This document shows positions 1 to 64,000 of a stretch of DNA of 64,000 bases, in pieces. A program made the translations under genes and the position numbers. How positions within the stretch are numbered: position 1 is the stretch's first letter; every line of letters begins with the position of its first letter. The stretch lies in IMG/VR virus record IMGVR_UViG_3300028835_002196, positions 1 to 64,000 of that record. One strand, given 5' to 3'. The notes under the pieces are model-generated. The model saw nothing but the letters and a program-made list of their open reading frames with translations. It made no database searches and was not told the DNA's origin. Origin of the DNA: a virus.

Positions 1-236
1 CTTATTAATACGTCATTGAATTTTATTCTAAACGGGGAGTTTTTGTCATAAAGCAACATTATATACCTTATAACCTTATCCTTACTAAGCCTGGTGAATT
101 TTGTTTTAAATTCTTTAATCTTCCTCAGCCTGGGATAAGATGTTATTACATGCCTGGGTGGCTGTACAACAGACACGTCAAACATCATGCTTTTAAATTC
201 GTTTTCTGCGAAATTTTCAATTAAGTATTGATTCAT
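1..236 (-). CDS. Partial phage protein, C-terminus beyond window edge
   Basis: An open frame begins with ATG at 236 and runs off the left edge, giving 78 visible codons (MNQYLIENFAENEF...). It overlaps the end of the GroES-like gene by 20 bp, as tightly packed phage genes do. Near residues 56-68 it has a hydrophobic-aromatic stretch, RYIMLLYDKNSPF. I have an impression of similar motifs in small virion-cluster proteins of Bacteroidota phages but cannot confirm it. Function unknown. Confidence 0.6.
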   Translation of the reverse strand, partial: MNQYLIENFAENEFKSMMFDVSVVQPPRHVITSYPRLRKIKEFKTKFTRLSKDKVIRYIMLLYDKNSPFRIKFNDVLI

Positions 237-954
237 CTACTATGGCAAACATATGGTTTCTCTGAATGCGATAAAATACTTGCTTTCCTTCTAATGAAGC
301 ATGGTAGGCATATTCAAGAGGGATATTGGATTTCCTGCGTAAAAGAATAATATCACCCGGGCTCATCTTATCTTTAAAATCAAAGTACCGTGGATCCCGA
401 TATTTTCTGATAGGATCAGCTACATACTTAAGTCTCGCCATTACGGCATTTTTACCACTTTTCACAGTATCGGGTATTAATAATTCCATTTTTTTCATTC
501 TATCCCTCAGGTCTTCCTGTACAATACCTTTTATTGGAGTAAGAAGATTATACCCATTAATAGTTATTACCCGATCTCCACGCCTGGCTGCAAAGAGTTT
601 ATCATATCTTAAGATAAGGTATAGATTATTATATTGGTCTATGAGAAGCCGGCCATTATTCAATGCGTTTATTGCTGCAAGATAATAACTGATCACGTAA
701 TCACCTACCCGGAGCCGTATGTCCGTATCCCAATCAAGACTAAAATTATGACCGGGAATCGTGTCAAATATTAATTTCTTACAAATAGAAACAACATGAC
801 CGGTTATTGGTGCATGTTGTTCGGGTTGAAATGAGCAATCAAGGTAAAGCTTATTACCATCGCTCATTTTGTATTCATCTTGTTTACGGTCTATCTGGAT
901 CAACACATTATTAGGTGTTGGTTCCATGGAGAGGATCTGATCTTTGGAATACAT
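217..954 (-). CDS. GroES-like co-chaperonin domain protein
   Basis: 245 aa. The start (PTPNNVLIQIDR) and end (RIQRNHMFAIVDESI) resemble the first strand and the C-terminal strand of GroES-type co-chaperonins, which end in forms like ESDILAIVE. Between them are beta-rich stretches such as LRVGDYVISYY and MSPGDIILLRR, the KVGD-V-type motif occurring twice. At about 245 aa it is over twice a normal GroES (about 97 aa), so it may be a tandem duplication. Phage co-chaperonins help host GroEL fold capsid proteins. The start ATG overlaps the stop of the gene before it. The remote similarity is by eye, so the call is tentative. Confidence 0.45.
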   Translation of the reverse strand: MYSKDQILSMEPTPNNVLIQIDRKQDEYKMSDGNKLYLDCSFQPEQHAPITGHVVSICKKLIFDTIPGHNFSLDWDTDIRLRVGDYVISYYLAAINALNNGRLLIDQYNNLYLILRYDKLFAARRGDRVITINGYNLLTPIKGIVQEDLRDRMKKMELLIPDTVKSGKNAVMARLKYVADPIRKYRDPRYFDFKDKMSPGDIILLRRKSNIPLEYAYHASLEGKQVFYRIQRNHMFAIVDESILN

Positions 955-1223
955 TACTTTCTCTTTTTTACAGTTACTACCTTACCGCCAATATTCTTTT
1001 TTTCAATATCCCCTTTTTTATAAGCATTTTTAGTGGCTCTCCAAATTTTTTGTTTTTGAGCCCTCTTCATCTGGTCCCACACGAGCTTTTCATGCCTTCT
1101 TAAGGTAATATCAATTCCCCGGTAATGAACAACAACATACTGATCCATAACGTCCTTTGCCAAGACAGGCCTTGGCCACAACTGTCGCCAGAGCCACTTG
1201 AAAATTTCTTTTACTACTCGCAC
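954..1223 (-). CDS. Small basic protein of unknown function
   Basis: 89 aa, strongly basic, with the C-terminus ending VVTVKKRK. The N-terminus MRVVKEIFKWLWRQLW is amphipathic and tryptophan-rich and could lie on a membrane or in an assembly interface. It abuts the coiled-coil gene (stop at 1224) and overlaps the GroES-like start by one base, so the three are co-transcribed. No family recognised. Confidence 0.6.
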   Translation of the reverse strand: MRVVKEIFKWLWRQLWPRPVLAKDVMDQYVVVHYRGIDITLRRHEKLVWDQMKRAQKQKIWRATKNAYKKGDIEKKNIGGKVVTVKKRK

Positions 1224-1763
1224 TTATCTTTTCTTCTTCTGAGAAGATTCCTTTTCCTGATCAGGGTTAGGAGGGGTATCGTCCTTTGGTTGATTACTGC
1301 CAGTGGGGGTTTGTAGATTTACGACCTGTTCTGTAAGGCCATTAACTCTTTCTACAAGGCGTTCATTTTCTTTGCTAAGAGTACTACTTTCCTCCGTAAG
1401 AGTTTTTGCCTGTTGTTTAAGCACTGAATTTTCATCCTTAAGCTCTTTCGTGGCAGTCTTAGCAAATTCATTAGCAAATTTCTCTGCACCGTCCTGAAGG
1501 TCTTTCACTTCATTTTCAAATTCCAATATCCGATGTTCAAAAGATGATTTTACATCTTCAACTGTAATAGCACAAGCCTTATCTACATTGTCAGATATCT
1601 CTTTTTGAATTTTCTCTTTGGATAGAGAATGTTTATCCAATTCGCTGTCAATAACCCTCTTTACATGACTGGAATTAGTGCGGTTAACAATTCCTTTTTT
1701 AGCAGCGTTATAGATCCTGGTAGCTGCGGGGGAGAAATCCTGTACATTTTTCGTCTTAGCCAT
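1224..1763 (-). CDS. Coiled-coil protein, scaffold-like
   Basis: 179 aa, highly charged. Residues about 70-150 form a long predicted coiled coil (heptad-like runs such as LKDENSVLKQQAKTL and LSKENERLVERVNGL). A proline-rich linker and a lysine-rich end (SSQKKKR) follow. The composition resembles phage scaffolding or assembly proteins, and the neighbour is GroES-like, but no family motif is visible. First gene after the terminator at 1838-1880. Confidence 0.6.
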   Translation of the reverse strand: MAKTKNVQDFSPAATRIYNAAKKGIVNRTNSSHVKRVIDSELDKHSLSKEKIQKEISDNVDKACAITVEDVKSSFEHRILEFENEVKDLQDGAEKFANEFAKTATKELKDENSVLKQQAKTLTEESSTLSKENERLVERVNGLTEQVVNLQTPTGSNQPKDDTPPNPDQEKESSQKKKR

Positions 1764-1837
1764 AATTTTGAATGATTTTAGTTAAACAATGAGCCAATAT
1801 ATAAAAAAGATATTAACATTGATAAGAGGACCTTATC

Positions 1838-1880
1838 AAAAAAAAGGCAGGTAGCTTCACCGACAACCTGCCTTTTTTCA
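1838..1880. terminator. Bidirectional intrinsic terminator
   Basis: Perfect 13-bp inverted repeat AAAAAAGGCAGGT (1840-1852) / ACCTGCCTTTTTT (1866-1878) with a 13-nt loop. The A-run on one side gives a U-run on the minus transcript and the T-run gives one on the plus transcript, so it can end transcription either way. It separates the Tad2-like gene from the left-end genes. Confidence 0.85.
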
Positions 1881-1938
1881 AAAGAATGGAAACATAACAC
1901 TTAACAAAACATTCACATCACTGGCAAAGATAATAAAA

Positions 1939-2370
1939 TTATTCAACAACAAACCAATCATCTGACAACATATCTGTTTGTGATGCTAACCAGGGAACGA
2001 AAGTATTTTGAACAGTTTTCATAACAATAAATGGAAGCATTTCGCTGTATTCAAAATCTTTAGCCTTTTCGTATTGTAAATACATATCCTTTCCGTTCCA
2101 TCCTTCCCTGGCAACCTTTAAGTCTTTTTTCAATGCTTCGACAGCTAATCCGAAATTCATGTGTCCACCATCAATCAAGCGATATGCTTCATCAAATTGA
2201 GGTTTTGGAGACCATGATTCATAACCGTCCGGATAGACAACCAAGAAACCATCTTCGTGATAATTCTCTTCTTTTGGAGGGTCCCAGCCACGATAACTAT
2301 TGTATGCACCCCTTGTCATGGGTTTTGCTTTTAAAAGCTTAACCCCAATGTAATTTTGTAAATTGTTCAT
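1939..2370 (-). CDS. tad2: Tad2-type (DUF2829) anti-Thoeris protein with extra N-terminal domain
   Basis: 143 aa. Residues about 71-143 are a full DUF2829/Tad2 domain: MNFGLAVEALKK, VAREGWNGK, the core MKTVQNTFVPWLASQTDML, and the terminal DDWFVV. Tad2 proteins bind and sequester the cyclic ADP-ribose signal (1''-3' gcADPR) made by Thoeris TIR proteins, blocking host NADase activation. Residues about 1-65 are a second domain (GVKLLKAKPMTRGAYNSYRGW ... VVYPDGYESWSPK) also found in phage proteins, function unknown. Domain identity is strong; the anti-Thoeris role is known for tested family members and inferred here. Monocistronic between the RNA locus and a terminator. Confidence 0.85.
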   Translation of the reverse strand: MNNLQNYIGVKLLKAKPMTRGAYNSYRGWDPPKEENYHEDGFLVVYPDGYESWSPKPQFDEAYRLIDGGHMNFGLAVEALKKDLKVAREGWNGKDMYLQYEKAKDFEYSEMLPFIVMKTVQNTFVPWLASQTDMLSDDWFVVE

Positions 2371-2450
2371 AATTTGTAAAATATTAGTGAGTAAATAAAA
2401 AATAGAACTTCGTAGTAATATTCAGAGGTTCTCCCGGTGCCTCTTGTTTT

Positions 2451-2480
2451 TTTTTAGAAGATTCTCGTTACTTCTAAAAA
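2451..2480. other. 10-bp perfect inverted repeat in A/T-rich spacer
   Basis: TTTTTAGAAG (2451-2460) and CTTCTAAAAA (2471-2480) with a 10-nt loop. Just left, 2424-2444 can form a 6-bp stem followed on the plus strand by a run of nine T's, a weak plus-strand terminator candidate. The role of the pair is unclear. Confidence 0.4.
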
Positions 2481-2501
2481 GAAAGAAGAAAAAGAGAAAA
2501 C

Positions 2502-2555
2502 GTAGAAAAGAGAAAAAGAAGAAAGAAAAAAGCTGTCAAAAAACTTTCTTCTTTT
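2502..2555 (-). terminator. Terminator candidate of the structured RNA
   Basis: AAAAGAAGAAAG (2514-2525) and CTTTCTTCTTTT (2544-2555) form a perfect 12-bp stem with an 18-nt loop. On the minus strand the stem is followed by TCTCTTTTC, a mostly-U tract. The stem is purine/pyrimidine-rich rather than GC-rich, so strength is uncertain. Confidence 0.5.
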
Positions 2556-2911
2556 CCTTTGCACAGGCAAAGGGATATTTATCTGATCGAACACGACTAT
2601 TTCAACGGAACGTGGGATAGGCTATGATAATTTTTACAGGGGAGGCCGATGCTGATCCTGGGTTGAAGTCTGATTTCTAAACCTAAAATAAAACTCACGG
2701 CATACAAAGAAGGTATCAACACCTGGCCATCCCTTAAAAAGTAAAGCCTAACAATACAATCATCTTCCGGGATAGGGAGACACACGACTTGTTAGGCTAA
2801 ACTGTTGGAAACAACGTTCCAATATCATTTAGATTATGTCGTGTATAGTTGATACTTATCCCGGATTTGATTGTAATATATCATACTCTAATTAGTATTT
2901 AAAGAACTTTA
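2505..2911 (-). ncRNA. Candidate ~400-nt structured RNA with pseudoknots
   Basis: This gap lacks a credible gene but holds many perfect long-range pairings. They are 2755-2761/2869-2875 (7 bp), 2766-2774/2857-2865 (9 bp, TCCGGGATA), 2782-2788/2838-2844 (ACACGAC), 2797-2801/2828-2832 (CTAAA), 2805-2810/2817-2822 (TTGGAA), 2746-2754/2789-2797 (GCCTAACAA), 2713-2720/2848-2855 (GTATCAAC), 2601-2606/2662-2667 plus 2595-2597/2668-2670, and hairpin 2556-2573 (CCTTTGC-ACAG-GCAAAGG). The GCCTAACAA and GTATCAAC helices cross others, implying pseudoknots or alternative folds. A Bacteroidota promoter lies at the right end and a terminator candidate at the left, so the minus strand is the likely transcript. 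It matches no RNA family I can recognise. Confidence 0.6.
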
Positions 2912-2918
2912 TTGCTGA

Positions 2919-2950
2919 CAAAGCTAAATCAAGTTTTGTTAAAAAACAAA
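2919..2950 (-). promoter_or_regulatory. Bacteroidota-type promoter for the structured RNA
   Basis: On the minus strand TTTG (2950-2947), a 20-nt spacer, then TAGCTTTG (2926-2919) match the TTTG/TAnnTTTG consensus of the Bacteroidota primary sigma factor. Predicted transcription start is near 2911. It lies just past the lipoprotein stop codon, so it serves the non-coding region and not the operon before it. Confidence 0.7.
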
Positions 2951-2952
2951 TT

Positions 2953-3291
2953 TTATTTGAATAATTTATACGGGATATTACCCTTTACTCTGTACTCTTT
3001 TGAATTATTCCATGAGAAATATTTTGGTTCCAGTTTCTTTTCCATGGATTTAGTAACATCAACACGACAGGGGATCCTGCGAATATAACAATACGCTCCC
3101 AGGGGAACGTCAGGTTTTCCTTTAACCGTGAAAACAAGCATTGTTGTTTTGATGGTTGAGGTTTTCTCATGGTATTTGATTCTTTCAAATTTCCCACAAT
3201 AAGCCTTTGTTTTGATCAGTTTTCCTTCGGGGTACCGGCTAACAGCACACCCGGACAGGAGAATAAAAAGGATTAATATTTTAGTTTTCAT
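2953..3291 (-). CDS. Small phage lipoprotein
   Basis: 112 aa starting at ATG 3291. A longer upstream frame exists but has no secretion logic before MKTKILILFILLSGC. The lipobox LSGC places the lipidated Cys at residue 15, so the product is probably an envelope lipoprotein. The mature part has three further Cys (AYCGKF, GAYCYI, IPCRVD), possibly disulfide-bonded. The start overlaps the preceding Tat-leader gene by 11 bp. Last gene of the secreted-protein operon. A superinfection or envelope-modification role is possible but unproven. Confidence 0.75.
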   Translation of the reverse strand: MKTKILILFILLSGCAVSRYPEGKLIKTKAYCGKFERIKYHEKTSTIKTTMLVFTVKGKPDVPLGAYCYIRRIPCRVDVTKSMEKKLEPKYFSWNNSKEYRVKGNIPYKLFK

Positions 3292-3631
3292 TTTTATTTT
3301 TATTTTCCAGAGCAGCTTGAATCCTGAACCATGCCATTTGACTTTGATCAACAGCCTTTTTAATAGCCTCGATTCCAACTGTTCCTGTGCGATAGATATG
3401 TGTATAGTTAAGTGCCCAGCCCGGGGGATTTTGTAAAATTTCCAGATCTCCCACGCAAAGTTGTCCCGGAGCATAATATTTTGTAACACCATTCTTTCGT
3501 ACATAAGCCCATAGGCCTTCGCCACATCTGATTTCAGGAACCTCTTCGGCCAACACCTTAGCAACCGCAGGAGCAAAGATCAGCCCCAGGGTAACTACAC
3601 TTGTTTTTTTAAAAAAATCTCTTCTATCCAT
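3281..3631 (-). CDS. Tat-leader secreted protein 1
   Basis: 116 aa from ATG 3631. The N-terminus MDRRDFFKKTSVVTLGLIF carries a twin-arginine motif (RR-x-F-F-K) and a hydrophobic stretch ending AKVLA before acidic residues, like a Tat signal peptide. Two Cys (IRCGEG, GQLCVG) could form a disulfide outside the cytoplasm. It shares leader design with the genes at 3624, 4276 and 5051. The start eight codons further upstream would put extra residues before the RR motif and is less likely. Function unknown. Confidence 0.7.
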   Translation of the reverse strand: MDRRDFFKKTSVVTLGLIFAPAVAKVLAEEVPEIRCGEGLWAYVRKNGVTKYYAPGQLCVGDLEILQNPPGWALNYTHIYRTGTVGIEAIKKAVDQSQMAWFRIQAALENKNKNEN

Positions 3632-3857
3632 TGGGCCGGTTTTTAAAACATTCATTATAAGTTAATGGATATTGCATAATAAGATCATTATTTGTAATAA
3701 GACCAAATCCTGTTCTTCTACACTTAGGCACGATAACCCCATACAATACTTTTTGGGGCTTTATAGCCTTTTTAATAACCCCCGCAACAACCGCAGGAGC
3801 AATTATCACTCCCAGGGATGCAATGCCTATTTTTTGAAAAAACTTTCTTCTATCCAT
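3624..3857 (-). CDS. Tat-leader secreted protein 2
   Basis: 77 aa. The leader MDRRKFFQKIGIASLGVII has the RR-x-F-F motif and a hydrophobic core, then APAVVAGVIKKA. The C-terminal part contains MQYPLTYNECFKN, matching EYPLTYKESYKPS in the product at 5051-5527, so these two are paralogues beyond the leader. Its start shares bases with the stop of the next gene. Function unknown. Confidence 0.7.
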   Translation of the reverse strand: MDRRKFFQKIGIASLGVIIAPAVVAGVIKKAIKPQKVLYGVIVPKCRRTGFGLITNNDLIMQYPLTYNECFKNRPNG

Positions 3858-4060
3858 TACTCATTCATATAGGATAAATCCTCATGATCAGATAATGATT
3901 CCAATAAAAGATCTAGTGTTCTACAACCAAACCGGTCCTTTTCTCCAACATATAATATATAATTATAAGTAAGATCGTCATGTATTCTTATAGATACATT
4001 CTTTAGACCTTTTTCTTTAGCTGACTTAAAAATATCAGCTATCACTTTTACTTTTTCCAT
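3857..4060 (-). CDS. Small protein of unknown function
   Basis: 67 aa from ATG 4060 (MEKVKVIADIFKSAKEKG...), chosen over a start 16 codons upstream because the palindromic leader ATTGTAAAAACAATG sits on this ATG, as at two other genes. An amphipathic helix is followed by beta-like NVSIRIHDDLTYNYILYVGEK. No signal peptide, so cytoplasmic. Function unknown. Confidence 0.6.
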   Translation of the reverse strand: MEKVKVIADIFKSAKEKGLKNVSIRIHDDLTYNYILYVGEKDRFGCRTLDLLLESLSDHEDLSYMNE

Positions 4061-4072
4061 TGTTTTTACAAT
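4058..4072 (-). promoter_or_regulatory. Palindromic start-codon leader (copy 1)
   Basis: ATTGTAAAAACAATG on the minus strand: a 5-bp inverted repeat ATTGT/ACAAT around AAAA, ending inside the start codon. Identical 15-mers occur at 10434-10448 and 59352-59366, each on the start of an unrelated gene. It may be a translation-initiation element for this phage. Confidence 0.4.
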
Positions 4073-4077
4073 TTTGT

Positions 4078-4254
4078 TTATTTTCCTTTCTCGTGATCGT
4101 CCCGCCAAAACTTTTTTCTTGCCCGCGTTGCTTTATCAAAAGTTTTCAGGCAATCTGTCAGATATTCTGCAAGAACAAAATCGGGAGTATCACTACCATT
4201 TTCAAGACTGTTCTTGTTTATTAGGTCCTGCAATTCTTTTCTGAATTTTTCCAT
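4078..4254 (-). CDS. Conserved 58-aa phage protein
   Basis: 58 aa (MEKFRKELQDLINKNSLEN...). The segment NSLENGSDTPDFVLAEYLTDCL is close to a small conserved protein found across many phages and prophages; the ensuing FDKATRARKKF helix is also typical. Cytoplasmic, likely helical; function unknown. It lies in the correct strand and spacing between genes at 3857 and 4276. Confidence 0.75.
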   Translation of the reverse strand: MEKFRKELQDLINKNSLENGSDTPDFVLAEYLTDCLKTFDKATRARKKFWRDDHEKGK

Positions 4255-4275
4255 TTTGTTTGTTTTTGACGCTTG

Positions 4276-4611
4276 TTACTTGTAAGAATTATTATTTTTC
4301 CATCCTTTTCTATCAGTAATTTTTAATAATTCAATCATATCCATATGACCATATAGTTTTCGTAGGGTTTCAAAAACTTCATCACTATAAACATCCTGAA
4401 CCATTCTTATCTCTAAATGTTCTTGATACATCTTCCTGGCCTGTTTAATATGCCACTCCCTTCTGAGTTGTTTTATTCTCTCATCGAGCTCTTTTATATT
4501 AAAGCCCGGTAAACCTGGTTGTTCAGATATAGCCTTAATAACAACACCAGGAAGAAGGGCTGCCCCTGCAAGGGTAGCACCTATGTTCTTAAAAAACTTT
4601 CTTCTTTTCAT
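4276..4611 (-). CDS. Tat-leader secreted protein 3
   Basis: 111 aa. The leader MKRRKFFKNIGATLAGAALL has the RR-x-F-F-K motif, a hydrophobic core and PGVVIKA. The mature part is charged and helical (ELDERIKQLRREWHIKQARKM), unlike the other three Tat-leader proteins. The start overlaps the end of the upstream gene by 23 bp. Function unknown. Confidence 0.7.
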   Translation of the reverse strand: MKRRKFFKNIGATLAGAALLPGVVIKAISEQPGLPGFNIKELDERIKQLRREWHIKQARKMYQEHLEIRMVQDVYSDEVFETLRKLYGHMDMIELLKITDRKGWKNNNSYK

Positions 4612-4852
4612 TTTTTGCCATATAATTTCTAAAATCTCGTGACATGTTTACAAGATTTTTTACAGTTTCTTTTTTTCGATCCTCTGTAAACCCCCCTGAT
4701 TCTAATGAATCAATAGTCTTATTTAAGGTTTGTAAAAATTTATATTTAAAACCGTAAAAAGTCCAGCATTTAGGCATTTGATATAAAACATTCACATTAC
4801 CCCGGAAGATATCTGCTACCGTTCCTTTTAAGCAATATAGCCATTTATCCAT
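4589..4852 (-). CDS. Small protein of unknown function
   Basis: 87 aa from ATG 4852 (MDKWLYCLKGTVADIF...), giving an 8-bp overlap with the stop of the upstream gene, the normal overlap here; a start 27 codons earlier would overlap deeply. Helical C-terminus with KKETVKNLVNMSRDF. No signal or known motif. Confidence 0.55.
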   Translation of the reverse strand: MDKWLYCLKGTVADIFRGNVNVLYQMPKCWTFYGFKYKFLQTLNKTIDSLESGGFTEDRKKETVKNLVNMSRDFRNYMAKNEKKKVF

Positions 4853-5042
4853 CAAGATTGCTTTTAGATTCTGACATTGACATAGTTGGTCTTGTATCCC
4901 TGTACATATATTGTATAAGGGCTTTATTAGCATCTTCAGCAGTTGTTATTAACTGATCGATCACCTCGAGGGGATCTTCGCCTCTGACCAACATCTGAAC
5001 AACTGTATTAAAAAGTGCAGATGTTTTATATTCTTCTGTCAT
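4845..5042 (-). CDS. Small conserved-looking phage protein
   Basis: 65 aa from ATG 5042, nine bases after the upstream stop (MTEEYKTSALFNTVVQM...). The segment LVRGEDPLEVIDQLI followed by EDANKALIQYM looks like a two-helix protein seen in other Bacteroidota phages. Cytoplasmic; function unknown. Confidence 0.6.
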   Translation of the reverse strand: MTEEYKTSALFNTVVQMLVRGEDPLEVIDQLITTAEDANKALIQYMYRDTRPTMSMSESKSNLDG

Positions 5043-5050
5043 TTGTCTGA

Positions 5051-5527
5051 TTATTTTTGTTTTATAGGAAACAATACACTGTCCCATAGTCTTAACTTTG
5101 TTCTGGAAAGACTTGCTTTATCTATTAAAAAAGTAATTCCATTACCGGCACCAGCTCTAGGAATATCTTCATTAACAACTATTATAGAATGTCCGGGATT
5201 TTCCTCTTTATGAGAAGGGGGAGGAGTCTTGCTTTCCTCTGAAAACGAATTTGAAAAGACTAAAAACACCTCTTTTTTTCTAATAACAGGAAATTCCTCT
5301 AATTTATTACATGGAATTATAGTCACTTCATTTTCTTTTAATACAGTAACAAAGCCTATTATAAAATCATGGGAAGGTTTATAAGATTCCTTGTAAGTTA
5401 AGGGATATTCAAAAATTTTCGGATCCACGGGAGGCTCAAGTGATTTGAATGCACCTAATACTTTTGGGGTAACACTAGCCCCCACACCTATGCAAATTAT
5501 ATTAGCTAAAAATTTTCTTCTTTCCAT
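5051..5527 (-). CDS. Tat-leader secreted protein 4
   Basis: 158 aa. The leader MERRKFLANIICIGVGASV has the canonical RR-x-F-L form, then TPKVLGAF. It shares YPLTYxExxK with the 77-aa product at 3624-3857. The mature domain is beta-rich (FIIGFVTVLKENEVTIIPC, EVFLVFSN, HSIIVVNEDIPRAG). Longest of the four Tat-leader proteins. Its start is one base from the upstream stop. Function unknown. Confidence 0.7.
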   Translation of the reverse strand: MERRKFLANIICIGVGASVTPKVLGAFKSLEPPVDPKIFEYPLTYKESYKPSHDFIIGFVTVLKENEVTIIPCNKLEEFPVIRKKEVFLVFSNSFSEESKTPPPSHKEENPGHSIIVVNEDIPRAGAGNGITFLIDKASLSRTKLRLWDSVLFPIKQK

Positions 5528-5766
5528 TACAATAAAAATTCATGAAGTTTAAAATTCCCGGATACCTTAAGTTTCGGGTACCCGCCTTTTTTAATAAACG
5601 ATTTTTGTTGTTTGTACAGACCCTTCCCTACATACAAGAACTCTTTCCCTGCGTCCTCACCAGCCGCAATAACAACATCAAATAAGGCCAGGTTTATTTC
5701 TTCTTGGATATTAAGCCCCACAAGATCCCTGTGAAATATTCTAATGAACCAGGCTTTAAGCCTCAT
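5527..5766 (-). CDS. Small basic protein of unknown function
   Basis: 79 aa from ATG 5766 (MRLKAWFIRIFHRDL...), which gives the usual ~11-bp overlap with the upstream gene; ATGs at 5784 and 5805 are alternatives. It has a basic aromatic N-terminus, then EEINLALFDVVIAAGEDAGKEF. Function unknown. Confidence 0.55.
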   Translation of the reverse strand: MRLKAWFIRIFHRDLVGLNIQEEINLALFDVVIAAGEDAGKEFLYVGKGLYKQQKSFIKKGGYPKLKVSGNFKLHEFLL

Positions 5767-5959
5767 GTACAGTAATCGTCTCATAGTTATTAACAATTTT
5801 ATCAACTGGTTTTTCTTTCAGGAACCTTGTTTTCAGGCCACCTAAAAACACGAATATCCAGCCACCAGGGACCCTTACCAAATAAGAGCCCTTCCTGCCA
5901 TAGTACATTTTAGCAAGCAATGGCATCAAGGAAAGATCCGATGGTTTTCTATACCACAT
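5756..5959 (-). CDS. Small protein of unknown function
   Basis: 67 aa from ATG 5959 (MWYRKPSDLSLMPLLAKM...). The central part SYLVRVPGGWIFVFLGG is beta/hydrophobic; the C-terminus is charged. Sits between the SSB gene and the secreted-protein cluster in one operon. No family recognised. Confidence 0.55.
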   Translation of the reverse strand: MWYRKPSDLSLMPLLAKMYYGRKGSYLVRVPGGWIFVFLGGLKTRFLKEKPVDKIVNNYETITVHEA

Positions 5960-5991
5960 AATTAACAAATTTTAATCAACAATTTTTTTTA

Positions 5992-6732
5992 TCAAAAAGG
6001 CAAATCGTCATCATCCACGTTATGCTTACGAATTTCCTTACGTCCTCCTGGGGGAACATCATCTTCGCCAGGGCCCGGCACAGTTCCTTCCGGTGCATTT
6101 CCTCTTTGAGCATCGCTTTGAATATCGCCCGTGCCTGTTGTATCAACCACGCTCTCTCTTTCATCATCTTTAGGTTTCCCCGGAAGTTTATCAATAATAT
6201 TGGTTTCCAGATAATCAACCAGAAATTTCATAACCTCTATTTTCCAGACAGTGATATCGTCTTTATTCGCTCCTTCGGGAAAATCCGGGAATCCCTTGGG
6301 ATCCTCTTTAGTAAAATAGCTGGGAATATTTTCATTATCCTGCTTCAGCACCAGCCTAGCTTTTCTTTCTTCCTCAAAGAAATACGGATGAAATGATATA
6401 TCCCGCAACACATCAGCGTTGGGCAGTTTACTCAAAAACGCAAACGCATATCCGCTATCGTAACTAAATTGCAGGCCCAGGACTTCATTACCATCCTGAA
6501 TTGTAACCAGCCATTGCCGGCCATAACCCTTATTGTCTTCCTGGACTTCTATACTGCGGATAATACCGCTAACATAGTCATTTACTATTTCAAACACCGG
6601 ATACGGACTTTTTCCATCGTCCGGAGTTATAGTTCTTCCTGTGGATCCGGGAGTACTTTCAGTTACCCTTTCTCTCCATTTACCTCTACTGCAGGTGAGG
6701 TAGGATTTGTGCGGAACGTTTCCTCTTGCCAT
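5992..6732 (-). CDS. Phage single-stranded DNA-binding protein
   Basis: 246 aa. The central OB-fold-like region (residues about 45-150) has YVSGIIRSIEVQ, QWLVTIQDGNEVLGLQFSY and LPNADVLRDISFHPY, typical of phage SSBs. A low-complexity linker rich in Gly/Pro/Asp follows, and the extreme C-terminus is VDDDDLPF, the acidic-aromatic tip by which SSBs recruit replication proteins. The primase-helicase at 32888 ends in a similar DDDCPF. The function is ssDNA coating during replication and recombination, supported by the tail and fold impression. Confidence 0.75.
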   Translation of the reverse strand: MARGNVPHKSYLTCSRGKWRERVTESTPGSTGRTITPDDGKSPYPVFEIVNDYVSGIIRSIEVQEDNKGYGRQWLVTIQDGNEVLGLQFSYDSGYAFAFLSKLPNADVLRDISFHPYFFEEERKARLVLKQDNENIPSYFTKEDPKGFPDFPEGANKDDITVWKIEVMKFLVDYLETNIIDKLPGKPKDDERESVVDTTGTGDIQSDAQRGNAPEGTVPGPGEDDVPPGGRKEIRKHNVDDDDLPF

Positions 6733-6757
6733 AATACTATTGATTTTAAGTTAATAA

Positions 6758-7003
6758 TTATTTTGAATTTTTTACTATATCTGTTAATAATTTAATACCG
6801 TACGCATCGGACTTATTTATTCGCAGGTCAAATATTCCATGACCGGTTTCCCTTGTATCAATACAAAGCCTGTGTGTATTGAAATCATTATGATGCTTCA
6901 CTGGTTCGGGCAATTCTCCAACGCACATTTTTTCTTGCAAGCATCGTTTTGTGATGCAGTCTTTATGTTTACACCATTCTGGACGTTTTCTGATATCAGC
7001 CAT
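6758..7003 (-). CDS. Small Cys/His-rich protein, possible zinc binding
   Basis: 81 aa. The N-terminal half has a dense Cys/His pattern (WCKHKDCITKRCLQEKMCVG, then KHHNDFNTHRLC), suggesting one or two zinc sites. The C-terminal half (RETGHGIFDLRINKSDAYG) resembles a conserved phage small-protein family. Function unknown; just upstream of the SSB gene. Confidence 0.65.
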   Translation of the reverse strand: MADIRKRPEWCKHKDCITKRCLQEKMCVGELPEPVKHHNDFNTHRLCIDTRETGHGIFDLRINKSDAYGIKLLTDIVKNSK

Positions 7004-7006
7004 AGT

Positions 7007-7318
7007 TTATTTTGTTAATTCAATTATTGTTACTTTTTCATTGATTCCGGCTTTGCAGGGAGTGTTATCTTTAAATTTTGTCCAAGTATAATGATTAGAA
7101 TCATTCTTAACCAATATCCACATCTGGTTTTTAACCTTCCGTTTTCCATTACTCACCTCAATTACTCTTTTTGAGGCTTCGTATTCTTTCATTGCTTCAT
7201 TATAATCTTTTTCACAAAAAGCTATTTTATACCAATTCTCTCGTTTTGGCTTTTTCATCTTGTAATACTCAAATTTGACTTTGCCGTCTATTAATCGTAT
7301 GTATCCGGGCTTTATCAT
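7007..7318 (-). CDS. Hypothetical phage protein
   Basis: 103 aa, lysine-rich, mixed alpha/beta (FEYYKMKKPKRENWYKIAF, then NQMWILVKNDSNHYTW). No signal peptide or recognised motif. Three-base gap to the zinc-binding neighbour, so co-translated. Confidence 0.55.
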   Translation of the reverse strand: MIKPGYIRLIDGKVKFEYYKMKKPKRENWYKIAFCEKDYNEAMKEYEASKRVIEVSNGKRKVKNQMWILVKNDSNHYTWTKFKDNTPCKAGINEKVTIIELTK

Positions 7319-7339
7319 TGTTCCTTAATTAGTCGTTTT

Positions 7340-7429
7340 TTAACTAAATAATATAATTAATGTAACACAAATCATAAAAATGATTGTAGCGATTATACAT
7401 CCCGTATTTTCGTCTTTTTCTATTTTCAT
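7340..7429 (-). CDS. 29-aa single-pass membrane peptide
   Basis: MKIEKDENTGCIIATIIFM..., ending in LIILFS. A short polar N-terminus is followed by one transmembrane helix. ATG at 7429, stop at 7340; it starts five bases after the gene at 7434-7853 ends and fills an otherwise empty 115-bp gap in the same orientation. Such micro-membrane proteins are common in phages, but at this length chance cannot be excluded. Confidence 0.45.
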   Translation of the reverse strand: MKIEKDENTGCIIATIIFMICVTLIILFS

Positions 7430-7433
7430 AGCT

Positions 7434-7853
7434 TTATTGTTGTCTGATTATTTGCCGGTAATATATATACCCGTCCCTGTGATTTTCCTCCTGCTCTAAG
7501 TCATCATAGAGTTTTTCCCATCTTGCTTTCCTGTTCTCGAATACAAAAACTCCTATGCTCAGGGTAACCCCGGCCACGTACATTGTCCCAACTTTCCTGG
7601 TAGTAGTTTCAAAGCTTCCTTTCCTTTCATCGCTCACTATGATCATATGGTTAATAAGAAATGTACCAAGTAAAACTGCTCCTGCTCCATAGTGGGTTGG
7701 ATGCCTTCCTTCTATTACCGGAACCGGCTTATACTGCATGTACTCCATGTTCTTGTAGAGATTCGAGAGTGATGATGTGTCTTGCAAACTCATCTGGGCA
7801 CTTGTATTGAATACCAATAAAAATGCCAGTACTATTAAAGAGAGTGTTTTCAT
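7434..7853 (-). CDS. Secreted or membrane protein
   Basis: 139 aa. An N-terminal signal peptide (MKTLSLIVLAFLLVFNTSA) is followed by a domain with two hydrophobic segments (GAGAVLLGTFLINHMIIV and VGTMYVAGVTLSIGVFVF). Probably exported into the envelope. The start overlaps the previous stop by 4 bp. Function unknown; part of a string of phage envelope proteins in this block. Confidence 0.65.
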   Translation of the reverse strand: MKTLSLIVLAFLLVFNTSAQMSLQDTSSLSNLYKNMEYMQYKPVPVIEGRHPTHYGAGAVLLGTFLINHMIIVSDERKGSFETTTRKVGTMYVAGVTLSIGVFVFENRKARWEKLYDDLEQEENHRDGYIYYRQIIRQQ

Positions 7854-8212
7854 AACTTTTGTTCCTTCATATATTTAACAAAATGACCAAAATTTTCCTG
7901 TATTAACTCGGCACATTCATTTATGGTACCCTTGAATCTTAATCGTTCTTTGCAATAGTTCTTGATGAAGTCATATGCTTCTTTTTCCTGTTTAAAGCAC
8001 CTGTAACCGTTAAAAAATTTCATGACACCATTCAGCTCCTTACAGTCTGTTATCTCACCGACCTTCTCTCCCGTGCCAGCTTTTCCTTTTGTAATGTAAG
8101 GAATAATATTGCCGTTTTTCATCGTCCTGGGGTATCCCGGGCCCATACCAAGGTATTCCCCTGTTTCTGAATCGAATGTTCCATCTACCAGATCATCTGC
8201 GATTTCTCCCAT
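7850..8212 (-). CDS. Conserved phage protein of unknown function
   Basis: 120 aa. The N-terminus MGEIADDLVDGTFDSETGEY resembles the MG-IADDMIDGT opening of a widespread small phage family that often carries a zinc knuckle; here the Cys are absent. The C-terminal half is helical with three Cys. Function unknown. Confidence 0.6.
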   Translation of the reverse strand: MGEIADDLVDGTFDSETGEYLGMGPGYPRTMKNGNIIPYITKGKAGTGEKVGEITDCKELNGVMKFFNGYRCFKQEKEAYDFIKNYCKERLRFKGTINECAELIQENFGHFVKYMKEQKL

Positions 8213-8233
8213 GATGTTAGTCTCCTTTCATAA

Positions 8234-8644
8234 TTACTTTTCAAATTCAATAACAGCGTTTAATACATCTGTATATCTTTCAAACCAACCCATCATCATT
8301 TTACGCATGAGCCCAAAATCCTCACCTTTTGCATATAGTCCAATAATAGGAATACCTTTAGCGTAAGCCATTCCGCACTCGGCTGCTGCGTCTTTCCCGG
8401 AAGGAGAAATATATATAACCAGATCAGATTTCATCACTCCTTCGGAATCATACATAAAAGACTGATTTGATTCAGTTGAATTTACCCAGGTTTCAAAATC
8501 AAATTTTTTTGTAATATGATTATGATTTTCACCATAATTATTTTCGACAAACGATAATACTTCGTGACCTGCTTCACGCAGAAAAACTGTAAGCATTTCT
8601 ACAGTATGCTGATTTTTCCAAGAGCTTGCTATATATATTTTCAT
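8234..8644 (-). CDS. Nucleoside 2-deoxyribosyltransferase-like protein
   Basis: 136 aa, close to the usual length of this family. MKIYIASSWKN opens a Rossmann-like fold; SDLVIYISPSGKDAAAECGM contains the conserved D and the putative catalytic Glu (about residue 89); GIPIIGLYAKGEDFGLM is the conserved end. The family cleaves or transfers deoxyribose between bases, or hydrolyses N-glycosidic bonds in nucleotides. In a phage this could serve nucleotide salvage, base modification or turnover of nucleotide signals. Its start is 27 bp from the first pentamer array. Confidence 0.75.
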   Translation of the reverse strand: MKIYIASSWKNQHTVEMLTVFLREAGHEVLSFVENNYGENHNHITKKFDFETWVNSTESNQSFMYDSEGVMKSDLVIYISPSGKDAAAECGMAYAKGIPIIGLYAKGEDFGLMRKMMMGWFERYTDVLNAVIEFEK

Positions 8645-8670
8645 AATCCCTTTTCAATAATTAATTTTAA

Positions 8671-8740
8671 AAAACTAAACTTTACTTTACTATACAACGC
8701 CAGACGGAACTACACGGTACTATGCGATACACCACTAAAC
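8671..8740. repeat. Pentamer-phased array A (NNNAC x14)
   Basis: Fourteen consecutive 5-nt units. Twelve end in AC and two in GC (aacgc, tatgc); the first three bases of each unit vary freely. On the minus strand the unit is GTNNN. It begins aaaac taaac tttac tttac, nearly the same opening as arrays B-D. It lies just upstream of the deoxyribosyltransferase-like start codon. Confidence 0.9.
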
Positions 8741-8775
8741 TCAATATTTTATTTAATTCCTTCAATTCTAATTAT
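8741..8775. repeat. 35-nt AT-rich spacer S1
   Basis: Separates arrays A and B and keeps the 5-nt register (35 = 7 x 5). It differs from spacer S2 (8876-8910) at two positions. On the minus strand one frame reads LELKELNKILS with a stop in the adjoining pentamer, so it may be the relic of a gene end. Confidence 0.85.
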
Positions 8776-8875
8776 AAAACTATACTTTACTATACGCTAC
8801 CTCACACCACAAGACCTCACAATACTCAACATCACCCTACTCGACGATACGTCACACCACCATACAGCACTCAAC
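8776..8875. repeat. Pentamer-phased array B (NNNAC x20)
   Basis: Twenty consecutive units, all ending in AC. The first eleven are near-identical in order to the first eleven units of array C (three differing positions), after which the two arrays diverge completely while keeping the AC register. Confidence 0.92.
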
Positions 8876-8910
8876 TCAATATTTTATTTAATTTCTTTAA
8901 TTCTAATTAT
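8876..8910. repeat. 35-nt AT-rich spacer S2
   Basis: 33 of 35 bases identical to S1 at 8741-8775, at a distance of 135 bp (27 pentamers). With the following units it forms a duplicated block of about 90 bp. Confidence 0.85.
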
Positions 8911-9070
8911 AAAACTATACTTTACTTTACGCTACCTCACACCACAAGACTTCACGATACTCAACAACACTCTACTTGACAAAACTTTACATCACAAAAC
9001 GTAACTTTACAACACTACACCCTACCCTACAAAACCACACAACACCATGCTCAACAGCACGGTACATTAC
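8911..9070. repeat. Pentamer-phased array C (NNNAC x32)
   Basis: Thirty-two consecutive units, 31 ending in AC and one in GC (catgc). The last unit, attac, contains the stop codon of the RAMP-like gene on the minus strand, so the array abuts the coding region with no gap. Confidence 0.92.
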
Positions 9071-9642
9071 TTAAATTCTTTAATTTTTTCAGCAACAAAT
9101 CTTCCAAACATACCATTGCAAGTAGGCCTGAAACTTCCAATCCCACAATGCGTACCAGCATATTTCAACACATCTTCTATTGTTGGCTTTGTAATCGTAT
9201 CATTATCAATCCACAATTCAAAATCAACCTTTAAATTGAGCCACTTGGGCCTGATCACGATAACTCTTGCCCCGGCTTTACGATTCCAGACGCTTCGCTT
9301 ATCTATAATATCCCAGGGGGGAAGCCATATTTTTTCCGGTTTAACAAAGAACATAGCTGCAACAATATTTTTCATAGACTTACGGCTATTTCCAACCTTC
9401 GCCTTCAAGTATGCTCCTGCATTGATCATTGCTCCACGCAAATGTTCGGATGGTAAATAATGCTTTTTTTCCTTCATATCGTAGTAAGAATGAAACTCAG
9501 CCCTGACATTATCAGGTTGAGAAACCTCTGGTCGTTCAATGATCGCACCACGTCTTTTTTCCCATTCGTCAAGGGTTTCGTCATCCATGCGATGTTGCAT
9601 GTATGGCGTTGTGCCAATAATTTCTACTTTGTACTTCTTCAT
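9067..9642 (-). CDS. Conserved phage protein, RAMP/Cas7-like candidate
   Basis: 191 aa from ATG 9642. The GTG start further upstream would add residues translated from array D and is rejected. It opens with a beta strand VEIIGTTPYMQHR, has YLPSEHLRGAMINAGAYLKAK in the middle, and ends GTHCGIGSFRPTCNGMFGRF. This layout (TP-L/M-x-H start, LP-x-x-L-x-x-A core, late G-x-G-x-x-RP) matches a widespread phage family of unknown function whose glycine-rich end recalls RAMP proteins such as Cas7. The RAMP relation is my inference. It is the only gene bracketed by pentamer arrays on both sides. Confidence 0.65.
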   Translation of the reverse strand: MKKYKVEIIGTTPYMQHRMDDETLDEWEKRRGAIIERPEVSQPDNVRAEFHSYYDMKEKKHYLPSEHLRGAMINAGAYLKAKVGNSRKSMKNIVAAMFFVKPEKIWLPPWDIIDKRSVWNRKAGARVIVIRPKWLNLKVDFELWIDNDTITKPTIEDVLKYAGTHCGIGSFRPTCNGMFGRFVAEKIKEFK

Positions 9643-9657
9643 AATATTTGTATTAGT

Positions 9658-9787
9658 TAAACAAAACTTTACTTTACTAGACGACACATCACTGAACTGT
9701 ACTTCACAAAACAATACGCTACTGGACGCTACTTGACTAAACTGCACCCTACTCTACTATACCCCACATTACGCCACAGAACGAGAC
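9658..9787. repeat. Pentamer-phased array D (NNNAC x26)
   Basis: Twenty-six consecutive units, all ending in AC, filling the gap between the RAMP-like gene start and the small gene at 9795. On the transcribed minus strand it reads GTNNN repeated and would be the 5' leader of the RAMP-like mRNA, ending 15 nt before its ATG. The variable triplets show no obvious order. Confidence 0.93.
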
Positions 9788-9794
9788 TTTCTGG

Positions 9795-9992
9795 TTACCT
9801 GCTTCTTTGTATTTGTTCTCCATATATAATAGCTGATGCCATTATTATCTTACGTGTTAATCTAATATCCTCGGCTCCCGGTGAAATACATTTATCGTAT
9901 GTATGATTCATCCAATTCATAAGTCCCCTTTTCATAAATCTGCCACATAAAGGGCACCGAGCCATAGCAGGAAAAAAAATATCGTTCAACAT
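9795..9992 (-). CDS. Small zinc-knuckle protein
   Basis: 65 aa (possible alternative start at 9965, MARCPLCG). CPLCGRFMKRGLMNWMNHTYDKC supplies C-x2-C and H-x4-C, a likely single zinc site. The rest is a basic helix. Ends eight bases from array D. Function unknown. Confidence 0.6.
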   Translation of the reverse strand: MLNDIFFPAMARCPLCGRFMKRGLMNWMNHTYDKCISPGAEDIRLTRKIIMASAIIYGEQIQRSR

Positions 9993-10004
9993 TAGAGACT
10001 TTAA

Positions 10005-10436
10005 TTATTTATTCAATATTCTATCAATCTCCGCGACACAAAAAGCAGCAGCTGCGGCCAGGCGATCAATTTCTGTTTTGTCGAAACGGATATGATCACA
10101 GCCGGCTTGATTCCAATCTACAGGAAAACTAGCCAGCCTGGTTAAACAAGCTATAGCAGCCTGCTTAAGTTCTCCATTGCTATTATGCTTAACATCAAAA
10201 TAAACGGTTTTCCCGTGCTCTTCGATCATTTCTATTCTTTCCCGGACAACCATTTCAAGACCGGTATTTACTTTATTAGGACCAGGTCTTTTATTAAATC
10301 TTTGAATAAAGGGGATTTCCTGATAAACGTATTTTCTCATAGCAGAAAGCAGGGCCCGTCTCAGTTCGACAGAAAGTCCTAAATATTTAATATTTATTTT
10401 TTTCAATTCTGCTGTTATTATTTCTACTTTATCCAT
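10005..10436 (-). CDS. Conserved phage protein of nucleotide-metabolism-associated type
   Basis: 143 aa from ATG 10436, which carries the palindromic leader. The C-terminal half (NGELKQAAIACLTRLASFP, then FDKTEIDRLAAAAAFCVAEIDRI) matches a domain common in phages in the form GELA-AAACYA ... W-P-W ... DLVKAGALIIAEIERL, often near or fused to dNTP-hydrolase-type domains. Helical; the exact function is not established. Confidence 0.6.
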   Translation of the reverse strand: MDKVEIITAELKKINIKYLGLSVELRRALLSAMRKYVYQEIPFIQRFNKRPGPNKVNTGLEMVVRERIEMIEEHGKTVYFDVKHNSNGELKQAAIACLTRLASFPVDWNQAGCDHIRFDKTEIDRLAAAAAFCVAEIDRILNK

Positions 10437-10448
10437 TGTTTTTACAAT
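10434..10448 (-). promoter_or_regulatory. Palindromic start-codon leader (copy 2)
   Basis: Second exact copy of ATTGTAAAAACAATG, placed over the start of the gene at 10005-10436. Confidence 0.4.
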
Positions 10449-10452
10449 ATCA

Positions 10453-10662
10453 TTATTTTTCGTGTTCGGCAAAAAATTCAGTTAATCCATCAACAAACAA
10501 CTTAGCCCCGTGATCCCTGATATAGTTAACATCTTCATCCAGATTCTCACCTTTTACCCCGGCTATATAAAATTTAACCTCACCTACATCATTTTTAATA
10601 GCAACTATACCGATAGTCTGAATCCCGGTCATCCAGTACACGCCTAAAACTTCTGATGCCAT
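10453..10662 (-). CDS. Small protein of unknown function
   Basis: 69 aa, alternating beta strands (EVLGVYWMTGIQTIGIVAIK, EVKFYIAGVKG) followed by a helix ending LTEFFAEHEK. Cytoplasmic. Stop is 17 nt upstream of the next start, consistent with an operon. No family recognised. Confidence 0.6.
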   Translation of the reverse strand: MASEVLGVYWMTGIQTIGIVAIKNDVGEVKFYIAGVKGENLDEDVNYIRDHGAKLFVDGLTEFFAEHEK

Positions 10663-10678
10663 GATTAATCCTCCGCAA

Positions 10679-10972
10679 TTATTCGTTTACAATGCAAAAA
10701 ATCTCAGTTATCATTACTTCATTTTTTGCATTTTCCATTTGACTATCAGACGAACTTATTTTAAAAATTTTTCCATTCAGATCAACATGTAATTCTCCAT
10801 GCTCATCAACCACAATCCTTAAACTTTTCAATATGGTAGCTACTTTAGCCTCTATTTCATCCAGTTCCTTTAAAGCCTTATTCTTATTTTCTAATTTCGT
10901 ACTTCTGGCCTCAGCATAGACAAATACGTTCTGAAGTAAGTCTACTACATTTATTTCCTCGCTTTTATTCAT
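10679..10972 (-). CDS. Small helical protein of unknown function
   Basis: 97 aa from ATG 10972 (MNKSEEINVVDLLQN...), chosen because earlier starts fall inside the upstream gene. A central helix NKALKELDEIEAKVATIL is followed by a beta hairpin (GELHVDLNGKIFKIS). Function unknown. Confidence 0.55.
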   Translation of the reverse strand: MNKSEEINVVDLLQNVFVYAEARSTKLENKNKALKELDEIEAKVATILKSLRIVVDEHGELHVDLNGKIFKISSSDSQMENAKNEVMITEIFCIVNE

Positions 10973-11022
10973 AACTAATTTTGTAAATTCGTTAAAAATT
11001 ATTCTAAAAATATTCCTAACAC

Positions 11023-11277
11023 CTAAAGCGATGGCTGCTTTGCCTGCCATTCACCAAATTTTTTCCACTCGATCATATCACAAACGGCACGGAGCATACT
11101 TACTAATGCCCAGGATCTTATTCTCTCCAAACCTATATACTTTAACTGTTTTTTACTATACTTAATTATAACAGGATCAACCACTCCCATTCTCAATTCA
11201 AATTTTCCCGAAGAAGTATCCTCCACCGGATCAAACCCTGTTAATACAACAATCGCTGTTAACATTTGTTCATTCAT
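11023..11277 (-). CDS. Small protein of unknown function
   Basis: 84 aa (MNEQMLTAIVVLTGFDPVE...). Mixed alpha/beta, ending EWKKFGEWQAKQPSL. No recognised motif. Same strand and spacing as neighbours. Confidence 0.55.
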   Translation of the reverse strand: MNEQMLTAIVVLTGFDPVEDTSSGKFELRMGVVDPVIIKYSKKQLKYIGLERIRSWALVSMLRAVCDMIEWKKFGEWQAKQPSL

Positions 11278-11294
11278 AACATCAAAAGCGTTAG

Positions 11295-11597
11295 TTAATC
11301 ATCAATTTTGACCGTTACTGTCATGCAGTCTGGTTGTACCCATGCAAAATACCGCCCTGTGGGCAGGGGCAGGAAATCAGCCGTGCTGTATTCCCCGCTT
11401 TTTCCTCGTAAATCATGCTTGTGTTCATTAAGCATGAAGCCCATGATCCTGTTATCACCAATTATAAAATGCGTGTATTTACCAACATCGTTATCCGCAG
11501 CTATCTTTTCACGTTCTTCTGCCGTTGATGCCTGCGGGCAGTCAAATTCACCCAGGAACTTGTCAAAATAGTAAAATTTTATAGTTTCCTCTTTCAT
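11295..11597 (-). CDS. Small acidic protein of unknown function
   Basis: 100 aa from ATG 11597, six bases past the upstream stop (MKEETIKFYYFDKFLGE...). Beta-rich N-terminus, then a conserved-looking FLPLPTGRYFAWVQPDCMTV. Function unknown. Confidence 0.55.
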   Translation of the reverse strand: MKEETIKFYYFDKFLGEFDCPQASTAEEREKIAADNDVGKYTHFIIGDNRIMGFMLNEHKHDLRGKSGEYSTADFLPLPTGRYFAWVQPDCMTVTVKIDD

Positions 11598-11602
11598 AAC
11601 CG

Positions 11603-11809
11603 TTATATTATTCCGTGGTATGTTCGATCTACCCATTCTATGTCAGCCCAATTCTCAAGTAAAAACGGACCAATAGTATAATATCCTATGAACTTCTGCT
11701 TGATTTTTACATGCTCAAACCATCTTATCTCGTTTCCTATTACCTTTTTAAACCATAAGAATTTGTTAATAATTCTGGTCTCACTGTACATTCTGGCTTT
11801 TTTTCTCAT
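11603..11809 (-). CDS. Small basic protein of unknown function
   Basis: 68 aa, basic and aromatic (INKFLWFKKVIGNEIRWFEH). The beta-like end YYTIGPFLLENWADIEWVD suggests a compact fold. Starts two bases after the upstream stop. Confidence 0.55.
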   Translation of the reverse strand: MRKKARMYSETRIINKFLWFKKVIGNEIRWFEHVKIKQKFIGYYTIGPFLLENWADIEWVDRTYHGII

Positions 11810-11811
11810 AA

Positions 11812-12042
11812 CTAACTGTTTCTGTTGAATATCATAACCGTTTCTAACCTGAAAACCTGGAATTCATCGCAATCATAATTCTTTAACCCTTTCTCCTCAA
11901 ACAAGTACCGTAACCTATTGTAGGAGATTCCAGTCTTCTTCGAAAATGTACGCATATCTGTCGCACCCAATTCAAAATCACCGACCTTATCCCTGTAAAT
12001 ATACAGGTACCGGGAATACAATCTTATTATAGCCTCTCCCAT
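11812..12042 (-). CDS. Small HTH-like protein, first gene of left operon
   Basis: 76 aa. The segment MRTFSKKTGISYNRLRYLFEE has the shape of a helix-turn-helix (helix, GI turn, recognition helix), so a DNA-binding regulator is possible. It is the first gene after the promoter at 12091-12122 and the operator-like repeats, as expected for an autoregulator. The HTH call is by eye. Confidence 0.55.
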   Translation of the reverse strand: MGEAIIRLYSRYLYIYRDKVGDFELGATDMRTFSKKTGISYNRLRYLFEEKGLKNYDCDEFQVFRLETVMIFNRNS

Positions 12043-12061
12043 GATTGTGTACTTCCTTACC

Positions 12062-12240
12062 GCAACTGTTCCGCAGTATAATTAACCATACAAAGATAAA
12101 ACACTTTTTTTACATAAACAAGCATTCCGCAGAATAGTTGAGGCTGACCCCTTCTGTCCCGCAGTACAGTTGATGTGTGTAAAAGTATGTTATTATTCCC
12201 TAAATATACCCCCTTCTGTTCCGCAGTACAGTTGATGTAA
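12062..12240. promoter_or_regulatory. Four direct repeats, operator or iteron candidates
   Basis: Copies of CTGTnCCGCAGTACAGTTGATG or degenerate versions have their CCGCAG cores at 12071, 12127, 12159 and 12221. The third and fourth copies agree over the whole unit except one base. The first copy covers the predicted start of the minus-strand promoter. Each unit has CTGT/ACAG ends, a short dyad. They could bind the winged-helix regulator encoded at 12695 or the small HTH protein at 11812. Confidence 0.65.
12091..12122 (-). promoter_or_regulatory. Bacteroidota-type promoter of the left operon
   Basis: Minus strand CTTG (12122-12119), 20-nt spacer, TATCTTTG (12098-12091). One mismatch in the upstream box, perfect downstream box. 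Transcription would start near 12084, inside the first direct repeat, so repeat binding should repress it. Confidence 0.6.
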
Positions 12241-12694
12241 ACAAATACCCGTGAAATGTACCCCAGGGTAAGTGTATGGGTATGGGTATTCCATGATTAT
12301 TATCCGGCTGGTGATTTCAAAAGAAAATCGGAATTTCCGCACCCGCCCCCCCATGTCCGTGGATGTTCGCACATTTATATGATCAGATCAAAAGCTGTTT
12401 TTTGCTCGGGAATATGAAAAGCAATTGAATTAACACCATTTTGATTCACACCGGTGGGGTAGGGGAGAGGTGAAAACCTGCCTATTCATGCCGTTTACAA
12501 AGTCTATTGAACATAATAATAGTTATGTGACATTTTATATTGCCCTGTAATTCAACGCCCGATCTGCCCCTGCCTCTCCTCCTGTGCCACGTTTCGCACG
12601 CCTGCCTCTTGCTTTATTGTGGCACGGAATGTATTCTAACCCATCAAATTAATGCTACCTTTACAATCACTATCCAATTCAATCTACACCGTTT
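12241..12694. other. Gene-free regulatory gap
   Basis: No gene is supported in these 454 bp. They hold a tandem TATGGG-like stretch (12277-12290), a C-run near 12345, and an inverted repeat GTGCCAC (12584-12590) / GTGGCAC (12619-12625). No good plus-strand TTTG-N20-TAnnTTTG site was found for the next gene. With the iteron-like repeats beside it, an origin of replication is conceivable but not shown. Confidence 0.5.
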
Positions 12695-13198
12695 ATGGGA
12701 CGCAAAGGAATGCCACTACAATTGAAGACGACAAAATTCGAAGACCAGCTCGAGAACGTCAGCCCATTTCAACGCGAACTAATCCGTAAACAGATCATTG
12801 CTTATAAGAAGAAGATGTATAAGATCATTGAAGAGGGGTTTTTCTATGGTGTTGGTGGTATAATGCACTTCTGGTTGTGGCACGCTGTACTGTCTTCTAA
12901 ACATATTCCTATCACTTATTTTGTATTGTTATCAAGAGCGAGATGGTTGAAAGAACAACAGGATCAAGATATGTTCAAACTTTCAGATTTATCCCCCTGT
13001 AGTATTTCAAGTCGTCAAATTGCTTTACTTATTACTTCAGGCATCAAGCGAGGACACATAAAACGGCATCCTTCTGTTTATGGCAAATACATCATAACTC
13101 CCAAAGGAAATGAATACCTAACCAGATTAACTAAAGAAATGTACAAGGTTGTAGTCGATTTATATGATCCTGGTATTAAAAAAGACCTGAAGGTTTAA
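12695..13198 (+). CDS. Winged-helix transcriptional regulator
   Basis: 167 aa. Residues about 75-150 form a winged-helix pattern: a helix (TYFVLLSRARWLKEQ), LSPCSISSRQIALLITSGIK as recognition region, then the wing GHIKRHPSVYGKYIITPKG, resembling MarR/PadR-type domains (Y-x-IT-x-KG). It is the only plus-strand gene between two minus-strand blocks and lies beside four operator-like repeats, so it probably controls the divergent operon. An ATG at 12710 is an alternative start. Confidence 0.65.
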   Translation: MGRKGMPLQLKTTKFEDQLENVSPFQRELIRKQIIAYKKKMYKIIEEGFFYGVGGIMHFWLWHAVLSSKHIPITYFVLLSRARWLKEQQDQDMFKLSDLSPCSISSRQIALLITSGIKRGHIKRHPSVYGKYIITPKGNEYLTRLTKEMYKVVVDLYDPGIKKDLKV

Positions 13199-13213
13199 AG
13201 TCATCAGGTCTTT
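13181..13213. terminator. Bidirectional terminator between convergent genes
   Basis: AAAGACCTGA (13181-13190) / TCAGGTCTTT (13204-13213), a perfect 10-bp stem overlapping the end of the regulator gene. On the minus strand it is followed by a six-U run, so it mainly serves the gene at 13245; the plus-strand tail (TTTCTC) is weaker. Confidence 0.75.
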
Positions 13214-13244
13214 CTCTGGTGTTGGTGTATAATGTTGTGTAAGG

Positions 13245-14099
13245 TTAGTCATCATCAACCTTAACCTCTATAAGATCATGCTCCCATTCACTCTCTGTAA
13301 TAATGTAACCAAACCTGTTTACCAAATGTAAACCCGATACGATCCAAAACACACCATCTGTTTCTATAATCGTCCAAATCCTCCGTGGCTTTTTCTTGCC
13401 CATTTCCCGTACATATGCTAATTCTCTATCATACGTTTCAAAAAACCAACCATCCCAACTGGCATTACTATTCAAATGATTTTTTACGGGTTTGTACTTC
13501 TCTATGAACTCATCATAGCTAATTATTTCAGGTGTTAATCCTTTCTCTTTGTTATACCAGTTTATAAATTTAAGAGCCAATAAATACGTTGAGTTCATCC
13601 AATCCGTTTGCTTAATTGATACACTTACTACAACTTTTCCTGTAAATGCGTCTAATACTTCGGCGGCTGATCCCATCAACTTCACACAGTAATAGTATTT
13701 CTCAATATTATTTGATAAACACCTTGTAGTATCTATTTTTACTATCACAGACATAATCCAATCGTATGATGTACTAAATTTCAAGTCCTTCGTTCCGTTT
13801 CCCATCCATCCGGGAGAAAAAGGCAATCCCGCCTTTTTAAGTTCTTGCCCATCATACCAGCCTTTTTTATCAGGGATAACGCCCATAAACTTACCTATAA
13901 TTTTAGACGCATCTAAAGGCAGTTTATCAAATCTGATCATAAATAGCTGGGCTTCCTCTCTCTGTCTGGTGTTCATTACCTTGTACCCGCTTTTTTTGTC
14001 CTTATGAATTAAATCATCAAGGCTTTGGGGATCGAAACCATTTTCGTGCATCCATTCTCTGATGTCACGGTGAAGTATTTCTTCTGGTGTTGCTGTCAT
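13245..14099 (-). CDS. Hypothetical protein of the RadC locus
   Basis: 284 aa. Two parts: the centre (SYDWIMSVIVKID ... LALKFINWYNKEKG) has the DW-MEVVEKIE ... FIKWYN layout of a conserved Bacteroidota phage/plasmid domain. The C-terminal part (RRIWTIIETDGVFWIVSGLH, then VNRFGYIITESEW) is a compact beta domain seen next to antirestriction or RadC genes. No catalytic motif visible. Downstream member of the operon with RadC. Confidence 0.55.
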   Translation of the reverse strand: MTATPEEILHRDIREWMHENGFDPQSLDDLIHKDKKSGYKVMNTRQREEAQLFMIRFDKLPLDASKIIGKFMGVIPDKKGWYDGQELKKAGLPFSPGWMGNGTKDLKFSTSYDWIMSVIVKIDTTRCLSNNIEKYYYCVKLMGSAAEVLDAFTGKVVVSVSIKQTDWMNSTYLLALKFINWYNKEKGLTPEIISYDEFIEKYKPVKNHLNSNASWDGWFFETYDRELAYVREMGKKKPRRIWTIIETDGVFWIVSGLHLVNRFGYIITESEWEHDLIEVKVDDD

Positions 14100-14125
14100 A
14101 ATGTGTGTCCTTTCTTTTTATGGTG

Positions 14126-14365
14126 TTAATGAATAACAGGAATTACTTGTAACTCTGTAAATGATGCGAACAATGATCCTGCGTCATTCCCTTCATCATC
14201 CCTCGATGGATAGATAAACGATCCATCTGTAAAGAAGATCACTAAAGGCTTACGAAACCAACCGTGATTTTCTTGCTCTTTATCCGTCATGTAACGAACT
14301 TCTTTAATAGTCTTACCTACTAAATGTTTCGAGCAAATTTGTTCCCATTCTTTTTGTGTTCCCAT
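14126..14365 (-). CDS. Conserved small phage protein
   Basis: 79 aa. LVGKTIKEVRYMTDKEQEN followed by GWFRKPLVIFFTDGSFIYPSRDDEGNDAG is very close to a common small domain of phages and plasmids (VGK-I-EVRYMT ... GW-KPLVI-FDDG---PS-DDEGNDAG). Its function is not known to me. Lies in the RadC operon. Confidence 0.7.
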   Translation of the reverse strand: MGTQKEWEQICSKHLVGKTIKEVRYMTDKEQENHGWFRKPLVIFFTDGSFIYPSRDDEGNDAGSLFASFTELQVIPVIH

Positions 14366-14394
14366 TTTGTTTGTTTTTTTGGTGTTAATATATA

Positions 14395-15069
14395 TTATAT
14401 CGAATTTCTTCCCATTTGCCCATCGTCAGCAAAACTATGGTAATGATCACAAGTAATAATAACATGATCTAACACTTGTACATCCATCCACTTACACGCC
14501 TTCTCTATTTTTATTGTTATTATTTGATCTAATTCACTTGGCATAATGTTTCCTGATGGATGATTGTGACATAATATTATAGAACTGGCTAACCTGTCGA
14601 TTGCAGCTTTACATATTAACTTTACATCTATTACTGTACCGTTAACGCCTCCCTGACTTATTTTAACTTTGTCCGTTATTGCATTTCTCCTATCTAAATA
14701 CAACGCCCAAAACTCCTCATACTTCAAATGCCCCAGCAATGGTAACATCGTATCATATACATCCCTTGAACTACTAATTTTAGGCAATTTATTAGCTTCC
14801 TGTATCCTTGAACGCCTTGCCATTTCCTGACTTACTAAAAGCCTGAAACTCTGTTGTTTTGTTAAGCCTTTATTTTGCAGATCATAGGTAGATTGCCTCT
14901 CTAATACTTTGTAATTGTTGTTACAATCATTAAGTATCGTTCGGGCTTGCTGTAACGTATACTCTTCGGGCTTATTGTTAGCAATCAATATACTTATTAA
15001 TTCCGCATCTGATAACGCCATTAAACCCTTTTGAAATAATTTGTCTGTCAATGTTTCCGTGTCTTTCAT
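14395..15069 (-). CDS. radC: RadC-family JAB-domain protein
   Basis: 224 aa, typical RadC length. Residues about 1-85 form the N-terminal helical part (LMALSDAELISILI). The C-terminal JAB/MPN+ domain carries the metal-binding motif CHNHPSGN (residues about 167-174) and a following Asp near 181, so the JAMM metal site looks intact; EEFWALYLDRRNAI and KISQGGVNGTVIDVKLICKAAI are the family's other conserved blocks. RadC-like proteins sit on mobile elements; a DNA-repair role is disputed and the biochemical function is open. Confidence 0.88.
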   Translation of the reverse strand: MKDTETLTDKLFQKGLMALSDAELISILIANNKPEEYTLQQARTILNDCNNNYKVLERQSTYDLQNKGLTKQQSFRLLVSQEMARRSRIQEANKLPKISSSRDVYDTMLPLLGHLKYEEFWALYLDRRNAITDKVKISQGGVNGTVIDVKLICKAAIDRLASSIILCHNHPSGNIMPSELDQIITIKIEKACKWMDVQVLDHVIITCDHYHSFADDGQMGRNSI

Positions 15070-15095
15070 GGTGTTTGGAGTGTTTGATAACTCTA

Positions 15096-15380
15096 CTATT
15101 TGTTTGAATGATACTTGATAATATAACCTATCAAAAATTTCTGATAATGCTTAGTCATTTCCTGTACCCAATTAACTATAACGGAAACAGTCAAATAATC
15201 AGCTTTCTCGACTGCCTGAACCATTTTTAATTTACTCATAAAGTGTTGGGTTATGTGATCATCCCAAGGGGTATTTTTCGCAAGGTGGTTAATGTCAATG
15301 TTGTATAAAAAATGCTGATACGCATTAAATACACTAAATTCATTGTCACCAACTGTTTGTGTGTCTGTCTTTTGTGCCAT
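15096..15380 (-). CDS. Small protein of unknown function
   Basis: 94 aa, mostly helical (VFNAYQHFLYNIDINHLAKN, FLIGYIIKYHSNK). First gene of the RadC operon after the promoter at 15413-15444. No recognised motif. Confidence 0.55.
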   Translation of the reverse strand: MAQKTDTQTVGDNEFSVFNAYQHFLYNIDINHLAKNTPWDDHITQHFMSKLKMVQAVEKADYLTVSVIVNWVQEMTKHYQKFLIGYIIKYHSNK

Positions 15381-15412
15381 AATTGTGTGTTTTTAATTGG
15401 TTAATGTCAGAT

Positions 15413-15444
15413 CAAATGTATTATATATATTAATATAAAACAAA
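15413..15444 (-). promoter_or_regulatory. Bacteroidota-type promoter of the RadC operon
   Basis: Minus strand TTTG (15444-15441), 20-nt spacer, TACATTTG (15420-15413): exact matches to both boxes. Divergent from the plus-strand promoter at 15471. Confidence 0.75.
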
Positions 15445-15470
15445 TATTTTGTAACTTTTTTTACAAAAGA

Positions 15471-15502
15471 TTTGTTTTTATCATTTATTTGATTTAATAT
15501 TG
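15471..15502 (+). promoter_or_regulatory. Bacteroidota-type promoter of the plus-strand block
   Basis: TTTG (15471-15474), 20-nt spacer, TAATATTG (15495-15502), one mismatch in TAnnTTTG. Places the start near 15510, about 20 nt before the micro-lipoprotein ORF. Confidence 0.65.
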
Positions 15503-15530
15503 TACTGTCTAATATTAATAAATACATATT

Positions 15531-15626
15531 ATGGAAACACAAACGACACGCATTCAATTATTTATAATGAAAGTAATCACCGTTGCTTTGATTATAGCGG
15601 GAACATTTCTCTCCTGTGTGCTTTAA
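15531..15626 (+). CDS. 31-aa membrane or lipoprotein-like peptide
   Basis: METQTTRIQLFIMKVITVAL... ending GTFLSCVL. The hydrophobic segment followed by LSC recalls a very short lipoprotein leader, or a single TM helix. It has a promoter just upstream and a strong terminator just downstream, so it forms its own transcript, which favours a real gene or leader peptide. Confidence 0.5.
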   Translation: METQTTRIQLFIMKVITVALIIAGTFLSCVL

Positions 15627-15636
15627 TTGGTGTTAG

Positions 15637-15670
15637 AAGGGGTTGGGGCATCCGTCCCAATCCCTTTTTT
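15637..15670 (+). terminator. Strong intrinsic terminator or attenuator
   Basis: AAGGGGTTGGG (15637-15647) pairs with CCCAATCCCTT (15656-15666) with one G-U pair, followed by a run of six T's (15665-15670). It lies between the promoter at 15471 and the first longer plus-strand gene, so downstream genes need read-through, antitermination or another promoter. Confidence 0.85.
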
Positions 15671-15705
15671 ATTTAACTTTACCATAGCAAAAAAACCAGA
15701 TCACC

Positions 15706-15939
15706 ATGGCAAAAGAAAAGCCAGATCACATGAAACAGTATTTTAATCAGAAAAGGGAAGAGATAAGAAATGCCAAATCTATTTCCGAACTACTTAATTT
15801 AGCAACTCTCAAAGGAAATTCACCTAATTATTTCACTATAAAACAGTATTTTGAAAACGAACTCAATAATGATCTGGAAAAATGCAGAGAACATGCTACA
15901 AATATTGTTAGCGGTCTGCAATATAAAATGTATAACTAA
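15706..15939 (+). CDS. Small helical protein of unknown function
   Basis: 77 aa, charged and helical (MKQYFNQKREEIRNAKSISE, YFENELNNDLEKCREHATN). First longer gene after the terminator at 15637-15670. No family recognised. Confidence 0.6.
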   Translation: MAKEKPDHMKQYFNQKREEIRNAKSISELLNLATLKGNSPNYFTIKQYFENELNNDLEKCREHATNIVSGLQYKMYN

Positions 15940-15952
15940 AACCCTTGAAATC

Positions 15953-16186
15953 ATGACTGAAAAGCAAATAAAAGAAAAAGTACAGGAAATGTATAATAGT
16001 ATTGATATACAATGGTATGTTGATAAAGTTCTCCAATCTGGATGCGTTAATATTGATAGTTGGGAAGATAATGATCGTCTACCTAAAATAATATTAGCAA
16101 CAGCACTAAAGCAAATGGCATTTCAATATGAACCAATGGACGCAACTGATAAAAATACGGTCTCAAACATTATATTACTTCTCTAA
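15953..16186 (+). CDS. Small protein of unknown function
   Basis: 77 aa from ATG 15953, where the leader reads aaatcATG as for many genes of this block; longer upstream frames overlap the previous gene. Helical (EKQIKEKVQEMYNSIDIQWY, LPKIILATALKQMAFQYEPM). Function unknown. Confidence 0.6.
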   Translation: MTEKQIKEKVQEMYNSIDIQWYVDKVLQSGCVNIDSWEDNDRLPKIILATALKQMAFQYEPMDATDKNTVSNIILLL

Positions 16187-16209
16187 ATATTCACCAAACC
16201 AAACATTTT

Positions 16210-16494
16210 ATGACAAAGACAATTCACATCTTCAAGTATTCACCGGTATCCATTGTGGTATTAGGTGATACGAAACCCATCAAAGACAGGCTGAAAGCCA
16301 TTGGTGGAGTGTACAATCCACGTCTAACCCATCCCCGGACTAAAGAAAGAGTGCCGGGCTGGGTGTTTAGCTCGAAAAGAGAGCAATTAATTATAGGTGT
16401 CTGTCAAGACGCTATAAAGGATAAGGTCATTAATAAGGTCGAATCCCATATGCCTGAGAATATCAGCGAAAAGAATTTAATAGCAACCGTATAA
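16210..16494 (+). CDS. Conserved domain protein (YSPxSIVVxGDTKPIKDxLK type)
   Basis: 94 aa. The run KYSPVSIVVLGDTKPIKDRL followed by KAIGGVYNPRL and PGWVFSSKRE matches a small domain found in Bacteroidota mobile elements, phages and large eukaryotic DNA viruses, where the GDTKPIK block and the GWIFSK end are conserved. Molecular function is not established. Cytoplasmic. Confidence 0.7.
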   Translation: MTKTIHIFKYSPVSIVVLGDTKPIKDRLKAIGGVYNPRLTHPRTKERVPGWVFSSKREQLIIGVCQDAIKDKVINKVESHMPENISEKNLIATV

Positions 16495-16504
16495 ATTAAA
16501 AATC

Positions 16505-17446
16505 ATGGAAACAACACAGGAAAATTGGAAACACTTCATTCTGCACCTTTATAAAGGATTGGCAGATGAACTCTTAGGCTCTTATACCTCAAAGGAAAGG
16601 GATAAAGAGATCGAAAGACTTAATTCTACGCATGATGAGGTATATCATTATTTTATACCCATATCTATTCAGGGGGAAATACAAAAACTGGTTGTTGAGG
16701 GGCTTTACTGGAATGAAGAAACAGAAAAAGAAAAGATTAAGATTACCCCCGCTATGAAAAATCTGAAAGGGATACACCACATAAGTTTACAGGATATCCT
16801 TACACAGCATGTTTATGATATGTCTAACGGATATTTTTCTCCTCAAGGTAAAGTAGGCGTTGAACCCGAAACATGGGCTATTGATTGTTATTGGGACGGA
16901 GAAGTATTCGAAACATTTTTATATCAAAGTAAACACGAATATGAAAGTGATATCGAAACTCTAAGCCCCAAAAAAGAATCCCCGGCAGAAGGTTATACAT
17001 TCATTAACTGTTCTATCTGTAACAAGGACTTTAAAAAGGATGCGACTGATTTCCTTTTAGGCTTAACAGATGAGGCAAATACTATCTGTCCCAAATGTAC
17101 TGATAGTGAAAAAGAACCAAACGTATTCATTAATTTTTATCAATGTGTTTGTGGTAAGGAATGGGAAAGCGTTTGGAGTTGTGCATGTAACAGTAAATGT
17201 CCAGAATGTAACAGCGAAATAGAACCACATCAAACCGAAGACATACCGCCGGCCAAAAATAAAGGCTATGCCGATATGGTATTAAGAAGAGACGTAGAGG
17301 GAGTATTTAACCCTGATTCAGAAGATACTATTCTTGTATGTCTGAGTGAAGATGTTAAATGGTTAGAGGAAAGGTACAAGCAATTATTAATTGATAAGTA
17401 TCATGCCACCAAAAGTATTATTTCGACCCATTACGGCAAACATTAA
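16505..17446 (+). CDS. Hypothetical protein with zinc-ribbon segments
   Basis: 313 aa. Residues about 165-240 carry two Cys clusters: NCSICNKDF ... TICPKC, and YQCVCGKEWESVWSCACNSK followed by CPEC, consistent with two zinc ribbons. The N-terminal 150 residues are alpha/beta without known motifs (WAIDCYWDGEVFETFLY). The C-terminus VCLSEDVKWLEERYKQLL is helical. Function unknown; possibly nucleic-acid binding through the ribbons. Confidence 0.6.
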   Translation: METTQENWKHFILHLYKGLADELLGSYTSKERDKEIERLNSTHDEVYHYFIPISIQGEIQKLVVEGLYWNEETEKEKIKITPAMKNLKGIHHISLQDILTQHVYDMSNGYFSPQGKVGVEPETWAIDCYWDGEVFETFLYQSKHEYESDIETLSPKKESPAEGYTFINCSICNKDFKKDATDFLLGLTDEANTICPKCTDSEKEPNVFINFYQCVCGKEWESVWSCACNSKCPECNSEIEPHQTEDIPPAKNKGYADMVLRRDVEGVFNPDSEDTILVCLSEDVKWLEERYKQLLIDKYHATKSIISTHYGKH

Positions 17447-17457
17447 GCCCTAAGATC

Positions 17458-17634
17458 ATGACTTATCAAAGTAAATTTTTTACAACAGAACAGATGTCCG
17501 GATCAGGTCAGTTAAATTTAATTGACCTGATTGAACGGACATTAGATAAAACTAAAATCATCAAAAAACATGACCGAAAAAAAAGCAAATCGACTAAAAA
17601 AGAACTTGGAACGCATACCGTACGGATCACTTGA
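17458..17634 (+). CDS. 58-aa basic protein, probable
   Basis: MTYQSKFFTTEQMSGSGQLN..., ending GTHTVRIT. It starts 11 bases after the previous stop with the block's usual aagatcATG context. The C-terminal half is lysine-rich. It overlaps the next ORF by 65 bp in another frame, so only one of the two may be real at its full length. Confidence 0.5.
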   Translation: MTYQSKFFTTEQMSGSGQLNLIDLIERTLDKTKIIKKHDRKKSKSTKKELGTHTVRIT

Positions 17635-17824
17635 TGTTCGTAAGGTTAAGGGATTATTGCCTAAAAAAGACTGGAATCTTATTGTTTATGAAATGGATAT
17701 AATTAAAAAAGAAAAACAACTGGTTCTCATACACATTGAATTTATGTTATCTTTTAAAATAAAGCATTGTTGCGGTCTATTAATTGAGGCTGAGGGTAAT
17801 ATTCCTTATTATACATTATATTAG
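17570..17824 (+). CDS. Small basic protein upstream of the methyltransferase
   Basis: 84 aa (MTEKKANRLKKNLERIPYGS..., ending IEAEGNIPYYTLY). No methyltransferase motif; its stop lies 10 bp inside the methyltransferase frame. It may be translationally coupled to that gene, or, if a -1 shift occurs near its end, it would fuse to it. No family recognised. Confidence 0.5.
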   Translation: MTEKKANRLKKNLERIPYGSLDVRKVKGLLPKKDWNLIVYEMDIIKKEKQLVLIHIEFMLSFKIKHCCGLLIEAEGNIPYYTLY

Positions 17825-19404
17825 ACCTGTTAGCTGGTGCTGGTGGAACTACCACCGGTGCATTAGCTGTTAAGGGAATTATAGTTGTCTGGGCATTGAA
17901 TCATTCCAAAGAAGCTATATTCACTCACCAGGTCAATCACCCCAACACCGAACATTTCCACGCTGATCTGGCAGAAATGGATGTAACTAAACTCTGCCCG
18001 GTTGATGGTTTATTTGCAGGTCTGGAATGCACGAACTTCAGCAATGCCAAAGGAGGTTTATCAAGAGATGCTGACAGCAGAATGTTAGCATACGAACTGG
18101 ACAAATATATAATTCATTGCCTGCCCAAGTATATAATGATTGAGAATGTAAGAGAGTTTCTGGATTGGGGACCACTGAGAATTAAGGAAGATCAAGCCAG
18201 ATCGACCAAAAAATACTCTGCCTTAGCTATAGTCGAAAAAGGTAAGAAGAAAGGTGAATATGTTATTATTCCAATCAAAGAACGCAAAAAAGAATATTAT
18301 AATAAATGGATCGAACACGTTAAAGGTTTGGGATATATAAATTATCAGTATAGAATGTTGAACTCGGCAGATTATGGCTCATTCACCTCCAGGAAGCGTT
18401 ATTTCGGCATTTTTTCCCTGCCCGGTTATCCAATATCATTTCCTTTACAAACTCATCACAGGGACGGAATCAACGGTTTTAAGAAGTGGATGGCATGTAA
18501 GAAAAAGATCGACCTGAAAAATACCGGGGAATCCATGTTCGGCAGGGAATTTAATCTCAATCTACCTAAACAGGTAAGGAAACCATTAGTAAAACGCTCG
18601 ATCAGCAGGATCATTAACGGTATGAAAAAACATTGCCCGGAAATGCTGCAGTACATTGTTAAGTATTATGGATCAGGAGGAGGACAGCACAGCTCGATCA
18701 ACACACCATTGGATACCATTACAACCAAAGCTCGACATGCTCTTGTTACCCTGAAAAGAGAACAATTTATCAGCGAACATTTTTGGGGACAGGATCCTTC
18801 ACAAAAAACGGATAAACCCCTCAACGTGATAACGACAAAAGAATCCAAACAGCTTGTTACGGTTGAAAAAAAACAGTTCATTAACCAGTGTTGGGGAAAC
18901 GATTATAATCATTCCGGAATAAAAGAACCCCTGAAAACAATAACGACTACTAATAAGCATCAGCTTGTTACTATTGAAAAGCAACAATTTCTCACCCAAT
19001 ATTATGGCAGGGATAATGCCAATCAGAATCTTAAAGAACCAATAAGAACTATCACCACTTGGAACACTCACCGGTTGGTCACAGTCGAAAAACAACAATT
19101 CATATCGACATACTTTGGTAAAAGCGGAGCACATTCTCTTGATAAACCCTTGGGAACTATTACAACAGAACCCAAACATGCTCTTACAACTGTCCTGGCT
19201 AATGGAGATTTTGATATTAAGGTACGTTTCCTTACCCCTGCAGAGCTGGGGGATATAACGGGATTCCCGAAAAATTATCAATGGTACGGTAGTAATAGGT
19301 TGCGAATATGGATGATAGGCAATGCTGTTCCTATTCCAATGGCTAAGGCACTTATTGAGCAAATTAAAATCGAATTTATTAACCTTAAACCCATTAAATC
19401 ATGA
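17815..19404 (+). CDS. C5-cytosine DNA methyltransferase with five C-terminal repeats
   Basis: About 529 aa if started at ATT 17815. Motif I (ILDLLAGAGGTTTG) lies upstream of the first ATG (17896), so that ATG cannot be the true start; the frame is open back to a stop at 17797-17799 with no ATG, GTG or TTG. Motif IV is GLECTNFSNAKGG with the catalytic Cys (about residue 72) but E in place of the usual P; motif VI is MIENVREF; motif VIII QYRMLNSADYGSFTSRKRY; motif X GNAVPIPMA. Between VIII and X are five ~40-aa repeats (PLxTITTxxxHxLVTxExxQF). Methylates phage DNA, probably against host restriction. Confidence 0.8.
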   Translation: MILDLLAGAGGTTTGALAVKGIIVVWALNHSKEAIFTHQVNHPNTEHFHADLAEMDVTKLCPVDGLFAGLECTNFSNAKGGLSRDADSRMLAYELDKYIIHCLPKYIMIENVREFLDWGPLRIKEDQARSTKKYSALAIVEKGKKKGEYVIIPIKERKKEYYNKWIEHVKGLGYINYQYRMLNSADYGSFTSRKRYFGIFSLPGYPISFPLQTHHRDGINGFKKWMACKKKIDLKNTGESMFGREFNLNLPKQVRKPLVKRSISRIINGMKKHCPEMLQYIVKYYGSGGGQHSSINTPLDTITTKARHALVTLKREQFISEHFWGQDPSQKTDKPLNVITTKESKQLVTVEKKQFINQCWGNDYNHSGIKEPLKTITTTNKHQLVTIEKQQFLTQYYGRDNANQNLKEPIRTITTWNTHRLVTVEKQQFISTYFGKSGAHSLDKPLGTITTEPKHALTTVLANGDFDIKVRFLTPAELGDITGFPKNYQWYGSNRLRIWMIGNAVPIPMAKALIEQIKIEFINLKPIKS

Positions 19405-19793
19405 AAAAATTATCAAGCACAGTAAAAGAAAGAGCTGAAAAGGCACATGATATTGAAAAATTGATTGATCAGCTTAAAGTTATGTTGCTTAGTATAAGCA
19501 ATAGAATTAAGGAAAAAAAAGCAAAGAAAGACATTACAATTATCCTGGCCGATTGGCAAGGTTGTGATAGAACTACATTTAACCGGGATAATTTTAATGC
19601 AATAAAAAAGGCTGAAGGAGAAGCTATTGGAGCAAAGTCTTATGAATCATGGTTAATTGCCCAAGATGCAATTTTACAAATCATATTTTCATTCCTTGAA
19701 TCTGAATTAGATAGGTTAGTAGAGGCCTATAACGATCTTGAACACCTGGAAGTGATAGAAGAACCAGAATTTGAAGATTTAGGACAAAAATGA
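19401..19793 (+). CDS. Helical protein of unknown function
   Basis: 130 aa, predominantly helical and charged (KAHDIEKLIDQLKVMLLSIS, ESELDRLVEAYNDLEHLEV). The start overlaps the methyltransferase stop by 4 bp. A partner of the methyltransferase is possible from position only. Confidence 0.6.
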   Translation: MKKLSSTVKERAEKAHDIEKLIDQLKVMLLSISNRIKEKKAKKDITIILADWQGCDRTTFNRDNFNAIKKAEGEAIGAKSYESWLIAQDAILQIIFSFLESELDRLVEAYNDLEHLEVIEEPEFEDLGQK

Positions 19794-20086
19794 AATCAAA
19801 CCATCCCCAGGATATTTATGCTGAAACAATACCAAAGCCCCGTAACAAGGGCATAGGTCAACTTCCGCATTGTATTGATTGTGGAGAATATAAAGACGAA
19901 CCCATGATCTATGCCGGCTTGGGTGGTAAAACAGCTCATTGTAAAAAATGTTTATTGAAAATGGACCCGGAAAGCGAATTATTCCCCGTTCATATCAAGC
20001 ACAAAGGAATGTTGGTTAAGGAAGCTATCGAAATCCTTAATAAGCATGTAAGTAAAGATCAAACAGGACAATTATTATTGTTTTAA
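19790..20086 (+). CDS. Zinc-ribbon protein with clamp-like C-terminal motif
   Basis: 98 aa. HCIDCGEYKDE ... AHCKKCLLK gives two CxxC pairs, a zinc ribbon. The last residues QTGQLLLF resemble the bacterial sliding-clamp binding motif QL(S/D)LF at a free C-terminus, so it may be tethered to the host beta clamp. The start overlaps the previous stop. Function unknown. Confidence 0.6.
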   Translation: MKSNHPQDIYAETIPKPRNKGIGQLPHCIDCGEYKDEPMIYAGLGGKTAHCKKCLLKMDPESELFPVHIKHKGMLVKEAIEILNKHVSKDQTGQLLLF

Positions 20087-20100
20087 CTAAAATAAAAATC

Positions 20101-20379
20101 ATGAAACACAAATTATCAGGTAATGCAGAAACAAGGGAAGTTCATCTTGATGGTGAATTTCTTGACCCTAAACCAAGCCAAAAACATTACAATCATTCTC
20201 CCGATGGATTTAATTGGGGGTATGGTGGTAGTGGGCCGGCACAACTCGCACTGGCAATAATGCTAAAACTAACCGGCAGGGCAATCGGCAAGGCCGAAGG
20301 TTATCAAGAGTTTAAATTTAGAGTAATTGCAGCAATCCCAGGTGGCGAAGATTTTGACATTGAATTTAATTTAAAATAA
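20101..20379 (+). CDS. DUF6166-like protein
   Basis: 92 aa. REVHLDGEFLDPKPSQKHYN followed by HSPDGFNWGYGGSGPAQLAL is the hallmark of a small conserved domain (DUF6166-like) in phages and bacteria; YQEFKFRVIAAIP completes it. Function unknown. The leader aaaaatcATG is typical of the block. Confidence 0.75.
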   Translation: MKHKLSGNAETREVHLDGEFLDPKPSQKHYNHSPDGFNWGYGGSGPAQLALAIMLKLTGRAIGKAEGYQEFKFRVIAAIPGGEDFDIEFNLK

Positions 20380-20387
20380 CACACATC

Positions 20388-20597
20388 ATGGACGACTGGA
20401 ATAATCCGAAATTCGCATTCTGCCTCCTGCCCACCAGCCTTATACTAAAATTTGTTAATGGGAAATTGGATGCAAATGCCTACCTTAAACGTGAACTTGC
20501 AAACAGGGGAGTAAATTTGCAGGGGACATGGGTAGGACATGAGAGATCAGAAGAACTATTATTAACCTCAAAAGACAAAGACGATGAAACCAGCTAA
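20388..20597 (+). CDS. Small conserved phage protein
   Basis: 69 aa. LPTSLILKFVNGKLDANAYL followed by KRELANRGVNLQGTWVGHER fits a family of short phage proteins with the LAnRGlD-x-GxWVGF core. Probably one helical domain; function unknown. It overlaps the next gene by 14 bp. Confidence 0.65.
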   Translation: MDDWNNPKFAFCLLPTSLILKFVNGKLDANAYLKRELANRGVNLQGTWVGHERSEELLLTSKDKDDETS

Positions 20598-20859
20598 TTT
20601 TAAAAAGATCGAAGAACTTATGGAAGAGAGAGAGAACCTGATCGTTCTCCGGGGTAAATTCAAATCTTGTAAAGGTACTGCAATAGACATAGGTCCGGAT
20701 GAAGAACCCAAAATAAATCTTTCAGTTAATGTAGGCGGAGGCCCTTACACAAACACTTTACAAGAAGATCACAGCTATGCTATGGCGTTTGTTACAGGCT
20801 ATATTTTTACTCTGAAACAAAAAATTGATATGATCAACGCTCAACTCAAGTCATTATGA
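20584..20859 (+). CDS. Small protein of unknown function
   Basis: 91 aa: helix-beta-helix (FKKIEELMEERENLIVLRGK, INLSVNVGGGPYTNTL, FVTGYIFTLKQKIDMINAQL). The terminal helix is coiled-coil-like. Function unknown. Confidence 0.6.
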   Translation: MKPANFKKIEELMEERENLIVLRGKFKSCKGTAIDIGPDEEPKINLSVNVGGGPYTNTLQEDHSYAMAFVTGYIFTLKQKIDMINAQLKSL

Positions 20860-21026
20860 AAATAGAATTAACCACTAACATCCCATGTGACGGTTTCAAA
20901 AAAGGAGATACCTTCAAGGTATTAAGATATCATGGCAATACTCATGTTGTAGTAGAAACCCCCGCCGGGAGGGTTGCTTACATACCAAGAACCAGGTTTA
21001 CATTTAAGTCTGAAAAAACAGATTGA
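20856..21026 (+). CDS. 56-aa SH3-like protein
   Basis: MKIELTTNIPCDGFKKGDTF..., ending FKSEKTD. Beta strands with KKGDTFKVLRY and HVVVETPAGRVAYIP look like a small SH3/KOW-type barrel. The start overlaps the previous stop (ATGA) and its stop overlaps the next ATG (TGATG), strong evidence for translation although it is short. Confidence 0.65.
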   Translation: MKIELTTNIPCDGFKKGDTFKVLRYHGNTHVVVETPAGRVAYIPRTRFTFKSEKTD

Positions 21027-21445
21027 TGACAAAATTCAAAACAGTATTTGAAAGCCCTTACGTTCACGTAACAACTGATGAGGTAAAAGTAATTGATCGC
21101 ACTACGGATTTAGGTATAGCCGGTAAAAAAATATTAGCCCGACTAACTAAAGCCATACATGACCCCGAAAAACCTGTTCGTAATATGGTAGCTGATTTTG
21201 CCTATCATAGCCGTTTAGGAGAACTTTATCTTTTTGTAGCTGATAACAAACCCCTGGGTCTGAAACTCTGGAAATCGTCTGATAAAGTAGGTCACATAGT
21301 CGTATTTATGTCATACAGCTCTATGGCCATGCTTGAGTACTTACGAACCTCTCAAAAGAATGATCCCGACAACAAAACCACGTATAGTGATCTTATTAAT
21401 TATTTAAGATTACAATTTTATAAAAGTAAAATCGAAGTAAAATGA
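21026..21445 (+). CDS. Hypothetical protein
   Basis: 139 aa from ATG 21026. Alpha/beta; contains GELYLFVADNKPLGLKLW and SYSSMAMLEYLRTSQ. No recognised motif. Tight overlaps on both sides. Confidence 0.6.
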   Translation: MTKFKTVFESPYVHVTTDEVKVIDRTTDLGIAGKKILARLTKAIHDPEKPVRNMVADFAYHSRLGELYLFVADNKPLGLKLWKSSDKVGHIVVFMSYSSMAMLEYLRTSQKNDPDNKTTYSDLINYLRLQFYKSKIEVK

Positions 21446-21651
21446 GTGATATTAACCACGGATGGGAAGACAAAGAGCCAAAGGAAATAATTCTTCATCC
21501 GGGTATGTATGAAAAATATAAAAAATATCCTGAAAAAGAAAAAGATATAATTTATGGATCGCCACGCAGAGAACCGGGTTATTTAAGATGGGGGGTCATT
21601 ATTCTTTTTTTTATCCTGGCGATTGTTATCCTTTTTATTATTTGGTTTTGA
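21442..21651 (+). CDS. Tail-anchored small membrane protein
   Basis: 69 aa. Soluble charged N-terminus, then one C-terminal transmembrane helix (WGVIILFFILAIVILFIIWF). Last gene of the plus-strand block; its end overlaps the convergent gene at 21583 by 69 bp. Possible superinfection-exclusion or membrane-anchoring role, unproven. Confidence 0.65.
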   Translation: MSDINHGWEDKEPKEIILHPGMYEKYKKYPEKEKDIIYGSPRREPGYLRWGVIILFFILAIVILFIIWF

Positions 21652-22140
21652 TGGTGTTTGCTTTCGTATTGATTCTTGTAATAACAGCCCTACAAATATT
21701 CCATTTAACTTTCTTATAACATCGCGAACCTCTTCTTCCTTGTACCTCATTATCATTATACCCGACATTTTTGGGAATACAGCATTGTATTCACTCAATA
21801 AATCTTTCCTTAATATGTCAATCTTGCCCCAATCAGCCGTTTTAACTGTCTTAGAATAAGATATTCGCTGATCTTCTGTGCCCTGGTCAAGTAAAACATG
21901 TTCTCCTGGCGTTAAGAGGATGATATTGCGTAGATAATACTTAAAATGGGGAAATTTACCTTTATCTTTAGGCAATACATGGGCAAACATGTTTAAAAAA
22001 TAGGGGGTATTGAAAAAATCTCTTAAGTATACGCCTGATAAATAAGACCGGTGATCCATATAATGCCAAAGTGTTTTAAAGGCCGCAAATTCACTCTGAC
22101 TAATTTCTCTAATTATTTCAGGTAATGGGGGCTTTTCCAT
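21583..22140 (-). CDS. Hypothetical protein with charged tail
   Basis: 185 aa. Helical N-terminal domain (EFAAFKTLWHYMDHRSYLSG), then KYYLRNIILLTPGEHVLLDQ; the last ~25 residues are a disordered Lys/Asn/Asp tail. Convergent with the tail-anchored protein gene. No family recognised. Confidence 0.6.
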   Translation of the reverse strand: MEKPPLPEIIREISQSEFAAFKTLWHYMDHRSYLSGVYLRDFFNTPYFLNMFAHVLPKDKGKFPHFKYYLRNIILLTPGEHVLLDQGTEDQRISYSKTVKTADWGKIDILRKDLLSEYNAVFPKMSGIMIMRYKEEEVRDVIRKLNGIFVGLLLQESIRKQTPSKPNNKKDNNRQDKKKNNDPPS

Positions 22141-22242
22141 GACTATTTTTATTAAAACTATTGATTTTAGGGGATACTACGGTATTCCACTACATAAGAA
22201 AATTGTTTAAAACGTCTTAAATTAAGTCAAATTTTGCAAAAA

Positions 22243-22282
22243 CGTTACTTTTAGTCGAAAAATATAACGATTAAAAGTAACG
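22243..22282. promoter_or_regulatory. 11-bp inverted repeat, operator candidate
   Basis: CGTTACTTTTA (22243-22253) and TAAAAGTAACG (22272-22282) with an 18-bp centre whose ends TCG/CGA extend the dyad. It lies about 100 bp upstream of the start of the gene at 21583-22140. Size and symmetry fit a regulator binding site; no U-run follows. Confidence 0.5.
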
Positions 22283-22320
22283 GCATTATATAAGCCCCTC
22301 TAAGAAGGCCTGATATCAAT

Positions 22321-22358
22321 AAAAAAAGGACATCCGGTGTTGACCGGATATCCCTTTT
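22321..22358 (-). terminator. Terminator of the replication operon
   Basis: ATCCGGT/ACCGGAT core stem with a GTTG loop, extended by GGA/TCC pairs with a bulge. On the minus strand the hairpin is followed by a run of seven T's. It follows the RecT-like gene, last of the operon read from 35251. Confidence 0.8.
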
Positions 22359-22419
22359 AAGTAGTAAATCTTGACAAAGACTGACGAATAGTATGTTGTA
22401 AAAAAGATTCAACATAAAA

Positions 22420-23994
22420 TTACGAATCATATCTGGTTAGTAAATAGTGAATATCAACAGCCGGTGCATTTTTTAAGAAGTATTCAAGGTCATCAAACTT
22501 ACTTCTATACGTTATCTTATGCTCCTTTGAAAAATAAATTCTACTGGCCAACTCCTGATAAGTGGCGTTATTAAACCCATTATCTGCAAGTTGCAGGGCT
22601 ATACTTCTTGCTTTTTGAAAATCACGTTCCCTGTGCCCCTCTTCAATTTCAGAGATTTCAATACCAAAAGGATTTGACTTTTCTGAGGAAGGAGAATATT
22701 CTTCCGAGATCTGATCTTCTTCTTGCTGCGGGGTCTCTTTTTCATCATCCAAGGCAGGGTGTGAGACCGTTTCTTTCTTAGGGATACTTTCTGTATCTTC
22801 CGGACCAATCTTTGTTCCGGGCGGAGTTTCGGCAGGAGGAACTGCCGGGGCTTGTGATTCTATATAATTTGTAAACCTGCCTTTTTGAAAAGCAAGTATG
22901 GCCAGTCTATACTTTTTATTACTTTTCTTACCTGGGAGCTTGTCAATTTCATCTACAATACTTATTCCATCTAAACAACATTTCTTTGCCAGTTCATAAA
23001 TTTTTGTTCCCATTTTTAATAACTGATCTTCGGCAAACCCCGTAAAAGCCTCTTTCCTGCTTATAGGAGATGGATCGATCTTTACTTTTTTCTTTCCCGG
23101 TTCCGGTTTTTCCTTTCCCGGTTCTATTTTTTTCAAATCCTCTGCTGTTTCACGCAATTTGTTTTTGTCTTTGTCTCCTAATCCTAGTTTCTCATGACGT
23201 TTGGTAACCTTATCTGCTACTGCCCCGGTTAACTGTTCACTTTTTTGAGTTTTCCCATCAATATCGGTTATAGCAACAGGGCCACCTTTAGTGTCAATAA
23301 TTTTTACTGACACATCAGGATAATCATTGATTTCCTCCAAGATAACCAGTTGCCCCAACACATCAGGATAAAGGTCTCTCGATATAAAACCTAAACCACG
23401 GTACATACACATGCGATCAGGGTACCGGTACCATGGAGACTGCCTGTGCATTGCTCCCTGATTCCCATTTAATTTTTGTTGCGTCACCCATAAGTCAGCT
23501 CGTTTGGCTTCACGCACTCCAAAACTCCGGGTAATGGTCGTTCCACTGGTCCTGGTACTGGTGATTGTGTATTGATAATCGTCTTTATCAATATTACCGC
23601 TAGCCGTTTCTTTCCATTCTTTTACCAGGCCTGATGAAAATATCATAGCTTTTGCCCCGTCTCCTTTAATAGCCATTTTGCCATATATAGGAACAATCAT
23701 ATTTAAAGATGCAAACGGAGATAAACCAATTTCTTTACCGGCACTGACAACGGCAAGAATCAGCCCGCAGATAGGTTTAGTATAATCAACTGGCCACCGG
23801 TCCTCAGTAACACCTTCAGTTTTTGTTTTTTCATAATATTTATCAGGCAAACTACCTCCCTCAGCTATTGCTTGTGCCCATTTTAAAGCCGAATCTATTT
23901 CTGAAAGAGATTTTTCAGTAAATATGTATAATCTTGAATCCTGCGGGACAATAGATTTTAATGGTTGTTCTTCCGTTGTTTTTTCATTTTCCAT
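22420..23994 (-). CDS. RecT-like single-strand annealing protein
   Basis: 524 aa. Residues about 65-225 carry the RecT-type layout: PICGLILAVVSAGKEIGLSP followed by FASLNMIVPIYGKMAIKGD, then AMIFSSGLVKEW, an R-rich REAKRADLWV, SPWYRYPDRMCMYRGLGF and a closing EEINDYPD. The second half is a charged linker and helical C-terminal part, so it is about twice the usual size. Anneals complementary ssDNA in phage recombination, with the YqaJ exonuclease at 29651 as partner. Confidence 0.7.
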   Translation of the reverse strand: MENEKTTEEQPLKSIVPQDSRLYIFTEKSLSEIDSALKWAQAIAEGGSLPDKYYEKTKTEGVTEDRWPVDYTKPICGLILAVVSAGKEIGLSPFASLNMIVPIYGKMAIKGDGAKAMIFSSGLVKEWKETASGNIDKDDYQYTITSTRTSGTTITRSFGVREAKRADLWVTQQKLNGNQGAMHRQSPWYRYPDRMCMYRGLGFISRDLYPDVLGQLVILEEINDYPDVSVKIIDTKGGPVAITDIDGKTQKSEQLTGAVADKVTKRHEKLGLGDKDKNKLRETAEDLKKIEPGKEKPEPGKKKVKIDPSPISRKEAFTGFAEDQLLKMGTKIYELAKKCCLDGISIVDEIDKLPGKKSNKKYRLAILAFQKGRFTNYIESQAPAVPPAETPPGTKIGPEDTESIPKKETVSHPALDDEKETPQQEEDQISEEYSPSSEKSNPFGIEISEIEEGHRERDFQKARSIALQLADNGFNNATYQELASRIYFSKEHKITYRSKFDDLEYFLKNAPAVDIHYLLTRYDS

Positions 23995-24005
23995 GACTAT
24001 TGATC

Positions 24006-24371
24006 TTAGTGAATAAATTTAATACTTGGATTTATATCCTTTTCCTGCATCCATTGAAAATTTAATCCATGTCCAAAATCATTAAGAACATCCATATCAC
24101 ATGGGTTAAACCATTCTAATTCACTACCTTTAATAAAAACTTTATAAAAGGTATGGTTTGGGTTTGAATATCCTCCAAAGTCTCCTTTGGATGGAAAATT
24201 AACCTCCCCCTTATCCTCATATGGTTCTGGTGCAAGTAATGAATTGTACCAATCAATAAGTTTTTGCTTTTCATAAGCAAGGGCAACTACATTGCCATTT
24301 TCGGTATTTTCTTTCAGGGGATTTAAAATAAGTCCCCAAACTTTTACTTCTTCAATCTGTCTTGTTTCCAT
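24006..24371 (-). CDS. Conserved Bacteroidota phage protein
   Basis: 121 aa. YEKQKLIDWYNSLLAPEPYE and FYKVFIKGSELEWFNPCDM match a small domain common in Bacteroidota phages. Its function is not established. Followed closely by the RecT-like gene. Confidence 0.65.
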   Translation of the reverse strand: METRQIEEVKVWGLILNPLKENTENGNVVALAYEKQKLIDWYNSLLAPEPYEDKGEVNFPSKGDFGGYSNPNHTFYKVFIKGSELEWFNPCDMDVLNDFGHGLNFQWMQEKDINPSIKFIH

Positions 24372-24582
24372 TGTTTTTGATATTAGTTAATTTTTTTAAT
24401 CTGTTCATCTCGTCATTTGTAGTCCATATAGGATCATCACACTTACATTGAGAATAATGATTATCACACCGGGCACACCACCGCATAAGAATATGAGAGC
24501 TGCTTTTTAAACTTGCCAATCTCTCTTTAATATCTTCGCAGGTACAATCTCTTAGATCGTTTCCGCATTTACAACAAAACAT
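24352..24582 (-). CDS. Small protein with two zinc-binding clusters
   Basis: 76 aa. CCKCGNDLRDCTC and CARCDNHYSQCKC are two CxxC ... CxC clusters, each able to hold zinc. The start and end overlap neighbours. Function unknown, possibly nucleic-acid binding. Confidence 0.65.
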   Translation of the reverse strand: MFCCKCGNDLRDCTCEDIKERLASLKSSSHILMRWCARCDNHYSQCKCDDPIWTTNDEMNRLKKLTNIKNNGNKTD

Positions 24583-24592
24583 AATTATTTAG

Positions 24593-24865
24593 TTAATTAA
24601 TACTTATATGTAATTCAGTGCCATAATGATTCATTAACAATTCAATGCTATGATCATCACCCTTAATCCATGTGAATTTTCTTAATTCAAAAGCTGTTAC
24701 TTCATTTACATAACCCCCGCTCTTAAATATTTGATCAAAAATATCGAATATATGTTTAATATAATCGTCTAACCCAATATCCTCAACTGTGCTGGGCTCA
24801 ATTCTGAATTTTGCATGACCTACATCCCATTTTTTTAATATATCTTCACTTTTTGTACAGCTCAT
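24593..24865 (-). CDS. Small acidic protein of unknown function
   Basis: 90 aa. Alpha/beta (DDYIKHIFDIFDQIFKSGGY, SIELLMNHYGTELHISIN). Between the PolX-like and zinc-cluster genes. No recognised motif. Confidence 0.55.
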   Translation of the reverse strand: MSCTKSEDILKKWDVGHAKFRIEPSTVEDIGLDDYIKHIFDIFDQIFKSGGYVNEVTAFELRKFTWIKGDDHSIELLMNHYGTELHISIN

Positions 24866-24875
24866 TTTATTGTTT

Positions 24876-25460
24876 TTATGGTGAATAATTTATTTTATTA
24901 TGTTTACTTATCCAGGATCTCTTCGAAGGTTCGACCCAGGCCAAGCCTAAGAATTTAAAAAAATCCTCTTCCGTAGTAAATGGGGGGGGGAGGGTAGGGT
25001 GTTCCTTAAATTCTTTTTTTATTTTCCAGGTCTGTCCTTTATGATCGCACTCTTTCTTTCTACGTAAACCGTCTTTAGTTCCGCACCACCCCAGCCTATT
25101 CCAGGTTATAGCCAGAACATTATGACTAAAAGCCGAGGATCCGGTACGAATAGCTACAATCCTTCCATAATCTATCGGGTTGGTAATGTACAACTCTATT
25201 TGAATACCAGACTTAGGATAATAAAATCTTTTCAATCTTGACCCATTAACTTTTATTCCCGGATAATTTTTGTGAAAGTGCATATCAAGGCTCAGGGGAT
25301 CATCAGTCAGGGGCAGACAAACAACTTCTATATCTCCCACGTCAACCTTTAGTCTACGTGTACTCCCTACAACAATAGCCTTATTACAGTGAGGCCCTAA
25401 TTCTGTCATGAACCTCTTTGCTATATTTAATGCTTGAGAAAGCGGCATTCTGTTTTTCAT
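24876..25460 (-). CDS. PolX-like nucleotidyltransferase
   Basis: 194 aa. VVGSTRRLKVDVGDIEVVC is the nucleotidyltransferase GS-x-RR ... GD-(D/E) signature with acidic residues at about 43 and 45; IQIELYI supplies the later acidic position, TGSSAFSHNVLA and EEDFFKFLGLAWVEPSKRS are typical of the PolX palm/thumb end. The helix-hairpin-helix domain of full PolX enzymes is absent, so this is a minimal palm-type protein. Probably gap-filling or template-independent nucleotide transfer in DNA repair. Confidence 0.75.
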   Translation of the reverse strand: MKNRMPLSQALNIAKRFMTELGPHCNKAIVVGSTRRLKVDVGDIEVVCLPLTDDPLSLDMHFHKNYPGIKVNGSRLKRFYYPKSGIQIELYITNPIDYGRIVAIRTGSSAFSHNVLAITWNRLGWCGTKDGLRRKKECDHKGQTWKIKKEFKEHPTLPPPFTTEEDFFKFLGLAWVEPSKRSWISKHNKINYSP

Positions 25461-25762
25461 AATTTCGATATATTAAGTCCTTCCAGGTTTGCATACCATT
25501 TTCTTTGACCACCGGTTATTATTTTAGAATTTCCCCGGGCCTGAAAAGTTATATGAACATGTTCATTTAAAGCAAAGCCATTAGATAAGCTCATGCGTTC
25601 ATTTATAAAACTAATAGGTATTTCTTGTTTATACCCGTCAGCTAAGACCTCTATAACTAAATTACGGTACGTGAATTTTGGTGAATGAGATACAACATTG
25701 CCAATATGAACAATGTATCCGTCAATTTCGTGTTCGTTCTTAATTCTGTACTTTTTTGCCAT
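25457..25762 (-). CDS. OB-fold (DUF3127-like) protein
   Basis: 101 aa from ATG 25762; a longer frame upstream lacks any domain sense. YRNLVIEVLADGYKQEIPIS, then NEHVHITFQARGNSK and KWYANLEGLNISKL, give the strand order of DUF3127-type OB folds, likely ssDNA or nucleic-acid binding. Stop overlaps the PolX-like start by 4 bp, suggesting a repair pair. Confidence 0.65.
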   Translation of the reverse strand: MAKKYRIKNEHEIDGYIVHIGNVVSHSPKFTYRNLVIEVLADGYKQEIPISFINERMSLSNGFALNEHVHITFQARGNSKIITGGQRKWYANLEGLNISKL

Positions 25763-25787
25763 AATGTTTTTTTTAAGTGTTAATAAT

Positions 25788-25807
25788 AACAGGGTCAACT
25801 CCCTGTT
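25788..25807. promoter_or_regulatory. Hairpin in leader of OB-fold gene
   Basis: AACAGGG (25788-25794) / CCCTGTT (25801-25807), 6-nt loop, 26 nt upstream of the OB-fold start codon in a 170-bp gap. On the minus strand it is followed by ATTATT, too weak for a confident terminator; it may affect expression. Confidence 0.4.
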
Positions 25808-25934
25808 GATCTTAATTGGCCATGACGGGGTTGATTTTGGCTTCAAACAGACGTTGTTACTCCGGAGTTTGAAATAATCCAACTTTCCCTAAATTATTTC
25901 TCCACTGCCGCCTTTATAGGCCCGGTGCAATATT

Positions 25935-26138
25935 TTAATCATGTTTACGAATTAATATAGTTCCTATCAGTACTTCACTGTCTTCAAAACGCCGAAGTAA
26001 ATTATTAAGCATATATTGTCTTTCTTCAAGCTCCGCTTCTGCAATTATTATATTTTCAGCAGATATTGTTGAAGTGATGGGACGAAATCTTATTAGCGTC
26101 CCATGCTGGGTTATAGCAGTCCATTGATAATTTCTCAT
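25935..26138 (-). CDS. Small protein of unknown function
   Basis: 67 aa from ATG 26138, overlapping the upstream stop by 4 bp (MRNYQWTAITQHGTLIRFRP...). Beta then helix (EAELEERQYMLNNLLRRFED). Function unknown. Confidence 0.55.
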   Translation of the reverse strand: MRNYQWTAITQHGTLIRFRPITSTISAENIIIAEAELEERQYMLNNLLRRFEDSEVLIGTILIRKHD

Positions 26139-26565
26139 AATAACTGTTGATTTTGAAGGTTCCTGATTTTTTCTTTTAATTTTAGTATTCTCAATGTTCC
26201 GAGCCTGGCTAATTTGCATCTATCCTCTTCACTCCATTTCACGGCATTTTCATTTCTCCGACAATACTTTATTAGTTCTACTTCAATTGAACCTTCTATC
26301 GGGTCTTTAATTGCAACAAGAATACCCGCTCTTTCAGGTATACATTTCAATGCAATTAGTTTGAGTTTTTCCGGTACTGCAAAAAATAACTGAGCAATCT
26401 TTTCGTCATGATGACCATGCCATTTCCTGTGGCATACCCGGCTTTACTTAAACTTAAAATATCACACTCATGTAAATCCATTCCCCAGCTCACATTTGGA
26501 ACAATAAGGTTTGTTCTTGTTCCAAGATATTCCATAACTGCTATTTCTATATCAAGACTTTTCAT
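26135..26565 (-). pseudogene. Disrupted MmcB-like PD-(D/E)XK nuclease gene
   Basis: The N-terminal frame (start 26565) reads NLIVPNVSWGMDLHECDILS then LSKAGYAT, the first conserved block of MmcB-like DNA-repair nucleases. After GYAT it jumps out of frame. In the next frame the sequence reads KWHGHHDEKIAQLFFAVPEK, LKLIALKCIPERAG..., ARLGTLRILKLKEKI, the second half of the same family. The ~16 residues normally between (containing the E-x-E-I-K catalytic strand) are missing. So an internal deletion plus frameshift split the gene into a 69-aa piece and a 71-aa piece (ATG 26350). Either a true pseudogene or an assembly fault. Confidence 0.75.
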
Positions 26566-27401
26566 GAATTAGCCATTTTATAACCAACAACAGTTGGATT
26601 TGACCATTCTCTCGTAAAAAGATTCCATTTTCTTTTATCCGGAATTTCGTTAGAAAATTTATATTCATTATTCTTGTAAAACATGGCCATTGGTGTAAAT
26701 CCTAATCCCATAACATCAGTCAACCTTTTTTCCGCCTTTTCAAATGTATCTGTCGGATAACCTATTAAAACAAAACATTTTGCCTTATGTTTTTTATTTT
26801 TATGAATTATTCCGGCTTTCTTAAGCATTTTTGAAGCACTTATTAAGGGTTCAAAGTCATCTGGTGTATCATAAGCAAAAAATATACGTTCTAATTTAAG
26901 TTGCAACAATAAATCAATATGCCATTCTTTCAACCTTCGTGCTTCTAATCCGCCGGTAAACGCAATCCATTGATCTTGCCGCTTTAACATTTCAAATACA
27001 TTCCGGATATGATCTTCTGAACACGCAAGTAGATTATCATCCAAAATATTCCATCCATTTTTTATTTCCAGCTCCTCGATATCCCCAAACTTTTTCCAAA
27101 CATTACAAAACCAGCACTTATTCGGACAACCCCGGCTCGTGATCACATATCCCTTTTTAAGATACATGCCAAGCATAAATTCTCCTTTACAATTATTTGT
27201 TGCCGGGCCACCTATCTTTACCGGTGCAACTAACCTCCATTGTTCAGCTAACTGTTCTGCTCTTTCTAAGTCCCAACTAAATGTAACGCTAATATGAATT
27301 TCATCTGCCTGGTCAAATAATCCGGGAGTCCCAAACCTCACCTTATCATCCAAAGGAGTGGCGTTTGTTTTTCTCGGAAACACTCGAATTATTTTATTCA
27401 T
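26562..27401 (-). CDS. Radical SAM protein
   Basis: 279 aa. The [4Fe-4S] motif CPNKCWFC (Cys at about 92, 96, 99) lies in VITSRGCPNKCWFCNVWKK. Conserved blocks GGPATNN, NILDDNLLACSEDHI, FTGGLEARRL and FFAYDTPDDFEPLISASKML are shared with a widespread phage/bacterial radical SAM family of unknown substrate. N-terminal part resembles a truncated B12-binding-like fold. It overlaps the adenine methyltransferase by 8 bp, so a role in nucleic-acid modification is plausible but inferred. Confidence 0.85.
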   Translation of the reverse strand: MNKIIRVFPRKTNATPLDDKVRFGTPGLFDQADEIHISVTFSWDLERAEQLAEQWRLVAPVKIGGPATNNCKGEFMLGMYLKKGYVITSRGCPNKCWFCNVWKKFGDIEELEIKNGWNILDDNLLACSEDHIRNVFEMLKRQDQWIAFTGGLEARRLKEWHIDLLLQLKLERIFFAYDTPDDFEPLISASKMLKKAGIIHKNKKHKAKCFVLIGYPTDTFEKAEKRLTDVMGLGFTPMAMFYKNNEYKFSNEIPDKRKWNLFTREWSNPTVVGYKMANS

Positions 27402-28233
27402 AACCTATTGTATATTGTCCTTGATCTTTGCCATCATAATTCATCCAAATACATTCCCTGCCTTTCCTTCCGGAGATAGTATGATAATCTCCCAGCGGAA
27501 TCATAACACAATCCTTGTAAAGCCTGTTCATTGTCGGGCACTCATAACCGCTGATCATGAACATTCCCCTGACCTGGTGTAATACTTCTGCAAGGTCCTG
27601 GTGATCCTGATCACTAAAATCAAACATATAATCATGATGACTTGTTCTACTTTCACGACAATACGGGGGATCGCAATAAAAGAAAGTCTTGGGATCATCA
27701 ACTAATGGCACTAGTTTCCGAAAATCCCGGTTTTCAATCTGAATACATTTAAGCCGGTCAATCACCGGTAATAACTTTTCAACCCCATTTAACCATTTTG
27801 AGACAATTTCGGCGACATTCGCCCTGGAATTTTTACAGGTAGGACCCCAGCCCTTATTTTCTCTTTGTGATCCTAATCCGAAAAAACTCTGCCTCAGCCT
27901 GACATAAAATCTCCTGGCCTTTTCAACATCACTACAACTCTCAATGTCCCATGCCTGGTTATATTCTTCCCTCGAGGTGGGAGTAAGGTATAATAACGAC
28001 AATAATTCCTGGGGCTGCTCTCGTAATGTTTTGAAGAAATTTACTACTTCGCTATTAATATCATTAGCCGTATCAATCCCTGATAATGGTTTGTTCAGAG
28101 TTACAACCATGCTCCCGCAAAACAGATCCACGAAATGATCATGCTTGGGGAAATAATCATATAACTTCTGTACCATCTGGAATTTTCCCCCAAAATAGTT
28201 GAATGCAATTAATTTTTTCGTGTTCCCTGCCAT
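27394..28233 (-). CDS. Dam-like adenine-N6 DNA methyltransferase
   Basis: 279 aa from ATG 28233, directly after the upstream stop. FNYFGGKF and HFVDLFCGSMVVTLN (motif I), and FYCDPPY (motif IV, about residues 186-192) define the D12 class. FYVRLRQSFFGLGSQ is also typical. Target sequence cannot be read from the protein. Forms a pair with the next methyltransferase. Confidence 0.88.
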   Translation of the reverse strand: MAGNTKKLIAFNYFGGKFQMVQKLYDYFPKHDHFVDLFCGSMVVTLNKPLSGIDTANDINSEVVNFFKTLREQPQELLSLLYLTPTSREEYNQAWDIESCSDVEKARRFYVRLRQSFFGLGSQRENKGWGPTCKNSRANVAEIVSKWLNGVEKLLPVIDRLKCIQIENRDFRKLVPLVDDPKTFFYCDPPYCRESRTSHHDYMFDFSDQDHQDLAEVLHQVRGMFMISGYECPTMNRLYKDCVMIPLGDYHTISGRKGRECIWMNYDGKDQGQYTIGYE

Positions 28234-28234
28234 A

Positions 28235-29005
28235 TTACTGATTAAAAAGGTCATTCTGAAGAAATTCTATAATCCGAAGATTAGCCAAATTACAATAAAA
28301 TAATGAATTATCACTCCCACAATATAGCCTGTTAAGCTTTAATGCAGTAATAGCAGTTGTACCACTTCCCATAAACGGAGCATACACTATCTGCCCGGGA
28401 TCCGTACTGAACATTATTGCCCGGCCAACTAATTTTTCAGGCATTTGAGCCAAATGAGCTTTCTCCCGGGTCCCTAGTTTTAAAATAGCCTCCGGATGTA
28501 CTATTGACCCAGCGTAAATAGGCCTGATATCATCCCAATAATCCAGTAATTGTCCTCTTTGATTCTCTTTTCGCTTGGGATTCCAGGGAACTACACCCTG
28601 CCTGGTTTCTGCATAGGTATTAAATATGTAATCTTTTGTTTTCGCATAGAACAATATCGGTTGCGTGCTGTTCCAAAAACTTCTCTTTGTATGATCACCG
28701 GTAACATTTTTCCATTTAATCAGATTTAGAAATATCCCATGTTTGTCCATTAACGGAAATGTTTTTGACAGATTCCGATCGAGCGTCATTAAGTAAAAAC
28801 TGCCGGTAGGTTTTAATATTCGCCAGCACTCACTTATCCACTGATCACACCATTGAAAATAATCCGTCCTTTTATCGTTAGATCCCCTGTATTTTTTTCC
28901 AATATTGAAGGGAGGATCTGCGAATATCATATCAACACTTTCGCTGTGCATGTTATACAGTGCATCTAACACGTCTTTATTAAATATTGTGTCTATGTAA
29001 TTCAT
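28235..29005 (-). CDS. Beta-class N4/N6 DNA methyltransferase
   Basis: 256 aa. DPPFNIGKKY (motif IV, residues 30-39) precedes FMGSGTTAITALKLNR (motif I, near the C-terminus), the permuted order of beta-class amino-methyltransferases. KWKNVTGDHTKRSFWNSTQP is the usual region around the catalytic core. Could methylate adenine or cytosine N4. Adjacent to the Dam-like gene. Confidence 0.88.
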   Translation of the reverse strand: MNYIDTIFNKDVLDALYNMHSESVDMIFADPPFNIGKKYRGSNDKRTDYFQWCDQWISECWRILKPTGSFYLMTLDRNLSKTFPLMDKHGIFLNLIKWKNVTGDHTKRSFWNSTQPILFYAKTKDYIFNTYAETRQGVVPWNPKRKENQRGQLLDYWDDIRPIYAGSIVHPEAILKLGTREKAHLAQMPEKLVGRAIMFSTDPGQIVYAPFMGSGTTAITALKLNRLYCGSDNSLFYCNLANLRIIEFLQNDLFNQ

Positions 29006-29007
29006 GT

Positions 29008-29298
29008 TTACCTATAAGTCGTATAACCAAGTATTTTTAATTGCGTGGGATGAAAAGTATGTATCTGCCCGGTTTCTGCCTCCTCGACAATAGCCGTGGT
29101 TATTGTATTAACTCCCACAACCTCCTCTTCACTATTCATTACAGGATTACTTTCTTGCCCCCAATGGTGAAGGTATCCCTTTAATTCACGAAAATCCGGC
29201 AGTTCTTCTTCATCTTTGCCTCCAGCTATATCTAACGCTCGTATTTCCTGTTCTTCTTCGGTCAAATCTATATTTACACTAACCAATAATTTTCTCAT
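29008..29298 (-). CDS. Small acidic protein of unknown function
   Basis: 96 aa, acidic in the N-terminal half (LTEEEQEIRALDIAGGKDEE). The C-terminal end (AETGQIHTFHPTQLKILGYT) looks like a small beta domain of phage proteins. Co-transcribed with neighbours. Confidence 0.55.
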   Translation of the reverse strand: MRKLLVSVNIDLTEEEQEIRALDIAGGKDEEELPDFRELKGYLHHWGQESNPVMNSEEEVVGVNTITTAIVEEAETGQIHTFHPTQLKILGYTTYR

Positions 29299-29654
29299 TA
29301 ATCTTCTTTTCTATAATAAATATCATCTTTAAATCTCCAACAATAACCATAAGCAGTATGTTGCCGGCCCTGTATTACAGCTCTTATATTTGAAGCATTG
29401 CCATTCATGCGTTTTGCTGCGGTGTTAATACTTGGATGAATTTGAATAATATGACCGTATTCATTAAGCTGTAAAACCGCTTTACCCTGTTTATAAAGGA
29501 TGGTGTTCGCTCTATAATCAAAACCGGCTCCATAAGCACAATCTATAGCGTAATTTAGGGCATCACTAATCTTATCAGCCCAACTGGCTTCATCCAGATG
29601 AGTTGTGGCCATAAACTCATACCAAATAATTTCTTTAGCTTTTTCTGGCTTCAA
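29298..29654 (-). CDS. NUMOD1-type DNA-binding protein
   Basis: 118 aa. Residues about 58-112 match the NUMOD1 layout: VLQLNEYGHIIQIHPSINTA then AKRMNGNASNIRAVIQGRQ and AYGYCWRFKDD. NUMOD1 usually sits beside HNH or GIY-YIG nucleases in homing endonucleases; no nuclease motif is present here, so this is a stand-alone DNA-binding module, or a relic of a homing gene. The N-terminal half is helical. Confidence 0.75.
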   Translation of the reverse strand: MKPEKAKEIIWYEFMATTHLDEASWADKISDALNYAIDCAYGAGFDYRANTILYKQGKAVLQLNEYGHIIQIHPSINTAAKRMNGNASNIRAVIQGRQHTAYGYCWRFKDDIYYRKED

Positions 29655-30751
29655 TATGTTAAATCTAATTTACCAATTTCTCTATCTACTATATCCTCTG
29701 AAGGTTTTTCTTTGAGGTTAATAACAAGGGATTTTGTTGTTAAATTACGTTTATCAACCCAGCGAACACCCCCGTCATTACCAAAGTCAATAAAATCTGA
29801 TCGGTTATTTACCATATACTCAATTAACTGGTTTTTTGTATAATCCCTCTTGAATCCTAATCTTTGAATGATCTTTTTCAACATTTCATCTTCCCTGCAT
29901 ACTGCAAATAAGGCAAAGGATCCTTGTATTCGATCACGTTCTTTTAAGAATTTTAATGACATATATTCTTTATAAGCCTCTGTATCGTCAGGGGGGGGTT
30001 CCAGTCTTTGAATTATCGCATCATACTTTTCCGCTATAGCAATTTCCCCTGCTATATCTGCTTCATTTCTCTTTAGAAAAGCTTCTTTTGCCGGAACTAT
30101 TCTATCATACCAGAAAGACTTTGTTACTTCAAGAATTTTCTCTGCCATGGCCCTGTCCTGTTGAATGTATTCAACCCGGAAATCATTACCATCCTTCAGG
30201 ATCGCTATTTCAGCGTAATCAACTTCTAATATTATCATGTATGTCTGTAACTGGACCAGGAAATACTGCGGGATACCACTTTCCCATACCTGGGAAGCCC
30301 AATAAGACAGGGTTTTGCATTCCAGGGGAACTTCATCAGTTAAAGGTTCGCTGGTAATAAAATTTGCTCCCCCTTCAATATTTATAACCCTATCTACAGA
30401 CGCAAATAACCACGGGTACTTGGGATTAACCACGTACCCGTTAACATTCTTACATCTGCGAATTACCCGGTTATTAGCCCGGTTTTTAACATATCCATCA
30501 GGGGTGTCATCCCAATACTGCCAGATCTCGGCTATTTTATTCTCATGCTCCCTGCCCCAAAACATTTTCGTGTTATCTTCCATCCATAGATCTGCTGTCC
30601 CTACTTTCTCGTGGTATATACGCATCCAGGTATCATACTTGTTTATTCCCAACACCGTTCCTACTTCCGATCCACCAATACCATTTGCCCTGTAAGCATA
30701 CCACCCAGGGCTGTGCATGGCCATTCTGATTATCTTAATACCCTTTTTCAT
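29651..30751 (-). CDS. YqaJ-type phage exonuclease
   Basis: 366 aa. GIGGSEVGTVLGINKYDTW and FWGREHENKIAEIW near the N-terminus, a conserved Asp in LFASVDRVINI, and EVPLECKTLSYWA (E-x-K) with LVQLQTYMIIL are the lambda-exonuclease/YqaJ catalytic blocks. It resects dsDNA to give ssDNA for the RecT-like protein at 22420. ATG codons at 30724 and 30718 are alternative starts. Confidence 0.85.
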   Translation of the reverse strand: MKKGIKIIRMAMHSPGWYAYRANGIGGSEVGTVLGINKYDTWMRIYHEKVGTADLWMEDNTKMFWGREHENKIAEIWQYWDDTPDGYVKNRANNRVIRRCKNVNGYVVNPKYPWLFASVDRVINIEGGANFITSEPLTDEVPLECKTLSYWASQVWESGIPQYFLVQLQTYMIILEVDYAEIAILKDGNDFRVEYIQQDRAMAEKILEVTKSFWYDRIVPAKEAFLKRNEADIAGEIAIAEKYDAIIQRLEPPPDDTEAYKEYMSLKFLKERDRIQGSFALFAVCREDEMLKKIIQRLGFKRDYTKNQLIEYMVNNRSDFIDFGNDGGVRWVDKRNLTTKSLVINLKEKPSEDIVDREIGKLDLTY

Positions 30752-30759
30752 ATTATATT

Positions 30760-30987
30760 TTAATTTTCGGATGTAAAAATTTTCAACCTGATTGCTTTTG
30801 CCAATTCTTCCAGTTTTTCTGCAAGCAGTTTAGGTGTAAGTGTCTTATCAAAAGTGAGAAAAAATGAGTGATCTTTTTTCATGCCTGCCATTAAAAATAA
30901 TCTTGATTTCTCCTTGGTAAGTTGCTTCGCCCATTTACTAGCCCGATCATTATTAAATATTTCTGTTACTCTGTCTTCTCCTATCAT
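30760..30987 (-). CDS. Small protein of unknown function
   Basis: 75 aa (NNDRASKWAKQLTKEKSRLF, TLTPKLLAEKLEELAKAIRL). Helical. Eight-base gap to the exonuclease gene; overlaps the next gene by 4 bp. Confidence 0.6.
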   Translation of the reverse strand: MIGEDRVTEIFNNDRASKWAKQLTKEKSRLFLMAGMKKDHSFFLTFDKTLTPKLLAEKLEELAKAIRLKIFTSEN

Positions 30988-31655
30988 AATTCATCAAGAT
31001 TAAGGTGTTTCAGCATTCCTTTTACAGTATTATAATAATCATTCAACTTTTCTATTTGCCCGGGAAGTAATTTTTCAGGAAAAGATCCCTGATGTAAAAT
31101 ATCTTCTTTGATATTAACATAATGCCTGGCAATTTCATTTACCAGGTTCTCATGCCGTTTTACTAAAGTAACCGTAGTGTTATATGTTTTGCTACAAATC
31201 TCAAGCTCTGTCTTTAACTTTTCAAAATAAGCCTGGTATTTCTTTTTTTTATCGGCAGGAATAATACTATCTCTCATATATTCCCATCCTTTCTCTACTT
31301 TTTCTGCTAATGGAAGGATAAACCGGCCGTGAAACTCGTCCAATTGACTTGCACATTCCCAATTATCCACTACACTGTACTCGTCTTTGGGATTATATTC
31401 GTCAGCCTTCTGCACATGTTGTTGTAAAACATTAATAGGTACAATATTAAGATTTACACCTTTTATGTTTTGCTGCGGAAACTCCCGGATCTTTCTTATT
31501 GGTATAACAAATGTTCCCGGATACAACAACTTTCCTGTTCCTTTCTCAATATAGGTAATTTTAACCATTACCTGATCATTGGCATCTAATCCCAGGACAT
31601 TAAGCCCCACGGACCGGTCCTTCCATATAGGTTCTTCTATTTCAATTAATTTCAT
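30984..31655 (-). CDS. Hypothetical protein
   Basis: 223 aa. N-terminal beta part (VGLNVLGLDANDQVMVKITY, GTFVIPIRKIREF) and a long helical C-terminal half (AYFEKLKTELEICSKTYNTT). Position next to replication genes suggests a DNA-metabolism role; no motif supports it. Confidence 0.6.
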   Translation of the reverse strand: MKLIEIEEPIWKDRSVGLNVLGLDANDQVMVKITYIEKGTGKLLYPGTFVIPIRKIREFPQQNIKGVNLNIVPINVLQQHVQKADEYNPKDEYSVVDNWECASQLDEFHGRFILPLAEKVEKGWEYMRDSIIPADKKKKYQAYFEKLKTELEICSKTYNTTVTLVKRHENLVNEIARHYVNIKEDILHQGSFPEKLLPGQIEKLNDYYNTVKGMLKHLNLDEL

Positions 31656-31981
31656 GACAGTTTCAATTCAGGGTGACGGCTGAGTTCTTTTATTCTCTGG
31701 CTTTCTTTTTTACTCAACACGCACCCGCTACCCTCATTTTTCTCCCATTCCTTTGCATGATCAATTAATTGCTGGGCAATTTTCATCCAGAAATTCTGAA
31801 TATCCTCACCCATCATATTAAAAAAAGTAAGTGCAAAGGCTTTCCCATGTTGCCGGGCAAGTTTTTCGGCAAGATTTTTAATATGGGGCGTACCCTCGTA
31901 AAGGGCTTCCGCTAATTCCCTAGCAGACAACTTTGCGTCTTCGGGTTTCAGCATTACTGAGTTAAACGGAGTTAATACCAT
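31652..31981 (-). CDS. Small helical protein
   Basis: 109 aa (DAKLSARELAEALYEGTPHI, LAEKLARQHGKAFALTFFNM). All-helical. Overlaps neighbour by 4 bp. Function unknown. Confidence 0.6.
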   Translation of the reverse strand: MVLTPFNSVMLKPEDAKLSARELAEALYEGTPHIKNLAEKLARQHGKAFALTFFNMMGEDIQNFWMKIAQQLIDHAKEWEKNEGSGCVLSKKESQRIKELSRHPELKLS

Positions 31982-31985
31982 AATC

Positions 31986-32876
31986 TTACGATTTGATTTT
32001 TACTGGCAATTCTATCTCGAATTTTATATTATTTATTGCTTTTTCAACAATGCCCGGTACTTCTTCTTTGATGATCCTACGTACCTGATCATCAATTTCC
32101 ATTAATGCTTTTGCAGACAAATTTACTCCACTAGGGCCAGGAGCACCTATTCCCTTATACGTATCCCAAATTCCTTTACCATCAGACGCAGTCTTATACT
32201 TGCCACCATCAGGCTGAGGGGTCCCTACTGGAAAAAGCACCCCCATATCTTCATATACTTTAAACTTACCATCAGGGCATTCCACAAAATTAACTATTCC
32301 GTTTTCTTTATCAACCCACACGAAATTTCCTACACGCACTTCTAAATCTATTTTAGCTTCCTGCTTACCTTCAGGAGTAAATTCCAATGTCTCTTTCGTG
32401 ACAATCTCAACATCTGCCTTATCCATAGATGTCTCCTGATCCCCGGCATTAATTTCTGAAACGTCTTCGGGAGCCGTAACGTGAACTTCTTTCCTGCTTT
32501 TCGGATCAGTATATGTCCTTACCTTAGAATCATCGGGAGACGGACTACTATCGGTCTTCTTCTCACGTGTAAGCTTCTTTGTCTTAAGGTCATCTATCTG
32601 AATAATTTTAACCGGTTTTTCCCCATGATCTTTAATAACACCGGCTTCAATAAACAAGTTATTACTAGCTTTATACAGGGTCTCCCAATGTCTTTGAGGG
32701 ATTTGAGTAAACCAGTAACTCTCATTTCCCAGGCGAGTATATATGTAATCAGGAACGCCTAATATTCTACAAACCTCCTGAGTTGATACCTGGTTAAGTT
32801 CTCTTCGAAATTCTAATATTTTACTTGCTACCTTTTTATAAACAAGCTCGCTCCATGGATAACGTTTTGGATTCAT
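31986..32876 (-). CDS. Multi-part protein of replication operon, unknown function
   Basis: 296 aa from ATG 32876, after the upstream stop. Residues about 1-75 are helical with RELNQVSTQEVCRILGVPDY, possibly a helix-turn-helix; residues about 85-170 are a charged linker; the C-terminal part (VGNFVWVDKENGIVNFVECP, then SAKALMEIDDQVRRIIKEEV) forms beta and helical segments. Sits directly after the primase-helicase; a helicase-loader or regulator role is speculative. Confidence 0.55.
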   Translation of the reverse strand: MNPKRYPWSELVYKKVASKILEFRRELNQVSTQEVCRILGVPDYIYTRLGNESYWFTQIPQRHWETLYKASNNLFIEAGVIKDHGEKPVKIIQIDDLKTKKLTREKKTDSSPSPDDSKVRTYTDPKSRKEVHVTAPEDVSEINAGDQETSMDKADVEIVTKETLEFTPEGKQEAKIDLEVRVGNFVWVDKENGIVNFVECPDGKFKVYEDMGVLFPVGTPQPDGGKYKTASDGKGIWDTYKGIGAPGPSGVNLSAKALMEIDDQVRRIIKEEVPGIVEKAINNIKFEIELPVKIKS

Positions 32877-32887
32877 AATATATAGTT

Positions 32888-34840
32888 TTAAAATGGACAA
32901 TCATCATCAATAGGGGTATATATTTCCAACTGATCAGGATCCTCTTCCTGAGTGATCGTTCCAAGGTTTATTTTTTTATGTGTTATATGATAGTCTTTGT
33001 CTTTTTTATTTATCCTGAAATTATTGAATTTAAGAAAATCAAGCCTGATAATCCCTTCTGTTCCAATCTCCTCAAACCGAATCTTCTCTACTTTCAGATA
33101 AGTAGTTGTAATATCTTTGGCCTTATATTTCAAGTCATCGTTTTCCTCTTCCATCTCCGCAGCTTCCCCATCGGTAAGAGCAGCAAATTTATACCTGTGT
33201 ATAATGACTGCAATATCCGCCTTCTCATACCATGCCGAAGATCCTTTGATATCATAAACACTTGGCATAATGTAATTTCCATTCCTGTCTTTCGCTAATT
33301 TCGTGGGATGAGCAATAATAAAACCATGAATATTATGATAGGTATTAAAATCCGCCAAGTATTCAAGTTGGCTTTCAATAAATTTGGTTTCGCTCATGTA
33401 GCCTGGTGCATCATTATCCAGCTTATTATAAGCATCAATCACATAACCAAAGATATTCTCTGTTTTAACAAGATGGCTAATATATTTACAAATAGACTGT
33501 AATTTAGTCACATCTGTCCTTTTAATCGTGCCATCAAAACTTTCATAATTCCGGTTATCAGGAGCCACTACAATGAAACGGTTCTCGATAAAGTTCAATA
33601 TATCTGCCCATTCCTTATCATCCATACTATCAGGTTGACCCTCCTGATATGTTTTCTCAACGAACAATTCAGCCAATTTAACGTGTTCTCTTGCTGTTGG
33701 CCTGTTTTCAGGTGTAAACATGGCCAGTTTAACTTCAGTATTTACCTTCACAAGTTCTTTTAAATACCATCTTAAAACAACAGATTTCCCCATGCCCGGA
33801 ACGCCTGACCAGAAAGATATATGGCCTCTTTTAGGAGTAAATAAAAAATCCAGTTCCGGATGTCCGCAGCTCAAGCCGGGTTGTAACCCTTGTTTACGAT
33901 ATTCAATTAAATCATGCTTTATATCACTTGGCCGGATAATTCCCTGAATAGGCAGATTAGTGGCATTCTCATAACATTCCCTGACTTTATCAACACCCAG
34001 GGCCTCTAACTTGTCTGCCCCTCTCAATACTTCATTAATATCTTTGTAACCTTTGGGATACTTTATTATCTTACATCTCCACTTACCCAGCCTGCGGGTA
34101 AGCTCTTCAAATAGCACATACCCGGCATCGTCATCATCAACGCTGATATAAAAATAATCAACATGCTTTGCTATTTCCCTGAAATAAGGATCATTGAGAT
34201 AATTAAATTCCTTTTTAAAATTTTTTGCCTTCAGGCTGGGTGCTCCCTGGGGAACACTAAGTATATTCCTTAGCCCGGCCTCCCGGTAAGTCAGACAATC
34301 CCATTCTCCTTCTGTAATACCTACAATATTGTCTTCTTCCCGGAGGGGATCTTTATTAATTGACAGGGTTTCTAATCCCCAAAAAACAATTTTAGTCCCA
34401 TACTCTTTCTTGATCTGCCACCACTTAAGCTTTGCTCCGGGTTTATAGTTCAGGAATTTTACATTAACCAGGGCGTAATTTTCATAATAAGGAAAACCGA
34501 TAATACCCTTATCGGTTTCATATATCATAGCCTGGGTCAATGTTGTTGTTGAAAAACCGCGATCCCTGTAATACTTTGTAAATTCCAGGGAAAATTTCCT
34601 CTCTACATTCATATGTGTCGGCATGCCCGAATTTGCCCTAACCTTCTCATACTTCTCCATCACTTCCAAATTGCCGGACCATCCACAACGATGACACTTA
34701 AACCATCTGTTACCAACTTCATTGTTTACCGTAAGGCAAGGGTGTTTGGGGTGTTTGCTTGTCTCGCTACAATTAGGACAGGTAACAGAATGTCGGTCTT
34801 TCCCCGGGGGGGACTTTATGCCTAATTCTATAAATTCCAT
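32888..34840 (-). CDS. T7 gp4-type primase-helicase
   Basis: 650 aa. Zinc-binding primase domain: CPNC (21-24) and CHRCGW (49-54). TOPRIM catalytic parts: ITEGEWDCLTYREAG (about 174-189) and SVDDDDAG (233-240). RecA-like helicase: Walker A GVPGMGKS (346-353), AMFTPENRP, a later FGYVIDAYNKLD and SAWYEKADIAVIIHR. The C-terminus ends IDDDCPF, echoing the SSB tail; in T7 both gp4 and gp2.5 use acidic tails to dock on the polymerase. It makes primers and unwinds the fork. Confidence 0.92.
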   Translation of the reverse strand: MEFIELGIKSPPGKDRHSVTCPNCSETSKHPKHPCLTVNNEVGNRWFKCHRCGWSGNLEVMEKYEKVRANSGMPTHMNVERKFSLEFTKYYRDRGFSTTTLTQAMIYETDKGIIGFPYYENYALVNVKFLNYKPGAKLKWWQIKKEYGTKIVFWGLETLSINKDPLREEDNIVGITEGEWDCLTYREAGLRNILSVPQGAPSLKAKNFKKEFNYLNDPYFREIAKHVDYFYISVDDDDAGYVLFEELTRRLGKWRCKIIKYPKGYKDINEVLRGADKLEALGVDKVRECYENATNLPIQGIIRPSDIKHDLIEYRKQGLQPGLSCGHPELDFLFTPKRGHISFWSGVPGMGKSVVLRWYLKELVKVNTEVKLAMFTPENRPTAREHVKLAELFVEKTYQEGQPDSMDDKEWADILNFIENRFIVVAPDNRNYESFDGTIKRTDVTKLQSICKYISHLVKTENIFGYVIDAYNKLDNDAPGYMSETKFIESQLEYLADFNTYHNIHGFIIAHPTKLAKDRNGNYIMPSVYDIKGSSAWYEKADIAVIIHRYKFAALTDGEAAEMEEENDDLKYKAKDITTTYLKVEKIRFEEIGTEGIIRLDFLKFNNFRINKKDKDYHITHKKINLGTITQEEDPDQLEIYTPIDDDCPF

Positions 34841-34843
34841 AGG

Positions 34844-35227
34844 CTAAAGACAATAACCCAGGCTAACATTCAAATATTTCATTGATTTATCGTCCCTGTA
34901 TATAAATCTCGGACCTTTGTGATCATCCCCAGGGAAAGGATAACAGTGATTCAATGCAACCCCCGTGTCAGCACCATCATTAAAAAAAACTGGCCGGTTA
35001 GTCATGTTTGTTATCGTGGGAACACTTTTTTTGGTCAGGTCAGCAAATTGCTTAATCGTCCAAACATTATATCTCATACGCTCTATGACGTACTCTTTGT
35101 CTTTGTTAAGCTTCTTGCTGAGCATGCCTATAAGATCATGATCAAACTTAACAAAACAAATTATAACATCCTTTATTTCTCCCGGACGTTCCTGAATTAC
35201 TACCGAATCTTCTTTTGTCTCTGTCAT
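34844..35227 (-). CDS. HTH-containing early protein
   Basis: 127 aa from ATG 35227; the longer version starting at 35251 is ruled out because its start lies inside the promoter. VWTIKQFADLTKKSVPTITN has a helix-turn-helix shape (helix, then S-x-P-T-I recognition helix). First gene after the strongest promoter in the window, with a leader of about 16 nt. A regulator of the operon is likely. Confidence 0.65.
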   Translation of the reverse strand: MTETKEDSVVIQERPGEIKDVIICFVKFDHDLIGMLSKKLNKDKEYVIERMRYNVWTIKQFADLTKKSVPTITNMTNRPVFFNDGADTGVALNHCYPFPGDDHKGPRFIYRDDKSMKYLNVSLGYCL

Positions 35228-35248
35228 ATTATAAAACTTTTGTTTGCT

Positions 35249-35280
35249 CAAAGATATTCATAAAAGATAACTTTTACAAA
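35249..35280 (-). promoter_or_regulatory. Bacteroidota-type promoter of the replication operon
   Basis: Minus strand TTTG (35280-35277), exactly 20 nt, TATCTTTG (35256-35249): perfect in both boxes. The predicted start near 35243 is downstream of the 35251 ATG and so sets the true start of the HTH gene at 35227. Drives about 13 kb down to the terminator at 22321. Confidence 0.85.
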
Positions 35281-35309
35281 CTTTCTTTTAAATAAAATTT
35301 GCTATAAAT

Positions 35310-35343
35310 AAAACATGGGGCAATCTTGTGTGAAAGCCCCATG
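35310..35343 (-). terminator. Terminator of the late operon
   Basis: CATGGGGC (35314-35321) / GCCCCATG (35336-35343), perfect 8-bp GC-rich stem, 14-nt loop; on the minus strand it is followed by TTTTATTTATAG. It ends the late transcript just upstream of the replication-operon promoter. Confidence 0.8.
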
Positions 35344-35348
35344 AGTGA

Positions 35349-35378
35349 AGATCTAAATAGCGAGGAGCTATGAGATCT
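35349..35378. other. Second nested hairpin at late-operon end
   Basis: AGATCT (35349-35354), ATAGC (35357-35361), loop GAGGA, GCTAT (35367-35371), AGATCT (35373-35378) form two stacked stems with a small bulge, immediately after the stop codon of the spanin-like gene. It may protect the mRNA 3' end or aid termination. Confidence 0.5.
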
Positions 35379-35379
35379 A

Positions 35380-35989
35380 TTATCTTTTTAGTTTTATTTT
35401 TCGGCCAAACTTAAACCCGATCAAATTTTCCTGACCAAACCTGGTATACTGGATACCGTAGATGTTATCCTTCTTGTTGATCAAGTCCAGATCAGCTCCG
35501 AATAAGAACTTTCCGCTATGGGTTCCCCCCCCTAACCTAATAGCACCATATAATCCTGTTTGCTGAACCCTGACCTCGTACGGTACCGGTATAGGTTTTG
35601 TTACCTCCACGATCGTCTGCACCTCTGTGAGGGTTATTTCATGTCGCCAATTCCAATACGTTAGCAAACCTTTTACTGTTGCATTAATCCAAAAAGAACG
35701 TATCATTAATAGTGCTATCACTATAATAATTTGTCTGAGGATCTACAGCTATAGCTTTTGGAATTTCACGATCAATAAACTCTGTTTTCCATCGTGTTAT
35801 AAAGGTGTCTACCTTTACCGTATCCGGAGGCCTGTTAGCAATGGCTATGATACTATCAATAAAAGATTGATCAACCACTGTTTTACCGGCCGGTAATTTA
35901 TCTGGTCTCGAACATTCTTGCAGAAATACAACATACCCTACCAATACAATGATAGTAATACCCATTAATGATATGCCAAATTTTTTCAT
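35380..35989 (-). pseudogene. Spanin-like envelope protein gene split by a frameshift
   Basis: The first frame (ATG 35989) encodes MKKFGISLMGITIIVLVGYV, a membrane anchor, then a periplasmic stretch (FIDSIIAIANRPPDTVKVDT) ending NYYSDSTINDTFFLD-stop at 35684. The second frame continues as TVKGLLTYWNWRHEI, PVPYEVRVQQTG and a beta-rich end (FLFGADLDLINKKDNIYG). Removing one T from TTCTTTTTGG joins them as DTFFWINATVKGLL, which matches the architecture of a single Bacteroidota-phage envelope protein. So this is one gene with a +1-type shift, by error, mutation or programmed slippage. Lies in the lysis region; spanin function is inferred. Confidence 0.65.
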
Positions 35990-35991
35990 TA

Positions 35992-36291
35992 CTAGGTAGC
36001 TGAAATGGTTGCATTTGATGAGGCAACTTTCCAATTCGAGCCATCACTGATAGCTAGCGTTGGAGCACCCGCATGACCATCGGTCACATAAATCATTGCA
36101 CCTGCAACTTGTTCTTCATCCAAAGCCTGGGCCTCGGCAGTAGTGTATGATGGTAACATGAAGGGAAGTTCAACAAAGGCCCTGGTCCCCTGTACTCCTA
36201 TTCTTTTACGACCACCAGTAACCGTCTGAAATTGGATCGCACTTATATCTAAATCACGATCAAATACTCTTTTTGGAACATCAAGTTTCAT
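35992..36291 (-). CDS. Small structural protein, fibre/decoration type
   Basis: 99 aa. The second half FMLPSYTTAEAQALDEEQVA, then GAMIYVTDGHAGAPTLAISD and GSNWKVA, is the small beta domain common at ends of phage fibre and capsid-decoration proteins (AGxMIYVxDGxxGxPxLAxSDGxxW). Probably displayed on the virion. Confidence 0.65.
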   Translation of the reverse strand: MKLDVPKRVFDRDLDISAIQFQTVTGGRKRIGVQGTRAFVELPFMLPSYTTAEAQALDEEQVAGAMIYVTDGHAGAPTLAISDGSNWKVASSNATISAT

Positions 36292-36386
36292 AATTTTTAA
36301 TGGTTTAAGTTAATACTGGATTTAATTATATAAAAAAACGAATTTACATTATTTTCCTTAATATCTCCTATCCAATCCATAATAAT

Positions 36387-36950
36387 TTATGCTATTTTTT
36401 TTCTCGGTACCTGAATCTTACTTAAGTTTTCTAGTTTTTCCCTGATTGATTTTCTTGCTCTCAAATATTGCGACCTGGATGTACTCTCGTTAATTCCCAT
36501 CAATTTAGCAATTTCCTTATGACTATACTCCTGCACTGCATACAATTCAAAAATCATTTTGTATCCTCTAGGTAGCGAGCCTATTATGTCAAGCAATTCA
36601 TTACACACAAAAACTGGATCGTTAAAACTCAGCTCTATTTCTGTTTCATCAATACTTTTGACATCGTAATGATAGTGATAATGCTTCTTATTTCTGTTAT
36701 AGTTTGTTTTAGCCGTGTTGAAGATTATTGCTGCCATCCAGGCCCTTAATGGAGCTGTTCCCCTGTACTCGTCGATTTTCAGTAAAATCTTCAGAAACCC
36801 CTCCTGTAATATATCTTCAGCCTCCGAAGTTTCAAAGGCATACCTTTTACAGATGTTTATGAAAAACACTGAATACTGTTCAAATAGTTGCTTCTGAGCC
36901 TGCTGGTTCTGTTTTATACATTGTTCTATAAGTTGCTTCTCATTAAACAT
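36387..36950 (-). CDS. Phage-encoded ECF sigma factor
   Basis: 187 aa, the usual ECF size. Region 2: AEDILQEGFLKILLKIDEYR followed by GTAPLRAWMAAIIFNTAK. Region 4: YSHKEIAKLMGINESTSRSQ then YLRARKSIREKL, a clear helix-turn-helix. It binds host core RNA polymerase and redirects it. No anti-sigma gene is adjacent. Encoded within the late block, where no host-type promoters were seen, so it may drive late transcription. Confidence 0.88.
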   Translation of the reverse strand: MFNEKQLIEQCIKQNQQAQKQLFEQYSVFFINICKRYAFETSEAEDILQEGFLKILLKIDEYRGTAPLRAWMAAIIFNTAKTNYNRNKKHYHYHYDVKSIDETEIELSFNDPVFVCNELLDIIGSLPRGYKMIFELYAVQEYSHKEIAKLMGINESTSRSQYLRARKSIREKLENLSKIQVPRKKIA

Positions 36951-36973
36951 TTTCGTGCATTATTTTGGTTTTT

Positions 36974-37636
36974 TCATGATTGAAATTTTAAGTATTCAAG
37001 AATCCCTTCAAATATAGCATAAGCTCGATCATTACGAAACCCATCATCTTTCAAGTATCTTAAATCCCTGTTATTTGTCATAAAAGCATTCTCAACCAGC
37101 ACCCATACACCTTTCGTTTCACGTAATATGAAATAATTCTGTCCTTTAATTCCATTGTCATGCCTGGGACGAATTACGTGACTATTTTTTGCATCAGATT
37201 GCCTTATACTATCAGCAATACACATGGCCAGCAACTTCCCTTTTTTAGATTCCCTTTTACCCTTCTTATAATAGTACACACAGAAACCATTTGCATCCGG
37301 TTTAGGAACTAATCCGTCAGCATGAAGGGAAACACCTATCAATTTTTTGCCTCTTGCCTGAGCGTCTAAAAACAACCTGTTCTCTATTTCTTTTCTCCTG
37401 TTCAATCCTTCATCTCTCCAACCGGCAGCCAGTTGATAATATTCCATTCCGGAATAATTCCATAAAAGAGTGAGCTTGTCTTCTTCTGCCGTGTTAAATT
37501 CATTCTCTCTCAAGGATCCGTCAATACTCCTCTTACCGCCAGTCAGCCAACCATGCCCCGAATCTGCCACGAATACATAATTTTTGATAAGAGATGTCAA
37601 TTGGATTATTGCCTGTTTATCAAATATGTTATACAT
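36974..37636 (-). CDS. N-acetylmuramoyl-L-alanine amidase (endolysin)
   Basis: 220 aa from ATG 37636. VFVADSGHGWLTGGKRSIDG carries the first zinc His, RENEFNTA the Glu, GVSLHADG the second His, and WVLVENAFMTNNRDL the catalytic Glu of the Amidase_3 fold. No signal peptide, so it needs a holin to reach peptidoglycan. Neighbours are membrane proteins and the spanin-like gene, a complete lysis cassette. Confidence 0.88.
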   Translation of the reverse strand: MYNIFDKQAIIQLTSLIKNYVFVADSGHGWLTGGKRSIDGSLRENEFNTAEEDKLTLLWNYSGMEYYQLAAGWRDEGLNRRKEIENRLFLDAQARGKKLIGVSLHADGLVPKPDANGFCVYYYKKGKRESKKGKLLAMCIADSIRQSDAKNSHVIRPRHDNGIKGQNYFILRETKGVWVLVENAFMTNNRDLRYLKDDGFRNDRAYAIFEGILEYLKFQS

Positions 37637-37672
37637 TATTTTCCCCTTTCTTTTTTGTAACAAAACTGTCTT

Positions 37673-38140
37673 CTATACAATTCGAATCAGCATTCCAAGC
37701 CATACCAGATAATAAGCTACTATCTCAATCCAGAATGTATGATTTCTCATATTACATTTCATTGCCGGAATCGTAAATATTAACTGGGCCAAAACAAAGT
37801 ACCAGAGATTGAAATCAATGATCAATGCGGCCATCCCGAAAATAATTCCGGCCATAGCACCGATAACATGAACCTTCTCAGTTAGTTCAGTATTTTTTGT
37901 ATCCGCTGCGGCTCCGGCAAAACATATTGCTAATCCGGCAAGGAAGGTTAAAGCTGTTCCTCCTGCTATCATTAACGGGATTGAAAACCCCCAGAGAGAG
38001 AGGGTAAAAATCCATTTATTTTCGATATAATACCATGATGCTGAAACAGACCGGAGCCATCCAAACTTAATTGTTATTCCTGCCACATAGGACGTGAATA
38101 TAATGAAACTCAGGATCAACGCTATTAATTTGTAATTCAT
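37673..38140 (-). CDS. Multi-pass membrane protein, holin candidate
   Basis: 155 aa from ATG 38140, past the upstream stop. About four to five transmembrane helices (IALILSFIIFTSYVAGITI, IFTLSLWGFSIPLMIAGGTA, VIGAMAGIIFGMAALIIDF). Directly upstream of the amidase. Either a holin or another lysis-associated membrane protein. Confidence 0.65.
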   Translation of the reverse strand: MNYKLIALILSFIIFTSYVAGITIKFGWLRSVSASWYYIENKWIFTLSLWGFSIPLMIAGGTALTFLAGLAICFAGAAADTKNTELTEKVHVIGAMAGIIFGMAALIIDFNLWYFVLAQLIFTIPAMKCNMRNHTFWIEIVAYYLVWLGMLIRIV

Positions 38141-38153
38141 CACATTTAGAGTT

Positions 38154-38390
38154 TTAGTTTTTAAGTAAGTAAGAAACTCCAAGGATAAAAGCCGTCCATG
38201 CTCCACCTATTATGGCAAAAAATTTGTTTTGCCTTTTTTTTAAATTCTGAATACAATCGGTGTTATCTTGTATTTGTTTAGATACACCTCCTGGAGTATA
38301 CTTGGTGCCTAACGCCCAATCTTTTATTTCTCTTACGTCTTCAGCAAGAGCTACAAAAGTTTCTTCATTCACTTCAATTTTTTTGCTCAT
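38154..38390 (-). CDS. Small holin-like protein with C-terminal TM helix
   Basis: 78 aa from ATG 38390, overlapping the next stop by 4 bp. N-terminal coiled-coil-like region (NEETFVALAEDVREIKDWAL), then a C-terminal helix FAIIGGAWTAFILGVSYLL. The arrangement is like XhlA-type holin partners. In the lysis cassette. Confidence 0.6.
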   Translation of the reverse strand: MSKKIEVNEETFVALAEDVREIKDWALGTKYTPGGVSKQIQDNTDCIQNLKKRQNKFFAIIGGAWTAFILGVSYLLKN

Positions 38391-38800
38391 TTGAGAATAC
38401 GGGTTATAATTTCTTTTATCCATAAATTCTTTATACCAAGTAATATCAGCCCCGCTAAAATTACTAACGTTAGTTTCCACATGCTAAACCATCCCAGGAA
38501 GAGCAGAATAACCGCTGCTGTAATGGAGAGTAGACTTATCATGATTATTTTCCAGTACTTTCTATACTTGAAGGCATACACGGGACTTATTACCGGGATC
38601 TCCGGGCTGAGAATTTCATCCAGAATCTCCAAAGGAATTTTGTCTAAGTTATTCAGTATAACACGCAGGCCTTTATCCCCGTTGCCTTCACCACGAGGAA
38701 TAGGGTTAGAAGGAATAGAAACTTCCCCAGGGTCAACCCATAATTGATATGATCGATAAACAACAAAAGGCATTAACCTGCCCGTTCTACCTAAACTCAT
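38387..38800 (-). CDS. Membrane protein with two TM helices
   Basis: 137 aa. A soluble N-terminal part (VEPs absent; contains VILNNLDKIPLEILDEILSP) is followed by two adjacent hydrophobic helices (IIMISLLSITAAVILLFLGW, LTLVILAGLILLGI). Part of the lysis/late cluster; a holin-associated or virion membrane role is possible. Confidence 0.6.
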   Translation of the reverse strand: MSLGRTGRLMPFVVYRSYQLWVDPGEVSIPSNPIPRGEGNGDKGLRVILNNLDKIPLEILDEILSPEIPVISPVYAFKYRKYWKIIMISLLSITAAVILLFLGWFSMWKLTLVILAGLILLGIKNLWIKEIITRILK

Positions 38801-38803
38801 GTT

Positions 38804-39115
38804 TCAACGCATTACTGTTATATACAATTTAGCACCTAATACAGAAATTTTCGTTGTTATCTGTACGGTAAAATATTCTACCAAATCCAAAGGCAAATAT
38901 TTATCCGTTGCTGCTGCCGTTGTTCCAAAAATAAAATGACATACAGCATCCGCAACTAACCTCACCACTTGACCAGGATAAAATGTTTCAGTAGATGTTG
39001 CTGAGGCACTTGTTCCATCAACTATTTCATGGTGCCCCACAGGAGATAACGCCTGAATAGGTCTTTTTGAATAATCGTTCCCTAGCTTGGGAACATCGCC
39101 TTTCTTATTAGCCAT
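38804..39115 (-). CDS. Small virion protein, decoration candidate
   Basis: 103 aa, beta-rich and Thr/Ala-rich (IVDGTSASATSTETFYPGQV, VRLVADAVCHFIFGTTAAAT). Composition and length resemble capsid or fibre decoration proteins. Sits just after the giant polyvalent gene in transcription order. Confidence 0.55.
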   Translation of the reverse strand: MANKKGDVPKLGNDYSKRPIQALSPVGHHEIVDGTSASATSTETFYPGQVVRLVADAVCHFIFGTTAAATDKYLPLDLVEYFTVQITTKISVLGAKLYITVMR

Positions 39116-39167
39116 AACTTTTAACTATTTATATTTAGTAAATCTAATCAATACTTTTAAACAAATT

Positions 39168-42100
39168 TTATCTTTTAGGCCCTATCTTCCCTCTTCCTGC
39201 TTTCTTCCTGGCCTTTCTCTTTTTTTCTTTTTCCAGGTGTTCTTCGTAAAAATCCCTGGTCTCCCACTGGCTTCTCAGGTTTTCTGCATAATCAATAACC
39301 TCGAGACCAAACCTCTGTCTTTCCTTAGCACCGCCAATATCAAAATACTGATTCAGTAATTCACTTAAAGCCCTGTATTCAGGCTCATAAAACAACTCAT
39401 GTTTACGAGCTGTCTTCATTATCCATTGCACATCTTTAGACCCATAAACATTCGAATATCTAAACTGCCCCGTATCAGACCAATCCCATTTATGCCGGCT
39501 ATCCTCTGCCTTGCCTCTTACTGCCTGATAGGTATCAATAAATTGTTTACCAAAATAAGTGAATTGAGCATTAACAAAAGCATCAACCATTCTTGCATCA
39601 ATGAAAGGTGGTTTCTCAGGTGTTCCTTTCTTGCGAAAGAAATTGTTCATAAACTGTGTCATATTCATAACATCCTTGCCAAACTGACTGGCCCATTGTG
39701 TATTTCTTTCACGAATATCCTTATAAAATTCCTCCGGAGGAATATAATATTTATCTCTAAAAAAATCTTTCTTCGTAGTAATAGCCGTTATACCACCAAT
39801 AGCAGAGCTTAAATTATATAACCTGAACGGAAATATCAAATTAAACAAAGTCGAATTAATATAATTATCGAATGCCTTATCATCTCCCAAAATAAACTTA
39901 TCAGCCAATCGCTGCATACCACTTGATAAAATTCCCAAGTCAAAAGCTCTCGGAATAGAAATCCATCCCCCCCAGGGTGTTGGAAAATTCATAAACAGAT
40001 CTCGCCTCCACGCCGGGAACTGAAAATATTCTTTTCTTTCACGATCATCCAACATTGCCATTAATGATGTCTGCAAGGCTGTAATAATGGCTCCATAAAT
40101 GGCCAATCTAATAGTTGTACCACGTGGATTCTGCCTCATCTTCCAAATACTCTTCGCCTGACCTCTTATCATGGGATTGAGAAATGGTACATTAGGAGCT
40201 ATCCTGCGAATATAATACCCCATCACACGAAAATCCATTATTCTTCTCCCCTGTAACCCAGCATAAAGCAAAGCATCATAATCTACCATCCCTTTCTTTT
40301 TAGCCCATCTATAAGAACTGGAAAAAATAGCCGTACGTGGCTTTCTTTCACCTGACTTCATAAATCTTTCATATCCCCGATCCCATAATACTGTTTTAAG
40401 GTGTTCGGGATTCATGACAATAACAGATTTATCCTTTAATAACTTGGTCATAGCAACCTTCATTAAACCATAATACTGCCTATCTGTTGTCAGGTACCAT
40501 CCAAACTGACCGCCCCCCATACGATTCATCATTTCACTCGACCACTTCTGCATTGCCGGGCTAAACCAATCCTTGAGCTTAAACCTATGATCATGCGTTA
40601 TACCAGCAAACGACACGTCCCGTTCAAAATTTCGTAAATAAAATACCAGGTTAAATACTACCGAAGATCTAAATATGGTGGCCATCTGAGAAAGTATGGG
40701 TATGGGCACGGATTCGGCTACATTCATCATGCCATTATAAAATACCGGATCTACCTGCCACCACTGCTGCTCACCATACTTTTTAAATCCAACACTTTTT
40801 TCTAATTTATAAGGCACTCTCCTGGCCAGTTCTGCCAATCCTGAAATCTCGGAAGAATACATCTCCCTGGTAGGAACAAACCATTTGAACAGTTGTACTT
40901 TATAATTATTATAATCGCTTTCCTGGATCGTCCTTGTAGTTAAATACAATAACTGGTCCAGGGGATCTTTAATAAACTTAGCACTTCCTTTGGCCCTGTG
41001 CATCCAGTCCGGAGTAAATTGAACACCTATCCCTCTCCTGTTACCCGGCCTCATCTCTGTTTTACGTATATCCCACGCCTCATCAGGGCTCATTACCATT
41101 AATCTTGCCAGGGCAACGTATGATAAGTTTCTTTCTCTTATATACTGCCCGGCCTCCTGGGATAACAAACCGGATCTAATCGAATATTCAATTAAATTAT
41201 CTCCAAAAAAACGATACTTTCTTGCAAACTCCTCCCATCGCTTAACATCTTCTTTATTTTTCCTAACCTCTTTTAAAAGAGCTTGTGCTGCTTCATTATC
41301 AGTAACAAATCCTCCTCCAATGCCCGTATACACTCCTTTCGAAAAATCATATCTTTCTATGGGGAAATACAAATCTTCATCGCTAATATTATTTTCTATA
41401 ACCCATTCAGTTATCCTGTTTATATGTACGGCATACTTTTCTGCTATTGCCGGATGAAGCTTTAATATTTCAAGAGGAGGTAATTTATCACTATAATTTT
41501 TCAAATCATACATTACCTGATCACCCTGTATCTTCCACTCCAATTCAATAGACCTTTCAGCAATCATATATGTCATCGCATCATGTAGATCTTTAACAAA
41601 TGTTCCATAATCTGTTTTATCAAGATCATCCAACATCCATACGATATTAACCTGTTTATTCGTTACGGGATCATACACCGTTTTTCCATCGGGCATTTGC
41701 ATACCATGTTGAAATATGGCCACCATCTTATCATTGTGACCGGCAAGCAGTGATCCCATGTACAGGGGATTTTCACTCGGTTTTACGTTAAGAGGATCCC
41801 ATGCCTGTACCACGTTCTTTACAACTCCCTGCCGTTTCAAGGCCTCAACAAATGCTTTCTGTACAGGCCACATATCATTTGATAACCCCCAAACAATCTT
41901 ATCAGCCCATCCCCACTTCAGGCCAAGGGCATTATTATCTTTTCTATGTAAAAAGTTCTCAAACAGGGATTCCGGCTGCTCTTTTAATTTAAAATCAGCA
42001 TGAGATTGGGCACGCTCCATCCATGTCGATCCAACATACCTGCGAATATCATCACCAAATTCCCGGATAACTTCCAAAAACTCATCAGGAACTCTTTCTT

Positions 42101-45100
42101 TAAACCATTCCGTTAGCTTTGGAAAATCTTTTTCTGTTTGATTGGGATTAATAATCCAGGCCCTTATATATTCAGCCGTTCCCTCAGATCTACGATAAGC
42201 CTCTTTATCTAAAGTATCCTTTTTAGGCTTACTGCCATATTTCCACAACCTGCTTAATTCATGATTTATATCGGGGATCTTCCAGCTCACTTCCGGACCA
42301 ACTATCCCAAACATATCATCAATGCGATGACCTAACTCATGTGCTGTAACGTCAAGATCTCCCTGGTATTTCAAAATAATCATCTCCTCGCCAGGTACAT
42401 AAAATCCCGCAATTCCTTTACGTGGTTTCTGATACCTGACACCTGCCCGGAACTTTCGTGGTATAGATAATTGTATTTCCCATATCTTTTTTGGAGGACC
42501 TTCACTTGGCAGAGGATCAGGAGATATTCTCCCAACCCTTCCCCCGGTGTTATTCTCATACTGAATATCCTCGTCAGGTGGTGGTAAGTCGCTATCACGC
42601 TTAATGGCCGTGGCTGTGTCAATAAAATCTTGTACGACACTTGACTGTCCATGAAGAGCCTCAGCTGCATTAAACGCACTCTGAGCAACCTTCTCCGGCC
42701 TCGTTGCAATGGTAAGCCTGTAATCATCTAATATCTGTAATACCTCATCTAACTGACTTTCCCTAAAAAAGCCGTTAAAACTTTGATTGATCTGTGTAAA
42801 TTCACCATCAAACATGATAGCCGGTAACTTGCTTTTACTGGCATCCCAATATTTAGCTCCTTTCTCCCTGCTTGACGGCACACGTAAGGTATATAATTGA
42901 TCATCTGTATAATCACCATAATTATATTCCATAGATCTCGGTATTCCCTTCATGATACTAACATGGCCATCCGTGGTTTCTACATAATCCTTGTTTGCCA
43001 GGGCCAGTATAATATTTTTTGCATCCTTGATGGCGATTGTTACCATTTTATCCACACGGGGCTCAAAATTATCAGGCAATAATATTCCCTTTTTTATCAA
43101 TCCTTCTTTGGTGGTGAACTCAATCAACTTGCCCTTATAATCTTTAAATGCCTGCAGGATATTATTAGTAACAATATATCTTTTTACCCTTTTACCGGCA
43201 CCCTTCAAATGATAATCCCATTGTTCTTTTGCACTTGTTCTCTCTGAAGGTGAGAGAGAATAGCTGCTCGCTATAATCGTGTCCAAATACTGATCCTTGC
43301 TCAGGGGGACCTGAAAAGATCTGCGACTATCTGCTGTTGCAAATTTAATTCTTATATTACTCGGGACCCATGGATTAAGTTTATTTACATTTATATCATA
43401 ACCCACAACGTAACCCTTATTCATTCTTGTAATATTCCCGATATCCTCCTCGTAAGCAACTTCATAAATCTCCCCAACCTTGAAAAACTTAATATACCTG
43501 TCAATCGAATTTGTTAATAAAGTGTTATTTTTCTGAACAGTACTAAGTCTGTACCCTCTAAACTCTTCAAGCTTATTTATTTTATCTTTCCTCATCTCCT
43601 CAGCGTCCCTGACATTTTTCCCTTTCTCAACTGCCTCATCATACCTGCGATGCTCTTCCTTTATTTTAATATCGTACATCTCGGTAACTTCCTGCTGTTT
43701 CTTTTCAAGATTCTTCTGCAAGCCATCATAAATCTTTTTGTACGTGTCCTCTACATGTGCCTCAGCCGTCTTTCCCATAAGCTCTTTATTGATCAGATCA
43801 TCAATCTCTTTAGCCATCATGGGGTTTTTCATACTATTAACATCCATTAATTCCATAAAACTATCATCCCCGAAAGCACTAAACCCCCCTCGTCCACGAA
43901 TAACAAGGTCTTTATTTATACTCTCTGCTTGCAAATCCAAGGCCTTAACCTCAAGATCATTTTGATCGGTTTCGTTAAGATAGTCAATCAAGGCCTTATA
44001 CCGGTCTATAACGTCTGTATAAAATTCCTCTTGCTGCTGGGTTGTAAGTATCGATACTTCATTAGTTACTTTTCTTGTAGGATTCTCTGCCCTGTTCTTA
44101 GATTCATCAACTATACCCAAAGGATCACCGATAAGAGTATTAATATCCAGGTTATCCCTTAAATATTCTTCAACAACCTGATCACCGTACTTATTCAAAA
44201 TATCAACAATATCCAGCATCTTCTCGCTTTGTTTCTGATTTGATGTGGTGTTGGCATCAAGCATACCTATTTTCTGCCGGGTCATCATCAGTAGTCTTTG
44301 CTCTGCAGGCACAACACTACTTACATTATTATATATCGGATCCGTTACCTGACCGGCACGATGAATCCTTCCTATCTTCTGCATATAGGCATTAATATCT
44401 GGCTCTGGTTGTACAATAGTCATCACCCTTTGCGACTGATCTTTAAAATCAACCGATGAATGAGCCGAAAGACCGGTAGACGAAGCCACGTTACCAAGAA
44501 TTACCCAGCCAGGTTCATTATTAAACTTGCGTATAAGCTCATTTTTAGTTGGCCTAGGATTACTAACCAGTTTCCCCTTCATATAATTATCACCTGTAAA
44601 CTCTATTTTTGTTTTTCTACCCGTAATTTCTGCAACCTTGTAACCTGCTTTTTCAATTTCATGTATCATTATATCAATTGGTGATGCAGATATTTCCTCG
44701 CCAATCTCTCTTATTTTCTCTAACAAAGCATAATATGTTTCCTGACCGGCAGGGCCCAGAACTCCCGGATCTAAATATTCGGGATGAGGTACACCTGTTT
44801 CGTCCACAACTGTTGCTTTCATCACTCCTTTTAAGCCACGTTCCAGTACATAAGAAAAGTTTGTTGAAACTTCATCTCCCATACTGACTAATCCTTCATC
44901 CATCATGTGTTTGAACATGCTCTCCATAGTATTAGAAAATGCAACAAACGGCTTCTGCCCCTTCTCTAACTGTTGAATAATGGTAGGTGTTATATGTTGA
45001 GCTTTCAGAGTAAACAATAACTGGTTAATAACATTATAAATTTTATTGAAATAAGGATAATTTTGCACGCCCATTCTTGTAGTTCCCCTTCTTTCCTCCA

Positions 45101-47798
45101 TCTGCTTTCCTTCAGCCTTAAGCTTTGCATTCCACGCTTTAATAATAGGCTTAACAAACATCTCCTGAAAACTGATTATCTGTCTCACCAGATCAGTAAC
45201 GGCATCATATTTCTTCAATATATCCTTACCGGCATCATTAATCTTTCCTGTCTCGGGGTCCCTGCCGTAAACAATCCAGTTATTCTCTATACCCTTCATG
45301 CTACGCTCCCTGCGAATAAGCTGCATAGATTCCACAAGTTGTGAACTAATAATCTCCATCAGGGCCGGCCCTCCAGCCTTTATAGCCTCAGCCAATTCTT
45401 CGTCTGTAAGAGCAGCCTCCCTGATCACCGTATTAACACCATATAAAGGCAAGTTGTCAGGACGTTTCGCATAGGTAGCTGATAAGAAAGTAGCTCCGTC
45501 AGCACTTCCTAGTACATCACGAAGAAAGAATCCAACATTGCTCTGTCCGCTAGCCAAATGACTTTCATCCATTACTACTATATTATTCCTTGCCAAATTC
45601 TCAAATAATGCTCTCTTCTTACGCCCATTCTCTGTTTTATCTGTCATTAACTGAGAATAACTGACAAGTATAACATTATATTCCTCTGAAATATCACCCT
45701 CGTCCATTGCTTTATTTATGGCTGCCGGATCTGACTGGTATAATTCCCTGCCTTCGGGATCAGTAATGATCACGGCTCCGGAGCCATCTGCAAATGTCTT
45801 ATTAAACATAAACGGCCTTAACTCACCAGATCCTATCCCTATCAGGTCACGATAAATATCCGAATACAGCCCCGCATCTTTAGTCATGAAGATTGGCCTG
45901 TAACCATTATTAACAGCATATCTCAAAATGCCTGCTGCTACCCTTCCTTTGCCAACTCCTGTCTGATCACCAATAATTACCGCCTCCCCATTACTGATAT
46001 TATATAATGCCATGGCCAGGGCATCTATCTGCTCCGCATAAAAAGCCTTATACATATCTGCTCTTGAAGGATAATTGAGTTTTCCCATTACATAATTATC
46101 AAAATCCCCTATCTCCCCGGCAAGTTGGTACAGGGCATCTTCCATTTCGTTTGCCTGAGACAAAGGAATGACTGTTTCTCCCGATGGTCCTTTAGAAAGT
46201 GGTCTATATGGCTCTACGCCCCCTGCCTGTTTAATAATGAGTTGTTGCTTTCTCTGAGATCGTGGAGCCACTGCTCCAAGGACAATTCTTCCAACATCTC
46301 CTTCGCCTCTGATTGTTTCATCAGGGGTGGTAATCCCTTCACCGGTTGGATCTCCTGAAGTTCCGATGTCAGGTCTCGGAGTTCCTGGGATTCTACCAGG
46401 AATGCTACCAGCCTCTCCCGGTCCGGGTGAAACAGGTTGGGAAATGTCTCCTGGAATATTCGGGCCAGGTTCCTCTGGGGGACCAATAGTAGTAGGTCGT
46501 GTAGCTTTGGGTAAAGGAGGGGCCTCATCCGGTTGGGTCGGGGGAATTTCGTCAACCCTTCTTTCAATCCGAATATCCGTATCACTTCCTCCCCCCTCAT
46601 CCATGACGGGTCGTAATAATGCTTTTTCATTTGGTTTACTTATTAAATCGTTAATATTTTTATAAACATCCCCCCAGGTAACTGCAGGGGTAAGACCTTC
46701 TTCCTTAAACATCGGAGCAACGCCTTCTGGTATGGGTTTACGCCCCCCAATCATTATAAGTCTTATAGGCCATGAAGTCCCCATACGACTATACAGATCT
46801 CCTTCAATATTTACAATACCATCAACAACATAGTTCTTATAAAGCCAGTTATAAAAATACAAATCACCGCCTTTAATTGCTCCGTCCTCATCCACTTCAA
46901 GATGCCCTCCGGCAATAATCGCGGCTTTTCCATCATCACTCATCAAATCTAACCCGTTCATGGCAATAATATGTTCAATCCTCGATACATCAAACCCTTT
47001 CATCCTGATTTTTGGAACCGATCCAAAAGGAGGATTAAGAACAACGGCAGGAAAATGTCTCTCCATGAAATCGAAATCCGTATCCTTTACCGGTTTTGTC
47101 GCATCAAAGTTGGCGACCTGATTGAATCCCAATGTTTTTAAATTCTTATACCTGCTTTCTGACAGGTCATTAACAAACACCCTCAGGGGATCTGCATAAA
47201 TAACCAACATTCCATTTCCTGCCGAATTATCACCTATATACTTGGCTGCATCTCCGTTTACATACTGGTGCATCATAAAAGCTAATGGTCCCGGAGTACT
47301 ATATTGTTGCTTGCCCTTAACTTCACTGGTAAGTTTGCTTAAAGAAGGCTGAGTATTATAAAACGTAACCAACTTATTAAATCTTTCCTGTTCGGAAATA
47401 TTCCTGTCCCTTGCTATATCCCTAAACCTCTCTGTAAATGCAAGCTCCATCTGGTCCCGGATCTCCGAATCGGTAAGAGTTAACCCGTAGCCCGGTAATA
47501 AGGCCTTAACTGTTGTGAAAGTAACCCTGCGACCGTTAAGAAGATCGTTCTTTATCTGATTACGTAAAAGGTATGACCTTGCATTTTTTAATTTTTCCCT
47601 GGCTTGGGCAACATCATTATCAAATAACGACTGTGCATGTTGCAGTCTTTTAGGATCTGCAACCTTATAAGAAAGAACTATCTGTTTTTGTCTCTCTGCA
47701 ATAAGACTAAGCCAGTCTTCAAGGCTTGCCTTAAACCAGTCAACATAATCACTAAGCCAGGTATTCCCTCCCATTTCCAAAGCCCCTGAAAGAGCCAT
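39168..47798 (-). CDS. Giant DarB-like polyvalent virion protein (MTase + helicase + zincin)
   Basis: 2876 aa. Domain order: (1) ~140-360, N6-adenine methyltransferase-like, motif I NSAGNGML (191-198) and NPPFG (255-259); (2) 400-500, Pro/Gly-rich linker; (3) ~540-1200, strawberry-notch-type SF2 helicase, Walker A DQTGVGKGR (611-619), DESH (744-747), FLSATY (771-776), and GRIHRAGQ (1143-1150); (4) ~1350-1410, coiled coil; (5) ~1800-1900, zincin metallopeptidase-like with HELGH (1820-1824); (6) ~2100-2800, hydrophobic-containing C-terminal region resembling large-polyvalent-protein associated domains, ending in a basic tail. This resembles P1 DarB and other polyvalent proteins injected with DNA to protect it from restriction. 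Virion packaging is inferred from the neighbours. Confidence 0.8.
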   Translation of the reverse strand: MALSGALEMGGNTWLSDYVDWFKASLEDWLSLIAERQKQIVLSYKVADPKRLQHAQSLFDNDVAQAREKLKNARSYLLRNQIKNDLLNGRRVTFTTVKALLPGYGLTLTDSEIRDQMELAFTERFRDIARDRNISEQERFNKLVTFYNTQPSLSKLTSEVKGKQQYSTPGPLAFMMHQYVNGDAAKYIGDNSAGNGMLVIYADPLRVFVNDLSESRYKNLKTLGFNQVANFDATKPVKDTDFDFMERHFPAVVLNPPFGSVPKIRMKGFDVSRIEHIIAMNGLDLMSDDGKAAIIAGGHLEVDEDGAIKGGDLYFYNWLYKNYVVDGIVNIEGDLYSRMGTSWPIRLIMIGGRKPIPEGVAPMFKEEGLTPAVTWGDVYKNINDLISKPNEKALLRPVMDEGGGSDTDIRIERRVDEIPPTQPDEAPPLPKATRPTTIGPPEEPGPNIPGDISQPVSPGPGEAGSIPGRIPGTPRPDIGTSGDPTGEGITTPDETIRGEGDVGRIVLGAVAPRSQRKQQLIIKQAGGVEPYRPLSKGPSGETVIPLSQANEMEDALYQLAGEIGDFDNYVMGKLNYPSRADMYKAFYAEQIDALAMALYNISNGEAVIIGDQTGVGKGRVAAGILRYAVNNGYRPIFMTKDAGLYSDIYRDLIGIGSGELRPFMFNKTFADGSGAVIITDPEGRELYQSDPAAINKAMDEGDISEEYNVILVSYSQLMTDKTENGRKKRALFENLARNNIVVMDESHLASGQSNVGFFLRDVLGSADGATFLSATYAKRPDNLPLYGVNTVIREAALTDEELAEAIKAGGPALMEIISSQLVESMQLIRRERSMKGIENNWIVYGRDPETGKINDAGKDILKKYDAVTDLVRQIISFQEMFVKPIIKAWNAKLKAEGKQMEERRGTTRMGVQNYPYFNKIYNVINQLLFTLKAQHITPTIIQQLEKGQKPFVAFSNTMESMFKHMMDEGLVSMGDEVSTNFSYVLERGLKGVMKATVVDETGVPHPEYLDPGVLGPAGQETYYALLEKIREIGEEISASPIDIMIHEIEKAGYKVAEITGRKTKIEFTGDNYMKGKLVSNPRPTKNELIRKFNNEPGWVILGNVASSTGLSAHSSVDFKDQSQRVMTIVQPEPDINAYMQKIGRIHRAGQVTDPIYNNVSSVVPAEQRLLMMTRQKIGMLDANTTSNQKQSEKMLDIVDILNKYGDQVVEEYLRDNLDINTLIGDPLGIVDESKNRAENPTRKVTNEVSILTTQQQEEFYTDVIDRYKALIDYLNETDQNDLEVKALDLQAESINKDLVIRGRGGFSAFGDDSFMELMDVNSMKNPMMAKEIDDLINKELMGKTAEAHVEDTYKKIYDGLQKNLEKKQQEVTEMYDIKIKEEHRRYDEAVEKGKNVRDAEEMRKDKINKLEEFRGYRLSTVQKNNTLLTNSIDRYIKFFKVGEIYEVAYEEDIGNITRMNKGYVVGYDINVNKLNPWVPSNIRIKFATADSRRSFQVPLSKDQYLDTIIASSYSLSPSERTSAKEQWDYHLKGAGKRVKRYIVTNNILQAFKDYKGKLIEFTTKEGLIKKGILLPDNFEPRVDKMVTIAIKDAKNIILALANKDYVETTDGHVSIMKGIPRSMEYNYGDYTDDQLYTLRVPSSREKGAKYWDASKSKLPAIMFDGEFTQINQSFNGFFRESQLDEVLQILDDYRLTIATRPEKVAQSAFNAAEALHGQSSVVQDFIDTATAIKRDSDLPPPDEDIQYENNTGGRVGRISPDPLPSEGPPKKIWEIQLSIPRKFRAGVRYQKPRKGIAGFYVPGEEMIILKYQGDLDVTAHELGHRIDDMFGIVGPEVSWKIPDINHELSRLWKYGSKPKKDTLDKEAYRRSEGTAEYIRAWIINPNQTEKDFPKLTEWFKERVPDEFLEVIREFGDDIRRYVGSTWMERAQSHADFKLKEQPESLFENFLHRKDNNALGLKWGWADKIVWGLSNDMWPVQKAFVEALKRQGVVKNVVQAWDPLNVKPSENPLYMGSLLAGHNDKMVAIFQHGMQMPDGKTVYDPVTNKQVNIVWMLDDLDKTDYGTFVKDLHDAMTYMIAERSIELEWKIQGDQVMYDLKNYSDKLPPLEILKLHPAIAEKYAVHINRITEWVIENNISDEDLYFPIERYDFSKGVYTGIGGGFVTDNEAAQALLKEVRKNKEDVKRWEEFARKYRFFGDNLIEYSIRSGLLSQEAGQYIRERNLSYVALARLMVMSPDEAWDIRKTEMRPGNRRGIGVQFTPDWMHRAKGSAKFIKDPLDQLLYLTTRTIQESDYNNYKVQLFKWFVPTREMYSSEISGLAELARRVPYKLEKSVGFKKYGEQQWWQVDPVFYNGMMNVAESVPIPILSQMATIFRSSVVFNLVFYLRNFERDVSFAGITHDHRFKLKDWFSPAMQKWSSEMMNRMGGGQFGWYLTTDRQYYGLMKVAMTKLLKDKSVIVMNPEHLKTVLWDRGYERFMKSGERKPRTAIFSSSYRWAKKKGMVDYDALLYAGLQGRRIMDFRVMGYYIRRIAPNVPFLNPMIRGQAKSIWKMRQNPRGTTIRLAIYGAIITALQTSLMAMLDDRERKEYFQFPAWRRDLFMNFPTPWGGWISIPRAFDLGILSSGMQRLADKFILGDDKAFDNYINSTLFNLIFPFRLYNLSSAIGGITAITTKKDFFRDKYYIPPEEFYKDIRERNTQWASQFGKDVMNMTQFMNNFFRKKGTPEKPPFIDARMVDAFVNAQFTYFGKQFIDTYQAVRGKAEDSRHKWDWSDTGQFRYSNVYGSKDVQWIMKTARKHELFYEPEYRALSELLNQYFDIGGAKERQRFGLEVIDYAENLRSQWETRDFYEEHLEKEKKRKARKKAGRGKIGPKR

Positions 47799-47818
47799 AA
47801 GCTCATTAGATTCATTTA

Positions 47819-50800
47819 TTATATCATTCTAAATATTATATCTTCATCCGTAGATACTGTAATCTTATCACTTGGCTTGGGAATAACCTCGCCATCATAA
47901 ATCTTTCTCGCCTCCAACCTCTCATTCCCAATTTTTATCATTCTCTCCGATCTCTCTTTCCATAAAGGATCTGCCGCCCCTTCCCTCTTCTCAAGTAAAC
48001 TTACATGGGGGGCAGATTGTCCCCGGTCAAGATATTTTTGAGCATCTTCTGTTTCTCCCAAAGCATTACGTTGCCTGGCAATTTCATTATTTAATTCAGT
48101 CCACTCCTGCATGTGTTTAAATGGCGGAGGTGCAACGGCCTCGCCTGACTTGATCATTCCCCTCAACTGATCAACAGAAATCCCCAACATTGATCCTCCA
48201 TAATTACTGTTATCCGAATATACAGCAACCATTATTTTCTGTCCGATCGGCTTTTCAGCAAACAACGGGCCTCCGTATTTTTTCAACCCTTCATCATTAT
48301 CATCCCACTCCTCTACACGAATAATATCTAAAACCTTTTGAGAATTACCCTTACTCAGGTTAGGAAACAAAAAACTCTTACCAACAATATCCGAAAAATC
48401 CTCTTTCTTTGCTGGCTCGTGCATGGCCTGGTAGATCTCGCCAATATCTTCTTGTTTAAATCGCCTGGCCTGGGCAATATCCATCTTCTCAAATACCGTA
48501 TCTTCTACATCAGCTCCAATAGTTGTCATATATGCTCCATACCCTTGTTTAAGGTATGGCAACAACCTTTCAAGTTTCTCCTGGGTAACACTCCCTGCTA
48601 CTTTTTTTATCATTTCCGGGAACTTATATATTTTATTCCCTACAAAACGCTCGACTATTTTAGTGGCAACCTTAGCCAACTTAATCTCGTTAGGTGAATC
48701 CGTTTGTCTGCCTTCAGGAGATCCGTAAGAAAAATCAATATCTCCCAAAAGGCCTGTCATCTCGTCCAGTTCGACCGAAATATCTACTTCCCCTGGCTCT
48801 CCTTCCACCTTTTTGCCTTTAACACCAACTCCCTTAGTTGGAGTGATGCCTTCTGCCGGTTCTTCCCCGGCTTTTTTACTTTGCTTTTCTTTTTCATATA
48901 AATATTCTTTTACAATTTGTCCTTCTTCCTCAGTAAATGGAAATCCTGTGAAATATTTCTCACGAATACTCTCAAAATCTTTTAATGTAATACTTTCAAT
49001 GCCTTCCTCTTCCTTAAGCATCTCCATTACATCAACAAAATCAAAGTCTGATTTATCTATACCTTTTAAAAACGCCTGTTCATCTTCAATATACTTATCA
49101 ATACTCATCCCCGCAACTTCCTTAAACCTGATTTCCAGTTCTTTCATTACAGGATCCTTTGCCTCAGCCTTCTGCTTACTCGGATTCTCCATAATAAATT
49201 CCGCAATCATATCAGTAGTTACCTCGATGCCAAATTCCTCTGTCATATCTTTGGCAAGAACATCAATCTTGCTCGTGCCGGCAGCATATTGTTTGGTAAT
49301 TGGATCTTTTTTTCCTATCCAATTTTTCATCATGGCCATACTAAACTTATTAGGATCACCAAACTCCGCAAGACTTTTTTTTGTTACTTTTGTAGTTAAT
49401 AACCTTTCCTGCCAGGGTACTAACTTAGGCTGATAATGCTCCTGGCCCATTTGATAAATCCTGACAATCTCCTCTGGGTCTTCACTCTTTTCTGATACCT
49501 GCTTTGCCAGGATCTCAAAATCCTGGGGTTTTGCTGGTGCTGGTTTCCCTTTTTTCTTTACTTCTGGTTCTTCAGGTTTTAGTTTCTTAAGTTTTTGTTC
49601 AGTTTCTATTAAATCTACTTTTACTTGTTTTTCAAATTCCACTAAATCCTTTTCATTAACAACCTCCCGATACTCCTTATCTAACCTTGCTCCCCGCTTT
49701 ATAATCTTATCCCTCCATTGTCGGGTAGGGTGTTCAAACACTATTTCTTCTCCTTCGGGAAGTTTTTCTCTTGTTTTTTCTATAGCAGCCAATAATTTTT
49801 CTCCCGCCTGTTTTCTTCCTTCAATGTATTCTTTTTCTTCAAGATATTTTTCACCTAGCCACTTATTTATGAATTCCTCCATAGGTTGCTTGGCGTAAAT
49901 ATCTACCGGTATTTCACCGTTTAATATCTGATCAGCCAAAACATTAACCTCATCCTCTATTTGCTCAGGTGTCATATCAGGATCTATCTCTCTGATCTTA
50001 TCCCTTACAAGATCGTAAACGCCTTCCTGTAACTGCAAATTCTCAGTAGTTACTTCCTGAAAGGCTTTTTCTATCTTGTTAATCAATACTCCTTTTTGCT
50101 CTTTTAGCTTATCAATCTCACGTCTTTGAGTAAGATCCTTACGTCCCTTGAATTTCCCCAACTTCTCATCTATCTCCGTAATCTCTTTTTTCAACGGCTC
50201 TGTTTGTTTATCTGTCTCCATCCATTGATCAGTCCATTGCTGTCTAAAATCAGCTATTGTTCCTTCAAGAGCTTTCTGTGGAGGGCCAAACCTATTACCT
50301 TCCCACTCTTCAGCTTGTTTTATTTCCTGATAAACTTTCCTGTCGTAAGTCATCGTCAGTGTTTGCTTTGGAAACACGTCTCCCCCTTCACTCACGGGCA
50401 ATGCCGGCAACATAGGAGCTTCCCCTTCCTTAAGACCTGCTTGCATAAACTTACCAGCCTGCTTCCTCGTTTCCATTTCAAAATTAAACACTCCCCTGTT
50501 CTCATACAGATCCTCAAGTAATAGGTCTGTATGAAACCGGTTATTAAGAAGTATAGATTTCTCTGCCTTCCCTTCTTTCCATTTAGCCTGTGTCGGAAAT
50601 TTGTTTTTTGCCCTGGTGTTCTCAACAACCGTTATGGCATTCTCATAATTTTTTAACGTGCTTTCCAGCCAGCGATCTTCAAACGACTTGGCAATTTCGG
50701 ATTTACTGGCTATTCTGGCCTCCTTAACACCCTCTGTAGCCAATGGCCCATCGTATATATCCAACCATCTATACATTCTTTCTGCTGTATTGGTCATTCC

Positions 50801-53470
50801 TAAATCTTCTGCTTGGCGGGACGTTTTTTTCACTCGATCAAAATACTTAGGACTGAGGTACGAATACCACTTACCCCCCAGGGGATCAGAAAGTTTTTTT
50901 GCAGATGTTACTGAATATAACTGTAAAGGCCCAAATAATAAAGTATTAAATATCATCTCAGCCACCACTCTCTTTCCTGCCTCATCCATATTGCCCCACT
51001 GCTGATCCCAGGCCTCTTTAAAACTTTTATCCGCCGAAAAAGCTGCCTCAACAGCATTCGCAGTAGTAAAACCTACCTCCATACCTGCTGTTGTTCCCAA
51101 AGTTGTTTTCAGTAAAGGCCCAAATATCCTGCCTACCTTACTTTTAAACTTAATCCTGTCCGTAAGAGTATGTGTTGCATTCATCCCTGATATAACACCA
51201 GGGGCAAATCCTCCTATACCAGTGAATATTGCCTCGTCCAATAAAAACTCTAACGCTATAGCACTTGACCTGCTTATACGTGTCGGATTAACCTCTTTTA
51301 TCACCTCCCAGCCAATAGGAACGGGATCTTTTAAACCAATAACTGATTTCGCTGCTTTATGGGGTACTGGTTCTTCGCCCCCCCATCGAACAATACCGGG
51401 CAAGCCTTTAGGAGCTTGTCTTGTTCCTAACGGAACTGGTTTGACTGTAGGTGCTTTATAAAAAGGATGCCTTATAATTTTATAGCCGTTCTTTAAACGC
51501 CCCAGCTTCATTGCTCCTTTTGCAAACTTTGACACTCCCGATGATATAAAGAGTAATGGAAGATGAGGTACCGCACTGCCTGTAAACTCAAAAAATCTTT
51601 CCCACATAACCGGCTCAATATGTTTTTTCTCTTCATCTGTAAGCCCAACCGTCTCATTACCAATCTGTGCAAGTTTATGTATGATCGCAGCATCTATAGA
51701 TCCAGGACTAGCCTCAAGTACATTTTCCTCCCCAACAAATGAATGTAAGGCAGCATTACCAAATATCTGTGCATAATAACCGTCTTCTTTTGTAATATCC
51801 ATAGGCCCTACATTCTTCATGGCCATTAACGCATGTGCCTGAAAGTCTGCCTGTGCATATCCCTTATTGCGTAAAAGATCATCATACTGTTTCCTTGACA
51901 TTTTCCCTGTCTGAAAGGCTGCCTTTCCGTCTTCAAGCCTTCTTTGCCAATATTGGAGCTTAACGAAACTATCGGCCATACGGTCATCAAGCTTTTCTTG
52001 TGGTGTTGGTGTTGGTTTCGATGTTGGTTCTTTTTTCTTCTCTGCCACCTCTTTCCACGATCCAGCAGCAAATTCAACGGCTTTCTCTTTATCATCAAAA
52101 GCAATATAATTTTTTTCATCCAAAGCCGTTTTCATAGGATCTTCAGGCTCATCCCACTTGCCATCTTTATATGTAAGGGTAGGGTAAACATAATATTTTC
52201 CATCAGCCTCCCCCCACGCCATTAAGTGAGATGATTCCGTACCATCTTCGTTCTTTCTTACCGGACCTTTATCACCTTGTAATATCCTTTTAACAAACGG
52301 AACATTTTTATTATCACGTAATACTTTTTCTGTGTCAGACAATTCCCCTTCTTGCTCCTTGTTATATTGACTGACCCGGCCCTTAATCCCCTTAGCTTTT
52401 TGAATATAGTCAAGCTGTGCCTTCTTCCAGGCATCTGTACGATCCCAATAACCGATCAGGAAATCCGATCTTGGTATCTCATCTTGTTTCCCTACCCAAT
52501 CTTCGGCCTCTTTGCGTAACCCCTCTACCCTTACTCCTTCCTCGTCAAGTGTCTTGATCTCTTCCCCTAATTCTGTAATCTCTGGATCTTCCTCTGCCGG
52601 CACCTGGGCTGTCTCGAATAATTCTTGCATATAGGCAACAATATCCGCTTCCTCTACTGTTTCCGGTTTCCGGTGTAATCCTGTCTCCGGATCTAAAAAT
52701 GTTCCCTCTTCCCATCCATCAATATAGGGCTCTGCCTCTTTCCTGGCTACTTCGGGTATATTGGTATATTTAAGGGTGGTTTCTTTCTCCTTGCTCACAA
52801 GCTCACTTTCTGCATATTGCTGAAGCATGGGTATAATCTTCTTGATCACATGATTATCGTAACCATCCTCTTTTAATTTTCTCTCGATACGTCTCTTTTC
52901 CCCTGTATGAAGAATAGACAGAAACCCTCCCGGATTATCTTTGATGTAACCAAACTCCTTATCGCTCATTAGATCATTAAACGCCTTCTCTGCCTGCAGT
53001 GCTGTTTCTGCTCGCCCCTCCTTAAGGGATTCTCGCTCTCTAATACCCAATTCTGTTACCTGCCCTTTTATGGCATCTGCTTCGGCAATAAATGTTTGAG
53101 GGGATATTCTTGGCAGTATATCTTCAATTCCGACTTGGAGTTCATCATACAACTTTTCTGTCTCTCCGGCCTGGTAATCTATTGGAGAAAAATCTCTCTC
53201 CTTTTTTTTTGGTGAGGCCTTACCTAAATTCTCGGCAATAAAACTTTCTCTGATCCGATCAAATTCAAGTTGATCTTCTAATCCCTGGTGCTTAAGATAT
53301 GGAGTTGTTATCTTATCAAAAAAACTTTCCAGCTCTGTTTTTTTATCTTCCTCTACCATCCTGGAAAATTCAGGGCTATTAACTAAATTCCACTTGGCTT
53401 GATTGTACTGTTCTTTTTTTACATCAAACCCTTTCTGAAATTTCTTTTTATCGTCAACAATTCCATTCAT
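47819..53470 (-). CDS. 1883-aa internal virion/ejection protein
   Basis: 1883 aa, second giant protein of the late block. Charged, coiled N-terminal third; a small domain near residues 420-480 (SSHLMAWGEADGKYYVYPTL ... NYIAFDDKEKAVEFAAGSWK) seen in many phage virion proteins; a central hydrophobic/glycine-rich zone (residues about 680-900: FTGIGGFAPGVISGM, LLKTTLGTTAGMEVGFTTAN) suggestive of membrane penetration; then long coiled coils (KEITEIDEKLGKFKGRKDLT). Likely a cargo or core protein ejected with DNA. No enzymatic motif recognised. Confidence 0.65.
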   Translation of the reverse strand: MNGIVDDKKKFQKGFDVKKEQYNQAKWNLVNSPEFSRMVEEDKKTELESFFDKITTPYLKHQGLEDQLEFDRIRESFIAENLGKASPKKKERDFSPIDYQAGETEKLYDELQVGIEDILPRISPQTFIAEADAIKGQVTELGIRERESLKEGRAETALQAEKAFNDLMSDKEFGYIKDNPGGFLSILHTGEKRRIERKLKEDGYDNHVIKKIIPMLQQYAESELVSKEKETTLKYTNIPEVARKEAEPYIDGWEEGTFLDPETGLHRKPETVEEADIVAYMQELFETAQVPAEEDPEITELGEEIKTLDEEGVRVEGLRKEAEDWVGKQDEIPRSDFLIGYWDRTDAWKKAQLDYIQKAKGIKGRVSQYNKEQEGELSDTEKVLRDNKNVPFVKRILQGDKGPVRKNEDGTESSHLMAWGEADGKYYVYPTLTYKDGKWDEPEDPMKTALDEKNYIAFDDKEKAVEFAAGSWKEVAEKKKEPTSKPTPTPQEKLDDRMADSFVKLQYWQRRLEDGKAAFQTGKMSRKQYDDLLRNKGYAQADFQAHALMAMKNVGPMDITKEDGYYAQIFGNAALHSFVGEENVLEASPGSIDAAIIHKLAQIGNETVGLTDEEKKHIEPVMWERFFEFTGSAVPHLPLLFISSGVSKFAKGAMKLGRLKNGYKIIRHPFYKAPTVKPVPLGTRQAPKGLPGIVRWGGEEPVPHKAAKSVIGLKDPVPIGWEVIKEVNPTRISRSSAIALEFLLDEAIFTGIGGFAPGVISGMNATHTLTDRIKFKSKVGRIFGPLLKTTLGTTAGMEVGFTTANAVEAAFSADKSFKEAWDQQWGNMDEAGKRVVAEMIFNTLLFGPLQLYSVTSAKKLSDPLGGKWYSYLSPKYFDRVKKTSRQAEDLGMTNTAERMYRWLDIYDGPLATEGVKEARIASKSEIAKSFEDRWLESTLKNYENAITVVENTRAKNKFPTQAKWKEGKAEKSILLNNRFHTDLLLEDLYENRGVFNFEMETRKQAGKFMQAGLKEGEAPMLPALPVSEGGDVFPKQTLTMTYDRKVYQEIKQAEEWEGNRFGPPQKALEGTIADFRQQWTDQWMETDKQTEPLKKEITEIDEKLGKFKGRKDLTQRREIDKLKEQKGVLINKIEKAFQEVTTENLQLQEGVYDLVRDKIREIDPDMTPEQIEDEVNVLADQILNGEIPVDIYAKQPMEEFINKWLGEKYLEEKEYIEGRKQAGEKLLAAIEKTREKLPEGEEIVFEHPTRQWRDKIIKRGARLDKEYREVVNEKDLVEFEKQVKVDLIETEQKLKKLKPEEPEVKKKGKPAPAKPQDFEILAKQVSEKSEDPEEIVRIYQMGQEHYQPKLVPWQERLLTTKVTKKSLAEFGDPNKFSMAMMKNWIGKKDPITKQYAAGTSKIDVLAKDMTEEFGIEVTTDMIAEFIMENPSKQKAEAKDPVMKELEIRFKEVAGMSIDKYIEDEQAFLKGIDKSDFDFVDVMEMLKEEEGIESITLKDFESIREKYFTGFPFTEEEGQIVKEYLYEKEKQSKKAGEEPAEGITPTKGVGVKGKKVEGEPGEVDISVELDEMTGLLGDIDFSYGSPEGRQTDSPNEIKLAKVATKIVERFVGNKIYKFPEMIKKVAGSVTQEKLERLLPYLKQGYGAYMTTIGADVEDTVFEKMDIAQARRFKQEDIGEIYQAMHEPAKKEDFSDIVGKSFLFPNLSKGNSQKVLDIIRVEEWDDNDEGLKKYGGPLFAEKPIGQKIMVAVYSDNSNYGGSMLGISVDQLRGMIKSGEAVAPPPFKHMQEWTELNNEIARQRNALGETEDAQKYLDRGQSAPHVSLLEKREGAADPLWKERSERMIKIGNERLEARKIYDGEVIPKPSDKITVSTDEDIIFRMI

Positions 53471-53472
53471 AG

Positions 53473-55035
53473 TTAATAATCAAGTTTTTTCTTTTTCACT
53501 TGCCTGGGATCAAATATTCCCTTGTTCATTTGGTTTGTAATATCATTTACAGTTTGTTCGTACTCATCCCAACTCACATCCTTCATCCCACCAACTTTAG
53601 CTTTTACGTCATCCTTTATTACAGAATAAGGCACATAATCTGAACGATTAAATGAACTTATATCGTCTCCTTGCTCTACTTGGCCATATTTCATTCTAAC
53701 CAAAAAGTACGGCATCCAACTATAATTTATTCTCTTACCCGATCCCGTTAACTTATCATTAATCTTTTCAAGTTCCGCGAACTGTTCATCACCTATTGGT
53801 TTGTCTTTAAACGTATTCATTGGTCTAAAAATACTTTGTATTGGCCCCATCCAGGGCGATTGTTCTTTATTCAAATCAACATCCTCATCTCCTACCGGAA
53901 GCCAAATTATTTTCATTGGAAGTACAGAATAATTCCCCGCTTTTACCTCCGGCATGCCATCCTGGGTATTTACAAAATCTTCCGTAACATCTATGGCCAC
54001 AGAACTGCTAGGTGTATTTTTGAATACACCCTGTAAATTAACCGCAAAAGGCGAAGTATGTTCTATCGGACTATCTGCATTATCATTATAAAGAAGAACA
54101 GTATCCGGGTTCCCAATAAACATACCCTGTTCATCTTTTTTTGGAATACCTGATCCTATCGAAATTTTAAGTCCTCCTTCACCAACTGAATAGAAGGTTT
54201 CCTCAACCTTGCTGCCGGATTTTACATTCAAAAATTCTTTAGAATAATACTTATGAACATTTTCTTCTTTATTGGGATCAAGGTTATTCTTTATATCAGA
54301 TCTCATTATATCTGCAATACCTTCCCTAAACTCATCGCCCATTGCCTTTTGGCTCAACCATATCTTTTCAAGTGCGTCTTTACGATCTGTTGTAGAAATA
54401 CCCTCCCAGGTTTTCTTTTTAATTTTCCCCGTCAGGGGATCAAATGCGTTCTCTAGCACGTCTTTTGTTACTTTAGTATAATCAGCCACTCCACCTGTAA
54501 TGGTTTCTAATATATCCATTGGCTCAGTTTTATGCACAACCAGGCCAGGTACTTGTTTTGCCCTCTCAAATATATCGCCTTCATAATCAATATAATCCAT
54601 TATTTTCTGTTTCGTTTTCACTTTATCAACATCCTCTCTCTGCATCGCCTCCCAAGCACTCTTTACCGCCGCCCCTTGTCTTGTATAAAGATCCGAGGCC
54701 TGTTTCACCCTGTCTTTTTCCTGGGCAAATTTCTTAGCCAACAATTGTTCTTTTTCTGTAGTAGGGTTAGCAATATTATATCCTGCTTGGAAAGATTGAT
54801 TCCAAATTTCCTCAAGATTTCTCATGCCGCCGGTTATCTCCCTGAAATTACGATCATCTTCCCATGCCTTTAAATCATCAAACTCCTCAAATTCTGCTCG
54901 ATCAACACTCATTTTCTTTTTCAAAGCAGTTTTATTGGCTATATGATACTCCCAAGCAGGACTGGTATAACGCTCATTTTCGATTACCTGTGCCCTACCA
55001 AAGGATTGATTTATTCCAGATTGTCTAAGTGCCAT
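53473..55035 (-). CDS. 520-aa virion-associated protein
   Basis: 520 aa. Helical charged N-terminal half (WEDDRNFREITGGMRNLEEI, KFAQEKDRVKQASDLYTRQG), beta-rich second half (GEGGLKISIGSGIPKKDEQG, NYSVLPMKIIWLPVGDED). Tightly packed between the giant protein and the gp14-like protein. Probably another internal or ejection protein; no family recognised. Confidence 0.6.
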   Translation of the reverse strand: MALRQSGINQSFGRAQVIENERYTSPAWEYHIANKTALKKKMSVDRAEFEEFDDLKAWEDDRNFREITGGMRNLEEIWNQSFQAGYNIANPTTEKEQLLAKKFAQEKDRVKQASDLYTRQGAAVKSAWEAMQREDVDKVKTKQKIMDYIDYEGDIFERAKQVPGLVVHKTEPMDILETITGGVADYTKVTKDVLENAFDPLTGKIKKKTWEGISTTDRKDALEKIWLSQKAMGDEFREGIADIMRSDIKNNLDPNKEENVHKYYSKEFLNVKSGSKVEETFYSVGEGGLKISIGSGIPKKDEQGMFIGNPDTVLLYNDNADSPIEHTSPFAVNLQGVFKNTPSSSVAIDVTEDFVNTQDGMPEVKAGNYSVLPMKIIWLPVGDEDVDLNKEQSPWMGPIQSIFRPMNTFKDKPIGDEQFAELEKINDKLTGSGKRINYSWMPYFLVRMKYGQVEQGDDISSFNRSDYVPYSVIKDDVKAKVGGMKDVSWDEYEQTVNDITNQMNKGIFDPRQVKKKKLDY

Positions 55036-55065
55036 TGATTGTTTCTTATTTAATTAATTTTATGA

Positions 55066-55746
55066 TTATTCTCCCTCTTCGCTTTCACTATTACCAGAAA
55101 GGCCCAATAACCGTTGTATTAACTGATTAAATATTGAACTGTTTTCATCTCCTCCTTTATTCATGCCCAATATTCCTCCCAGGCCAATCGTATCCCCTAT
55201 GGATTTAAACAGGTTAGACGTTCCGCCCATTATATTCTGTGTTCCCGCTCCTAGCATGGCGTTAGCCTCTGCCATCTTCTCCTGGTACTTCTGTTTCTTA
55301 TTCCAATCCCACGCCATCTGCTCATATTGTCCTTTTTGACCCAAGGCAGATCCTAACCGACCCTGGTTTTGATAAATCATTTCTTCAAGCCTTGCCTGAA
55401 GGTTCGAAAACTTATCCTGTTCTCCCGCAACCATCTGGGTTACTGCCCCCAAACCACCGGCTCCCGATTGCATATCTTTAATAGCCTCAATTCCCGTTGC
55501 TGTCGAGGATCGAATATTTCCCTCGTATATATCCTGTCCCGGAAGCCTGTCTGCCCCGGCAAGATTCCTGAATAAATTAACCATTTCATCTATGGATTCA
55601 GGGGTCCCCATCGTTGGGCGGGTTTTCTCCCATTTTCTAAGCATTTTACTTCCCTTCCCGGCTTGCCACATACCATAACCGGTTTTAATAAGATCACCGA
55701 ATGATCCTACTAACTGTGATGCACCTAATCCCATTTGTAGTACCAT
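55066..55746 (-). CDS. T7 gp14-like internal virion protein candidate
   Basis: 226 aa, Gly/Ala/Met/Gln-rich. N-terminal hydrophobic amphipathic region (MGLGASQLVGSFGDLIKTGY), a helical middle (GKGSKMLRKWEKTRP, ARLEEMIYQNQGRL) and a glycine-rich C-terminus (SIGDTIGLGGILGMNKGGD). Size, composition and position recall T7 gp14, which forms the outer-membrane part of the ejection channel. ATG at 55734 is an alternative start. Confidence 0.55.
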   Translation of the reverse strand: MVLQMGLGASQLVGSFGDLIKTGYGMWQAGKGSKMLRKWEKTRPTMGTPESIDEMVNLFRNLAGADRLPGQDIYEGNIRSSTATGIEAIKDMQSGAGGLGAVTQMVAGEQDKFSNLQARLEEMIYQNQGRLGSALGQKGQYEQMAWDWNKKQKYQEKMAEANAMLGAGTQNIMGGTSNLFKSIGDTIGLGGILGMNKGGDENSSIFNQLIQRLLGLSGNSESEEGE

Positions 55747-55757
55747 GATATTTAACT

Positions 55758-58700
55758 TTAACTTGTTTCGCTATCTGTATATCTAATCCTGATATTTTCT
55801 AAAAGATAAAACTCTCCATCATTCCCGTCATTTTCTAATTCAACAATAAGCACCTGCCCTCTCATCTCCCTTCCATTTATAGCCTTCTGGTCTGCTGACC
55901 ACCCTGCCCGTGGCGTATTCATGTCTTTCATTACCGGAGCATAATAAATTCCTTCTTTCGCTTCCAGCAAGCTTTCAGGAAATCTTGTTTCCATACCCAA
56001 GGGATAATTTGGATCTGCCGGCACCTGCAAGGCATCAGAAGATTCATTATAAAATTTTCTATTAGCCTTTATTGACATAGCTTTCCATATTTTCACCTGA
56101 TCAGGATCCACATTAACAACGAATATAATTGATGGATTATAAACCGAACCATCGTATTGATTGTAATTACTTCCCCTGTTATGAATAAAAATCTTATTAT
56201 TTATAGTGGATATCAATGTATTTCCGAAATTAATATATCTATCAACCCCCTCATTCGTGCCGTGTGTCCATCGTTTTTTATCCTCGTTAAACACCATTGT
56301 TTGTCGATGCTGGCCATCCCAAAACCAATGAGCAAATATTTCCTCAAACCCTTCATTAACACCAACAATACACCTAACATCCGTTTCATTTCCAATAGTA
56401 TCTGACAAGTTCCTGAAATATGTTCTCATCTTATAAGACGAAACCGCAAACGGGCCATTCGCACTATCCCTGATAAACTTGGCTGTACTACGATCCCAAA
56501 AATAAAGGTGCCTTTCATGTGCAAGTACGCTTTCAGGATTCTGTGTGCCCCAATTTTGTGTCGATGGCCTTTTTGTTCCCAGGATCGTATTTGTTAAGAT
56601 AATATTTTCCGATCCGTCAGGATTAAATGAAGAAGTTCTTTTAATATAAATACTCCATATTTTATGTGCCTGGATAATCTTCAGTACAAACCCAACCTCT
56701 TGCAATCCATAAATCCCCCCGTGTTTTTCTGGAAGGTCTGTATAATCACCGTACTCAAAATCTGCGATCTGATTATTTTTTGTTCCAATACTCAATATTC
56801 CGCCAAAACGTATTCGGTTTTTCATACGCACCTGTCGTGCCAAATCGCTTTCAATCTTTGGAAACCCCAAACCAATAAGGTTAGACGGCCTCGTATAATC
56901 ACTAAGATGAGCACTTTCACAATAAAATTGTGTAACATCTAAAAGTTCTCTCCGGTATTTATAACTGTCATTCGCAACAACAGTTACTTCTGCCCCGGTT
57001 ATATTCTGTCCATAAGAATTTATTGTCTGATCTACATCGCCTCCATGAATAGGCCCATCACCTGTTACAATGATCGGATATTTCTGGGCAATCTCAAAGT
57101 ACAGGTTCGCAGTTGTTGTTCTTTTTGGTCTGTATATCTCAACCATATGATCAACAGTCAAATCTGTATCATCCAAATATCTTTGTATCCTTAAAATATC
57201 CGAATCCTCCGGATCTGTTCCTATAACCTCAACATCAATATACCGGTCATACATAGTAAATGATCCCGAATCTATATATCCTATAACCCTCAATCTGTCA
57301 CCATTCTGAAAATCATACCTGTCAACTTCAAAATTCCTGTACGCATTCTTCACGCTATCAATCCAATCATTTATGTTAATCTCGATATAATCGGTCTGAA
57401 ATTCCACACTATTTATTCTTGCCTGTATCCAATAGGACATGCTAAGATTTCCGGTATAAACGATATGATAATGCGTGGCCCACGGTGGAGGTATATGATT
57501 AATAATAAGTTTTATCTGCCAATGCTTATCATGCTCAAGGTTCCCTGACCCCCTGTCATCATTATAAAAATCAAGATAAACGCCCATCTCTTTAGTCACG
57601 GAAACCGGGTTTTGTCTTCTCCGGTCATCATAATAAACCATTCCCAGGCCATGAGTAGCTCCTGCCTTAAGATTAATATATTTGGCAATAAGTTCTCCGG
57701 GGTCCTGTACCTGCCCTTCTACCTTATATCCAATTGTTTCATAATAATTTTCAATCTGCCCTAACTGTACTATGTGCCTATTAAAACAAATAATCCCGTC
57801 CAAGGTAAGGTAAGAATAACATGTATCAACATCTATTCCCTGCACACCACATTCCGTAACCAGAGCATCTCTTACGCTATTAGGATATCCGGCCTCATCA
57901 CCTGACAACATAATATAAGTAGCTGTTTTTACTACTGTATAATTATTTGAATATTCTACAATTTTATACACCGATCCAACATAACCTTTTTCAGGAAGAA
58001 TTATCATATAATGTCCTTCTTCCTGTAATGGATTAGGAGGATCGGGGGCTAAATCCCATGATATAACCTCCACCTGCATAGTAATAATTACAGGATCAGT
58101 GGTATCTCCCACAATACTTTTCTCAACCACTACACCCAATTTTACTTCCGGATACCCTTCGGTGGGATCGGCAAAAATTATATGATTATCCTCAATTATT
58201 TCAAGAAACCCTGCCTTTTGAGGAACGTAATGAAAAGGTTTATAAACTTCTGTATCAGAAATAGCATATGGAACAATATCATCAAAGAAAGAATACACCC
58301 TGTCCTGATAATCTCTTAATGTCTGATAATCATTATCATCATACTTATTAACCACGGTAACCCTATACCATGTCGAAAGATCTTTAGAACTGCGAAATAT
58401 AATCTCGATATGCACAACTCCTGATCCTCCTGATCCATAATTTATATCAATGCGATTATTTACACTTGTATCTTCGTTTGGTTCACCATCATGTGATTCA
58501 TCGCCTTCTGGCAAAGTAATGTTTGACACGGGTCCAAAAACACTTTTACGAAAATCATCATAGATCCAACGATAAGCGAATTGATAAAGATTTCCACGAA
58601 GATTATTTGATTTTCTGGACGTATCAGTTATATAAGTATATGTTGCGGGATCAATAGGAGGTGTCGCAATAAACAAAACATCTTCAATAAATAATTGGGG

Positions 58701-59354
58701 TTTATAACTATCCAAAATAAGACTTTTCTGATCCCAATAAGATGACCCACTCTCGGGTTCCTCACCTGTACTACCCTGAGATGCTGTCCAAAAATACCCA
58801 TTATGCCCTACAACATCGCCGGTAAGGTATGATTCTGTTGCCAGCCATTCTCCTGAATATTGTTGCACATCATCAAACCCATTAGCCATATACTGTATAG
58901 CCTTATCAATCTTCAAATATTTCGGCTCTTCATTATTATCTGTCCAAAAAAATTTCCCGTTCAGTACTCTTGCATTATATACAGGATACAGAGGATCTAA
59001 TTTCATAACGCCATATGTTCCTATGAGATCCTTAAATATTATAGCCGTTGTTTCATTATTAGCATCGATCACGATCACGAAGTCAGCTACCGTTGGCTCA
59101 TGATATAATAAATAAATCTTATCAAATTCTTTATCCACAGCTCCCCCTATACATTTGGAAGCCGAAGAAACCGGACCCCCCGCAACACTTTTAAGCAGCG
59201 GAGACTGTATCGCTTCCAACATGCCCCCGTAAGCAGCTATAGAAATACCAGACCTCATGTTCAAAAGACTTCTATAATCTTCTTCCGGAACATCTTTGTC
59301 GTGATCATCCGAATTAAGTCCTCCCCTAAACCTTTGTCGTACTTCTTTTATCAT
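55758..59354 (-). CDS. Tail nozzle/stabilisation protein with carbohydrate-binding module
   Basis: 1198 aa. The opening RQRFRGGLNSDDHDKDVPEE, then DYRSLLNMRSG, is the GGLN-D ... YR-ALN-R pattern of phage nozzle/stabilisation proteins (P22 gp10-like, crAss muzzle-like). Residues about 168-208 (GEWLATESYLTGDVVGHNGY ... YW) look like a ChiC-type carbohydrate-binding module inserted in the nozzle. The rest is beta-rich with many Tyr/Asp. The palindromic leader copy 3 sits on the start codon. Virion tail component that may touch surface glycans. Confidence 0.7.
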   Translation of the reverse strand: MIKEVRQRFRGGLNSDDHDKDVPEEDYRSLLNMRSGISIAAYGGMLEAIQSPLLKSVAGGPVSSASKCIGGAVDKEFDKIYLLYHEPTVADFVIVIDANNETTAIIFKDLIGTYGVMKLDPLYPVYNARVLNGKFFWTDNNEEPKYLKIDKAIQYMANGFDDVQQYSGEWLATESYLTGDVVGHNGYFWTASQGSTGEEPESGSSYWDQKSLILDSYKPQLFIEDVLFIATPPIDPATYTYITDTSRKSNNLRGNLYQFAYRWIYDDFRKSVFGPVSNITLPEGDESHDGEPNEDTSVNNRIDINYGSGGSGVVHIEIIFRSSKDLSTWYRVTVVNKYDDNDYQTLRDYQDRVYSFFDDIVPYAISDTEVYKPFHYVPQKAGFLEIIEDNHIIFADPTEGYPEVKLGVVVEKSIVGDTTDPVIITMQVEVISWDLAPDPPNPLQEEGHYMIILPEKGYVGSVYKIVEYSNNYTVVKTATYIMLSGDEAGYPNSVRDALVTECGVQGIDVDTCYSYLTLDGIICFNRHIVQLGQIENYYETIGYKVEGQVQDPGELIAKYINLKAGATHGLGMVYYDDRRRQNPVSVTKEMGVYLDFYNDDRGSGNLEHDKHWQIKLIINHIPPPWATHYHIVYTGNLSMSYWIQARINSVEFQTDYIEININDWIDSVKNAYRNFEVDRYDFQNGDRLRVIGYIDSGSFTMYDRYIDVEVIGTDPEDSDILRIQRYLDDTDLTVDHMVEIYRPKRTTTANLYFEIAQKYPIIVTGDGPIHGGDVDQTINSYGQNITGAEVTVVANDSYKYRRELLDVTQFYCESAHLSDYTRPSNLIGLGFPKIESDLARQVRMKNRIRFGGILSIGTKNNQIADFEYGDYTDLPEKHGGIYGLQEVGFVLKIIQAHKIWSIYIKRTSSFNPDGSENIILTNTILGTKRPSTQNWGTQNPESVLAHERHLYFWDRSTAKFIRDSANGPFAVSSYKMRTYFRNLSDTIGNETDVRCIVGVNEGFEEIFAHWFWDGQHRQTMVFNEDKKRWTHGTNEGVDRYINFGNTLISTINNKIFIHNRGSNYNQYDGSVYNPSIIFVVNVDPDQVKIWKAMSIKANRKFYNESSDALQVPADPNYPLGMETRFPESLLEAKEGIYYAPVMKDMNTPRAGWSADQKAINGREMRGQVLIVELENDGNDGEFYLLENIRIRYTDSETS

Positions 59355-59366
59355 TGTTTTTACAAT
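59352..59366 (-). promoter_or_regulatory. Palindromic start-codon leader (copy 3)
   Basis: Third exact copy of ATTGTAAAAACAATG, over the start of the nozzle gene. The three carriers are one late structural gene and two early accessory genes. Confidence 0.4.
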
Positions 59367-59371
59367 TTTAA

Positions 59372-60136
59372 TTACCTGCGTTTGGGTGACTGTTTAAGCA
59401 TTTTATACATAATGTCCCTGTATTCATCCATTGTAGGAGTGAATACAAAAGATCTTAATTCCATAACATCCCTGTCATAAAGTTTTTCCCTGCGTGTTTT
59501 TTCGTGACCAGGAATTCTTTTATCAAATTCCCCTAATTGCCAGTGCGTCCATGACAATAATGGTTTAACTGCTGGTCTTGGAATAGTCGTTGATGAGGTT
59601 AAAGATACTCCACTACTGACATACTCAAGTACAATTTCTGATCTTGGTACCTCCGGTGTAAAAATAAATTGTCTCATTTCTTCATCATACCGGAAATATG
59701 CTACATTATACCCCCCACTCATTCCATAAAGAGCTCCTACATATTTCCCGCCCTTAAAATGACTTACAAAAGAAGATACGTTACCAGGATCCGCACTATC
59801 AAGATGTCCAACATCTTTACCGTCTGGGAATTTTCGGGGCAATAACATGTTTTTTCTCTTTGTCAGTGTAACTAATTTTCCATTAACCGGAATCCCCACC
59901 TTAACCCAATCAATAAAATCCGAAGGAACATTAACTATTTTTGCCTCATCCATATACAGATATTCCACCTCTATATTTGTAGTATGATACAGGTTCAGGT
60001 CAGTAAACCCTTCTATCACTATCTGAGCAAGACGTTTATAATTTCTCATTGAATAGTCATTTATCCTGTTAAGATAAGACATCACCACAAATTTGAGGTT
60101 AACCAACCCTGCTGTTTTAGTATTTGCTAAACTCAT
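59372..60136 (-). CDS. Tail ring/adaptor-type structural protein
   Basis: 254 aa. LNRINDYSMRNYKRLAQIVI followed by EGFTDLNLYHTTNI and VNVPSDFIDWVKVGIPVNGK forms the layout of head-tail ring proteins in crAss-like and T7-like phages (R-Y-R-L-x-Q-I-I-EGF, DFI-W-VGI). Mixed beta C-terminal part. Start overlaps upstream stop by 4 bp. Confidence 0.6.
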   Translation of the reverse strand: MSLANTKTAGLVNLKFVVMSYLNRINDYSMRNYKRLAQIVIEGFTDLNLYHTTNIEVEYLYMDEAKIVNVPSDFIDWVKVGIPVNGKLVTLTKRKNMLLPRKFPDGKDVGHLDSADPGNVSSFVSHFKGGKYVGALYGMSGGYNVAYFRYDEEMRQFIFTPEVPRSEIVLEYVSSGVSLTSSTTIPRPAVKPLLSWTHWQLGEFDKRIPGHEKTRREKLYDRDVMELRSFVFTPTMDEYRDIMYKMLKQSPKRR

Positions 60137-60768
60137 TGTTTGGCTATATTATCGTTAATTTGATCTTCCGGAGCCATAGCAGACATCCTCTCCACGATAA
60201 GATCTACAACTGCCAGATCTTGCCCTGCCGGCATGGGTATTTCATCAAAATCATCATATTGACTAAGTGGCAAAAGCATCAATACTGCTATTTTTAATGT
60301 ACTAAGATCGGGCTGATCATAATAGATCCTGTACACGTTGCCCTCGTACTTTTCAATCCAAAAGGAAGGAACATCGTCCACTCTTCCCACGTCTAATACT
60401 GTAAAAACCGCTTGCGAATTGCTATCCACATGGGCAAACGGATTTGTGGGATCGTTCTGTGGATACAACATTCGTATACCTAAGTTTTCAGGCAACCTTA
60501 CGGGAGGAAATGGTAATAAAGAATATTTTAGGTTTCTATCAGTATCATCGCTAACATCAATATTCCTAAAAGTCCTGGCATACATATCAAGCTGAGAAAA
60601 ATCCTGATTCTTCACGCCTTCTTCATAAGTATCCCTGATAAGTTTGTTATAAGCAGCCTCGATATGCTTTTCAATTATTGCTCCATGGTACCTGCTCTTA
60701 ACATCTGCGGTCGTATCACCCCCTGAAAGACGTGATTCAACCATTTCTATTAACACTTGTTTCCTCAT
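60133..60768 (-). CDS. Structural protein, ring/connector candidate
   Basis: 211 aa. Helical N-terminus (AIIEKHIEAAYNKLIRDTYE), beta centre (FWIEKYEGNVYRIYYDQPDL), helical end (LAVVDLIVERMSAMAPEDQI). This alpha-beta-alpha order is typical of head-completion and ring proteins. Single-base overlap with the next gene. Confidence 0.55.
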   Translation of the reverse strand: MRKQVLIEMVESRLSGGDTTADVKSRYHGAIIEKHIEAAYNKLIRDTYEEGVKNQDFSQLDMYARTFRNIDVSDDTDRNLKYSLLPFPPVRLPENLGIRMLYPQNDPTNPFAHVDSNSQAVFTVLDVGRVDDVPSFWIEKYEGNVYRIYYDQPDLSTLKIAVLMLLPLSQYDDFDEIPMPAGQDLAVVDLIVERMSAMAPEDQINDNIAKQ

Positions 60769-61490
60769 TAAATTCCTTTCGCTTTTTGCATTTCTGCATA
60801 TTGTATAAGGTCCTGTTTAGTAAGATTCATCCCCAGGTAACTCATCATGATCCTTACCAGGTCCATGTGTTTCTCTTTTCCCCATTCAAATTCAGTAGAT
60901 GTCCCCGAAGCATAAATTATCTCATTATCTACAATTGTATAATCAAACACCGGCTCAACAGGCATTCTATAATAATGAATATCCACGGCATTAATTGTGT
61001 TAGGATAAAGGTCAAACCGGTCATTCGGAGATTCTGTCATATTCCTTCTCATCACGGTAACAGGATATTTTGCCGATGGTGCTTTAGTGAAATTTCCCCT
61101 CCTGTCTGCCAGCTCACTCTCACGGAGCAATTCGACCGGTCGGGGAAATGTTCGGGCTTGCCCGTCTACTGTAGTCTGCCAATTATAAGTCATAGAATCC
61201 CAATACACATAACCCGTTGGTATTGCAAAAGCCCCGCTACTAACAGCTTGATCAAATACATGTAGCTTGAAAGCACTTATCTCTGCCAAGGCTTTATGGT
61301 TCATTTCAAAATATTCCCTGGCCACCGGTGTTCCTGGTTGGTATTCCTCCGGTAATCCCGTAACTTTTTTAAACAAGTCAATATTTGCAGCTATAATAGC
61401 CAACTTATAATGTTCGGGCTTAAAAAAATTGCCATTAAAATCTTTATCACCAATAAATTTGATAAAATCATACATTTGCATTAATGTCAT
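60768..61490 (-). CDS. Structural protein, ring/connector candidate
   Basis: 240 aa. HYKLAIIAANIDLFKKVTGL at the N-terminus, then PVTVMRRNMTESPNDRFDLY and ending helix LVRIMMSYLGMNLTKQDLIQ. Same general layout as its neighbours at 60133 and 59372, consistent with stacked rings. Alternative starts at 61481 and 61475. Confidence 0.55.
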   Translation of the reverse strand: MTLMQMYDFIKFIGDKDFNGNFFKPEHYKLAIIAANIDLFKKVTGLPEEYQPGTPVAREYFEMNHKALAEISAFKLHVFDQAVSSGAFAIPTGYVYWDSMTYNWQTTVDGQARTFPRPVELLRESELADRRGNFTKAPSAKYPVTVMRRNMTESPNDRFDLYPNTINAVDIHYYRMPVEPVFDYTIVDNEIIYASGTSTEFEWGKEKHMDLVRIMMSYLGMNLTKQDLIQYAEMQKAKGI

Positions 61491-61493
61491 AGC

Positions 61494-62063
61494 TTACTTT
61501 TTTTTCTTTTTATCGGGTTTTGATATTTTTTTCTCTTCTTTAAATTCGATAATAAATAAAACCCCATCCATAGCACTCTGGGGAAGATCATCCGGCACCA
61601 AATTAAAAGGAATCAGGTAAGGCTCAAAATCGCTCTCCTCTTCAAGAAAATCATTAAATTTTTCAAGCTGCTCTTTCCTTTCCTTAATTTCCTTTTTGTA
61701 TTTATTCTCTAGTTTTTCAAAAGCCCGGGAATATTCACTATCGGGATCGCCCTGCCCCTCTATATCATATCTTTCTCCTTTCACCCGCCCTTCTACAGTA
61801 GGAATAATAATGTTTTTACCTTCTTCGTCTTTGCGACAAAACTTCTTGCTCAGCCCTTGTTCTTCCTTTCGATACTTACTATAATCCTCCGAGGACTTAA
61901 TCGCTTCCTCTACATCTTTAAGATGATTATTAAGCATCCATTTGTTCTTACTAACAGCAAGTTTAAAATTAATAATACCTTTTTTCTTCACATTCTCATA
62001 AGATACCTTGTCAGGAACAGCATTTAAACCGTCTCTCATTACATACAATTCGTCATTTTTCAT
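61494..62063 (-). CDS. Charged helical protein of the structural block
   Basis: 189 aa, Lys/Glu-rich and mostly helical (EDYSKYRKEEQGLSKKFCRK, KKEIKERKEQLEKFNDFLEE), ending in a run of lysines. Lies between ring and fibre genes. Assembly or tail-associated role by position only. Confidence 0.55.
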   Translation of the reverse strand: MKNDELYVMRDGLNAVPDKVSYENVKKKGIINFKLAVSKNKWMLNNHLKDVEEAIKSSEDYSKYRKEEQGLSKKFCRKDEEGKNIIIPTVEGRVKGERYDIEGQGDPDSEYSRAFEKLENKYKKEIKERKEQLEKFNDFLEEESDFEPYLIPFNLVPDDLPQSAMDGVLFIIEFKEEKKISKPDKKKKK

Positions 62064-62100
62064 AACTATAACTATTTAATTAATAAAAAAATACAATATA

Positions 62101-64000
62101 TCAATTTTTTAAAAGTTCAACTTCATCTTCCAGGTCTTTAACTCGTTTCTCTAACTGAATTATTTTATCCTCATGTGACTTAGTAATATTATAATGCTGC
62201 TTAATTCCTGCCATCATAACAGGAATTAATTTTGATGGGGATATCATCTTATAATCTGATTCAGGGTCAACAGAAACCATATCAGGAAATATCTGCTCAA
62301 CTTCATCAGCAATCCAGCCATGAGATTCAAGTTTATTAGAATCCCTTTTCCAATTGTATACCCGATATTGCATCTGTTTAATAATACTCAATCCATCAAT
62401 ATTATAATCTTTTATGTTTTCCTTTAATGTAATATCAGATGTAAAAGCAAATTGAATAGAATCAGTATCGTAATTTATATTTGCAATACCACCATAATCT
62501 CCGTCAAAAAATTTAATAGGATAATTATTAGTTGAAACAACATCTTCGCCACATTGAATCCCGATTCCCCACCTAGTAGTAAAACCACCATCGTTGAAAA
62601 AAAATCCTGCATATCCTGCAGCAACAGCCGTATTTGCTGTTATTCTACCTGTAACAGTCGCTCCTACAGAAGTCGTTTCAAATTTCTTCACTCCAGCATA
62701 ATAAAAATCCACTGCCCCGTCAGGATCGGCATAAATTAATGCTTTGTTTGAACCAGCAGCATTTTCACCTTGCATTATAATACGACCACCGTGTTTAAGA
62801 CTTCTTATAAAGAAATCTGTATCATCGTGATATATTCTGCTAACATCTGTTCCAAATAATATGTAATCACTAACTCCAAGATATATATAAGCGTTACAAT
62901 AAAGATTGCCTGTAAATCTTCCTGTTCCGTTTACGTCTAATATGTAAGAAGGTGTTGAATCCAAGATTCCAACTTTTCCATCGTTTAGCATAGTAATTAC
63001 ATTACTACCAAGAGCATAATTGTAAAAAAACATACTGTCATTACTACTTTCAAACTTTTGTAGCCATTTATTAGCTCCATCATCTTGAAACTGAAGACGG
63101 ATATCATTACCTGCCCCACCAGCATCAAGATTCAAATAGCAATGTCCTGCATTTGCCTCTAAATTAAGTGTGGCAGATGTTGCTCCATAAATATCTAATA
63201 AAGAACCTGTTATTCTTACTCCTGTTGAAGTTGTTTCAAGTTTTAGAGCAGTAGGAGCAGTTGAACCATATCTTAATTGAACCTCAGTTGTAGTTAAATA
63301 CAACAATGAATTAACAGAAGCCTGAGCAAGCCCATTTGTTATAAAACACATATAACCACCCGCAGTAGCAGCTTTAATATAATTTGCAGAATTTCTTGTA
63401 AAGTCTATTGTTTGAGGTAATATTTGTGTTTCATAAGTTGCCCCTTTTACTTTAAAGGTTGTTCCATCAAAAATAAGATTTGTTTCAGAAATTAATTTTC
63501 CATTTGCATCTGTTGTAATAAGAGCATTATCATTATTTAAAGTTCCAATAATTACATCATCTGTAAATCTTCCTGTTCCAGTTACGTCTAATGAATAAGT
63601 AGGATCATTATTATTTATCCCTAATTTAGTAGCACAATATGTTTTAAGATCACTAATGAAAAATAAAATATTACCCCCCCCACTAGTACTAGTATCTGAT
63701 AAAAAGTAAAAATGATTTTCTAGAAAATCGTCATTTTGATCTACATTGAAATAAATATTTTGATCACCAGCAAACAATAAATTACCACCACTAAAACTAG
63801 GTCCTGCAGCTACACTTTTTGTACTAGTAAGAGTATCTGTAAACCTCCCTGTTCCGTTTACGTCTAATTGATACGAAGGAGAATCATCGTTAATTCCAAC
63901 TTTTCCATCTGATAGTATTCTTATTCTTTCAGAACCACCTGCAAATAACTTCATATTATCACCTATGGCACCAATTCTTACCTTTGCATTATCAGTTGTA
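62101..64000 (-). CDS. Tail fibre with S74 intramolecular chaperone (N-terminus beyond window)
   Basis: The frame is open to the right edge; an ATG at 63954 is internal (reads ...VRIGAIGDN-MKLFAGG). At least three repeats of the form VGIxxxxPxYxLDVxGTGRFT mark a beta-structured fibre. The C-terminal ~110 residues are the S74 endosialidase-type chaperone: TSDITLKENIKDY holds the conserved Ser-Asp and Leu-Lys, then YNWKRDSNKLESHGWIADEV, and a terminal coiled coil. The chaperone trimerises the fibre and normally cuts itself off at that Ser. Receptor-binding role. Confidence 0.88.
   Translation of the reverse strand, partial: TTDNAKVRIGAIGDNMKLFAGGSERIRILSDGKVGINDDSPSYQLDVNGTGRFTDTLTSTKSVAAGPSFSGGNLLFAGDQNIYFNVDQNDDFLENHFYFLSDTSTSGGGNILFFISDLKTYCATKLGINNNDPTYSLDVTGTGRFTDDVIIGTLNNDNALITTDANGKLISETNLIFDGTTFKVKGATYETQILPQTIDFTRNSANYIKAATAGGYMCFITNGLAQASVNSLLYLTTTEVQLRYGSTAPTALKLETTSTGVRITGSLLDIYGATSATLNLEANAGHCYLNLDAGGAGNDIRLQFQDDGANKWLQKFESSNDSMFFYNYALGSNVITMLNDGKVGILDSTPSYILDVNGTGRFTGNLYCNAYIYLGVSDYILFGTDVSRIYHDDTDFFIRSLKHGGRIIMQGENAAGSNKALIYADPDGAVDFYYAGVKKFETTSVGATVTGRITANTAVAAGYAGFFFNDGGFTTRWGIGIQCGEDVVSTNNYPIKFFDGDYGGIANINYDTDSIQFAFTSDITLKENIKDYNIDGLSIIKQMQYRVYNWKRDSNKLESHGWIADEVEQIFPDMVSVDPESDYKMISPSKLIPVMMAGIKQHYNITKSHEDKIIQLEKRVKDLEDEVELLKN

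What the first reader, a model, noticed from the sequence alone, without database searches (positions are those of the whole stretch)
8671..9070. Pentamer-phased NNNAC arrays A-C: a degenerate tandem repeat with fixed spacing and free content
Between two genes, 66 units of five bases run in three arrays with 35-nt in-register spacers. Every unit ends in C; the fourth base is A in 63 of 66 and G in three. The first three bases of each unit look unconstrained. Ordinary tandem repeats conserve the whole unit; here only a dinucleotide every 5 bp is kept, on average twice per helical turn. Stops occur in the minus frames, so a protein does not explain it. Selection on spacing rather than sequence suggests a protein or RNA-protein filament that reads one base pair step every 5 nt; TRAP binding to NAGNN repeats is the nearest known analogy.
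Basis: partly seen in the sequence, partly recalled or inferred. Interest (0 to 1): 0.93.

Follow-up and report, generated by a model that had tools for sequence, protein, structure and literature searches.

The report
Phage RNA-guide arrays (VIPR variant)
The odd five-base-phased DNA is a set of guide-RNA genes of VIPR, a phage-encoded relative of CRISPR described in a 2026 preprint; in this branch each five-base unit appears to spell three consecutive target bases, whereas the published type reads two and skips one.

Summary
In detail: 66 GYNNN units on the minus strand (63 GT, 3 GC) in three arrays, plus a fourth array of 26 units (9658-9787) on the other side of the gene. The gene at 9067-9642 encodes a Vipr protein. 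It matches the solved SUSP1 Vipr by sequence (phmmer E 1e-7; profile E 1e-16), shares one PHROG family with it, and its predicted fold matches CRISPR Csm3/Cas7 RAMP proteins. The arrays are therefore VIPR guide-RNA (vrRNA) genes. A blind DNA-pattern search supports this: 60 of 80 loci with degenerate pentamer arrays carry a Vipr-like gene, against 0 of 40 with plain repeats.

All 15 vipr copies of this branch (phages plus one Bacteroidota MAG) have GYNNN arrays and share no other nearby gene. The published motif is GGY/NN, with one target base skipped per unit. Here the third variable base is as free as the others. Only the pair N3(i)-N1(i+1), which GY separates in the array, shows the genomic nearest-neighbour signature (z 4.8; window alone P 0.02). 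So successive triplets are adjacent in the source DNA. Three guides of relatives spell the start of DUF2188 genes. A gap-free triplet code is inferred; pairing was not tested, and no target of the window's own guides was found.

The parts
9067..9642 (-). vipr gene, 191 aa RAMP-fold protein with C-terminal glycine-rich loop GIGSFRPTCNGMFGRF
   Evidence: PDB 36pp SUSP1 Vipr E 9.8e-8; profile without SUSP1 E 1.3e-16; same PHROG 4652 as SUSP1 Vipr; Foldseek to Csm3/Cas7 chains E 4e-7
9658..9787 (-). array D, 26 perfect GTNNN units, vrRNA gene(s) upstream of vipr; joined triplets read LSGNGIRRALQSPSIFETSDVLKKFL
8911..9070 (-). array C, 32 GYNNN units (one GC unit), vrRNA gene(s) just downstream of vipr, overlapping its stop codon
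8876..8910 (-). 35-nt AT-rich spacer between C and B; possible vrRNA tail, leader or promoter; no stable fold predicted
8776..8875 (-). array B, 20 GTNNN units; 3' half homologous to array C, differing only in NNN
8741..8775 (-). 35-nt AT-rich spacer between B and A, 33/35 identical to the other spacer
8671..8740 (-). array A, 14 GYNNN units (two GC units)

Best explanation
This is a stand-alone VIPR system of a phage, probably of a Bacteroidota host: one Vipr (RAMP) gene flanked by four arrays that encode vrRNAs. Shown here: the protein is a Vipr homologue, and such arrays are specific to vipr loci. Inferred from the published VIPR work: the array is transcribed on the vipr strand, Vipr subunits line up along the RNA at 5-nt steps, the constant nucleotides are held by the protein, and the variable ones pair with double-stranded DNA of a competing element and repress it. 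The new part: in this branch the constant element is GY only, and all three other bases of each unit carry target information. Successive triplets are adjacent in the source DNA (shown statistically), so one 5-nt unit reads three contiguous target bases with no skipped base. That N3 actually pairs is inferred.
For: Vipr identity. Blind array pattern predicts vipr: 60 of 80 degenerate-array loci against 0 of 40 plain-repeat loci. All 15 vipr copies of the branch have GYNNN arrays on the vipr strand and share no other neighbour gene. N3 is as variable as N1 and N2. Only N3(i)-N1(i+1) follows adjacent-base statistics: z 4.8, leave-one-locus-out z at least 4.0, offsets 2-6 and the eight other position pairs negative; arrays with two variable bases lack this strong signal. 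Three guides spell GKNQHV/KKNQHV, the start of DUF2188 genes, with all N3 at two-fold codons synonymous-compatible.
Against: No target of the window's own guides was found in viral contigs, phage or plasmid records. Pooled stop-codon test on joined triplets not significant. Transcription, RNA binding and pairing at N3 were not tested. Arrays C and D are longer than the published 9-16 units, so guide ends are uncertain. The neighbour statistic shows adjacency in the source of the guide, not pairing.
Confidence: 0.75

Rival explanations
1. VIPR with the published 1-nt-skip rule: N1N2 pair, while N3 lies opposite the skipped base and does not pair; N3 holds target information only because guides were copied recently from contiguous DNA.
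For: Same 5 RNA: 3 DNA geometry as SUSP1; in the three DUF2188 guides N3 sits at the codon wobble position, where the preprint finds the skipped base (PMC13142463).
Against: In SUSP1-type arrays this position is a fixed G, here it is free and informative across 15 loci; a useless position would be expected to drift away from the target, yet the N3-N1 signal is as clear as the within-unit signals.
Confidence: 0.22
2. A leader or operator array bound by a TRAP-like ring or a dsDNA-binding filament that reads one dinucleotide per 5 nt, with meaningless triplets.
For: Fixed GU or GC every 5 nt; arrays precede genes.
Against: The linked protein is a RAMP, not TRAP; triplets carry neighbour information across units and spell conserved gene starts.
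Confidence: 0.01
3. A decaying pentamer microsatellite without function.
For: Pentamer microsatellites exist in the same scan (40 loci).
Against: Constant positions do not change between diverged copies while NNN do; register kept in all relatives; plain-repeat loci never carry vipr.
Confidence: 0.01

Closest known systems
VIPR of Escherichia phage SUSP1 and the P. fulva prophage (preprint PMC13142463; PDB 36pp)
   Same: Homologous Vipr protein of about 20 kDa; intergenic pentamer arrays on both sides of vipr; constant motif ending in GY; hypervariable remainder; phage-encoded; 5 RNA bases per 3 source bases.
   Different: Constant motif GY instead of GGY; three informative bases per unit instead of two; no skipped base in the source reading; arrays of 14-32 units; no common accessory (vap) gene; no predicted structured tail in the spacer.
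Class 1 CRISPR Cas7/Csm3 backbone proteins
   Same: RAMP fold by structure comparison; RNA-guided filament by analogy.
   Different: No palindromic repeats and no cas genes seen; constant bases recur every 5 nt inside the guide.
TRAP with NAGNN repeats
   Same: Short constant motif in RNA every 5 nt.
   Different: Unrelated protein fold; other motif; number of units varies; the variable bases carry target information.

Membership tests
VIPR | Vipr RAMP protein (RRM core, glycine-rich loop) | tested here: met
VIPR | Tandem pentamer array with constant and hypervariable positions beside vipr | tested here: met
VIPR | Constant motif GGY with NN, or a related consensus (preprint wording) | tested here: inconclusive
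   Motif is GYNNN: the first G of GGY is free. The preprint's fig. S17 with related motifs could not be read
VIPR | 9-16 units followed by an invariable 3' tail | tested here: inconclusive
   Units 14, 20, 32, 26; AT-rich 3' cap of about four units; spacer repeated but unstructured
VIPR | One-nucleotide-skip target code | tested here: not met
   Neighbour statistics fit adjacency of triplets, not a skipped base. This test is on the source sequence of the guides, not on binding; the skip rule was demonstrated only for SUSP1-type systems
VIPR | vrRNA expression, Vipr binding, DNA-targeted repression | not testable with these tools
   Needs RNA sequencing and reporter assays
VIPR | vap accessory gene | tested here: not met
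   No neighbour shared by the 15 loci; the preprint calls vap typical, not universal
CRISPR-Cas class 1 | CRISPR repeat-spacer array and cas operon | tested here: not met
   No such array in the region; no shared neighbour genes; no PADLOC hit for vipr
TRAP/NAGNN system | TRAP protein and NAG triplets | tested here: not met
   Motif is GY; the protein is a RAMP

The most novel reading that the evidence does not exclude
This branch of VIPR uses a gap-free triplet code: each GYNNN unit of the guide RNA pairs with three consecutive bases of double-stranded DNA, so a guide is contiguous target sequence interrupted by GY every three bases. It implies some way of writing target DNA into the array with GY inserted every three bases.
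Probability: 0.7. Interest if true: 0.88.

Novelty: new variant of a known kind. Interest (0 to 1): 0.8.

Why it matters
VIPR is proposed as an ancestor-like relative of CRISPR whose hallmark is a non-contiguous code. A branch that encodes contiguous triplets would show that this code evolves, would sit between VIPR and the contiguous guides of CRISPR, raises the information per unit from two to three bases, and gives a direct way to read targets. The work also shows that such guide arrays can be found by DNA pattern alone, and that the spacing of target bases can be read from neighbour statistics without knowing any target.

Tried and rejected
TRAP-like and dsDNA-filament readings (rejected on fold, homology and the information content of the triplets). 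Microsatellite drift. Local search of all fetched loci for targets under five skip rules: only chance-level matches. Pattern scans of viral contigs with N1N2x for array D (0 hits) and for one DUF2188 guide (chance hits only). Translated-guide scans, blastn of joined guides against phages and plasmids, and a guide pattern with 3 mismatches in the MAG and in 149 genomes of its order: no target. Pooled stop-codon test on joined triplets: not significant; guides may address both strands and any frame, and the sample is small. Single-sequence AF2 model useless (pLDDT 34); alignment-based model usable (pLDDT 77). No Rfam family, hence no known hammerhead, in the array region (also none at gathering threshold in seven sources); no stable fold in the spacer; sigma-70 promoter scan at chance level. 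Profile search in 395 genomes of the class found vipr of this branch only in the MAG already known.

Full report
What is there. Two 35-nt spacers keep the register. A fourth array, D, 26 perfect units, lies at 9658-9787, upstream of the gene at 9067-9642 that the arrays flank. Random sequence of the same dinucleotide content gives runs of at most 6 units; the window gives 27, 26 and 20, all of the same dinucleotide at period 5. The record (76,246 bases) has the pattern nowhere else. Arrays B and C are diverged copies: 10 differences in their last 75 nt, all in NNN, none in GT, with spacers 33/35 identical.

The pattern is widespread. Forty of the 120 loci examined (window included) are plain repeats; 80 have degenerate arrays with one of several constant sets: ACCNN, ACNNG, ACNNC, ACNNA, ACNNN and a few others. 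Within a locus all arrays lie on one strand.

Identity. A paper search returned a 2026 preprint, PMC13142463, on VIPR systems: a phage-encoded RAMP protein, Vipr, and vrRNAs made of 9-16 GGY/NN pentamers, which recognise double-stranded DNA with the two variable bases of each unit while one target base is skipped. The 191-aa product of 9067-9642 matches Felixounavirus-type phage proteins over 99% of its length at about 30% identity, the SUSP1 protein ALH47069 (E 2e-14 in a two-sequence comparison; profile comparison 98.5% probability), and the PDB chain 36pp_D named 'SUSP1 Vipr protein' (phmmer E 9.8e-8; a profile without SUSP1, E 1.3e-16). It falls in the same PHROG as SUSP1 Vipr. An AlphaFold2 model from a 12-sequence alignment (pLDDT 77) matches CRISPR RAMP proteins: the 50 listed PDB hits are all chains of CRISPR type III, type VII or Cas7-11 complexes, best E 4e-7. 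Pfam and PADLOC have no model that hits it.

Link between arrays and Vipr. A Vipr profile run over the loci that the DNA pattern alone had fetched hits 60 of 80 loci with degenerate arrays (E 4e-9 to 4e-63, nearly always within 650 bp of an array) and 0 of 40 loci with plain repeats. Some loci are copies of one another, so 60 is not a count of independent cases, but the contrast is clear: the arrays as a class are VIPR guide arrays. SUSP1 itself shows them in the held copy.

This branch. Thirteen IMG/VR contigs and one MAG contig titled Draconibacterium orientale (Bacteroidota) carry vipr copies 47-65% identical to the window's; one copy, in L141, is broken. All have GYNNN arrays beside vipr on the vipr strand. 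Apart from antisense shadow ORFs of vipr, no neighbour is shared by more than three of the 15 loci, so vipr plus arrays behaves as a stand-alone cassette without a common accessory gene. Over 557 units the constant part is G (100%) and Y (90% T, 10% C), and the three other positions have entropies 1.91, 1.89 and 1.86 bits. The position that is the first G of GGY in SUSP1 is free here. The last four units of an array are AT-rich (94, 83, 78, 76% A+T from the last inwards, against 59% elsewhere) and often run into a T stretch, which gives the guide a polarity.

Decoding. If triplets of neighbouring units are adjacent in the DNA from which the guide derives, then N3 of one unit and N1 of the next, separated by GY in the array, should show the dinucleotide bias of adjacent bases in genomes. 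They do: z 4.83 over 479 pairs, none of 1000 within-array permutations as high. The eight other position pairs and offsets of two to six units do not; leaving out any one locus keeps z at 4.0 or more; the window alone gives z 2.0, P 0.02. The same pair does not fit lag 2 or lag 3, and N2-N1 read as neighbours gives z 0.0. Joined triplets also score above unit-shuffled ones under Markov models, less strongly once the AT-rich ends are dropped. Arrays with two variable bases lack this strong signal; GGYNN arrays fit lag 2 weakly (P 0.019 to 0.032) and lag 1 no better, in line with but not proof of the published one-base skip.

Targets. Three guides of two relatives, and no other array of the branch, contain the N1N2 series AA AA CA CA GT. 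Read as triplets they give GKNQHVIQQ, GKNQHVMKQ and KKNQHVVPP, the start of DUF2188 proteins (PF09954), present in 13 of 198 Bacteroidia-class genomes examined and on viral contigs. One genome copy matches the first guide at 23 of 27 bases, 7 of 9 at N3. All 12 N3 at two-fold degenerate codons are synonymous-compatible; with the branch's N3 composition this has a chance of about 2e-4 (my arithmetic; the family was noticed by eye first). Another guide reads AAGGAGGGTCAAAATGAGTAAC, with the look of a ribosome-binding site and start codon. For the window, D gives one open frame of 26 codons and C one of 32 codons on the opposite strand, but no target was found in viral contigs, phage or plasmid records, and a pooled stop-codon test was not significant. 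DUF2188 is thus the best supported target family of the branch, not of this phage.

Mechanism, with status of steps. Vipr protein and arrays: shown. Contiguous triplets from source DNA: shown statistically. Transcription from the vipr strand, filament assembly, extrusion of GY, pairing of all three bases and repression of competing elements: inferred from homology to SUSP1 VIPR. The main alternative is that N3 was recorded at acquisition but lies opposite the skipped base and does not pair. How target DNA becomes an array with GY every three bases is unknown.

Novelty. The system is VIPR, public since April 2026. What appears new is the GYNNN branch with a gap-free triplet reading. The main text of the preprint describes GGY/NN 'or a related consensus (fig. 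S17)' and the one-base-skip rule; the supplement could not be read, so the motif may be listed there.

Noticed in passing
L005 7886-8424, L031 966-1918, L062 5971-7586 and similar loci: Other vipr loci have constant sets GACNN or CACNN with AC on the vipr strand, and others GTT-type (ACNNA on the other strand), so the VIPR motif varies more widely than GGY; the sequence rules of these types were not decoded.
   Followed up: partly
L135 5800-5914; L140 5783-6037: Two phages carry three different guides that spell the 5' end of DUF2188 genes; the reason why this small protein is a repeated target is unknown.
   Followed up: partly
window 3281-5527 (minus strand): Four small ORFs (3281-3655, 3624-3857, 4276-4611, 5051-5527) begin with similar M-x-R-R-K/D-F-F/L leaders that resemble twin-arginine signal peptides; no PHROG family.
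   Followed up: partly
window 17896-19404: The ORF looks like a DNA cytosine methyltransferase with several internal repeats of about 37 residues in its middle part (seen by eye in the translation).
   Followed up: no
window 8234-8644: Nucleoside 2-deoxyribosyltransferase-like gene just downstream of array A (Pfam PF05014 below cut-off, PHROG 12607); not shared by the other vipr loci.
   Followed up: partly
L139 5700-6103: A tmRNA gene lies about 500 bp downstream of vipr on this phage contig (Rfam).
   Followed up: no
L141 4953-5546: The vipr reading frame is broken into two ORFs and the neighbouring arrays are short (8 units), as if the system were decaying.
   Followed up: no
L010 1289-2423 (reverse complement): More than ten GGTNN blocks separated by a repeated spacer attaaattcattaaaccattcctt: a long multi-guide array whose spacer may be the constant tail.
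   Followed up: no
L006, L012, L018, L026, L030, L033, L034, L047, L048, L060 and ten more: Twenty loci with degenerate pentamer arrays have no Vipr-profile hit in the stretch held; gene outside the stretch, a more distant Vipr, or unrelated repeats.
   Followed up: no

Follow-up and report, generated by a model that had tools for sequence, protein, structure and literature searches.

The window, i.e. the whole stretch of 64,000 nucleotides analysed here (IMG/VR virus record IMGVR_UViG_3300028835_002196, positions 1 to 64,000), encodes on its minus strand a 191-residue protein bracketed by four arrays of the pentamer GTNNN, in gene sense. Only the GT is fixed over the 92 units of these arrays, a few of which carry GC in its place on the gene strand (Table 1). 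That arrays abut both the stop codon and the leader of the gene, as stated in the original prediction, holds at the nucleotide level, and the fixed five-nucleotide step which it proposed corresponds to the array period of 5.

Table 1. Features of the locus (arrays called in gene sense, broken units allowed)
Feature	Position	Strand	Details
Vipr-like RAMP protein, phrog_4652	9067..9642	-	191 aa; RRM core and glycine-rich loop GIGSFRP
Upstream GT/NNN array	9658..9787	-	26 units; 3' end 15 nt from the ATG; candidate guide RNA(s)
Downstream array 1	8911..9070	-	32 units (31 GT, 1 GC); starts on the gene's stop codon
Downstream array 2	8776..8875	-	20 units; 3' part duplicates the 3' part of array 1
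Downstream array 3	8671..8740	-	14 units (12 GT, 2 GC)
AT-rich segment 3' of array 1	8876..8910	-	recurs 3' of array 2; candidate 3' tail of guide RNA
AT-rich segment 3' of array 2	8741..8775	-	candidate 3' tail
Terminator-like hairpin	9042..9065	-	made of the first post-stop units; 40-nt fold z -3.8

The combination of arrays and gene is confirmed as a real feature of the window. All 16 dinucleotides were scanned at periods 3-12 over the whole window, and AC on the plus strand, which is GT on the gene strand, stood out with a period of 5, in runs of 27, 26 and 20 units; any other dinucleotide or period gave runs of at most 8 units, except at period 10, where these arrays are echoed. The window contains 52 matches to an 8-unit pattern and 100 dinucleotide-preserving shuffles of it contain none, and in the 76,246-base virus record from which the window is taken a 9-unit pattern is confined to the array region. 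The three N positions show entropies of 1.85, 1.86 and 1.87 bits and are hence truly variable, and two 135-nt repeat copies within the arrays agree in GT at all 34 sites and differ in NNN at 11 of 48. The hairpin next to the stop codon is strong, yet leaves the GY phase intact. Rfam gave no match near the window arrays and, on six relatives, tmRNA and tRNAs and nothing else, while promoter-like sites were not more numerous than in shuffles. Elsewhere in the window, four neighbouring small ORFs (3281-5527, minus strand) share similar leaders, MxRR(K/D)F(F/L)..., resembling twin-arginine signal peptides, and a 502-residue ORF with repeated internal segments (17896-19404, plus strand) is presumably a DNA cytosine methyltransferase.

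The protein opens with MKKYKVEIIGTTPYMQHRMDD, containing TPYMQH (roughly TP-x-M-x-H), and carries GIGSFRP close to its C-terminus, so that the TP-L/M-x-H opening and the G-x-G-x-x-RP segment from which a RAMP/Cas7 fold had been proposed are both present. It matches phrog_4652 (unknown function, E 8.3e-17) and no Pfam family. Its AlphaFold2 model (pLDDT 93.7, pTM 0.88, from a 38-sequence alignment) was compared with known structures, and among the best 50 Foldseek matches listed every one is a chain of a Cas7/Csm3-kind CRISPR complex (best E 8e-7). VIA places Csm3 first (Z 11.6, 160 residues, rmsd 4.0), the listed matches being likewise CRISPR RAMP chains. The proposed fold is thereby supported, the structural check having returned RAMP topology and not a structure devoid of RNA-binding topology. 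Residues G163, G167, R172 and G180, located in and after the glycine-rich loop, are invariant across the 38 sequences.

A profile built from this alignment matches positions 28489-29061 of phage phiSUSP1 (E 1.1e-29), which correspond to the annotated ORF ALH47069.1 and are flanked by GGTNN repeats. From its position we infer that ALH47069.1 is the vipr gene of a preprint of April 2026 on the Viral Interference Programmable Repeat, VIPR (PMC13142463 / bioRxiv 2026.04.26.720920), whose model phage is phiSUSP1 and which also describes a P. fulva system. According to the preprint, phage RAMP proteins (Vipr) bind RNAs of 9-16 GGY/NN repeats, shown experimentally to act as guides, and read double-stranded DNA via the NN pairs, skipping one base in every three (PMC13142463). 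There the consensus is worded as 'GGY/NN or a related consensus (fig. S17)', an invariable, structured 3' tail comes after the repeats, an accessory vap gene is 'typically' found, and the systems are used by phages against each other and proposed as ancestors of CRISPR effectors (PMC13142463). The literature search returned this preprint only, strings of the GTNNN/GGYNN type occurring otherwise just in splice-site papers. The window module almost certainly belongs to the VIPR family, with a variant repeat code. What the original prediction considered a possibly undescribed system has therefore been described already, and the novelty is the guide code, with three variable letters, and not two as in the GGY/NN of the preprint's main text.

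The association between gene and arrays was followed in other genomes from both sides. A 12-unit pattern search gave at least 119 viral stretches in IMG/VR and at least 118 loci in bacterial genomes. Diverse arrays occur in 82 of the viral matches listed, 58 of which encode Vipr, vs none of the 37 that lack such arrays; among the bacterial matches listed, mostly plain tandem repeats, arrays are diverse in 2 of 118 loci and the Vipr family is found in 0 of 118. The remaining 24 of the 82 listed viral loci (L011, L036, L084 and L104 among them) have diverse arrays and no Vipr match in the fetched stretch; some of them may be cut off and others may use a different protein. Searching with the protein only, 13 relative stretches were obtained, all 13 encoding a family member, and a strict scan placed arrays beside 11 of them. 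The twelfth (L254) has shorter GY arrays, and the thirteenth (L263, G012:C1:86810-87343) has a TAA stop within the gene and, nearby, no runs longer than 8 units, so that protein and arrays may be decaying together. By the same strict scan, the relatives' contigs have arrays nowhere except adjoining the Vipr gene. The synteny of array and gene suggested for checking is thus observed, and not a family that everywhere lacks arrays. The carriers are phages, as their IMG/VR records show.

Within 3.5 kb, no neighbour besides Vipr and antisense ORFs, and thus no accessory gene, is common to the clade of the window and its relatives. In other clades a second family of ca. 170 residues adjoins Vipr (L020 11016-11543, L030 5362-5886, L058 2878-3402, L125 8259-8765); it has no convincing Pfam family and is a candidate accessory (vap) protein. 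In another relative (L259, 4619-4983) a run of 73 units is split by TTNNN units every ca. 10-12 units, as if several guides had been fused head to tail.

Concerning the code, most arrays at Vipr loci combine three fixed and two variable bases, the fixed ones being, in gene sense, GGT, GTT or GTC, or else CAC, GAC or AAC, which in those other clades could equally be GTG, GTC or GTT read antisense. The codes track the protein tree, with 19 changes vs a mean of 43.2 under shuffled labels (69 rows). Thirteen rows, that of the window and those of its relatives, group in a single clade (support 100/99) that is GT/NNN throughout, and 513 of its 530 units start with GT or GC. The possibility that array orientation varies relative to the gene was dropped for this clade, GT being in gene sense in all its called arrays. 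The clade sits nested inside GGT/NN rows, hence the third variable base (N3) occupies the place of the former first G.

The relatives also provide the link between arrays and targets. Taken in register, their triplets spell codons of other phages' genes, the first two bases (N1N2) falling on codon positions 1-2 and N3 on the wobble base, the one that published VIPRs skip. The first ten triplets of a guide in L259 read RHDYGRILAI, and all ten residues match the adjacent upstream gene, which weak Pfam matches relate to DNA polymerase X. At the DNA level guide and upstream gene agree at 20 of 30 bases (N1 7/10, N2 10/10, N3 3/10), and all three Arg/Leu codons differ from the guide at base 1 with identical protein. 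The same gene in G014, a phage without Vipr match, agrees with nine units of this guide at all 18 N1N2 bases (0.008 such matches expected by chance in that scan, by arithmetic), and seeding IMG/VR with the guide gave 8 matches, one of them a homologous gene. In L260, triplets reading ERFDYDQGIAL correspond to NRFHYDQGIAW in a downstream exonuclease VIII-like gene (N1N2 17/18); the seed of this guide had 19 matches in IMG/VR, none of them a homologous exonuclease. In a flank test over 30 clade arrays only these two relatives match a flanking gene, each better than 200 of 200 shuffles, and the other 28 arrays gave no such match.

The downstream guide of L254 reads HDRPTEIT and corresponds to QDRPT(D/E)IT of the tail-tip protein J, with N1N2 at 16/16 in three different J genes; searching IMG/VR with its N1N2 bases returned 15 stretches, the three in J and 12 from one near-identical out-of-frame family. 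One tail-tip J ORF (L356, 280-3036, minus strand) contains an N-terminal Hint/intein-like stretch (PF07591, E 0.002, below cut-off). The upstream guide of L254 had 19 matches, 8 of them in an open sense frame, and was set aside as having no clear target. KNQHV is spelled by guides of both L257 and L262, which are identical there at N1N2, and tblastn of these guides in phages gave no match. An apparent match of a G013 guide to G012 (17/18) was discarded, being at about chance level (0.4 expected, by arithmetic).

It should be noted that these matches are individual cases. Over the 2.06 Mb of clade contigs there is no general excess of guide-target matches (455 at 15/18 or better vs 475 in shuffles), and guide matches within the own locus are not above chance overall (27 vs 20 in shuffles). 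Other reading rules tried in local DNA (N2N3, exact NNN, 4-nt and 2-nt steps) gave nothing above shuffles and were abandoned. For the guides of the window itself, the seed of the upstream array had one match in IMG/VR, which failed to extend, and that of array 2 had nine, the extendable ones with at most 7 of 16 further matches; the 2.06 Mb of clade contigs contain no target, tblastn of a 26-residue reading in phages gave a single match at E 9, and the flank test on the window arrays found no matching neighbour gene. With no window-guide targets, no excess of guide matches and no shared accessory gene, the window is placed by homology, by architecture and by the behaviour of its relatives.

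On these grounds we read the window module as a phage-encoded VIPR with a variant guide code, performing RNA-guided DNA binding against competing phages, with a probability of about 80%. The arrays would be transcribed and Vipr subunits would coat the array RNA with a 5-nt step, each gripping a GU or GC. The variable bases of each unit would then face a single 3-nt step of the DNA duplex, and binding would silence the target gene in a competing phage. The earlier idea that a single dinucleotide per unit matters is thus reversed, the dinucleotide being the scaffold and the variable bases carrying the information.

Two versions of this reading differ in N3 only. Our best guess, favoured at barely better than even odds, is that N3 records, and may pair with, the base opposite, with mismatches tolerated. 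The other, to which we give somewhat less than an even chance, is that the published 1-nt skip applies unchanged, N1N2 being read and N3 being a drifted former fixed G, in keeping with the nesting of the clade among GGT/NN rows. Comparing N1N2 alone identified four segments shared between guides; these are identical at N1N2 and have a different N3 in 10 of their 24 units, and the best external target homologs agree fully at N1N2 and poorly at N3 (3/9 for the L259 guide and G014, 4/8 for the L254 guide and J), both of which fit the skip. However, 9 of the 10 N3 differences are synonymous, although transition bias would favour this too, and in the L260 guide all 8 codons with matching residues carry a synonymous N3 base. 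Also against the skip, N3 correlates with the next N1 across the GT, the strongest dependence of 12 position pairs (p 0.004, uncorrected), TpA occurring 16 times vs 31.8 expected. This ratio of 0.50 compares with 0.91 at the unit junction in 3+2 codes and 0.91 at codon junctions in coding DNA of the clade contigs; since the array effect exceeds that of real codon junctions, its cause may instead be that certain bases are preferred next to GU. Read in sense, 22 of the 530 units are stop codons vs 33.1 expected (P 0.008), and 16 vs 21 with tails removed (P 0.089).

A stronger proposal, which we regard as tentative and rather doubtful, is a gapless triplet code, where each 5-nt unit would represent one full target codon and the array would copy a competitor's gene codon by codon; in at least two phages of the clade the module adjoins the phage's own version of the gene targeted under this reading, which differs from the guide. 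If true, this would be the counterpart, based on guide RNA, of homing or marker exclusion, by which the rival's allele is suppressed and the own one escapes.

Farther from the VIPR reading, the original prediction suggested that the array could be the protein's own RNA scaffold. By homology the array RNA would indeed be the protein's own. That it is structural, with no guides and NNN as mere filler, would equally fit a conserved GT with variable NNN; we find it very improbable, as the NNN of relatives spell codons of other phages' genes and the arrays of the homologous systems are guides by experiment (PMC13142463). The other suggestion, a decoy for a host defence, which would have to bind GUNNN RNA, is more improbable still: it has the repetitive sequence in its favour and nothing else that we found, whereas the arrays track one phage protein family, codes differ between clades and no link to defence was seen in the analyses described here. 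A simple tandem repeat or assembly artefact, which the mostly plain bacterial matches to the same pattern might suggest, is contradicted by the variable triplets and the shuffles and already refuted by the independent recurrence in many contigs, and we give it practically no weight.

A clade with a dinucleotide as scaffold and three variable bases separates what Vipr needs for gripping RNA from what it needs for reading DNA, and with GY/NNN arrays the reason for skipping one base can be tested directly. Guides matching DNA polymerase X, a RecE-type exonuclease and the tail-tip protein J, in turn, suggest which targets phages choose in each other.

Regarding known systems, TRAP (the trp RNA-binding attenuation protein) is an oligomeric protein binding RNA triplets that recur every 5 nt. 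The window system is alike in this period, with an unrelated fold, and TRAP RNA has no variable guide. Cas7 forms a filament on guide RNA with a fixed step, and the RAMP fold of the window protein is that of the Cas7/Csm3 subunits of Class 1 CRISPR systems; unlike these, the window has a single small protein and a 5-nt unit whose fixed bases presumably do not pair, and a tandem repeat scan of the window shows no CRISPR-like repeat-spacer array. The closest counterpart is VIPR, from which the window departs in several respects. Its fixed part is GY (mostly GT) with three variable bases, which follows not the exact GGY/NN but only a related consensus. Its runs have 14-32 units (20-32 in three of the four arrays) vs 9-16 repeats, an AT-rich tail is common to array 3' ends, and no accessory gene is common to the clade, unlike the typical vap. 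Among the relatives, L260 with ca. 11 units and L254 with ca. 9 each end in a GC-rich tail (fold z -2.3 for L260). In common with VIPR are the small phage-borne RAMP protein of ca. 20 kDa, with its RRM core and glycine-rich loop, the gene-flanking pentanucleotide arrays mixing fixed and hypervariable bases and, judging from the sequences of the relatives, what appears to be the same 5-nt RNA unit per 3-nt DNA step, with the guide in wobble phase.

Follow-up and report, generated by a model that had tools for sequence, protein, structure and literature searches.

The four arrays of a pentanucleotide repeat that flank a small RAMP gene in this viral DNA, including array D, which occupies the gap upstream of the gene, are very probably the guide part of a phage-borne VIPR system with a divergent repeat, GT/NNN. 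We refer to the whole analyzed stretch of 64,000 nucleotides as the window and list its features in Table 1. As described in the preprint on the system (PMC13142463), VIPR pairs a small RAMP protein, Vipr, with vrRNAs whose pentanucleotide repeats have the form GGY/NN; double-stranded DNA is specified by the NN bases, with one base skipped per step, mostly at the codon wobble position, the complex represses genes of competing phages, and arrays homologous to those of the window were experimentally shown to be guide RNAs.

Table 1 Features of the vipr-like locus in the window
Feature	Position	Strand	Remarks
Array D, 26 GTNNN units	9658..9787	(-)	26/26 units; proposed upstream vrRNA, possibly leader too
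vipr-like RAMP gene, 191 aa, Cas7/Csm3 fold	9067..9642	(-)	phrog_4652, PDB 36pp, AF2, Foldseek/VIA
Array C, 31/32 GTNNN units	8914..9070	(-)	Starts directly past the vipr stop codon
Possible vrRNA tail: AU-rich spacer past array C, with weak hairpin	8876..8913	(-)	Recurs after array B; fold no better than shuffles
Array B, 20/20 GTNNN units	8779..8875	(-)	Last 14 units match those of array C as a diverged copy
Possible vrRNA tail: AU-rich spacer past array B	8741..8778	(-)
Array A, 12/14 GTNNN units	8674..8740	(-)

Array D was as regular as the original prediction had claimed: all 26 of the NNNAC units at 9658–9787 were perfect, with AC in register over 9661–9787, and the gap to the start codon at 9642 was indeed 15 nt. 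AC accounts for 5.0% of the dinucleotides in the window, and period-5 runs of AC or GT in 200 first-order Markov simulations of the 64-kb window reached a maximum length of 3 (109 simulations), 4 (85) or 5 (6). The longest run observed in the window was 27, in array C, and a window scan of the remaining dinucleotides at periods 3 to 8 revealed no run above 8. Arrays A–C lie on the opposite side of the gene from array D; all four are oriented alike relative to the gene and, read in its direction, take the form (GTNNN)n. Arrays B and C stem from a recent duplication with a 135-bp period and have their last 14 units in common with few base differences. Array D had been described as sharing no unit order with the others beyond a TTTAC TTTAC opening, and comparison with arrays A–C upheld this, the region at the gene-proximal end being the sole shared part. 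The common 3′ end of the arrays on the minus strand is approximately GTAWA GTAAA GTWTA GTTTT, which looks like a handle rather than a trace of shared origin of the variable part. These last units are near-constant and the hairpin in the 3′ tail is weak, with z values of 0.28, −0.32 and 1.20 for folding against shuffles. Rfam searches (hammerhead or other) of the window and of the surroundings of arrays in 12 related loci returned nothing relevant at the gathering threshold; no tRNA or tmRNA was found within the window, and its tandem repeat scan contained no CRISPR array of repeats and spacers.

The prediction that the adjacent gene is RAMP-like was borne out by a structural model and by homology. 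The AlphaFold (AF2) model of the 9067–9642 protein (pLDDT 92.7) resembles Csm3/Cas7-type RAMP proteins (Foldseek E 1.3e-6; VIA Z 11.6 over 160 residues), and the one solved structure that its sequence matched is Vipr of phage SUSP1 (PDB 36pp), with a phmmer E-value of 9.8e-8 over residues 1–187. Profile searches raised this match to 1.2e-16 with the protein's own clade and 4.4e-50 with the wide family. Because 36pp was absent from the Foldseek list of the AF2 model against the PDB (library to April 2026), the similarity to Vipr rests on sequence, by which we judge that the protein is a homologue of SUSP1 Vipr, a small RAMP of the Vipr clade. The protein also matches phrog_4652, a family of unknown function (8.3e-17), and no Pfam family. 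Its homologues begin at the ATG at 9642, not at a GTG at 9747 within array D. The gene past array A (8234–8644, minus strand) is nucleoside deoxyribosyltransferase-like (phrog_12607, 9.6e-14) and is not conserved across the loci of the clade.

A pattern scan, run on viral contigs without protein information and requiring 15 ACNNN units, yielded at least 118 stretches; among the matches listed, the gene family was present at 50 of 64 loci with diverse units and at none of 37 microsatellite-like loci. With the control pattern CANNN the family was present at 15/22 diverse and 2/58 microsatellite-like loci; since this control behaves like ACNNN, the gene family accompanies period-5 arrays of several motifs. 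A protein-first search, which was not conditioned on arrays, gave 13 loci, most of them with period-5 GT arrays, and period 5 (with its multiple, 10) was the sole recurring period around 98 family members. The latter set was partly selected via the AC and CA patterns, but the 13 protein-first loci agreed with it. The association of arrays with the gene family is independent of PMC13142463. The fixed motif differs by lineage, being GGT, GAC, CAC, GTT/GTC (GTY), GCA or GGC in others and GT alone in the lineage of the window, and it tracks the Vipr protein tree, with 19 changes compared with 50.5 for shuffled labels.

The clade of the window comprised 15 loci. In the protein tree, 12 window-clade proteins formed one group, and L063, which also carries the GT-only label, sat elsewhere. 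New here is that in this 15-locus clade the published GGY/NN repeat appears as GT/NNN with all three N equally variable, the free positions holding 1.90, 1.89 and 1.86 bits over 395 GT-carrying units; the form may be listed already, because PMC13142463 allows, at family level, "a related consensus" in a supplementary figure (S17). All 23 GT arrays at the 15 loci were gene-sense and none antisense. Many arrays of relatives are located downstream of the gene, and in the window, L012, L016, L018 and L019 an array ends approximately 15–30 nt upstream of the vipr start. Under strict scoring the arrays of L011 and L014 were absent or merely degraded. No neighbor family recurred in four or more of the 15 loci within 5 kb, some of the flanks being short, and no conserved accessory gene emerged. 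One clade locus, with a protein 52% identical, lies in a Draconibacterium MAG, for which reason a host among the Bacteroidota is likely for the phage.

Several related loci showed features of their own. In L216, from the Draconibacterium MAG, three GT arrays (8644–8700, 8768–8830 and 8918–8980) are each followed by a tRNA T-arm-like hairpin, CCCTGGTTCGATTCCAGGGGTGGAACA, which received no ARAGORN or Rfam call and is possibly a tRNA-like end or a processing site of vrRNAs. Very long unbroken arrays occur in L016 (2619–2983) and L021 (3599–4028), in which a TT unit (e.g. GTATT TT...) occurs in register every 8–15 units, as if several vrRNAs had been fused via minimal separators. The vipr homologue of L020 (2938–3543) is split over two frames beside a short, weak array, which marks either a decayed locus or a sequencing error. 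The phage contig L018 contains a tmRNA gene (4123–4526; RF00023, 90.8 bits) approximately 0.5 kb downstream of vipr.

To read the arrays as guides, we removed GT from each unit and joined the remaining triplets. Read in this way, units 1–10 of L016 give RHDYGRILAI, identical at 10/10 residues to a peptide of a PolX-like gene of the same record, located just upstream of the array; the guide codons (AGG CAT GAC TAT GGG AGG ATT CTT GCG ATA) differ in the majority from those of the gene (CGC CAT GAT TAT GGT CGA ATT TTG GCA ATC). In L017 the guide reads ERFDYDQGIAL against NRFHYDQGIAW of its own ExoVIII-like (ExoVIII/RecE) gene downstream, and in L019 two guides match one Walker A region of a terminase-like gene, which we read from its motif as the terminase large subunit. 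When triplet-frame guides were compared with their own records, those of L016, L017 and L019 were the top four of 94 tests (z of 8.8, 6.7, 6.3 and 3.4), and the two other frames did not exceed a z of 4.3. When unit order was shuffled 400 times, no shuffle attained the score observed for L016 or for L017, whereas 6 and 4 shuffles did so for the two L019 guides; by this measure the L016 and L017 cases are strong and the L019 cases supportive. Each repeat would stand for three bases of coding sequence in codon phase, matching the published VIPR spacing. The guides have the appearance of copies taken from another phage's homologous gene; compared with them, a phage's own gene differs at approximately 3 of 20 codon positions 1–2 and at the majority of third positions. 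Stop-codon depletion over all clade guides was not significant (p 0.2–0.26), and a search for targets of all guides of the examined loci, under several reading models with skips of 0–2 nt, revealed no overall excess over shuffled guides. Separately, CA-type guides of L175 (about 10816–10893, plus strand) and L182 (about 1397) match, with a 1-nt skip, a single gene stretch in their own or a sister genome.

The relatives also bear on the reading of the third free base. One viral contig, L327, agreed with the L016 guide at 18/18 first and second positions and at 3/9 third positions, a pattern that fits the published skip rule. The L017 match was found without recourse to the third base, yet at all sites of amino-acid agreement that base leaves the residue unchanged (approximately 0.02 by chance, by our own count); this fits either three-base reading or the copying of entire codons. 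Matches in L016 and L019 are biased on this question because the third base was used in finding them. Only tentatively do we propose that the GT/NNN lineage might read all three free bases, a vrRNA then corresponding to contiguous target DNA laid out in codon-sized triplets separated by GU. If this were true, three-base reading would be a code unlike the published rule of two bases read and one skipped, and a phage could strike a gene of its rival without harming its own version, in which other codons specify the same peptide.

The window's own guides gave no comparable matches in the collections covered. Read in triplets, array D gives LSGNGIRRALQSPSIFETSDVLKKFL, and the opposite-strand reading of arrays C and B gives ALTKFDSNSLKFIKVFNYPPKHNHSSGI and ALTKLNSIPSDVTHSS, respectively. 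Searches of viral contigs, phage records and Bacteroidota genomes found neither a target nor a homologue for these guides. Exact 8-unit patterns had 14 matches in viral contigs for D and 31 for B/C, none of which convincingly extended past the seed, and the triplet-read D and C guides, searched as peptide and as DNA against phages, PHROGs, Pfam and approximately 690 genome look-ups around Draconibacterium, gave chance-level matches only. The window guides are free of stop codons, which alone is not significant.

By analogy with the homologous system of PMC13142463, the minus strand would be transcribed into (GUNNN)n RNAs serving as vrRNAs, along which one Cas7-like Vipr subunit per 5-nt repeat would grip the fixed GU and present the free bases to DNA. 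Per 5-nt repeat, 3 nt of target would be addressed: the first two free bases would correspond to codon positions 1 and 2, and the last to the wobble position. The resulting RNP would act on competing phages by binding their dsDNA and silencing core genes. The original prediction of a minus-strand (GUNNN)n transcript is in keeping with this scheme: such a transcript is most likely, with the RAMP protein as its likely predicted binder, given, indirectly, the 23:0 ratio of sense to antisense arrays and a repeat motif that follows the protein tree.

The locus resembles the type II VIPR of the Escherichia phage SUSP1 (Vipr PDB 36pp; PMC13142463) in its homologous small RAMP protein, in intergenic pentanucleotide arrays with fixed and hypervariable parts, and in the multiple arrays that flank the gene on either side; the SUSP1 ratio of 3 nt of target per 5-nt repeat also fits the guides of the relatives, the third position being the codon wobble. 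It differs in its fixed GT instead of GGY, in three free bases instead of two, in an AU-rich tail without a convincing fold and in arrays of up to 26–32 units, compared with the 9–16 published for VIPR (PMC13142463). We looked for the GGY consensus and a vap gene; the window has GT, and no vap gene is conserved in its clade, so we kept the system out of VIPR type II (the SUSP1 / P. fulva clade), one of the seven VIPR types. Megablast of the window phage against the phage collection gave no match. A second comparison is Felixounavirus wV8 (EU877232), a relative of Felix O1, whose gene 95 is homologous (29% identity) and likewise flanked by arrays, of GGTNN type, together with annotated DR_4 repeats; unlike the window, this locus mostly has three fixed bases (GGT), a second small gene (gp94) follows, and the host is Escherichia. 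The DR_4 repeats at 2759–2816 and 4152–4209 of the wV8 locus adjoin GGTNN arrays, and classic Felix O1-type phages on this account probably carry a VIPR locus. With Csm3/Cas7 of Class 1 CRISPR-Cas the window protein shares its predicted fold and, presumably, the role of a subunit repeated along a guide RNA, whereas the window has a 5-nt step with fixed bases in every step rather than CRISPR repeats and a continuous spacer. A Pfam scan of the nine window proteins around the array identified no cas genes, and the RAMP family had no cas match in PADLOC.

The main role that the original prediction gave to array D, an autoregulatory leader in which the RAMP protein would bind (GUNNN)26 in its own mRNA and block translation, did not hold up as the leading explanation, and we consider it unlikely. 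Its appeal lies in the 15 nt separating array D from the start codon and in the similarly close upstream arrays of L012, L016, L018 and L019; many arrays of relatives, however, are located on the downstream side of the gene, their free bases are guide-like and resemble coding sequence, and the homologous SUSP1 arrays are separate guide RNAs (PMC13142463). The two roles are not mutually exclusive. Array D is best taken foremost as a vrRNA guide, and since it abuts the start codon, autoregulation of vipr is a possible and compatible function, if not the best-supported one.

A far less probable reading makes the arrays a dsDNA operator, or iterons of a replication origin, bound by the RAMP protein. 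Regular spacing, the presence of several arrays around a single gene and the phage replication genes near the loci of relatives would suit such a site, but a 5-bp spacing corresponds to half a helical turn, and both the RAMP fold and the published vrRNA function of the family speak against it. A dsDNA site would also not need arrays that are strictly gene-sense (23:0), and binding of an ACNNN/GTNNN DNA site by the protein alone is disfavored because it leaves this strand bias unexplained. That the arrays are a structural or neutral low-complexity repeat, maintained by slippage and beside a RAMP gene by chance, is extremely improbable. The recent duplication of B and C is what such a repeat might produce, but the units are diverse, with GT kept and NNN near-random, and chance runs reached at most 5. 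Diverse arrays accompany the gene and microsatellites do not, and we rejected this explanation on that association together with the Markov simulations.

VIPR is known so far from one 2026 preprint, whose experiments concern GGY/NN systems (PMC13142463). The window and its relatives indicate that systems of the VIPR kind are widespread in uncultured phages and that their fixed motif varies along the protein tree, a variation that offers natural material for studying how a RAMP protein reads an RNA scaffold. With two fixed bases only and no conserved partner gene, the GT lineage may count as one of the most reduced forms, and in it the possible reading of the skipped base becomes testable. The resemblance of some guides to a phage's own PolX, exonuclease and terminase genes, in other codons, suggests attack on close relatives and prompts the question of self-avoidance.
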